This document shows positions 1 to 32,662 of a stretch of DNA of 32,662 nt, in pieces (positions within the stretch are counted from its first letter, which is position 1; every line of letters starts with the position of its first letter). The position numbers were made by a program, and so were the translations under genes. Source of the stretch: Candidatus Iainarchaeum sp. (GTDB taxonomy: Archaea; Iainarchaeota; Iainarchaeia; Iainarchaeales; DTGL01); contig JAPLVS010000002.1 in NCBI GenBank assembly GCA_026396995.1, positions 1 to 32,662 on the forward strand. Reading direction: 5' to 3'. The notes beneath the pieces are model-generated. The model worked only from the letters and a program-made list of their open reading frames with translations, had not been told where the DNA came from and did no database searches.

Positions 1-2
1 TG

Positions 3-887
3 AAGGACCTGAGCATTTCAAGGTCGAGCTTCGATTGGGGCGTCCCTGTGCCTGTCAACAAAAAGCACGTCCTGTATGTCTGGATGGACGCGCTCCTGAA
101 TTACATAAGCGGCATTGATTATCCTAATGCGCAATTCGAAAAATTCTGGCCCGCGGACATCCACATCATAGGCAAGGACATTTTATGGCACCACACAGTG
201 ATTTGGTGGAGCATTCTCGCAAGCGCAGGCATCCCTTTGCCGAAAACAGTTTTGGTCCACGGGTTCATCAACACAGAACAGGGCGAAAAAATGAGCAAAA
301 GCAAAGGCACAGTAATAAATCCGGTGGAACTCGCAAAAAAATTCAACGTGGATTCGGCGCGATATTACCTTATAAGGGAAATTCCCTTCGGCGAAGACGG
401 CTTTTTCTCAGAAGAAGGCCTCAAGAAAAGGAATAACGATGAACTTGCAAACGAACTGGGCAACCTGGTCAACAGGACGCTGTCGCTGCTCGAAAAATCC
501 AGCAATGGTGTCATTCCCGAAGGGCGGACAGCCAAAGAACTGAAGGAAACGCTCGACCTTAACAAGATAAAGGCGCACATGAAGGCATTCGAGCTCCACA
601 TGGCGCTCGCGGAGATAATGGGCTTTGTGAAATCCTGCAATGTTTTTGTGAGCGAAAAGGAGCCATGGAAAAAGCAGGGAAAGGAACTGGACGACATACT
701 TTACTCGATGGCAGATTCGCTCAGGGTGATTGCACTGCTTTTGTGGCCATTCATTCCGGCTTCAAGCGAAAAAATCCTCGCGCAGCTCGGCGCCGAAAGG
801 AAGGGCATCGAAGAATGCGCCTTTGACCTTGCAATTGCAGGCACAAAAATCTCAAAACAGGGCATTCTTTTCCAAAAAATCGAGTGA
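3..887 (+). CDS. metG: Methionyl-tRNA synthetase, 5'-truncated by window edge
   Basis: Open frame runs from the window edge (KDLSISRSSFDWGVPVPVNKKHVLYVWMDALLNYISG) and contains KMSKS, GKDILWHHTVIWW and a C-terminal anticodon-binding helical region. The listed start at 48 is an internal GTG. Confidence 0.95.
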   Translation, partial: KDLSISRSSFDWGVPVPVNKKHVLYVWMDALLNYISGIDYPNAQFEKFWPADIHIIGKDILWHHTVIWWSILASAGIPLPKTVLVHGFINTEQGEKMSKSKGTVINPVELAKKFNVDSARYYLIREIPFGEDGFFSEEGLKKRNNDELANELGNLVNRTLSLLEKSSNGVIPEGRTAKELKETLDLNKIKAHMKAFELHMALAEIMGFVKSCNVFVSEKEPWKKQGKELDDILYSMADSLRVIALLLWPFIPASSEKILAQLGAERKGIEECAFDLAIAGTKISKQGILFQKIE

Positions 888-959
888 AGCGCCCCGCAAA
901 ACCTTAAAAGTTGTATGCCCCTACTTTCAGTATATCTTATTCAATAGCGAGGTGGTTTT

Positions 960-1511
960 GTGCTTGAATGGATTGCAGCGATAATAGTGGTGGTAATACT
1001 GGGCTTTGTTGTTTTGGGTTACAATTCACTTGTCCAGCAGAAGAACAGGGTCAAAAACGCTTGGTCCCAGATTGATGTGCAGTTGAAGAAAAGGGCAGAC
1101 CTTGTGCCGAATCTTGTGGAAACGGTCAAGGGATACGCAAAGCACGAGAAAACGACTTTTGAAATGGTCACAAAGGCAAGGACAGCATATTTGGATGCAG
1201 GCACTGTCGCGGAAAAAGCCAAGGCAACCAACCTGCTCACAGGCGCGCTGAAATCCCTGTTTGCTGTGGCGGAAGCATACCCTGAACTGAAGGCGAACAA
1301 GAACTTTGAAATGCTCCAGGAAGAGCTTGATGGCATAGAATCAAAGATAGCGTACGCAAGGCAGTTCTACAACGATTCTGTGATGAACTATTCGGTTACA
1401 CTGGAAAGCTTCCCCTCGAACATCATAGCCGGCATCTTCCGCTTCAAGGCAGAAAAGGAATACTTTGAAGTAGAAGAGGCGGAAAAGGCAGTCCCCAAAG
1501 TGAGCTTCTGA
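960..1511 (+). CDS. lemA: LemA family protein
   Basis: N-terminal TM followed by [43 protein letters not shown], and [30 protein letters not shown] start. Confidence 0.95.
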
Positions 1512-1539
1512 ACTGGCCAAGCAAAAGGAAGCGGTTTGG

Positions 1540-2424
1540 ATGATTTGGGAGCATGTTGCCTCAAACAAGAGGTCGTCATACCTCTTGTTTTTCTTTTTCT
1601 TTTTGTTCTGCATAGGCATGGGCTTCCTTTTCGGGTTCATTACCGGCTGGGGCTATTTCGGTGCCATACTTGCCCTGATAATAGCAATCCTCATGGCCTT
1701 CTTCACATACTATTATTCGGACACCGTGGTCCTGAAAATCAGCAGGGCAAGGCCTGCAACCCATGAAGAAAACACTTATCTTGACAACACAGTGGACGGA
1801 TTGGCCATTGCCGCAGGCATCCCGAAGCCGAAAATTTATGTTATCGACGACACTGCCCCGAACGCTTTCGCGACAGGAAGGGACCCGCAGCACGCGGTAA
1901 TATGCGTCACCACCGGCCTCATGCAGAAAATGAACCGCGCTGAGCTCGAGGGAGTGATAGCGCATGAAATGTCGCACATTGGAAATTATGACATCAGGTT
2001 CATGATGCTTGTGACAGTAATGGTCGGATTGATTGCATTGCTGAGCGACTGGATGATGCGCTCCTTTTGGTGGGGCGGCGGAAAAAGGGATAACGACAGC
2101 AAGTTCGGCCTGATTTTGCTTGTCATAGCAATTGTGATGGCAATCCTCGCGCCGCTGATTGCAATGCTCATGCAATTGGCGCTTTCAAGGAAACGCGAAT
2201 ATCTCGCGGACGCAAGCGCCGCAATCCTCACAAGATACCCTGAAGGCCTTGCTTCAGCGCTCGAAAAACTCGAAAAGGACACAGAACCGCTTGAAGCCGC
2301 AAACAAGGCCACAGCGCACTTATACATTGTAAACCCGCTCAACGAACACAAGAGCTTTTTGAACAACCTCTTCAACACCCACCCCCCAATCGCGGAAAGG
2401 GTGAAAAGATTAAGGGCAATGTGA
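1540..2424 (+). CDS. htpX: HtpX-like M48 family zinc metalloprotease, membrane
   Basis: HEMSH zinc motif (VIAHEMSHIGNYDIR), NAFATGRDPQHAVICVTTGL, several TM helices; directly downstream of lemA. Confidence 0.95.
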   Translation: MIWEHVASNKRSSYLLFFFFFLFCIGMGFLFGFITGWGYFGAILALIIAILMAFFTYYYSDTVVLKISRARPATHEENTYLDNTVDGLAIAAGIPKPKIYVIDDTAPNAFATGRDPQHAVICVTTGLMQKMNRAELEGVIAHEMSHIGNYDIRFMMLVTVMVGLIALLSDWMMRSFWWGGGKRDNDSKFGLILLVIAIVMAILAPLIAMLMQLALSRKREYLADASAAILTRYPEGLASALEKLEKDTEPLEAANKATAHLYIVNPLNEHKSFLNNLFNTHPPIAERVKRLRAM

Positions 2425-2433
2425 ATCGGCCAG

Positions 2434-2589
2434 TCAATAGCCGGCTTTTTTGATTTCTTTCGCCAGCTTTTCAGGCATCGGCCTGCACTTGCAGTGTTTT
2501 TCGTGCTCGATGTGCCATTTTGCCCTTTGCTCAAAAGTGGGATTTTTTGGCATTTTGTTTTTCAAATGCCAGTCCTTGTTTAGGGCCAT
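2434..2589 (-). CDS. Small (51 aa) conserved-looking protein, His/Cys-rich
   Basis: Manual translation of the minus strand: MALNKDWHLKNKMPKNPTFEQRAKWHIEHEKHCKCRPMPEKLAKEIKKAGY*. Fills the htpX/lipoprotein intergenic region; below the size cutoff of the ORF track. Confidence 0.75.
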   Translation of the reverse strand: MALNKDWHLKNKMPKNPTFEQRAKWHIEHEKHCKCRPMPEKLAKEIKKAGY

Positions 2590-2637
2590 AAATATGCCTT
2601 TTGCAGTTTTGTTCTTTTAACTTATAGCCCAGAAAAC

Positions 2638-2645
2638 TATTTAAA
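2638..2645 (+). promoter_or_regulatory. Candidate archaeal TATA box (tatttaaa) for the repeat lipoprotein gene
   Basis: About 22-28 nt upstream of the ATG at 2667, a spacing consistent with a leaderless transcript. Confidence 0.5.
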
Positions 2646-2666
2646 CAAGCAATCCAATATAATTGC

Positions 2667-4355
2667 ATGAATCAAAAGCTTTCCTTTGTGACATTCTTTA
2701 TTGCAATTTTATGCCTTGCGTTTTTGCAAGGGTGCACAGCACCCACAATGCCAGCAACACCCTCGCCGACACCGAGCGCAACTTCTGCCCAGCCAGACAT
2801 TAACTCTATGGGTCTTCCAGACTGCGAAAAAGTCAAAGACCAAAGCCAAAAGGACGCCTGCTATTCATATGCTGCTGGTTCTGCAAAAGACATTTCCATT
2901 TGCGAAAAAATACAAATGCCAAGCTGGAAAGATTATTGCTATCGCAATGCCGCTGTGGCCACACAAGACCCGTTAATATGCGAAAAAATACAAGGAGTTG
3001 TAGAAGGCTCGAAAGATTCCTGCTACCACGATGTCGCTGTCGCCAAGCAAGACCAGTCAATTTGCGAAAAAATACAGGGGTTTGGAGTTGGCTGGAAAGA
3101 TTCCTGCTACCACGATGTCGCTGTCGCCAAGCAAGACCTGGCAGTCTGCGAAAAAATAAAAGGGTCAGCCGATTCCTGCTATAGCGATGTTGCCGTGGAA
3201 AAACAAGACCCCCTAATTTGCGAAAAATTACAGGAACAGTACATGAGAGATTCCTGTGATACTGCTGTTGCGGTTGCTGCAAAAGATTCCTCAATCTGCG
3301 AAAAAATCGAAGAGCAAAAGGGCCAGGATTCCTGCTATAAGGGTGCCGCAGTTGCTGCAAAAGATTCCTCAATCTGCGAAAAAATACAAGACCAAGGCGG
3401 CAAAGACCGTTGCTATAGTTCTGTTGCTTTGGCAAAACAAGATTTTTCAACCTGCGACAAAATCGAGGACCAAAACAGCGAATACATTTGCTATGCAGAT
3501 GTAGCCGTGGAAAAACAAGACCTTACAATCTGCGATAAAATCCAAAACCAAGCAGTCAAAGACAGATGCTATTTGGAGATTGCAAAAACAAAACAAGACA
3601 TTTCCATCTGCAACAGAATCCAAACCATATATATCCAAGGCGATTGCTTTTTCCATTTTGCAGTAAAAACTGACGACATCTCAATCTGCGAAAAAATACA
3701 AAGCCAATCTGAAAAAGACGATTGCTATTGGGCTTTTGCCGTGGCAGAAAAAGACCCTTCCTTATGTGAAAAAATAAAAGAAAACCAGTACGAGTGCTAT
3801 TCTGCTTTTGTCGAAACCACAGACTATCTTTCAGTCTGCGAAAAAACCCAGGACCAGCTAAGCAGGGATACCTGCTATTACATGTTTGCCGGGGCAAAAC
3901 AGGACATTTCAGCTTGCGAAAAAATCACCACTGAGTATCACAAAAACAACTGTTACTCTGAGATTGCAAGGGCAAAACAGGACATTTCGATTTGCGAAAA
4001 AATACAAGATCAATCCGAAAAAGACCATTGTTATGAAGTTGTTGCTGAGGAAAAACTAGACGAGGCAATTTGTGCAAAAATACAAACCAAAGCGCTTAAG
4101 GATAACTGCTATTTTGAGATTGCAAAGGAAAAACAAGACATTTCCATCTGCAGCAAAATACAAGGCAGTAAGGACGATTGCTATTCTGGTGTCGCTGTTG
4201 CCAAGCAAGAGCAATCCCTATGCGAAAAAATACAAGGCCAAGAAATCAAAGATGACTGCTACCAGACTGTTGCCGTTTACACTGGCAACCTTTTGATTTG
4301 CGACAAAATCCAGGACCAAACAACCAAAGATACTTGCCTTGCTTATGCACAGTAA
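2667..4355 (+). CDS. Predicted lipoprotein with about 20 tandem Cys-pair repeats
   Basis: Signal peptide plus lipobox-like LQGC, Pro/Thr/Ser linker, then repeats approximating ICEKIQ-x(n)-KDxCYxxVAVAKQDxS. Confidence 0.9.
   Translation: MNQKLSFVTFFIAILCLAFLQGCTAPTMPATPSPTPSATSAQPDINSMGLPDCEKVKDQSQKDACYSYAAGSAKDISICEKIQMPSWKDYCYRNAAVATQDPLICEKIQGVVEGSKDSCYHDVAVAKQDQSICEKIQGFGVGWKDSCYHDVAVAKQDLAVCEKIKGSADSCYSDVAVEKQDPLICEKLQEQYMRDSCDTAVAVAAKDSSICEKIEEQKGQDSCYKGAAVAAKDSSICEKIQDQGGKDRCYSSVALAKQDFSTCDKIEDQNSEYICYADVAVEKQDLTICDKIQNQAVKDRCYLEIAKTKQDISICNRIQTIYIQGDCFFHFAVKTDDISICEKIQSQSEKDDCYWAFAVAEKDPSLCEKIKENQYECYSAFVETTDYLSVCEKTQDQLSRDTCYYMFAGAKQDISACEKITTEYHKNNCYSEIARAKQDISICEKIQDQSEKDHCYEVVAEEKLDEAICAKIQTKALKDNCYFEIAKEKQDISICSKIQGSKDDCYSGVAVAKQEQSLCEKIQGQEIKDDCYQTVAVYTGNLLICDKIQDQTTKDTCLAYAQ
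2820..4352 (+). repeat. Degenerate tandem repeat, about 26 aa (about 78 nt) period, roughly 20 copies
   Basis: Recurring tgcgaaaaaata...gattcctgctat units in frame; most units 24-28 aa with two Cys each. Confidence 0.9.
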
Positions 4356-4401
4356 AATAATTAGCCTGATCGCCAAGAGAGCAACTCTATTTGAAAAATA
4401 A

Positions 4402-4572
4402 CGCCGAGAGAGGGATTTGAACCCCCGCATGCCAGAGGCATACCAGCTTGCTCTTGCCTGAAAAAACGAACAATCGTTTCTTTCTTTTGGGCAACTTACA
4501 CTTTTCTTTCTTTGGAAAAGAAAGAAAAGGGCATCTCGAGGCTGGCGCGTTAGACCACTCCGCCATCTCGGC
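4402..4572 (-). tRNA. tRNA-Ser(CGA) with an 86-nt intron at 37/38 (intron 4449..4534)
   Basis: Acceptor GCCGAGA/TCTCGGC, anticodon stem CCAGC/GCTGG, loop CTCGAG|A, long variable arm, T-arm GGGGG-TTCAAAT-CCCTC. BHB-like splice sites AG^A and CA^A. Confidence 0.9.
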
Positions 4573-4582
4573 ATTAATATGA

Positions 4583-5860
4583 TTATTTGCGGTTTTGTTT
4601 TTTTAAAGGCTTGTCCTTGCGCTTGGCCCTTGGTTTGCGCGCTTTTTTCTTTTTCACATTGGGATTTTCTGGAATGATTGAAGCGGGAATTGGTTCTGGC
4701 TTGGGTTGCAGGGGATTTTCAGCCGGAGTTGTTTTTGGTTCCGGCGGTTTTTCACCCAGCATTGCATTGGCCCTTGAGAGCATGACTGACATTTCGATTT
4801 TTTCAAGGTCGATTATTCCTGCAAGGGTTGAACCATCAAGCACAGGAATCGCCCTTTTTCCTGCCGACGCCATCCTTTCAAATGCCTTGGATGGGCTTTC
4901 GCTGATTTGAAGCGAGGGCGTTTCTTTCAGCGCCTTGTAAAGCGGTGCTGTTTTTTTGCCGACAAGGGAAGGCATTTCCTCGAGCAATAAGACAGCGAAC
5001 CTGCCTGGCTCGATTTCGGTCACAGCCTCTGTTTTCTTTTCTTCCAGCATTTTTTCAAATGCTTCCCTTACATTCATCAGGCTGTCGAGCACTAGCGGCT
5101 TTTCTGAAATCACCCTTGAAAGCGTTATTCCCTTCAGTTCTTCTTTCATCTGCACTATTTTTTCCTCTTCCTTGGAGCCGAAGAAAACAAATGCTGCAAT
5201 GACCAAAAGCAGGATGTTCCCTGAAAGGAAGCCGGAAACGAAAAGCAGGACTGCGATTAAAGAGCTTATCCTTGTCGTAATGGCTGTGGCTTTCCTGTAG
5301 CCGAATGCAAAAGAAAGCAGGGAACGGAAAACTCTCCCTCCGTCAAGCGGGAGCGCCGGAAGGAAAAGGTTGAATGTGCCGAGCGCAAGGTTCACCCAGA
5401 AAACAGTGAACAAAGGCATTGAAAGGAAAGAGGCCGCGGCCGCCTCGGAAGAATTTAGCGCATTCGGATTTGATAACAGTTCCCTCGGGAAAGGAAGCGG
5501 GAGCACTGACACCAGGAAAAGGACTGCAAAAACAACCAGGAAATTGAATGCCGGGCCGCTTACCGCTATCAAAAACTCGTCTTTTGCCTTTTCAGGCAGC
5601 GATTCAGTAAGTGAAACGCCGCCTATCGGAAGCAATATGATTTTTTGGACACCGATGCCGCGCTGCAGTGATACGACACAGTGCACCAGTTCGTGCAGGA
5701 ATACGCTCAAAAAAAGGAAAAAGAAAACCATTAGCATCGGGGCAAGCAGTGCCGGTTCGATCAGGGCAAGCATGCCGACAACGAAAAGGCCTATGAGCAC
5801 GAAAGACCAGTGGAGTTCGAGGCGGATGCCGAAAATTTTTCCAAGCGAAAGGGATTTCAT
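4583..5860 (-). CDS. Site-2 protease-like M50 metalloprotease with C-terminal CBS-like region
   Basis: HELVH zinc motif, LPLDGGRVF, multiple TM helices; C-terminal CBS-like ISESPSKAFERMASAGKRAIPVLDGSTLAGIIDLEKIE, then a basic tail. Confidence 0.9.
   Translation of the reverse strand: MKSLSLGKIFGIRLELHWSFVLIGLFVVGMLALIEPALLAPMLMVFFFLFLSVFLHELVHCVVSLQRGIGVQKIILLPIGGVSLTESLPEKAKDEFLIAVSGPAFNFLVVFAVLFLVSVLPLPFPRELLSNPNALNSSEAAAASFLSMPLFTVFWVNLALGTFNLFLPALPLDGGRVFRSLLSFAFGYRKATAITTRISSLIAVLLFVSGFLSGNILLLVIAAFVFFGSKEEEKIVQMKEELKGITLSRVISEKPLVLDSLMNVREAFEKMLEEKKTEAVTEIEPGRFAVLLLEEMPSLVGKKTAPLYKALKETPSLQISESPSKAFERMASAGKRAIPVLDGSTLAGIIDLEKIEMSVMLSRANAMLGEKPPEPKTTPAENPLQPKPEPIPASIIPENPNVKKKKARKPRAKRKDKPLKKQNRK
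4598..4607 (-). promoter_or_regulatory. Candidate TATA box for tRNA-Ser, inside the 3' end of the M50 gene
   Basis: Minus-strand tttaaaaaaa about 26-35 nt upstream of the tRNA 5' end at 4572. Confidence 0.4.
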
Positions 5861-5864
5861 GTTT

Positions 5865-6140
5865 TCACAGCAGCCCCATTATTTTTTCCGCAACCTTTTT
5901 TGCCTTTTCCTCGGTTTTCTCTTTGACCAGGATTTTGCCGCTTTTGAAAAGGCTCACAGTGCAGCCGTCGAATTTGAATATTACGACCAAAGGCGTGCTG
6001 GCTTCAGGTGAAATGCCTTTTTCGGCCAGCAAAGCCTTGATTTTCACGAAGTCCATGTTTTGCTTTGCCTTGGGCTGGAATTCAAAGGCAGTGTGCCCTT
6101 TGCAGGTTTTGCCTGTAAAATCCTTTAATTTTCCGCCCAT
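5865..6140 (-). CDS. Small hypothetical protein, possible half-TBP-like fold
   Basis: TPLVVIFKFDGCTVSLFKSGKILVKEKTEEKAKKVAEKIMGLL resembles the strand/helix pattern of a TBP half repeat. Confidence 0.6.
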   Translation of the reverse strand: MGGKLKDFTGKTCKGHTAFEFQPKAKQNMDFVKIKALLAEKGISPEASTPLVVIFKFDGCTVSLFKSGKILVKEKTEEKAKKVAEKIMGLL

Positions 6141-6186
6141 CTCGCGCCCCTTTGGCTTTCAGTGATAAATCTAATGCCTTGATAAA

Positions 6187-6196
6187 ACTTATAAAT
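6187..6196 (+). promoter_or_regulatory. Candidate TATA box (cttataaata)
   Basis: AT-rich TATA-like element about 40 nt upstream of the ATG at 6236. Confidence 0.4.
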
Positions 6197-6235
6197 ATCG
6201 TTGCCGTAATCAATACTGCGCGTTTGGTGGAAAAA

Positions 6236-6730
6236 ATGGATTTGCCTTTGGGAACAAGCCTTAGAGCAGGCCTGAAAACAGCGGAATCGAACATGTTCCA
6301 GATACTGGTGCAGATGCTCAGCAAGGGATTCACCGGATATGTGGTGTGCACTGCGGAAGGCCCGAAAGGCATAGAGCAGGGCGTTTTGCTGTTCAAAAAA
6401 GGCGCTGTCCTCGGCTCGTACTTTGAGTTCGTTTCCCATGCAATCGAGGTGAACGGCGACCCGTCGCTCAGGCTTGTATTGAATTCTTTCCTTGCAAAAA
6501 ACGGGATAATCGACATCAACGCCCTGACAATACAGCAAATCGACCTCATCACCGCATTCCAGGAAAAAATCTTGATCACCGAGGAAGTGGACACAAAAAA
6601 GCTTAACCGGCTTTACCCCAAAAAATACAGCGAGGAATTCACACTTGAATACATAAAAGGCGAATCAGAGGAAGCTTCAAGGTTCGACATATTCAAGCAG
6701 ACAGGGCTGCTCGGCGTGGAGGAAAAATAG
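6236..6730 (+). CDS. Hypothetical archaeal protein, DUF2226/DUF4388-like
   Basis: Start refined to ATG 6236 (MDLPLGTSLRAGLKTAESNMFQILVQMLSKGFTGYVVCTAEGPKGIEQGVLLFKKGAVLGSYFE). Family assignment is tentative. Confidence 0.65.
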   Translation: MDLPLGTSLRAGLKTAESNMFQILVQMLSKGFTGYVVCTAEGPKGIEQGVLLFKKGAVLGSYFEFVSHAIEVNGDPSLRLVLNSFLAKNGIIDINALTIQQIDLITAFQEKILITEEVDTKKLNRLYPKKYSEEFTLEYIKGESEEASRFDIFKQTGLLGVEEK

Positions 6731-6818
6731 CCCAAAAACGCGGTTTGGGGCAGGAACATTGTTATTGCCAACAACACTTTTAAAATAGATTATGAAACAT
6801 TAAATTTAGCGAAAGGGA

Positions 6819-7610
6819 ATGGTTATGGGACGGTCTATCACTATTGCATCCGGGAAAGGCGGGGTCGGAAAAACCACTTTGACTGCGAATATCGGCATAG
6901 CGCTGGCAAACAGCGGCCACCACGTATTGCTTGTCGATGCCGACGTGGCAATGGCAAACCTTTCCCTGTTATTGAAGATGCAGAATTCCCCAATCACCTT
7001 GCACGAAGTGCTTATCGGGGAAGCAGCGATAGACGACGCGATTTATTCAGGGCCTAAAGGGGTTGACCTTGTGCCGAGCGGGTTAAGCCTTGAATCCTAC
7101 AGGAAGGTTGATTCAGAACGCCTGAAATCAGTCATCGGGTCGCTGGAAGACCACTACGATTTCATATTATTGGACGCGCCGGCAGGCATCGAAAGGACTG
7201 CCCTGTCCTCGCTTGGCGCGGTAAAACAGGTTTTGATTGTCACTGTGCCTGACCAGCCGAGCCTTGCCGATGCGCTGAAAACAAAAATGGTCGCGCAAAG
7301 GCTGAACGCAAAGCCGTTCGGCTTCATATTGAACATGGTGAGGAACGAGCCAGGCGAGCTCAAAAAGGATGAGGTAATGAAAATGCTTGAACTGCCGTGC
7401 TACGGCATTGTGCCTTACGACAACGAAGTAAGGAAAAGCATCCTCTCAAAGGACGCAAAGCCGTTCATAATGCGCAAGCCGGATTCGCCGGCATCAAAAG
7501 CGGTGATAGACATTGCGGCAAAAATCGGCGGGGCAAAGGTCGAAATAAAAGAGGAAAAAAAAGGTTCGTTCCTTGGAAGATTTTTTGCAAATTTATTCGG
7601 AAAAAAATAG
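6819..7610 (+). CDS. minD: MinD/ParA-family ATPase
   Basis: Deviant Walker A SGKGGVGKTT, VLLVDADVAMANLSLLL, DFILLDAPAGIE. Confidence 0.92.
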   Translation: MVMGRSITIASGKGGVGKTTLTANIGIALANSGHHVLLVDADVAMANLSLLLKMQNSPITLHEVLIGEAAIDDAIYSGPKGVDLVPSGLSLESYRKVDSERLKSVIGSLEDHYDFILLDAPAGIERTALSSLGAVKQVLIVTVPDQPSLADALKTKMVAQRLNAKPFGFILNMVRNEPGELKKDEVMKMLELPCYGIVPYDNEVRKSILSKDAKPFIMRKPDSPASKAVIDIAAKIGGAKVEIKEEKKGSFLGRFFANLFGKK

Positions 7611-7621
7611 GAGGCAATCAG

Positions 7622-7852
7622 ATGAGCGCTAGACCATTCGACGACTTGACAAAGGCAACAGACCAGCAGGTATTGGTGAAATTAAAGGGGAACCGCACGA
7701 TAAGCGGAGTACTCAAGGCCTTTGACGTGCACTTAAACCTTGTATTGGAGAACGCGGAAGAAACAAGCTGTAAAGAAGACGGCACCGAAGAAAAGGAAAA
7801 ATACCCGAAAATCATGGTAAGGGGCGACAGCATAATACTGATAGCGCTGTGA
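7622..7852 (+). CDS. LSm/Sm-like archaeal RNA-binding protein
   Basis: MSARPFDDLTKATDQQVLVKLKGNRTISGVLKAFDVHLNLVLENAEE...KIMVRGDSIILIAL shows the Sm1 and Sm2 motifs. Start refined from the longer ORF. Confidence 0.92.
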   Translation: MSARPFDDLTKATDQQVLVKLKGNRTISGVLKAFDVHLNLVLENAEETSCKEDGTEEKEKYPKIMVRGDSIILIAL

Positions 7853-7873
7853 ATTTTGGCAGCAGGGAATTGG

Positions 7874-8470
7874 ATGAAACTGATTAAAAAATCCTCAGAG
7901 GGCGCGGAAATACTTGAAATACGGCCTTCCAATTATACCGCCTTGATTGTATACTGCGCTTTCCTTGCAATATGCATAGTTGGCATTGCTTTCCTTTTCG
8001 CCAGCTATGGGCTTAACTTTACTGCAATGCTTGGCTTGATTGTTATTGCATTCCTTCTTTGCATTCCTGCAATCTACATTCGGCTCAGCCTGAAAAAACA
8101 GTTTGTCAGGATCACAAAAAAAGGCGATTCCATTGAATTGTCCGCAGACAAATGGCCTCTCGCATCAGACATCAAATCACAGCAACACAGTTTCCAAATT
8201 TCTGAAATTGAAGCCATAGGCAACAACGAGGCCATAATATACAAAACATCAGCGACCACAAGACCTTGGATTTTGCTGAAATCCGGGGAAAAAAAGCCGT
8301 TGTGGCCCTGGGACCGAATTAAAATTTCATTATCAGATTCTCTTTATGACCCCTGGCAATTCTCGCAAGAGGAAATCAAGCAGGTCGCTGAATTCGTCGG
8401 CGTTCCCTTCAGGGAAAAAAAGGGTTTGCTCGAACAGGCAAAGGAAAAACTTTCAAAGGCAGAAAACTGA
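7874..8470 (+). CDS. Hypothetical membrane protein, 2 TM
   Basis: Hydrophobic ALIVYCAFLAICIVGIAFLFA and AMLGLIVIAFLLCIPAIYI near the N-terminus; soluble C-terminus. Confidence 0.7.
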   Translation: MKLIKKSSEGAEILEIRPSNYTALIVYCAFLAICIVGIAFLFASYGLNFTAMLGLIVIAFLLCIPAIYIRLSLKKQFVRITKKGDSIELSADKWPLASDIKSQQHSFQISEIEAIGNNEAIIYKTSATTRPWILLKSGEKKPLWPWDRIKISLSDSLYDPWQFSQEEIKQVAEFVGVPFREKKGLLEQAKEKLSKAEN

Positions 8471-8480
8471 TTATTTAAAA
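8471..8480 (+). promoter_or_regulatory. Candidate TATA box (ttatttaaaa) for tRNA-Ala
   Basis: About 29-38 nt upstream of the tRNA 5' end at 8509. Confidence 0.5.
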
Positions 8481-8508
8481 CAGTTTGGTTGCAATTATTC
8501 TTATTCGT

Positions 8509-8598
8509 GGGCTGGTAGATCAATGGTAGATCGCCACATTGGCAACTTCGACGAGGCCAAAGTTGTGGAGGCTCTGGGTTCGAGCCCCAGCCAGTCCA
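8509..8598 (+). tRNA. tRNA-Ala(GGC) with an 18-nt intron at 37/38 (intron 8545..8562)
   Basis: Acceptor GGGCTGG/CCAGTCC with G3:U70; D arm GATC-AATGGTA-GATC; anticodon stem CCACA/TGTGG; loop TTGGCA|T; T-arm CTGGG-TTCGAGC-CCCAG. BHB: TTGG/CCAA central helix with 3-nt bulges. Confidence 0.94.
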
Positions 8599-8613
8599 CT
8601 TTTCCCCCACAGC

Positions 8614-9321
8614 CTATTTCTTTTTCTCGAGAAGGCGGCGGAGTTCGTTTATTGCCACCTGCAGCCTGTTCCTTTCAAAACCCTGCTGCTTAGGGAGAAC
8701 TCTTTCGGCATAGGCGAGCGCTTCTTGGATTCTTTCCAGCGGAGCGTTCTGGAAGACAGCCTGCACGACCAGCCGCTCCCTGTCAAGCTTGGCAGTCTGG
8801 GTTCTCACTGCATTCGGGTCCACTATTTGGCCTGACAGCCTTTTTATGGTTGATGGCTTTAGGCGGCCTTGCTTCAAAATCCTGAAATAATGCGTGGCAT
8901 TGCCCCAGTCCAGGCCAGTCAAGCCTTCGATTTCGGTCCAGGAAAGGCCTGCCCTGCGCAAATCATAGATCAGGTTTACTTTGTATGCTTCGACCTTTTT
9001 TCGGTCATTCAAAAGCCGTTCGTAGCGCCATTTTTCGCTTTCAGGGGCTTTGGCCCTTAGGCGTTTTACGTACCTCAATAATTGGGCGTCATACAATCCA
9101 AGCTCCGAAAGCATTTCGCCGGCAGAATAACTGCCCCTGACCATGCCGTTGATTTCGCGTTCTTCCACTTGAAGTTCTTCGCTGGATTTCCTCCTGCGTT
9201 TTGGCGAAGGCTTCACTCTGGGAGCTGGAAAAGCAGGCATTAAAGGCCTGTCAAGCCACAAAAAAGAGGGCGGCCTCCTGCTTTTCCTGTGCCCTGTCGG
9301 CTTTCTGCCCGGCCTCGCCAT
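8614..9321 (-). CDS. Hypothetical basic protein with HTH-like segment
   Basis: LRRAGLSWTEIEGLTGLDWGNATHYFRILKQGRL resembles a helix-turn-helix; Arg/Lys/Pro-rich N-terminus. Confidence 0.7.
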   Translation of the reverse strand: MARPGRKPTGHRKSRRPPSFLWLDRPLMPAFPAPRVKPSPKRRRKSSEELQVEEREINGMVRGSYSAGEMLSELGLYDAQLLRYVKRLRAKAPESEKWRYERLLNDRKKVEAYKVNLIYDLRRAGLSWTEIEGLTGLDWGNATHYFRILKQGRLKPSTIKRLSGQIVDPNAVRTQTAKLDRERLVVQAVFQNAPLERIQEALAYAERVLPKQQGFERNRLQVAINELRRLLEKKK

Positions 9322-9360
9322 GCATAGATATTGTGCCTTCTAACATTTAACAATTTTTCC

Positions 9361-9376
9361 ATGCTATTATTAGCAT
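9361..9376. repeat. Inverted repeat ATGCTA-ttat-TAGCAT in a divergent intergenic region
   Basis: Perfect 6-bp arms, 4-nt spacer, between start codons at 9321(-) and 9451(+). Confidence 0.6.
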
Positions 9377-9450
9377 CCGATTTGGGAAAACTGGCTGGAA
9401 TAAGGTTTTTATACCACATAGGCTGTTATAGATTTGGAATGTAGGTTGGC

Positions 9451-11712
9451 ATGCCGGACAAAAAAAGCATTATTCTGGAATCGGTCAGGAAACTGATTGC
9501 ACTGGACCTGAGCGAGGACGAAATAATAAGGAATCTGAGAGACGTCGGCATAGGCGAAAAGGACGCAAAACAGATTCTGATGGAAGTAAGGGGCGTGAAA
9601 AAAGAGGCGCCCAAGCTGCTGCCCTCAAAGCCAATGCCGATGCCTGAACCAGAGCCTGAACCGGATGAAGAGCTGCCTGAAACGCTGCCTGACGCCGAAG
9701 AAGACCTTATGAGAAGGCTTTCCGAAGGCCTCGATGAGGATTCGGACAAGAAAAAGGACAGGGAATCCTGGGAAAAAGCCGTAATGGCGACAGTCAACAA
9801 AAAGGCAGATGAAATAAAGACGATAAAGGAAGAGCTGGATTCAACGCTTGACAGGAAAGTCAAGGAAGGCCTTGACAGGGAATACAAGAAAATTTCCACT
9901 TTAATCAATTCGAAAAGCGCGCTTTTAAGCGAAAAAATAGGCTCTGACATGGAGGAAAAGAAAAGGGAAGTCGACCAAATCCTCGAGCAAAGGGTAAAAG
10001 AGATAAGGAAAATAAACGAGGAAATGAAGCGCGGCCTCGAGGAATTAAGCGAATGGGAGAAAAAGCACGAAAAATTAAGGGCCGAAATAGACGAAATAGG
10101 CAAAAAAATCGAGAACACGAAAGCCGAAGGGCTTACCCAGCTGCTTGCGAAAGGAAAGGAAAACAGTGATGAATTAAGGGCGTTTGTCGAAAAGGCAAGA
10201 AAGGAAATCGACGAGGAAATAGAGGCATTCGGCAAGGACTTCGAAGCAGACAAGGCTGCAACCGCAAAAGAACTTGAGGCGGCCAGGGATGCTTCGCTTA
10301 AGGAAATGCTCAAAGAAAAAGAAGCGACCAAAAAAGACATAAGGGACGAGCAGAAGGGCAGAGTGAAGGCACTGCAGGCAGAACTCGAGGAAAAAAGGGT
10401 CACTCATTTAAAAGAACTGGATTCCGTGCTCGCGGAGCGGTTCGACAAAGCCCAAAAGGATTTCACGGAAATGAAAACAGCCCTTTTCTCGGAAGTCGAA
10501 GACACGCTCAAGGATTCAAGGAATGAAACCGAAGATTTCGTCGCCAAAGCCCAGGCGGAAATCAAGAGGCTGGACTCGCGCGTCACAAAAACCCTCGAAT
10601 TGGAATCTGAAGTCATAGAGGACGTGATGAACGAGGCAAGGGAAAAAATCGAAAGGGTGAAATTCGAGAATCAAAAGGATCTCGAGGCGAAAATAAACGA
10701 GGAAATCAGGAAATTCGGGGAACTGGTCGAAAAAATCGACCCGGAAAAAGTGAAGGCGAAAATCGCGGACCTCGAAAAAACAAAGGAAAGGATAAGGGCG
10801 GAAATAAGCAGGACAATAAACGAGCAGGTTTCAGGCATCGAAAAGGAGTACAGCGAAAAAATAAGGAAAAGGCTCGCGGAAATAGAGGAAAAAAGCGCGC
10901 AGACAAACAAAAAACTCGAGGAAACGATTGCGGACGCCCAGAAAAAGGCGAAAGAAATCGAGGGCATAGACAAGGACATCGATGATAAAATCACAAAAAG
11001 AATGAACGAAATAGAAAAGGAATACAGCGAAAAGGTCAAGCCGAGGATAAGCGAAATAGAGGGCATGAAAAAAGGCTATGACGAAAAAATAATCGAAATA
11101 AACAGGCAGATCCAGGAAATGGAAAAAGAAAAAGGCAAGCTGGTGGTGCAGCTCAACTCCGAAATAATAAAGTCGAAAAGCGAGCTCAAAGACTTCCAGA
11201 AAACAACGCAGGAAGAAATGAAGGCGCTTTCGGCGCAGGCCTCTGACATCGTGAACAGGAAGGCAGCGCTCATGAAAGGCCTCGAGCCCTACGCAGCAAT
11301 GGACCTGCTTACAATACGGAGAAAGCTCGCGCAGGCCGTATTAAAGGAAATGGAAGCCTCGATGACGGCCAAGCTGAAGGAAAACATTGACGCAATGGAA
11401 AAAGCAAAGGCGCAGGCGCGCGCCGAAGCCCTGAAAGCTGTCGGCGCAGAAGAACTGCAGGCAAGGGTGAGGGAATTGAACCTTTTCAAGGAGCAGTTCC
11501 TCAAGGCGATAGACATGAACATCGAGAAATTCAACCAGCGCATCCATGCCTTCAACAGCACATCAAAGCAGATGGAAGCCCAGTTCAGCCTGAGACTGAA
11601 AATGATCGACCAGAAAATGGACGAACTCGACAAATTCGAGAAAAACTTCTCGAAAGCAATCGGCGCCAGCCTCGACAAAATGCAGCAGGCCCCCAAAGAA
11701 GAAAAAAAATAA
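9451..11712 (+). CDS. Long coiled-coil protein, 753 aa, SMC/myosin-like composition
   Basis: Extended E/K/R/A-rich heptad-like sequence; N-terminal small helical domain (SVRKLIALDLSEDEIIRNLRDVGIGEKDAKQILMEVRG). No TM helix seen. Confidence 0.88.
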   Translation: MPDKKSIILESVRKLIALDLSEDEIIRNLRDVGIGEKDAKQILMEVRGVKKEAPKLLPSKPMPMPEPEPEPDEELPETLPDAEEDLMRRLSEGLDEDSDKKKDRESWEKAVMATVNKKADEIKTIKEELDSTLDRKVKEGLDREYKKISTLINSKSALLSEKIGSDMEEKKREVDQILEQRVKEIRKINEEMKRGLEELSEWEKKHEKLRAEIDEIGKKIENTKAEGLTQLLAKGKENSDELRAFVEKARKEIDEEIEAFGKDFEADKAATAKELEAARDASLKEMLKEKEATKKDIRDEQKGRVKALQAELEEKRVTHLKELDSVLAERFDKAQKDFTEMKTALFSEVEDTLKDSRNETEDFVAKAQAEIKRLDSRVTKTLELESEVIEDVMNEAREKIERVKFENQKDLEAKINEEIRKFGELVEKIDPEKVKAKIADLEKTKERIRAEISRTINEQVSGIEKEYSEKIRKRLAEIEEKSAQTNKKLEETIADAQKKAKEIEGIDKDIDDKITKRMNEIEKEYSEKVKPRISEIEGMKKGYDEKIIEINRQIQEMEKEKGKLVVQLNSEIIKSKSELKDFQKTTQEEMKALSAQASDIVNRKAALMKGLEPYAAMDLLTIRRKLAQAVLKEMEASMTAKLKENIDAMEKAKAQARAEALKAVGAEELQARVRELNLFKEQFLKAIDMNIEKFNQRIHAFNSTSKQMEAQFSLRLKMIDQKMDELDKFEKNFSKAIGASLDKMQQAPKEEKK

Positions 11713-11925
11713 TCATTTGCCCTTTTTCTTCCTGATTTCTTTCTGGACCGATTTTATTTTCTTGGAAGGGAATTCCGGGAAGGACATGAAGCCCATGGGC
11801 GGCTTGGAACCGCAACTACCGCAATAGTCCCAGACGCTTATAAAATCTCCATCGGCTCTTATATCGGTGCTCCCGCATTTCGGGCACACTTTCTCAAACT
11901 TTTCTTTTTCGGGCATGAAAATCAA
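11713..11925 (-). CDS. Small zinc-ribbon protein
   Basis: CPKCGSTDIRADGDFISVWDYCGSCGSKPPMGF: CxxC...CxxC ribbon. Confidence 0.8.
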   Translation of the reverse strand: MIFMPEKEKFEKVCPKCGSTDIRADGDFISVWDYCGSCGSKPPMGFMSFPEFPSKKIKSVQKEIRKKKGK

Positions 11926-11931
11926 GAATGG

Positions 11932-12003
11932 TGGGCCCGGGCGGAATCGGACCGCCGCTGCGACCGTGTCAGGGTCGCGTCCTAACCATTAGACTACAGG
12001 CCC
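11932..12003 (-). tRNA. tRNA-Val(GAC), no intron
   Basis: Minus strand GGGCCTGTAGTCTAATGGTTAGGACGCGACCCTGACACGGTCGC...GGTCCGATTCC...CGGGCCCA; anticodon loop CTGACAC. Confidence 0.92.
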
Positions 12004-12061
12004 ATGGTAGAATAGAATAAGATTTCCAGCGGAAAAGTTTTAAAGGATTGGATTCGTTTTT

Positions 12062-12805
12062 TCAGGCGCGCGGGCGCGCAAAAGCAAGCCTTGGTGGCTG
12101 CCTTAAAACCGCGCGCGTGGATGGTCGGTTGGCCGCGGTGCGATAGGCTTTCACTGGAACAGGGACAGGTTTTGGCAAAGGTCTTGGTGCCAGGCTCTTG
12201 AGCCTTGGCAATTCTTTTTGCAGTTTTGCTTTCGCCCACTCGCGCACTTTTTCTGGGGCTTTTGGCGGCACCAAGTAAATCCTCCAGCGCCATGGGGTTC
12301 CAACCAAGCCCGGCACTCTTTGCTGATATAAATAACGATAGTACTCCAACCGGGTTGGTTTTCTTAAAACCAAGTCGCCGTTTTGTGCCACATAACAGAG
12401 CGGGTGGGTTTTTGCCACTTCGGCAGTATCAATCCAGCGCTCTGGATACAACCCCTCAATCTCAGATTTTGGCTGGAGAATGCCGTATTCTTGCATTGAA
12501 GAAAGCAAGAGCTCATTGCGGTACCTAACGAGGTTACTAGCCAACTTTGCGCCAAAGGCGGCTGGAAGGCCAAAAACTGCCCCCACTGCTGGCGCTCCCG
12601 AAGCCCCTATATAACCAACGACCGCTGTCTCCGCCCAAAGCCCAACACGCAAGCGCCTCGACTCCCTCATATCATATCTTCCCTTTTTTGGAAGTTTCAT
12701 GCCTGGCTCCCCGATTATGCGCTGAAGTTGCGGGTTCAGGTGCCCCCAGGGAATTCTCACCGTTGTTCTTTCCCTCAAATCAGCCGGCTCTTTCTTGGAA
12801 CGCAT
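12062..12805 (-). CDS. Hypothetical protein
   Basis: Long ORF in the gap between tRNA-Val and ncsA. Hydrophobic central segment (VVGYIGASGAPAVGAVFGLPAAFGAKLASNLV); Pro/Arg-rich C-terminus. Confidence 0.65.
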   Translation of the reverse strand: MRSKKEPADLRERTTVRIPWGHLNPQLQRIIGEPGMKLPKKGRYDMRESRRLRVGLWAETAVVGYIGASGAPAVGAVFGLPAAFGAKLASNLVRYRNELLLSSMQEYGILQPKSEIEGLYPERWIDTAEVAKTHPLCYVAQNGDLVLRKPTRLEYYRYLYQQRVPGLVGTPWRWRIYLVPPKAPEKVREWAKAKLQKELPRLKSLAPRPLPKPVPVPVKAYRTAANRPSTRAVLRQPPRLAFARPRA

Positions 12806-12874
12806 GAAATAATATTGCCTGTGAAGAATTTAAGGGTTTTCCTGCCGAGCCGAAAAAGCATTAAAAGGAATTGC

Positions 12875-13897
12875 TCAGCGCTTTGCCTTGCCCAGTTTCT
12901 TGAGCATCTCGATTTTCGCGCAAGCCTCGCACTTTTCTCCAGCCGATGGCTCGCCGCACTTTTTGCACTTGTTTATTTTAACCCTCAGCTTAGCCGCCAG
13001 CTCAGATTCGGCCAGCTTCGGCTTTAAGCGGTTGTAGAACTGCCACAACGAATATTTTGTGCCTGGGTATTTTTCCTCAAGCTGGTTCAGCAGGGCGCGG
13101 TAATCGTTGCGTTTCGCTTCCTCGCTGAAAGGACAGCATTCCCCTGTGTAGGATTCCAAACCTGCGAATTGGATATAGTAGAATACCTCGCGTTCAGGGA
13201 TTTCGCACAAAGGCTTAATCCTCTGCACAAAGCCTTTCCTTTCGATGAGGCCGGTTTTGGCTCCGCTCCTTGGAAACCTGCGCCAATCATTATCGCACAC
13301 GTTCATCAAAATGCTTTGCGTTTCATCGTCAAGGTTGTGGCCTGTGGCAAGGGAGTCGGCTTTCAGCTGGCGGGCTGCGCGGTTCAAAATGGAGCGGCGG
13401 AGTGTGCCGCAGAAAGTGCAGGGCGAACCGAGATTGAGTTCCGGGTGCTTTTCGAGCAGGGCGGCGATTTGCTTCATTGTGAAGCCGAATTCTTTTTTCA
13501 GGGAAAATTCCTTGAAGGGAATCTTCCAGGCCTTGCAATTTTTTTTGGCGACCTTCAGGGCCTCATTGCGGTATCCCGGAATGCCTTCGTCAATAAGGAT
13601 TGCCGTGATTGGATTGGTTTCGGAGAAGAATTTTTTGAGCAGGAGAAGAGCCAGTGTTGAATCTTTTCCTCCGCTGTAACCTACCGCGATTTTGTCGCCT
13701 TTTTTTACCAGGGAATATGCCCTTATTGTTTTCTTGAATCTGTGTTCTATGAGTTCAAGGAAGTGTTTTTCGCAGAATTTTTGCGGGCCATAAGGCAACA
13801 GGATTTCGGCCTTAGAACCGCATTTGAGGCATTTGTCGCCTTTTACGACTCCTTTTTCCAAGCCGAAAAGCTTTGAGTAAGCACAGCCAGCAGTCAT
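12875..13897 (-). CDS. ncsA: tRNA 2-thiolation protein, NcsA/TtuA/Ncs6-type
   Basis: GYSGGKDSTLALLLL PP-loop, N-terminal CLKCG...C..H zinc finger, C-terminal CKKCGEPSAGEKCEAC ribbon, GHNLDDETQSILMN. Confidence 0.93.
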   Translation of the reverse strand: MTAGCAYSKLFGLEKGVVKGDKCLKCGSKAEILLPYGPQKFCEKHFLELIEHRFKKTIRAYSLVKKGDKIAVGYSGGKDSTLALLLLKKFFSETNPITAILIDEGIPGYRNEALKVAKKNCKAWKIPFKEFSLKKEFGFTMKQIAALLEKHPELNLGSPCTFCGTLRRSILNRAARQLKADSLATGHNLDDETQSILMNVCDNDWRRFPRSGAKTGLIERKGFVQRIKPLCEIPEREVFYYIQFAGLESYTGECCPFSEEAKRNDYRALLNQLEEKYPGTKYSLWQFYNRLKPKLAESELAAKLRVKINKCKKCGEPSAGEKCEACAKIEMLKKLGKAKR

Positions 13898-13973
13898 TCC
13901 AATACCTTTAAATTTCTTGCTTATAGGAATTAGTTAATCGTAAGTGCTTTAATGCTCTTTTTTTGTGATTTTT

Positions 13974-14579
13974 ATGGGTGCAGGAAAATATATTCAGGAA
14001 ACTTTCGAGAAAGAAATGGCTGGAAAAAAGGACGCCAATTACAATTACAAGGCTGCCCAGCGCGAAAGGCTGCTTGAATACAGGAAAGACAAGAGCGCTG
14101 TAGTGAGGGTTGACCACCCAACAAACCCGCCGAGAGCCCATGCTTTAGGCTATAAGGCAAAAAAAGGCTTTATTTTGGCAAGGGCGCGCATAAGGAAAGG
14201 CGGCGGAAAGCACGACAGGGCAAGGTCAAGGAGAAAGCCGAAAAAGCAGGGAACAGAAAAATTGACAATGAAGAAAAACATCCAGACAATTGCGGAAGGC
14301 AGGGCCGGAAACAAGTTCAAGAACTGCGAAGTGTTGAATTCTTATTTGATAGGGGAAGACGGCAAAAACAAGTACTTTGAAGTGATTTTGGTCGACCCCT
14401 CGGCGCCGGAAATCAAGGCAGACAAGACAATCAACTGGATTTGCTCAGGCAAGCACCACGGCCGCGCCGAAAGAGGCCTCACAAGCGCCGGCAAAAGAGC
14501 CCGTGGGCTGCGGGGCAAGGGCAGAGGCTACGAAAAAGTAAGGCCTGGCGCAGCAGCCCACCTCAACAGGCTGAAATAA
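13974..14579 (+). CDS. rpl15e: 50S ribosomal protein L15e
   Basis: MGAGKYIQETFEKEM...RVDHPTNPPRAHALGYKAKKGFILARARIRKGG...GRAERGLTSAGKRARGLRGKGRGYEK. Confidence 0.97.
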   Translation: MGAGKYIQETFEKEMAGKKDANYNYKAAQRERLLEYRKDKSAVVRVDHPTNPPRAHALGYKAKKGFILARARIRKGGGKHDRARSRRKPKKQGTEKLTMKKNIQTIAEGRAGNKFKNCEVLNSYLIGEDGKNKYFEVILVDPSAPEIKADKTINWICSGKHHGRAERGLTSAGKRARGLRGKGRGYEKVRPGAAAHLNRLK

Positions 14580-14616
14580 AACTGGTTTTATTTCTTTGCC
14601 ACTAAAAACTATTTTA

Positions 14617-15405
14617 ATGGAAAAGCCTGATTTTGTCATTGTCCGCGGAGAGCACCGCAACGAAATAACAGCTTTTTATCTGGCTCCACAGGTAGCGGTA
14701 AGGCTAAGGAAAATGGGTTATACAGTAAAAGTCGAGACCGTGCCAAGGGAAGTTAGCATGACGGGATTCATGCAAAACGTTGACCCTGCCAAAAGAAGCT
14801 TTAGCCATGAACGCGAAATAATTAAAGCTTATGAAAAGGGCAGGGTTGATTGGCAGAATGGAATAGCTGAAAGATATTATGGGTCCACAATAGTTGACTT
14901 TCACAATGATTTTGGGGCATTCAATGAGCCTCCGCCAAAAGACGGGCCTTGGAAATGGCGCGGTTCACTCGAATTGGGAAAAAAAGGGGCATTCATCAGC
15001 TGGAGCCGAGCAACAACAAGAATGGGCTCTTACACCCCCATAGAAATTCCGGCTGTTTTCAAACCGATTAAATCAAAGGCAATAAGGGACAGCCACTTCA
15101 CTTTTCAGGAAGGCATTCACTTCCGCGGACACCACAGGACCGACAGAGAATGGTCCAAAAAGCTCGGCTGGACCGGAAAAGAAATGGTTCAAGCCCTGGT
15201 TGAAACCGCGCTTGAGATAAGGAAAGGTTCAGGAAGGGGGTTTAGGGAAATCCCTACAAACATGGCTGCGTACAGGAAAATGAAATTGATGGTGGCGGAC
15301 AGGATAAGGAAAGAAAGAGGGCTTCCGTTAATGAAGCCTGCAAAAAAAAGATTAAGTGAAAGATGGCCATTCAGCCGGATGAGAAGAACCGCAAAACACA
15401 AATAA
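14617..15405 (+). CDS. M14 (AstE/ASPA)-like putative metallohydrolase, paralogue A
   Basis: IVRGEHRNEITAF (HxxE), TIVDFHNDFGAF, PIEIPAVFKP, FRGHHRTD. Strong similarity to 15788..16594. M14 assignment is inferred. Confidence 0.7.
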   Translation: MEKPDFVIVRGEHRNEITAFYLAPQVAVRLRKMGYTVKVETVPREVSMTGFMQNVDPAKRSFSHEREIIKAYEKGRVDWQNGIAERYYGSTIVDFHNDFGAFNEPPPKDGPWKWRGSLELGKKGAFISWSRATTRMGSYTPIEIPAVFKPIKSKAIRDSHFTFQEGIHFRGHHRTDREWSKKLGWTGKEMVQALVETALEIRKGSGRGFREIPTNMAAYRKMKLMVADRIRKERGLPLMKPAKKRLSERWPFSRMRRTAKHK

Positions 15406-15441
15406 AAACAAATAAAACAGTTTACAGGCTAATTCTTTGGA

Positions 15442-15795
15442 ATGCAAGAAAAACTGCCAGGCTTCAGGGAAGCACGCGACCTCGCTGAATTGAACGCAGC
15501 ACTGCAGGACAGCAAAGCGAAGGCGGTGCTGTTTAGGTCTGGGCGCTCGAAAAGCTTTGATTTGCAGGCATTGAAAAAGGCCGCCGAGAGCGGCAAGGAA
15601 TTCTATGTTTCTTTCGAAGAATTTCTTGAGGGAGACCAGCGCGAAAGAAAAGAACTGTTCAAAAACTTTTTCTCCCTGTTTAAAATCGCAAAAAAGGCAA
15701 AATTGCAAATCAAAATCCTTGGCTCAGGAAAAGAATCGGAAGAAGAACTGGAATTTTTTGGTGAATTTCTGGGAAAGGGCGGGAAACATGGCTGA
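15442..15795 (+). CDS. Short RNase P component 3 (Rpp30)-like protein, apparently half length
   Basis: AVLFRSGRSKSFDLQALKKAAESGKEFYVSFEEFLEGDQRERKELFKNFFSLFKIAKKAKLQIKILGSGKESEEELEFFGEFLG resembles the C-terminal half of archaeal Rnp3; located downstream of rpl15e. Confidence 0.55.
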   Translation: MQEKLPGFREARDLAELNAALQDSKAKAVLFRSGRSKSFDLQALKKAAESGKEFYVSFEEFLEGDQRERKELFKNFFSLFKIAKKAKLQIKILGSGKESEEELEFFGEFLGKGGKHG

Positions 15796-16594
15796 GAAGC
15801 CTGACATTGTGATAATCCGCGGTGACCACCGCAACGAAATAACGGCTTTCCAGCTCGCCCCGGAAGTGGCAGCAAGGCTGCAGGAAATGGGTCACACTGT
15901 AAAAGTCGAGACCGTGCCAAGGGAAATCAGCATGATGGGTTATATGCTTCAAGTCGACCCTTCAAAGAGAAATTGGAAAAATACACCGGACGTACTCAAT
16001 GCAATGATAAAAGCACAGGATGACTGGTATAAAAAAACAGCCGAAAGATATGGCGGAGCAACAATAGTGGACTTCCACAATGAACTCGGTGCTTTCAACG
16101 AGCCTAGCCCAATAATGGACGGCGTAAATGAATTGCGCGGGTTTCTGGAAAAAAGAGAAAAAGCACGCATTACCTTTTCCAAGTATGGTTCTGAGCGAGG
16201 ATTCATTACTTATCTTGAAATTCCCGCTGTCTACAAGCCAATCAAAGCCAAAGTTGTAAACGAAAGTCATTTCCCTTTGGAAGTCGGCGTATCCTTCCGC
16301 GGGCACCATCGAGTCGATCTGGAGTGGTCGCAAAATCTCGGCTGGGCCGGAAAAGAAATGGTTCAAGCGCTTGCGGAAACAGTTGCCGACATAAAAATAA
16401 GGGGGTTGGGATTTGGTTCCAGGGCAATCCGTACAAATATGAAGGCATACCGGCAAATGAAAAGGCAGCTGGCAAAAAGGATAAGGATAGAAAGCGGAAT
16501 CCAGCCGGCAGAACCATGGCCGAAAAGGGAAAGGAGCGCAACAGAAACAAAAACGCGAAAAGGATGGTTCAGGCTGAGGCGGGCAAGGGCATAA
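15788..16594 (+). CDS. M14 (AstE/ASPA)-like putative metallohydrolase, paralogue B
   Basis: IIRGDHRNEITAF, TIVDFHNELGAF, YLEIPAVYKP, FRGHHRVD. ATG at 15788 overlaps the upstream ORF by 8 nt. Confidence 0.7.
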   Translation: MAEKPDIVIIRGDHRNEITAFQLAPEVAARLQEMGHTVKVETVPREISMMGYMLQVDPSKRNWKNTPDVLNAMIKAQDDWYKKTAERYGGATIVDFHNELGAFNEPSPIMDGVNELRGFLEKREKARITFSKYGSERGFITYLEIPAVYKPIKAKVVNESHFPLEVGVSFRGHHRVDLEWSQNLGWAGKEMVQALAETVADIKIRGLGFGSRAIRTNMKAYRQMKRQLAKRIRIESGIQPAEPWPKRERSATETKTRKGWFRLRRARA

Positions 16595-16628
16595 AAACCA
16601 TTAAAACGCTTTTTTCGCTAATTCTAGC

Positions 16629-17642
16629 ATGATTGTAGGAAAGAAATGGTTCACCGCTGTCTGGCCTGAAGGCCGCACAGTGAAAATGATAGACCAAACC
16701 TTGCTGCCGCACAAATTCAGGATTGCTTCCTTCAAAAACCACCATGAAACCGCAAAGGCAATCAAGGAAATGGTTGTGCGCGGGGCAGGCTCGATTGGGG
16801 CGGCTGCGGCATTCGGTGCCGCGCAGGCAGTGATGGAAGGGAAAGCAACAAAAGGATTTGAGGAACTGCTGAACACAAGGCCGACTGCAAGGGATTTGTT
16901 TTGGGCAATCGAAAGGATGGAAAAAGCGGTTAAGGGCAAAGATGGAAAAGAAGCAAAACTGGCTGCGGTGAAGGAAGCCAGGGAAATCAGTGGCAGCTAT
17001 GTTGAAAACGGGCGGCTCATCGGCGAGCACGGCTCGGTTTTATTGCATGACGGAGCGAGGGTGCTAACGCACTGCAATGCAGGATGGCTTGCAATGCAGG
17101 ACTGGGGCTCGGCCCTGGCGCCAATTTATTGGGCCAAAAGGGAAGGGAACAGGGTTTTCGTTTTTGCAGATGAGACAAGGCCGAGATTGCAGGGCGCAAG
17201 GCTCACGGCATGGGAACTCGCGAATGAAGGAATCGAGCACAAAATAATTGCTGACAACGCCGCAGGATATTATATGCAAAAAGGGGACGTGGATATTTGC
17301 ATTGTGGGCGCCGACAGGGTCGCAAGGAACGGGGACATTGCAAACAAAATCGGCACTTATGAAAAGGCTGTTTTGGCTAAAGAGAACGGCATTCCTTTTT
17401 ATGTTGCCGCTCCGCTGAGCACGATTGATTTGAAATGCAAAAAGGGAGCGGACATAAAAATAGAGGAAAGGGACGAGAGGGAAGTGCTGTTCATTGAAGG
17501 CAAAAGGATTGCGAATGAAAAAAGCCACGCATTGAACCCTGGCTTCGATGTGACTCCTGCGCGGTACATTAAGGGGATAATCACAGAGGAAGGCATAATC
17601 CGGCCGAAGCCTGATGAAATAAAGGGTGTGTTTGATGCCTGA
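16629..17642 (+). CDS. mtnA: S-methyl-5-thioribose-1-phosphate isomerase family (MtnA/eIF2B-like)
   Basis: MIDQTLLPHKF...VVRGAGSIGAAAAFG...LTHCNAGWLA...ADNAAGYYMQKGDVDICIVGADRVARNGDIANKIGTYEKAVLA...FDVTPARYI. Confidence 0.93.
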   Translation: MIVGKKWFTAVWPEGRTVKMIDQTLLPHKFRIASFKNHHETAKAIKEMVVRGAGSIGAAAAFGAAQAVMEGKATKGFEELLNTRPTARDLFWAIERMEKAVKGKDGKEAKLAAVKEAREISGSYVENGRLIGEHGSVLLHDGARVLTHCNAGWLAMQDWGSALAPIYWAKREGNRVFVFADETRPRLQGARLTAWELANEGIEHKIIADNAAGYYMQKGDVDICIVGADRVARNGDIANKIGTYEKAVLAKENGIPFYVAAPLSTIDLKCKKGADIKIEERDEREVLFIEGKRIANEKSHALNPGFDVTPARYIKGIITEEGIIRPKPDEIKGVFDA

Positions 17643-18222
17643 AGTTTATGTTGGAATAAAATATGAAATCGACCTCCAAAAAGGAGAAAGGGAAACAAAG
17701 CACGCTGATGAACTGATTAAATGGTGCAAGGCATTCTATGCGCGCGGGCTTGTTTCGTGCGGCGGCAATGTGGCAGGCAACCTTTCCACAAGGACCAAAA
17801 AGGGCTTTTTGATTACCCCGGGCGGGCAGAAATTAGGGGAAATAAACGCAGGGCAGCTGGTTGAAATAGTTGAGGTCGATGAGAAAGCGCACAAGCTGAA
17901 AGCGATTGGCATCCAAAATCCTTCAAGCGAATCGTTCCTTCACGCGGCAATTTACAAGGCAGGGAAGGACGTGAACGCAATACTGCACGGGCACAACGAA
18001 AGGGTCACTGCAGACCCGAAAAAATTCGGGGTTCCAGAAACAGAAAGCGAAAGGCCTTACGGGACACTTGAATTGAGGGATGAAGTCCTGAAAATTTTGG
18101 GCAAAAACAAATTGGTGCAGATGAAAAACCACGGCTTCATCGCAATGGGCAAAGACATCGAAGAAGCAGGAAAAATAGCAATGGAACTCTACAAAAAATC
18201 CAACCCTGAAAACTGCAAGTGA
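17635..18222 (+). CDS. Class II aldolase/adducin family protein
   Basis: GLVSCGGNVAGNLSTR, QNPSSESFLHAAIYKAGKDVNAILHGHNE, MKNHGFIAMGKDIEEA. ATG overlaps the mtnA stop. Confidence 0.9.
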   Translation: MPEVYVGIKYEIDLQKGERETKHADELIKWCKAFYARGLVSCGGNVAGNLSTRTKKGFLITPGGQKLGEINAGQLVEIVEVDEKAHKLKAIGIQNPSSESFLHAAIYKAGKDVNAILHGHNERVTADPKKFGVPETESERPYGTLELRDEVLKILGKNKLVQMKNHGFIAMGKDIEEAGKIAMELYKKSNPENCK

Positions 18223-18758
18223 ACCGAATGAATTCTGGAAAGCATGAGGGAAGGATTCCCACTGAAAAGGAATGCCTTGAAATGCTGGCACAGAACAATG
18301 TGCCTGAAAACATTGTAAGGCATTCGGTGAAAGTGAAGGAGTTCGCGCTTGAGTTCGCGCAAAAAATGGCTGCAAAGGGCGTTAAAGTGAATTTGAGCCT
18401 TGTGAGGGCAGGGGCACTCCTGCATGATTTGGACAAATTCGAAACGCTTGGCACGAAAAAAATGCACGGAACACTGGCCTGGGAAAAGCTGCGCGCAAAG
18501 GGCTGTTATGCGGTTGCTGAAATCGCGAGAAAGCACCTGATTGAAAGGGTTGGCGAGCTTTCTTCCTGGGAAGAAAAACTGGTTTATTATGCGGACAAAA
18601 GGATTATTGATGAAAAATTAGTTTCAGTCCCTGAAAGGCTGGAATTCATAAAGCAAAAATACGGATTGAAAGACAAAAAATTAATGGCAAAAATAAAGGA
18701 ATCGGAAAATGCAATCCTGGCGCTCGAAAAAAGCATATTGGAAACCCTTAATAACTAG
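18219..18758 (+). CDS. HD domain phosphohydrolase-like protein
   Basis: H...ALLHDLDKFE...KHLIERVG; GTGA overlap with the aldolase stop. Confidence 0.85.
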   Translation: MNRMNSGKHEGRIPTEKECLEMLAQNNVPENIVRHSVKVKEFALEFAQKMAAKGVKVNLSLVRAGALLHDLDKFETLGTKKMHGTLAWEKLRAKGCYAVAEIARKHLIERVGELSSWEEKLVYYADKRIIDEKLVSVPERLEFIKQKYGLKDKKLMAKIKESENAILALEKSILETLNN

Positions 18759-19338
18759 TTTTGCGTTAATTTTCCTGATTCGCATGGTTTTGATAAAAGC
18801 AGAACAGGCAGTGCTCATTGCCGGCCTGGTGCTGGTCCTGGTTGCATCGCTTCCCCTATGGAAGGCAATCCTGCCTGTGGAAGGGCTTTTGGCCACCGAT
18901 GCGCTGCTGGTTGCTGTTTTCTTTGCGTTCTTTTTATCGAAGGCAAAGAGTTTTTTCAGGAAGGACTGGAAAAAATATTTCATTTTCTTTTCGCTTTTGC
19001 TGCTGATAGTCGAAGCGGCCACGTTCATAATAATTTTCCTGAACCCTTTGGAGGCAGGCATCGAATTGTTTATCGGCATCGTGCTCGCATTGCTGGCTGT
19101 CTCGGTAGGCGGCAGGATTTTTTTAGGCAAAAAAGAAGTTGAGGGAACAGTGCTGTTAAGCGATTCCGGAAGCGCGACCGTGGAAATCACCTTTGACCTT
19201 TTCGCAGGCCTCAACACAGGAAAATATTTTGTGAAAGCGGACAAGAAATACGCGAAAGGCGAAAAGGTGAAAGTGGCGCTGAAAAGCAAGTGGTTCAAAA
19301 AAGTGCCTGACCGGATTGTGGGAAAGGCAAAAGAATAG
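18709..19338 (+). CDS. Hypothetical membrane protein
   Basis: Several TM segments, then a soluble C-terminus (VEGTVLLSDSGSATVEITFDLFAGLNTGKYFVKADKKYAKGEKVKVALKSKWFKKVPDRIVG). Confidence 0.7.
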   Translation: MQSWRSKKAYWKPLITSFALIFLIRMVLIKAEQAVLIAGLVLVLVASLPLWKAILPVEGLLATDALLVAVFFAFFLSKAKSFFRKDWKKYFIFFSLLLLIVEAATFIIIFLNPLEAGIELFIGIVLALLAVSVGGRIFLGKKEVEGTVLLSDSGSATVEITFDLFAGLNTGKYFVKADKKYAKGEKVKVALKSKWFKKVPDRIVGKAKE

Positions 19339-19372
19339 GAATTTAATTGCTTTTCTGGATTACTTATTTTTA

Positions 19373-19732
19373 ATGCTGAGAGAGTATTGGCTGAATCGCA
19401 TAGCGCTAGCCTGTGGCGTGATTGGCGCGGTATTGCTTTTTTATTACGCATGGCTGGCAGCGCCTTCCACTGCAACAATAGGGCAATTGGATAAAGGGGC
19501 ACTGGACAAAAAGGTAATTGTGCAGGCGAGAGTGGATTCCGCTTTCGCAAAAGGGCAGACGCTTTTTTTCACGCTGGATGACGGGAACAAAATAAAGGCC
19601 GTTAAAATGAGCCCGAGCGCAATGGACAAATTCTTCGTGCAAAAAAACGCTTTTGTGGTGGTTACAGGAAAAGTGCAGGAGTATGAGGGCGCACTGGAGC
19701 TGGTGGCTGAAAAAATCGAGCCTGCGGAGTGA
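19373..19732 (+). CDS. Membrane-anchored OB-fold-like protein
   Basis: One N-terminal TM, then DKKVIVQARVDSAFAKGQTLFFTLDDGNKIKAVKM...VVVTGKVQEYEGALELVAEKIE (OB-fold-like pattern). Confidence 0.7.
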   Translation: MLREYWLNRIALACGVIGAVLLFYYAWLAAPSTATIGQLDKGALDKKVIVQARVDSAFAKGQTLFFTLDDGNKIKAVKMSPSAMDKFFVQKNAFVVVTGKVQEYEGALELVAEKIEPAE

Positions 19733-19746
19733 AGGAAGGCGGTTGA

Positions 19747-20949
19747 ATGATTGAACTGCTGCTTTTTGTTTTTTTGGGCTGCGTCCTCGGGGTTTTCACA
19801 GGGCTGACGCCTGGCATTCACTCCAACACTGTTTCTTTCCTTGTGCTCGCATTCGGCTTTTCAGGCAGCATTGAACTCGCGGCAATGTTTGTCGCAATGG
19901 GCGTGACCCAGTCTTTTGTGGATTTCATCCCGAACATAATTTTCGGGGCGCCTGATTCTGAAAGCTTTATCGGGATGCTGCCTGGGCACAGGCTGCTTGT
20001 GAAAGGCGAAGGCATGAAAGCGGTCGGCCTTGCGACGGCAGGCTGCCTTTTCGGCGGCATCGGCGCAATACTGCTTGCCGGCACGTTTATGAATTTTGTT
20101 TCCGGCATTCTTTTTTTCCTGCCGAAAATAATCCCTGCGGCGCTTGCACTTGTGCTTTTTTCAATGGTGCTTTCAGAGAAAGGAACCAGGAAAAAAGCGT
20201 TTTCTGCGCTTGTTATTTCATTGAGCGCTTTGGTCGGCGTGGCTGTTCTGACCTTGGGTCAGGGCGGAGGCAACACAGGCAACAGCCTGATGGCACCAAT
20301 AACCGGCTTTTTTGCAATCAGCACGCTTGTTTATTCGATTTGCTCAGGCACAAGCCTGAAAAGGCAGGAAGTGAAAAAAATATCATTGCCAGGGAAAAAA
20401 ATCATGGTCGGGTCATTGCTCGGGATTGCGGGAGCGAGCGCTGTTTCGATATTGCCGGGAGTTGGCGCCAGCGAGGCCGCGTTCATCATAAGGAAAGCTG
20501 TGGGAAAAATCGGCACAGGAACATATTTGGTTTTGATAGGCGCGATAAGCACGGCAAACATAATTTTTTCGCTTTTTGTGCTGCTGGCTGCAGGAAAAAC
20601 AAGGACTGGAATTGCGGCAATAGTGAAAGTGCTTGCTGTGCCGCAGCCTGAAATGCTCTGGCTGTTCATCAGTGTATCTCTGATTGCAATGGCTTTCGCT
20701 GCCCTGGCGACTTTTGCACTGGCAAAATTTTTCCTTGAAAAAATAAGGTTCCTGCCTTACGGCAAGGTCAATGTTGCAGTGCTGTTGTTTTTGGCGCTGG
20801 TTGTCCTGGCATTCAACGGCTTTTACGGCCTGGCGGTTATGGGGGTGAGCGCCTGCATCGGCCTGATTGCGGTCACTGAAAAGGTGAAGCGCTCGCACTG
20901 CATGGCTTTCCTGATGGTGCCCACGATTTTAATATACTTGGCAATGTAA
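19747..20949 (+). CDS. TctA/DUF112-like permease
   Basis: GLTPGIHSNTVSFLVLAF, FIPNIIFGAPDSESFIGMLPGHRLLVKGEGMKAVGLATAGCLFGG; about 10 TM. Confidence 0.85.
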   Translation: MIELLLFVFLGCVLGVFTGLTPGIHSNTVSFLVLAFGFSGSIELAAMFVAMGVTQSFVDFIPNIIFGAPDSESFIGMLPGHRLLVKGEGMKAVGLATAGCLFGGIGAILLAGTFMNFVSGILFFLPKIIPAALALVLFSMVLSEKGTRKKAFSALVISLSALVGVAVLTLGQGGGNTGNSLMAPITGFFAISTLVYSICSGTSLKRQEVKKISLPGKKIMVGSLLGIAGASAVSILPGVGASEAAFIIRKAVGKIGTGTYLVLIGAISTANIIFSLFVLLAAGKTRTGIAAIVKVLAVPQPEMLWLFISVSLIAMAFAALATFALAKFFLEKIRFLPYGKVNVAVLLFLALVVLAFNGFYGLAVMGVSACIGLIAVTEKVKRSHCMAFLMVPTILIYLAM

Positions 20950-20956
20950 TTAGTTT

Positions 20957-21322
20957 ATGTTCCAGATAAAGCGTGCCATCCTTGAGGGTTTGCTGGATGC
21001 GGCAAAGCACACTTACCCGAACGAATTTTTTGCATTGCTTGGCAGCAAGCACCGCAATGAAGTTGTTGATGAGGTCGTGATTGTGCCAGCGGTTTTCGGG
21101 AAAGAGCATTCGATTATGCGTGGGCAGGCGCCTGTGGATTTCGGCATAATCGGGAGCGTGTACTCGCATCCTGGCGCAAGCAACAGGCCGAGCCCTGCGG
21201 ACGTCAATGCTTTCCCGCATTTCGGCAAAGTGCATTTTATAATCTCTTTTCCTTTCAATATTGGGAACGCCGAAGCGTACGATGTGCGCGGGAAAAAAAT
21301 TGAGTGGGGAATAATCGAATGA
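20957..21322 (+). CDS. JAMM/MPN+ domain protein with altered metal motif
   Basis: PNEFFALLG, then GSVYSHPGASNRPSPADVNAFPHFGKVHFIISFPF; YSHP in place of HSHP. Confidence 0.85.
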   Translation: MFQIKRAILEGLLDAAKHTYPNEFFALLGSKHRNEVVDEVVIVPAVFGKEHSIMRGQAPVDFGIIGSVYSHPGASNRPSPADVNAFPHFGKVHFIISFPFNIGNAEAYDVRGKKIEWGIIE

Positions 21323-22530
21323 ACAAGGCAAAAATACTGCTTATTGTCTGTGACGGGATGGGGGACTTGCCGGTGAAGGAATTGGGCGGCAAAACACCGC
21401 TCGAAGCCGCAAAAAAGCCTAACATGGACAAGATGGCTGCAGCCGGCAAAACCGGCACAATGCATGTGCTTGGCAAAGGCGTTATCCCTGAATCCGACAG
21501 CGCCCACCTCACTTTATTCGGCTATGATTTAAAAAAACACTATGTCGGACGCGGCCCTTTTGAAGCTTTGGGCCTCGGAATCAATTTAAAGCATGGTGAC
21601 ATAGCGTTTAGAAGCAATTTTGCCACAGCAGGGCAGGATTTGACTATCCTTGACCGCAGGGCCGGAAGAATCGAAAACTGCACTGAATTGGCCAAAAGAC
21701 TCGATAATACGCGCATCCGCGGGGTTCATTTTCTTGTGAAACCAGGCACAGAGCACCGCGCCGCGGTGGTAATGAGCGGCCATGGCCTGAGCGATAAAAT
21801 CAGCGACGGCGACCCGCACAGCGCAGGCGAAAAGGCGCTGGAAATAAGGCCGCTGAACAAGTCTCAGGAAGCAAAATTTACAGCGGAAGTGCTGAACGAA
21901 TTTTTGAGGAATGCACACACAATCCTGGACAGCCATCCTTTGAATCTCGAAAGGGTGCAGAAAGGACTGCCGCCTGCGAATTACCTGCTTGTCCGCGGGG
22001 CAGGGGAAATGAAAAAAGTCCCTTCCCTTAAAGAAAGGTTCGGTCTGAGGGCGTGCTGTATTGCCGGCGCAGGGCTTTACAAGGGCGTTGCGGCCTTTGT
22101 CGGAATGGACCTGTTTGAAGTGAAGGGTGCCACCGGAACCCCGCAGACCGACATTAAGGCGAAGATTGCGCGCGCGGTAAAAGAGCTGGAGCATTTCGAG
22201 TACGTGTTTGTCCACATAAAGGGCTGCGATATTTTCGGGCATGACGGCAAGTGCATTGAGAAAAAGAAATTTATCGAAAAAATCGATTCCGCGCTCGCCC
22301 CGCTCCTCGGGCTCAAGGATGCGCTGGTTATTGTAACAGCGGACCATTCGACGCCTTGCTCGCAAAAAAACCATTCGGCTGACCCTGTGCCTGTGCTCTT
22401 TTACAGGGTCGGCATGAAAGCCGGCAGGGCAAAGGGATTCGGGGAAACAGCATGCAGGAAAGGGGCACTCGGCGTGTTTTCAGGCAGCGACCTGATGAAA
22501 TTGGCTTTGAAAGAAGCTGGCAGGGCGTGA
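21319..22530 (+). CDS. apgM: Archaeal-type cofactor-independent phosphoglycerate mutase
   Basis: [93 protein letters not shown] overlap with the JAMM stop. Confidence 0.95.
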
Positions 22531-22578
22531 GCGAGCCTGCGGTATGTTTTTATATGACTTTTTTCATTATTCAATAGC

Positions 22579-22968
22579 ATGAATTCAAGGGCGCAGCTTT
22601 CAGTCGAAATGCTTTTCACTGTCTTGTTCCTTTTCACCACAGTGAACATTCTTTTTGCGGTCTCAGGAAGCTTCACTGAAAGCCAGACTGAAATCCACCT
22701 GAGAAACCAGGAAATAAAAATCGCAAACTCGCTTTCAAAAATCCTTGTGGCATCAATGGCATTCGAGGCAGCGGACACCCATGCCCTCGAATACACGATC
22801 CCCAAGCTTTATGTTCTTGGAAAAACCGCACCGATGCCGTGCACCATAAATTTCAGCAGCACCGAAATAACAATTACGAATGACTATGGCGGGCCGGCAG
22901 TCGAAATTCCTTACAACGGCCCGGATCCAGGGCAGCAAAAATGCGGGGGCACCCTGACAATTTCGTGA
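22579..22968 (+). CDS. Type IV pilin-like protein, class III signal peptide
   Basis: MNSRAQLSVEMLFTVLFLFTTVNILFAV: QxSxE motif followed by a hydrophobic stretch. Confidence 0.8.
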   Translation: MNSRAQLSVEMLFTVLFLFTTVNILFAVSGSFTESQTEIHLRNQEIKIANSLSKILVASMAFEAADTHALEYTIPKLYVLGKTAPMPCTINFSSTEITITNDYGGPAVEIPYNGPDPGQQKCGGTLTIS

Positions 22969-22977
22969 GTTGGTTTT

Positions 22978-23472
22978 ATGGATAAAAAAGGGCAGATAAT
23001 CGCGGTTGATTTCCTTTTCTCCTTGGTGCTTTTGGCGCTTGCCCTCGGCTACACTTTCAGGATTGCCGAGGCGAACGATTACGCGCTCAGGGAAGAAGAA
23101 CTGTACATGGATTTGCAGAGAATCGGCACTGCCTCAAGCGACCTGCTTGTGTCAAGCCCTGATTTCACCTGCGAAATAAACATGGGCGGAACCCAGTATT
23201 TCCCGAACTGCATAAACGAATCAAAATTCTCTGGAGGCTGCTCTTCCTGCCAGGCAAGCCTTGGCATTCCAACCGATTATGATTTCAACATTACTATTAA
23301 AATAACCGGCTCGCCAGCAACGCCACTGGTAATCAAAGTGCCTACTACCCCGCCAGAAAATATTTATTCCGAAAAAAGGGCTGTTTTGTCTTCGCCGGCC
23401 AACCCGGCATCGATTCAAGCAATTAGCGGGCTGGCCCAGAAGGAAATTACTTTAAACGTGTGGAAAAAATGA
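22978..23472 (+). CDS. Type IV pilin-like / pseudopilin protein
   Basis: MDKKGQIIAVDFLFSLVLLALALGYTFRIAEAN; four Cys in a central segment (TCEINMGGTQYFPNCINESKFSGGCSSC). Confidence 0.7.
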   Translation: MDKKGQIIAVDFLFSLVLLALALGYTFRIAEANDYALREEELYMDLQRIGTASSDLLVSSPDFTCEINMGGTQYFPNCINESKFSGGCSSCQASLGIPTDYDFNITIKITGSPATPLVIKVPTTPPENIYSEKRAVLSSPANPASIQAISGLAQKEITLNVWKK

Positions 23473-23813
23473 AAGAAATGTTTTTGCACTGGAAGAAAGG
23501 CGGGAAAAATCCGGCCAGCAAAGGCTTTATTTTTTCGGTTGATGCGCTGGGCGCAATCGCGGTTGTCATAGTGCTCGGCGCGATATGGATTCTTTTCGTG
23601 CACCACTCGGGCGGAATGTTCGGGATGCAAATCGAAAAAACAGTCAAAGACGAGGCGATGGTTTCCCTTTACACAAACCATCAGACTGTCGAATCGGCCG
23701 CGGATTCAGCCCACGACGACCTCACCACTGTTTTCTGCAAAAAATACTTCATTTATGACAATGCCTCGAACGAGGCAAAAGAGTGGGGCGTCTGCGAGGG
23801 GGTAACACAATGA
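23469..23813 (+). CDS. Type IV pilin-like / pseudopilin protein
   Basis: SKGFIFSVDALGAIAVVIVLGAIWILFV; ATGA overlap with the upstream stop. Confidence 0.65.
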   Translation: MKEMFLHWKKGGKNPASKGFIFSVDALGAIAVVIVLGAIWILFVHHSGGMFGMQIEKTVKDEAMVSLYTNHQTVESAADSAHDDLTTVFCKKYFIYDNASNEAKEWGVCEGVTQ

Positions 23814-24274
23814 ACAGCAAAGGCGGCCTTTTCACGCTCGCAATAGGGGCGATGGCGATAGCGCTCCTTGCGGTGGCAATATTTTCGGCGCAGGCAATGC
23901 TGTGGGAAGAGGAAAGCGAAGACTATCTTGCAGTAATGGGCGACGTGAAAATGGCCTGGGCGAACACGGCGGTCGTGTTCGATGCTGCGATCGGGGATGC
24001 TGCAAAAGACACCGCTACCTGTTTGACCAGCGGGGTAAGCCAGGCGATACTGGACGGCTATCTAACTCCGGCAATAACAAAAATCAATTCTTCTTTCGGG
24101 TCGGCATCAGCGACATCGCCCTGCAGTTATTCGAACTTGGCCATTACAGGAGCCGGGACAGGGGCAGTCACCGCCACAATGAAAATAAAGTGCGAGAGAA
24201 TCCTGCAAAAAGGCACCGAAACCCAGTTCAAGGCAAAGTTCGAGAAAAGCATTACTTTCACAAAGCCCTGCTGA
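23810..24274 (+). CDS. Pilin-like secreted/membrane-anchored protein
   Basis: MNSKGGLFTLAIGAMAIALLAVAIFSAQAMLW; ATGA overlap with the upstream stop. Confidence 0.65.
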   Translation: MNSKGGLFTLAIGAMAIALLAVAIFSAQAMLWEEESEDYLAVMGDVKMAWANTAVVFDAAIGDAAKDTATCLTSGVSQAILDGYLTPAITKINSSFGSASATSPCSYSNLAITGAGTGAVTATMKIKCERILQKGTETQFKAKFEKSITFTKPC

Positions 24275-24279
24275 CCGTG

Positions 24280-25128
24280 CTATTTTCCAGGGCGCTGTTT
24301 TTTCAGGATTTTTTCAGCTTCCCTTGAAATGCCGGAATCGAACTGCACTGCCTTCTTTTTCTCCGAACAGATTTTTTCAGGAAGGCCGAGAAAGCGCGCC
24401 ATTTCCCTGAGCGCATTCTTTCTCAGTTCGTCCTTTGGGCTGGAAATTTTTTCTTTTGCAGGGAAAGCCATTGCCTGCAGGATAAAGCCTTCGTCCAAAA
24501 AAGGCGTTTTAGATTTAATGGAAAAATGCCTTGCCAGCGCAGTCTCGCGCTTCAGGTTCCTTTCAAACATTCCTTCCAGTTTTTCCCAGCAAAGCGCTTC
24601 TACTGCAGCGTGGCCGCCTTTTTCAAGCGCGAAGCAGAATTCCTTGTAGCCACAGAAGAGCTCGTCTGCGCCAGTGCCTGAAAAAACAGTGCGGAAGCCG
24701 TCCATCTTGGCTTCGCGCAGTGCAGCAAAGGCAGGCAGGGCAATCTGCAATTGCAGGAGGCTGCCTGAGCCGATTGCTTTTTCGGTTTCTTCCAGCAAAG
24801 CAGGGATTTCTTCTTTTTTGATTTGAATTTTTTGAAGTTCCATGCCGAGGAGTCCGGCATTTTCTTCAGCCCTCCTTAGGGCCGAAGACCCTTCAAGGCC
24901 TGCACAGTAAAGCCGGATTTCAGGCACCACGCCTTTCAGCGCGAAAGCCACAAGCGAGGAATCAAGGCCGCCGGAAAAAAGAACCGCGCACTTTTTTATG
25001 CCCACGGAGTCTTTTTTGCAGGCAGAAAGGAAAGCGGAGGAAAGGGATTCTGTGGAATGCGTTCCCGGAACTCTTTTTTTGAGTGCCAGGATATTTTCCG
25101 GGTTTTTGAAAAAATCGGATTCGCTCAT
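24280..25128 (-). CDS. Asparagine synthase-like ATP-pyrophosphatase domain protein, no glutaminase domain
   Basis: AVLFSGGLDSSLVAFAL, VFSGTGADELFCGYKEF, KTPFLDEGFILQAMAFPAKEK. Confidence 0.88.
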   Translation of the reverse strand: MSESDFFKNPENILALKKRVPGTHSTESLSSAFLSACKKDSVGIKKCAVLFSGGLDSSLVAFALKGVVPEIRLYCAGLEGSSALRRAEENAGLLGMELQKIQIKKEEIPALLEETEKAIGSGSLLQLQIALPAFAALREAKMDGFRTVFSGTGADELFCGYKEFCFALEKGGHAAVEALCWEKLEGMFERNLKRETALARHFSIKSKTPFLDEGFILQAMAFPAKEKISSPKDELRKNALREMARFLGLPEKICSEKKKAVQFDSGISREAEKILKKQRPGK

Positions 25129-25131
25129 TTT

Positions 25132-26907
25132 TCAACCGTAATAGTATTTGTTTTCCTTTTTCTGCTCCTCGTCTTTCGCAGAGCCTGGCTTGTTTGCCCT
25201 TGGGCGGCCTGTTTCGGGGTCGCGCCTGTAGGTGATGCCGAGGGATGCGAGGAACTTGTTCATGCCTTCCCTCATCTGCAATGGCTGGGAGGCCTTTCCG
25301 CTTATTGTCGGAACGCCTTCAAAAACCAGCAGGCGGTCGCTCAAATAATCCTGGAACAAAATGTCGTGGTCGACAACCAGGCAGGCGTTTTCTTTTTTGC
25401 TGGTCACAGAGCGTATGAAATCAGCGGCATTCAGCCTTTCCTCGACATCAAGGAATGCCGAGGGCTCATCCAGGAGGGCAAGGGCCGAATCCCTGCACAT
25501 TGCCGCGCTGACCGCTACTTTCTGGAGTTCGCCGCCGCTCAATTCTTCCAGGCTGTGGTCCATCAAATCCATCAATGAAAACCTGTGCATTGCCTCGGAT
25601 TCAAACAGTGTGCGGTCAAGTTTCTGGGAATCGAAGAATTCCCTTACTGTCACGCCCTTTTCAGGCTTCAGGTATTGGGGCTTGTATGCCACTGTCAGGC
25701 CCATATCGATTTTGCCTTTGTCAGGCTCAAGGACGCCTGCAAGGATTTTCACAAAAGTGGTTTTTCCTATTGCATTCGGGCCAAGCACGCCCAGCACTTC
25801 GCCTTTATGCATGTATCCGCCTTCGGCTTCCAGATGGAATTGCTTGAATTTTTTTTCAAAGGAAGGGAATTCAAGCAGCAGGTTTTTGTCTTTGGATTCC
25901 ATTGGCGCGCTCACATGGAATTTGATCTCTTTATCCCTGAAACGGATATTTTCGCTTTTCAAATATCCATCCAAATACTGGTTTATGCCGTTGCGCACGC
26001 TCATCCTGCCGCTTATAACCCCGAAAACGCCTTTTTCACCGAAAATCACGTGAATGTAATCGCTGAGGTAATCAAGCACTGCAAGGTCGTGCTCCACAAC
26101 CATAACATATTTCCCTTTTTCTGCCAAAGAGCGGATTATTTTCGCAATCCTCAGGCGCTCGCGCGCATCAAGGTAGCTGGATGGCTCGTCGAAAAAATAG
26201 AAATCAGCGTCCTTGAGCATTGAAGCTGCAATCGCAACCCTTTGGAGTTCCCCGCCTGAAATCGGCTGAATGTCGGAATCAAGGATTTTTTCCAGTTCCA
26301 GTTCTTTTGTTACGACCTTAAAGCCGCCTGTTTCGTCCATTTTTTTCAGAAGCTCTTTGACGCTGCCCTTGAATGCCTGCGGGATGCTGTTTATGTCCTG
26401 CGGCTTGAAAGAGCTTTTCAGTGCGCCCTGCTCAAGAGATTCAAAATACGCCTGCAATTCAGAACCCTTGAAGAAATCAATCGCAGCCCTGTAGCCTTTT
26501 CCTTCCCCGATGCTCGGAATGAGCTTTCCTGAAAGGATTTTCAATGCGGTTGTTTTTCCGATGCCGTTCCTTCCGATGAGGCCGACAACGCTGCCTTTCG
26601 AGGGAATCGGCAAACCGTACAGGCGATAACTGTTCTGGCCGTAGGAATGCACTGCTTTCCCGAGTTTCGGGGAAAGGTTCACTATGCTGATAGCCTTGAA
26701 CGGGCACTTGTGCACGCAGATTTTGCACCCGGTGCAAAGTTTTTCCGAAATCCTCGGCTTCAGGTCTTCTCCTTTGAGGATGCATTCCTTGTCGAGCCTG
26801 TTGATTGGGCACATCCTGACGCAAAGCCAATTGCATTTCGCGGAAGAGCATTTCCTGAAATCAATGACTGCAACCCTTATCTGGTCGCCCTCTTCTTTTT
26901 TCGCCAT
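25132..26907 (-). CDS. Ribosome recycling ATPase ABCE1/Rli1
   Basis: Two 4Fe-4S motifs (CTGCKICVHKCPF), two ABC domains (GRNGIGKTT, GPNAIGKTT; SGGELQRVAIA, SGGELQKVAVS). Start refined to MAKKEEGDQIRVAVIDFRKC. Confidence 0.96.
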   Translation of the reverse strand: MAKKEEGDQIRVAVIDFRKCSSAKCNWLCVRMCPINRLDKECILKGEDLKPRISEKLCTGCKICVHKCPFKAISIVNLSPKLGKAVHSYGQNSYRLYGLPIPSKGSVVGLIGRNGIGKTTALKILSGKLIPSIGEGKGYRAAIDFFKGSELQAYFESLEQGALKSSFKPQDINSIPQAFKGSVKELLKKMDETGGFKVVTKELELEKILDSDIQPISGGELQRVAIAASMLKDADFYFFDEPSSYLDARERLRIAKIIRSLAEKGKYVMVVEHDLAVLDYLSDYIHVIFGEKGVFGVISGRMSVRNGINQYLDGYLKSENIRFRDKEIKFHVSAPMESKDKNLLLEFPSFEKKFKQFHLEAEGGYMHKGEVLGVLGPNAIGKTTFVKILAGVLEPDKGKIDMGLTVAYKPQYLKPEKGVTVREFFDSQKLDRTLFESEAMHRFSLMDLMDHSLEELSGGELQKVAVSAAMCRDSALALLDEPSAFLDVEERLNAADFIRSVTSKKENACLVVDHDILFQDYLSDRLLVFEGVPTISGKASQPLQMREGMNKFLASLGITYRRDPETGRPRANKPGSAKDEEQKKENKYYYG

Positions 26908-26945
26908 ATTCAAAAAATAGTGGAAGGCAATTAATAAAAAAACAA

Positions 26946-27671
26946 TCAAGGAGCCTGCGCCTGCGGTTCAAGCAGCTTCTTCGGGATAAAATGCCATTTA
27001 GGCCTGCCAAAAAGCCCGGCGACAAGGATCGCGTGCTTTGCCCTGTTTTGCTTGCCTGTGGCTATTGGTTTGCCTAGCTTTATCTCCACGTTGTGGATAT
27101 TGCTGTCAGGATCCCAAAGCTTGTCCTGAAAAATAGGGTCCGTGAACCTTTTCGGGTCTTCGGCCGCCAGGTATCTCTTTACAAAATCCCTTGACTTCCG
27201 GTCCGTCGGCCTGAAGCCGTTTTTAAGGAAAAAATTAAAGGCGCTTACATGCCCGGCATACACATTCATTCCCTTCCAGCCGTTTTCCCGATAAACCTGC
27301 TCCATTGCGGTGAGCATTATGGAACCGATATTCCGTCCTCGCAAGGTTTCACTTATCCGCCTGAGTTCAAGGTCAACGCTGATTTCACCCAAATACCTGC
27401 CATTCTTGTTCAAAACGGTGAGGGCGCCCCTGTTCCCGGCGCTTTGGTACACGCGGCAGGCCTCGCCTTCATTGAAAACTATGACAGCACGGAGCCTGCC
27501 TGATTCCTTTGAGCGAAGTGGAACCGTGATTGTTTTTCCGCCGACTTTCACAGGAAAAAAACCTGTTTTGGTCGCAGCCTTGACAGACCGCCTGCTTGCG
27601 CGCCTCCCTATCATTGCTCTGTCTTCCCGGCCGAGGGAATTGTAGGTTTTCCGCAAACGAATCAAAGGCAT
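26946..27671 (-). CDS. GNAT-like acetyltransferase
   Basis: ISVDLELRRISETLRGRNIGSIMLTAMEQVYRENGWKGMNVYAGHVSAFNFFLKNGFRP. Confidence 0.75.
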   Translation of the reverse strand: MPLIRLRKTYNSLGREDRAMIGRRASRRSVKAATKTGFFPVKVGGKTITVPLRSKESGRLRAVIVFNEGEACRVYQSAGNRGALTVLNKNGRYLGEISVDLELRRISETLRGRNIGSIMLTAMEQVYRENGWKGMNVYAGHVSAFNFFLKNGFRPTDRKSRDFVKRYLAAEDPKRFTDPIFQDKLWDPDSNIHNVEIKLGKPIATGKQNRAKHAILVAGLFGRPKWHFIPKKLLEPQAQAP

Positions 27672-27724
27672 AGAAAAGACATTGTGTAAAAGGGTTTTAA
27701 TTGCTTTTTCAGCAAGCGATTAGT

Positions 27725-28762
27725 ATGAAAGTGCTGAAGATTGACAGGTTCAGGTCCACTGCGGAGATAATGCCGGAAACGCGCGATGACTTGTGGCATT
27801 TGAGCCATATCATCGAACACGGCGATTTGGTTAAAGGGAGGACCACGCGCAAAATAAAAGGCGGGGAAGGGGAAACAACGCGCAGGGAAAACCTTTTCCT
27901 TGAAATCGAAGTGAAAGGCGTTGATTTCGACAAATTCTCCGGATTGCTCAGAGTGCAGGGAATTATCAGGAGCGGGAAGCCAGAAGACCTGATTGAAATA
28001 GGGGCCATGCATTCTTTGGAGATAGAGCAGAACAGGAAACTGCATCTGCAAAAGAAAAAATTCCGCAAAGACCAGTACGAAAGGCTGCAGAAAGCGCAGA
28101 AAGCCTCGCATAAAAAGCCAGTGCTGGTCGTGGTGCTTGATGACGAGAGCGCCAGTTTCGCTTTGATGAAAGAATTCGGCTTCGAAGAAAAAGGCAGCAT
28201 TCACTCAGGGAAAGCCGGAAAGCAGTTCGATGAAGGCGAATGGAAAAAAGAATTTTACGGAAACATTGCAAAAACAGTGATGGATTCAGGCACCGACATT
28301 GCGGTTCTCGCAGGCCCCGGATTCGCAAAGAATGAATTGCAGGAAGTCCTTAAAGAAAAAAAATTCCCTGGAAAAATATTTGTGGAGGGCACGAATGCCA
28401 CAGGCCTCACCGGAGTGAACGAATTATTGAAGGGAACCGCGCTCGCGAAAATTGTGGAGGATGCCGAAATCACAAAGGAAGCCGCGCTGATTGAAAAGGT
28501 TATGGAAGCAATCGGGAAGAATACCGGGAAAGCAACTTACGGCCTTGAAGAGGTCGGAAAAGCAATCGATTTGGGGGCAGTGGAATCCCTTTTGGTTTTG
28601 GACAAATATTTGGGCGAGGAAAGGGAAAAACTCTCGCCATTGCTTGAAACCGCGGAATCGCTGCGCGCAGAAATCCATATCTTCAATTCAGAGCATGACC
28701 CAGGAAAAAAGTTGGAGGGAATAGGGAAGATTGCGGCAGTGCTGAGATACAGGATTGAATGA
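27725..28762 (+). CDS. pelA: Pelota/Dom34 mRNA surveillance protein
   Basis: MKVLKIDR...PETRDDLWHLSHIIEHGDLVKGRTTRKIK...VLAGPGFAKNELQEVLKEK...ALIEKVMEAIGKN. Confidence 0.95.
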   Translation: MKVLKIDRFRSTAEIMPETRDDLWHLSHIIEHGDLVKGRTTRKIKGGEGETTRRENLFLEIEVKGVDFDKFSGLLRVQGIIRSGKPEDLIEIGAMHSLEIEQNRKLHLQKKKFRKDQYERLQKAQKASHKKPVLVVVLDDESASFALMKEFGFEEKGSIHSGKAGKQFDEGEWKKEFYGNIAKTVMDSGTDIAVLAGPGFAKNELQEVLKEKKFPGKIFVEGTNATGLTGVNELLKGTALAKIVEDAEITKEAALIEKVMEAIGKNTGKATYGLEEVGKAIDLGAVESLLVLDKYLGEEREKLSPLLETAESLRAEIHIFNSEHDPGKKLEGIGKIAAVLRYRIE

Positions 28763-28763
28763 A

Positions 28764-29579
28764 ATGTTCGGCAGGAAAAGGAAGGAACTTGAAGTGATGT
28801 GGGTTGCCCACGGGGTTGCGGTGAAGGAAGAGGCTGAGTTAAATGAATTTTTTGGAGTGAGAGAGGACACGGTCAGGCCGGGGGCAACGCAGCGCGACCG
28901 GCTGGTCGAACACCTGAATCAAGTAATACAGCCAGGGGATAAAGTTTTGGTTGAAATGGAACAAGAAAAAGTAAACGAGCTGAAAATTAGCTGGGCCAAA
29001 GACCCCCTTGTGCCCATGAGTGAAAGGTTTTGGAGGCCTGTTTTTGAGGCAATCTGGCAAAAAGGCGGGAATATTGTTGGAATCGAATCGCCTGCCGGAA
29101 ACAGGCATGCCAATGATTTGATTATGGACAGGAAATTTACAAGATATGGCGCCTCCCCTGTTCTTTCAAATTATGAGAGTTTCCGAAGGGAAAACGTAAT
29201 AGTTTTCCCGCTCAGGGAAAGGCTGATGGCAAAAAAGACAGCAAGGGAAATGGAAGGCACAGCGCCGGTAAGATGCGCAATTATGGGTGCCGCCCATTCG
29301 GTATACCTGCCTAGCTGGCTGAGAAGTTATGGAATCAAGCCGAAAAGATGGAAATACAGTTTGAGGGCAAGTGACGGCGACAGAAGGGCTGCAATGATGG
29401 GTTACTATTGGAACAATGAGCGCATTCGCGAAAAGAGGAGAAAGGCAAAGGCAGGAAGGAAAGCCAAACAGCGGACAGCACGCGAAAATGCAAGAAGAGA
29501 TAGAGTAAGAAGGAAAGCCGAACTGCGCGAAGCAAGGCAGGCATTGCGTCTGCAGAGAACCGCCAAAAAGCCGCGGTGA
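28764..29579 (+). CDS. Hypothetical protein, possible TraB/ChaN-like core, strongly basic C-terminal tail
   Basis: CAIMGAAHSVYLPSWLRSYG and GDKVLVEMEQEKVNEL resemble TraB-like patterns; tail IREKRRKAKAGRKAKQRTARENARRDRVRRKAELREARQ. Confidence 0.6.
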   Translation: MFGRKRKELEVMWVAHGVAVKEEAELNEFFGVREDTVRPGATQRDRLVEHLNQVIQPGDKVLVEMEQEKVNELKISWAKDPLVPMSERFWRPVFEAIWQKGGNIVGIESPAGNRHANDLIMDRKFTRYGASPVLSNYESFRRENVIVFPLRERLMAKKTAREMEGTAPVRCAIMGAAHSVYLPSWLRSYGIKPKRWKYSLRASDGDRRAAMMGYYWNNERIREKRRKAKAGRKAKQRTARENARRDRVRRKAELREARQALRLQRTAKKPR

Positions 29580-29613
29580 AAAGAATAAATTCTGCTTTGG
29601 GTGTAATTCTATT

Positions 29614-31314
29614 ATGCCTTCAAGGAAAAGGCCTTCAGGGAAAATGCTTCCAGCGGAAAGGCTTTCACGCGAATTGCCTGTTTTGCCGCGCTGGAGCCAG
29701 GGCACTTATAATTCGGTTGTGAGGGGGCTGCAAAGCAAAAAAAGCATTCCCAGAGTGGCAAAAAAGTTCGGTTTAAGCGAACGGGATGTGCGGGCAATCA
29801 GGCAAAGGGAAATCAGAAGGCTTAGGTGGGATGAACAGCGCCAGCTCCGTGAAATAGGGGAAAGTTTCGGCCTTACACGGGAAAGGGTGAGGCAGATAGC
29901 CCCGGACTTCAACATGAAAAAAGAAGACTTTTTGCTTTTGCAATGGATTAAACAGCACAACCTGCGCATAAAAGACCCGGCTGAACTGAAAAGGTTCATG
30001 GAAAAAAACTATTTCAGGAATTACCGGGTGCTGGCAAGGGCGCTGGGAATTAAAGAGAATGCAGAAAGCGCAGTGGGGTTTCTCAGGGAAAGACTTGCCG
30101 CTTCCAAAGATGCGTATAAGGAAAGGCGGCGGCACAACAAGGAAAAGATACGCAGATGGGCTGAAAAAGTGAAAAAAACACATCCTGAAAGGCTCTCATA
30201 TGGGCATTTGTTCAAGAACCGACGGAAGCTGCTTCATAGGATACTTGGAGCGTACTGCAGGGACAAATCAGAGATTCAAAATAATAGTTCAAGGATTTTT
30301 CAAAGGTTCCTTGCGGATGTCGGCGTTTCAATGGAACAGGCAGGAATGAACAAGCCCAACACATCAAAAAAGCAGGCAAAGGGGAAAATCCTTCAACGCG
30401 CCAACTGGCCTTTGCCTGTGAGATATGCATCATACTATTATCCGCCTGAAGATGCCGCAAAGGAGGAGAAAGCGCGCGGGAAGCGCGGCCTTGGCAGCCA
30501 CGGCATCATTCCCGGCAGTTTAAGAGAGCTTGTGGCCAAAGGGCAGCTTGTGAAATCACAAATCGGCTCAAGGGACTATTATTTCAGGCCTGGCCGGGAA
30601 GAAAGAATGCAGGCAATGCGCAGGCGCGCAGTGCGATTCGCTTTGGGCAGGAAAGAAAGGGGCCTTAATACAAGCATTACCTTTGGAAAGGCAGAAGCAA
30701 GAGAACTGGTTTTGCTGAGGCTCGGGGAGAAGCCGATGACAATGACAGGCATCGGCGAAATAAGAATCGGAAAAAGAGAAAGCCTTCGGACAAATATCGA
30801 CTCAATTAAGAAAGCCCTTGAAGAGCTTTTAAGAGAAGGAAAAATAGAAAGGCAGGAAATCGGCGGCGTGACGTATTACTTCCTGGGCGAACAAAAGTTT
30901 GCGGCGCCCAAGGCAAAAGGAAGGCCTGCAGCGAGAGAGCCTGCACCGCTCCAACCTCAAAAAAAGGCAGTTGCTCCCAGAACAAAAGAAAGAGCCGCCG
31001 GAGGGGAGCCTGAATCTTTGCCCCAAAAAAAAGTAAGGGAACCAGTTCCAAAAACAGGCCCAGCCATCACGAGAAGGTTTGAAGAGCTGATGAGGCCTGT
31101 TGCCGGAAGCGATGAAACTGCAATCGGACAGCTTGAAGCGCTAAGGGAAAGAAGGAGGGAAATCGGCAGCCTGCTGGTGGAAAGCAGGGGAAAACTCGCA
31201 GACAAGGAACTGAGGGTGCTGCAAAGGGAAAAGGCAAGGCTCATCCAGCAAATAGACGAAATAACAGCGCAATTGAGGAAAAGCGGCTTGCCTGAAAAAG
31301 AATGGCACACATGA
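29614..31314 (+). CDS. Large multi-HTH protein with sigma-70 region 4.2-like motif
   Basis: QLREIGESFGLTRERVRQIAPDF, preceded by SIPRVAKKFGLSERDVRAI; later winged-helix-like SIKKALEELLREGKIERQEIGGVTYYFLG. Confidence 0.75.
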   Translation: MPSRKRPSGKMLPAERLSRELPVLPRWSQGTYNSVVRGLQSKKSIPRVAKKFGLSERDVRAIRQREIRRLRWDEQRQLREIGESFGLTRERVRQIAPDFNMKKEDFLLLQWIKQHNLRIKDPAELKRFMEKNYFRNYRVLARALGIKENAESAVGFLRERLAASKDAYKERRRHNKEKIRRWAEKVKKTHPERLSYGHLFKNRRKLLHRILGAYCRDKSEIQNNSSRIFQRFLADVGVSMEQAGMNKPNTSKKQAKGKILQRANWPLPVRYASYYYPPEDAAKEEKARGKRGLGSHGIIPGSLRELVAKGQLVKSQIGSRDYYFRPGREERMQAMRRRAVRFALGRKERGLNTSITFGKAEARELVLLRLGEKPMTMTGIGEIRIGKRESLRTNIDSIKKALEELLREGKIERQEIGGVTYYFLGEQKFAAPKAKGRPAAREPAPLQPQKKAVAPRTKERAAGGEPESLPQKKVREPVPKTGPAITRRFEELMRPVAGSDETAIGQLEALRERRREIGSLLVESRGKLADKELRVLQREKARLIQQIDEITAQLRKSGLPEKEWHT

Positions 31315-31674
31315 TTATTTTACAGAAAATTCTTTCCATTCCACTTTTCCTTCTTCCACAAGCTTTTTGATGCTGCGCTCTTTTTCCGTGAGCTTTGAAT
31401 CAGCGAACTTGAACTCACAGAAAACAATCTTGTCCTCGTTGAATGCGATGCCGTCTATGGGCGAGCCCAGGAAGCGGAACTGCTTTGGGTCGTAGGGAAA
31501 AGAATCCATCAATGGAAGCCATTGCTCTGTTATCTGGCCGTAGCGCGTGCTCATCGACTGCTTTTTTGAAGAAAGGTCGTCGAGCTCTGACTGGAGGGAT
31601 TGGGCTTTGCGATAGAAAAGAAACAGGAAAAATGCGAGCGCGAGAGCGATGACTGCAAGGATTATTTCAAGCAT
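31315..31674 (-). CDS. Membrane-anchored Holliday junction resolvase-like endonuclease domain (Endonuc_Holl-like)
   Basis: N-terminal TM; YGQITEQWLPLMDSFPYDPKQFRFLGSPIDGIAFNEDKIVFCEFKFADSKLTEKERSIKKLVEEGKVEW, with a D...E-x-K nuclease pattern. Confidence 0.8.
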   Translation of the reverse strand: MLEIILAVIALALAFFLFLFYRKAQSLQSELDDLSSKKQSMSTRYGQITEQWLPLMDSFPYDPKQFRFLGSPIDGIAFNEDKIVFCEFKFADSKLTEKERSIKKLVEEGKVEWKEFSVK

Positions 31675-31702
31675 TCCAGGGACCGCCAGAAAGATTCAGA
31701 AC

Positions 31703-32053
31703 TCAATATGTTTTGGTGCCTGCGCCTGTGAGGGTTATAATTTTGTAGTCCCTGCCTGCTTCCTTGAGCGCTGCAAGCAAAGCCATGTGCTCCTTGCCGA
31801 TGCCTGAAATAAGCGATACAAGGAGTTCACCTTCAGGAAGTTCTGTTTTAATCGTGTCTTTTATTGCCTCAAAGCCTGTGCGGCTGTTCACAAGCACCCA
31901 TGAGACTTCTTTTGCTGGCTTGAAGTTTTCCTGGCAGAACTCGTTGCTTACAAGCAGTATTTTATCCCACTGCTCTTCCTGAATCAGCCTTGCAACATGC
32001 CCCCAGGTGCCCCTTCCTTTTCCCAAAGTAGCAATAAAAATCCTTCCCATCAA
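31703..32053 (-). CDS. Small Rossmann/CARF-like protein
   Basis: RIFIATLGKGRGTW, KILLVSNEF, LLVSLISGIGKEHMALLAALKEAG resemble CARF-type patterns; weak by eye. Confidence 0.6.
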   Translation of the reverse strand: MMGRIFIATLGKGRGTWGHVARLIQEEQWDKILLVSNEFCQENFKPAKEVSWVLVNSRTGFEAIKDTIKTELPEGELLVSLISGIGKEHMALLAALKEAGRDYKIITLTGAGTKTY

Positions 32054-32066
32054 ATCACTCCAATAA

Positions 32067-32080
32067 ATTAATATATTAAT
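32067..32080. repeat. Perfect 14-bp palindrome ATTAATATATTAAT
   Basis: Self-complementary, 14 nt upstream of the start codon at 32053 (minus). Confidence 0.7.
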
Positions 32081-32122
32081 GAAACATTTAAAGAAAACCT
32101 TAAAAGGGCTCCTGAAACGCTT

Positions 32123-32476
32123 TCAGGCGCCGGTTTCAGGCCCAACAAACTTTTCCTTTGCCTGCCTGTAAATCGCAAGGAAAAACTTGCCTTTTTCGTT
32201 TGTGTAATAAAACCTGTTCGAGCCGGCATCAAAAAAAGAAACAACGCCAACCGCAACAAGCGATTCCGCTAATTCAAAAATGTCCTCCTGTTCCATTCTC
32301 GGGAACTCGGCTTTAAGCATCATAAGGCTTTTTGCCTTTTCAGCAAGCGACTGGACAACCAGTATGCAGAGATTGGACTTCATTATCGTGTAATACGCAG
32401 GATTCTGCTCGAGAAACCTAACGAACTCGTCGGGAGGCTGCTGGGTTCCACCCTGCTCGGCCACAAGAACGGTCAT
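32123..32476 (-). CDS. Winged-helix-like protein
   Basis: ESLVAVGVVSFFDAGSNRFYYTNEKGKFFLAIYRQAKEKF resembles a wHTH wing plus C-terminal helix. Confidence 0.65.
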   Translation of the reverse strand: MTVLVAEQGGTQQPPDEFVRFLEQNPAYYTIMKSNLCILVVQSLAEKAKSLMMLKAEFPRMEQEDIFELAESLVAVGVVSFFDAGSNRFYYTNEKGKFFLAIYRQAKEKFVGPETGA

Positions 32477-32537
32477 AAACTAAAAGAAAGCGCTTGTTAT
32501 ATTAAAGGGTTTTGGAACTGGGGGCGGTGTAGAAATC

Positions 32538-32662
32538 CTATTGGAGTGCGAGGGTTAGCGTGATTTTGATTGTTCGTCCGATGTGTTCGATGTTGTAGGC
32601 TATTGCTTTGATGGTTGCTTGTTTTTGTTGGTTTGCTGCGTTTTTTGCTCGAACAAACCCTC
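32538..32662 (-). mobile_element. C-terminal end of a DDE transposase (IS element), truncated by window edge
   Basis: Manual translation of the minus strand: GFVRAKNAANQQKQATIKAIAYNIEHIGRTIKITLTLALQ*, typical of IS transposase C-termini; A/C-rich codons differ from neighbours. Confidence 0.65.

Follow-up and report, generated by a model that had tools for sequence, protein, structure and literature searches.

The window analysed here, a stretch of 32,662 nucleotides from the genome of a Diapherotrites archaeon (Candidatus Iainarchaeum sp.), carries on its plus strand, at positions 2667-4355, an open reading frame running from ATG to TAA and encoding a protein of 562 residues, whose features are listed in Table 1. 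A signal peptide, an LQGC site and a low-complexity linker, all described in an earlier note on this DNA, are seen in the translation. The same note had counted about 20 units of about 24-28 aa with about 40 cysteines, and segmentation of the array gives 20 units of 24-28 aa, mostly 26, starting at residues 53, 79, 105 and so on up to 545, with exactly 40 cysteines; C16 in the signal peptide and C23 in the lipobox bring the total to 42. Each unit consists of a short helix (SIC1EKI), a variable loop, a long helix (xxKDxC2YxxVAxAKQ) and a turn (D-x), C1 and C2 being its two cysteines. The LQGC motif lies at residues 20-23, downstream of the hydrophobic segment, as in prokaryotic lipoproteins, and lipidation of the protein is predicted. 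Across the family, 50 of 52 arrays are preceded by a hydrophobic anchor segment and 28 of the 52 by a lipobox-like site; anchoring of the window protein at the cell surface, predicted from its anchor segment and lipobox, is supported.

Table 1. Features of the repeat-protein gene and its leader (positions in the window)
Feature	Position	Strand	Basis
37-nt leader with TATA-like TTTAAA, putative promoter	2630..2666	+	common to paralogues L002, L003 and L005
Signal peptide, residues 1-22 (MNQKLSFVTFFIAILCLAFLQG)	2667..2732	+	translation; hydrophobic segment, maximum KD17 2.39
Lipobox Cys C23 (LQGC), predicted lipid attachment site	2733..2735	+	sequence; LQGC also in L002, L003 and L005
P/T/S/A-rich linker, residues 24-52	2736..2822	+	translation
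20-unit two-Cys array, residues 53-562	2823..4352	+	segmentation; AlphaFold2 pLDDT 93.9; circular-profile alignment
Units 3 and 4, latest tandem duplication within the array	2979..3146	+	unit-by-unit DNA comparison, codons

The signal peptide of the window protein resembles those of three paralogues in the same genome (L002, L003 and L005) at 67-79% DNA identity. These paralogues share a leader of about 37 nt that is 89-95% identical among them, and to which the window leader is similar, although it appears offset by one base, with an ungapped identity of 54-59%; it is probably a leaderless promoter. Further upstream, beyond the leader, the sequences of the window gene and its paralogues are unrelated, and scans for sigma-70 promoters and terminators returned no more than expected by chance. 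Within the array, units 3 and 4 are 91% identical in DNA and differ at codons 5-11, near the unit start, and at the last three codons.

The neighbours of the gene in the window include LemA, an M48 peptidase, an M50 peptidase and a tRNA gene, and neither the neighbours nor the fused domains indicate a specific target for the array. The tRNA gene (4402-4572, minus strand), which has a long insertion and adjoins the window gene, is like a tRNA at 2264-2436 (minus strand) of locus L008, which adjoins another paralogue. Both are about 171-173 bases long and were detected by Rfam, ARAGORN having missed the window copy; a shared readthrough peptide suggests that they are the same tRNA, probably a tRNA-Ser. 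Of the seven paralogue loci of the source genome that were scanned with separate genes, three contain a tRNA, and such sites are a possible candidate for an insertion hot spot. Elsewhere in the window, positions 9451-11709 (plus strand) encode a charged, coiled-coil-like protein of 753 aa with no Pfam match, and two adjacent related proteins, FVIVRGEHRNEITAFYLAP and DIVIIRGDHRNEITAFQLAP, are encoded at 14596-15402 and 15605-16594 (plus strand); a Pfam search with the first of the pair gave no match.

Predicted fold and cysteine pairing

Structure prediction of the mature chain, which had been proposed as a check on the idea of a helical-hairpin solenoid, was carried out with AlphaFold2 on residues 49-562 of the window protein together with 15 relatives, and returned an ordered and confident model (pLDDT 93.9, pTM 0.68) in which helices of about 15 and about 6 residues alternate. 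An identical alternation was predicted for a distant relative belonging to a different family of the phylum (pLDDT 87.4, using three orthologue-like rows 27-38% identical to the query). The window protein is therefore predicted, with high confidence, to be an alpha/alpha solenoid, in line with the earlier proposal. Foldseek searches gave no match at E <= 1e-3 among viral structures or in the PDB, where the best E was 2.8e-3 with a TM of 0.16-0.17; the nearest structures (TM below 0.3) were generic TPR-like solenoids, a likeness general to alpha/alpha solenoids, and no significant fold match assigns the protein to the TPR or to other PDB alpha-solenoids.

The closest parallel in way of working is found in the Helicobacter cysteine-rich proteins HcpB and HcpC, exported alpha/alpha solenoids with regular disulfides from host-associated bacteria (PMC3851747; PMC2581425). 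Like these Sel1-like (PF08238) proteins, the window protein is predicted to be an exported alpha/alpha solenoid with regular disulfides; however, Hcp repeats are 36 aa long and those of PF08238 36-38 aa, whereas the window units measure 24-28 aa with a helix pair of 15 and 6 residues. The PF08238 profile matched neither the window protein (E <= 10), nor nine relatives (E <= 1), nor seven more proteins (E <= 0.01). The Hcp disulfide ties each repeat, at its end, to the beginning of the following one, whereas pairing in the window protein would run across the loop, a difference in which the repeat start is a matter of definition. The window protein works like the disulfide-bridged Hcp/Sel1 solenoids and is not a member of that family, given its repeat length and the misfit to the profile.

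Within the units of the window protein the C1-C2 spacing is 10 in three units, 12 in 15 and 14 in two, while all 19 distances from a C2 to the following C1 equal 14. A spacing of about 10-16 between two cysteines per unit had been noted earlier; the two cysteines stand, and the spacing takes the values 10, 12 or 14 rather than a continuum. Since the C2-next C1 distance is fixed, the indels are confined to the C1-loop-C2 segment, as expected if, according to the same note, the loop between the helices absorbs them. For the analysis of pairing, 495 units from 52 arrays were aligned to a circular profile of 26 columns. Both C1 and C2 are cysteine in 486 of the 495; the C1-C2 spacing lies between 9 and 27 and equals 12 in 350 of the 486, and the C2 to next C1 spacing is 14 in 414 of 452. 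The two-Cys pattern is not a product of chance, because it recurs in at least eight paralogues of the same genome and in the 495 units of the 52 arrays.

All 18 best-scoring arrays start with C1 and finish with C2, and among the lower-scoring arrays, in which 20 phase exceptions were flagged, the partner cysteine lies just past the aligned end in 19 of the 20, as read by eye from the flanks. Bonding between C2 and the next C1 would leave an orphan cysteine at each array end, and the array phase therefore favours a C1-C2 bond across the loop; single-Cys losses were too few for a test of co-loss. The even number of array cysteines, forming 20 C1-C2 pairs in fixed phase, is that of a disulfide-bonded exported protein. 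One putative C1-C2 disulfide per unit, spanning the variable loop, is the best supported arrangement, and the single disulfide per repeat proposed earlier gains support from the array phase, the near-total retention of the cysteines and a thioredoxin-fold protein of the genome that is anchored in the membrane, has a WCPHC motif and may take part in their oxidation. Against it, VKOR was not found in the source genome (92.8% complete), nor was Thioredoxin_4; VKOR is missing from 88 of the 92 genomes of the phylum and Thioredoxin_4 is present in 66 of the 92, its presence having no evident link (judged without statistics) to that of the repeat.

Family and distribution

The source genome encodes at least eight paralogues of about 5-20 units each, and unit number across relatives varies from about 4 to 22. 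When the whole protein was used as query in contig searches no relatives were recovered; a three-row alignment of consensus-like units found them. A profile search across archaeal and CPR genomes, proposed in the earlier note, was run with a two-unit profile at E <= 1e-8 and detected the repeat in 53 of 92 Diapherotrites genomes, in 117 of 333 genomes of the Nanoarchaeota phylum (that of a Nanoarchaeia genome), in 12 of 382 Patescibacteria genomes, the seed genome counted, and in one of 288 Bdellovibrionota genomes. The repeat is common in DPANN archaea and rare in CPR bacteria. The single Bdellovibrionota genome is the seed, Halobacteriovorax; its match lies on one contig only and is read as contamination or else as a rare transfer. 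Named relatives include Liptonbacteria, Parcubacteria, Paceibacterota, Altiarchaeales and Aenigmatarchaeota; the best bacterial match has 65% identity and lies on a contig whose neighbouring ORFs read as ordinary bacterial genes. L009, a relative from the same family, corresponds to locus L054 (Candidatus Diapherotrites archaeon Meg22_1214_Bin_231), in keeping with the placement of the source organism in Diapherotrites. The two repeat genes of a record binned as Mollicutes (L060) recur on a Paceibacterota contig (L059), and the record is probably a case of binning contamination of a public genome.

Several members differ around the array. In a same-family genome (L019), a DUF6438 domain at residues 76-175 is fused to the repeat array (E = 1.1e-12), and in L059 a weak Lcl_C match lies beside it. 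A divergent subfamily (L028, L048 and the own-genome L008) has a YVCSDGTTVxDKxLCP-type motif between lipobox and array, in two copies in L008. In addition, an Altiarchaeales repeat lipoprotein is adjoined by a DUF3160 lipoprotein (L062:6633-9038) whose signal peptide and linker are almost the same, which gives the impression of reused anchor cassettes.

Searches with the window protein against Pfam, NCBIfam and PDB sequences returned nothing above chance-level scores (E <= 10), PHROGs gave a best E of 0.037, which is not significant, and no annotated phage matched the repeat. One plasmid match, to a Shewanella Ig-like protein at 23% identity, was read as a Cys-driven chance similarity and discarded. 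No published description of the repeat was found in a targeted search of open-licence literature. The family is new to the protein-family and structure libraries searched; a characterised family with another function, which the earlier note had named as grounds for giving up its reading, was found neither in Pfam, NCBIfam and the PDB nor in that literature.

The variable face of the long helix

Among the 69 units of the source genome, positions 8, 9, 12, 15, 16 and 19 are hypervariable, with entropies of 3.35-3.88 bits against at most 2.57 elsewhere, and a helical wheel places these positions together on a single side of the long helix (permutation p = 0.002). For the 384 units of all higher-scoring arrays, the entropy moment of helix A has p = 0.023. 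For pairs of source-genome units that share 75% identity or more, dN/dS is 1.39 on the face and 0.12 elsewhere, the face value being partly built in, as the columns had been picked for their variability. Only the bacterial arrays provide an independent test, the columns having been picked in archaeal units: in L051, a Liptonbacteria array with 81% DNA identity between its units, dN/dS reaches 2.54 on the face and 0.39 elsewhere (like the own-genome values, these are Nei-Gojobori estimates, which are rough where codons have been hit more than once), and a permutation of columns gives p = 0.004. The framework codons of this array hardly differ from one another, and several on the face vary at bases 1-2 with base 3 unchanged. 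Base 1-2 change on the face amounts to 4.3 times the base-3 change elsewhere. In 16 of 16 arrays examined, base 1-2 change on the face equals or exceeds base-3 change elsewhere. A diversity-generating retroelement was considered as the source of this variation and judged unlikely, several variable codons of L051 keeping base 3, all bases occurring at positions 1-2, and the array being tandem.

Three orthologues from one related genus behave otherwise, their faces being under purifying selection (pN 0.21-0.30 vs a saturated pS of 0.72-0.75). The excess of amino-acid-changing substitutions on the face is found between young units and not between older orthologues. Continuous diversification finds no support in the orthologue comparison, which gives purifying selection with saturated silent sites, and the sequence data fit a face that diversified after unit duplication and was then conserved.

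Possible roles of the putative stapled solenoids

In the Helicobacter pylori type IV secretion system, the protein CagY exposes tandem alpha-helical Cys modules on the surface, which are altered by in-frame duplication and deletion (PMC2581425). The window array resembles the CagY repeat region in its tandem alpha-helical modules and regularly placed cysteines, a likeness by description only; unlike it, the CagY modules are 38-39 aa long, lie in a secretion-system protein and comprise six submotifs, four of which have cysteine. Cys-rich exported proteins of Peribacteria, ultra-small CPR bacteria, vary between strains and have been proposed to act in attachment (PMC4736985); they are very large, at about 1,655 aa, weakly resemble pappalysin and the Cys-rich repeats of Myxococcus, and are likened to the 26-aa unit by description only. 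Further likenesses concern a way of working and imply no homology. Ankyrin repeats and the lamprey VLR are repeat scaffolds with a conserved core and a hypervariable face, and mycoplasma variable surface lipoproteins combine a constant signal peptide with variable exposed residues.

The reading that we favour, at a probability of roughly 0.55, is that the lipid-anchored, disulfide-stapled solenoid acts as a modular extracellular binder or adhesin. The gene product would be exported and lipid-anchored as an alpha/alpha solenoid, and the C1-C2 disulfide, spanning the loop before the long helix, would yield a stiff rod that resists proteases and has no large hydrophobic core. The conserved residues would serve in packing, and positions 8, 9, 12, 15, 16 and 19 would face outward on the long helix, so that about 120 freely variable side chains may stand in register along the 20 units. 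Such a face may bind external partners, for instance surface glycans or proteins that belong to a host, to a partner cell or to a matrix, with specificity shifting by unit duplication, by swaps of face residues and through several paralogues behind a common promoter and signal peptide. Adhesion or host-cell contact, suggested in the earlier note as a possible function, is strengthened by the hypervariable helix face and is kept here as a proposal.

The same rod could instead be a passive stalk, sheath or envelope scaffold that spaces the cell surface or another protein, its variable residues being unconstrained and its unit number a matter of length. The wide range of unit numbers between relatives, the P/T/S linker and the domains flanking the array in several members (DUF6438 in L019, the weak Lcl_C match in L059) would suit this role; however, neutral exposure predicts a face dN/dS near 1, and young arrays lie above it, with 2.54 in L051 and a 4.3-fold excess of base 1-2 change on the face, so that a passive stalk appears unlikely. 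Somewhat less likely still is a diversified target, in which an abundant surface protein alters its exposed face to evade viruses, predators or grazers: positive diversification of exposed residues, with leader and signal peptide kept constant across a multigene family, recalls antigenic variation, but the faces are preserved in the orthologues of one related genus, and we know of no virus or predator that uses the repeat protein. That the 40 cysteines remain reduced, as a reservoir that binds soft metals or buffers redox outside the cell, would agree with the lack of VKOR in the genome and in most of the phylum; this seems very improbable, as the unit has neither CxxC nor Cys clusters, exactly two cysteines recur per unit in fixed phase, and the genome has the membrane-anchored WCPHC protein.

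To our knowledge, host recognition by episymbiotic DPANN archaea and CPR bacteria is largely unknown. It may be proposed, tentatively and as a rather doubtful extension of the binder reading, that in DPANN archaea and patchily in CPR bacteria the stapled solenoids form a diversifying repertoire of surface binders for choosing or holding partner cells, in which young arrays would duplicate units while the exposed face is positively selected, in a VLR-like manner, the module having moved between domains. The repeat family is absent from the libraries searched and enriched in DPANN; predicted to lie outside the cell and bearing a diversifying face, it constitutes a concrete and expressible candidate for recognition, and the 26-residue disulfide-stapled solenoid may also serve as a compact binder scaffold. 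If binding holds true, the molecules that DPANN and CPR cells recognise would become a directly testable question.
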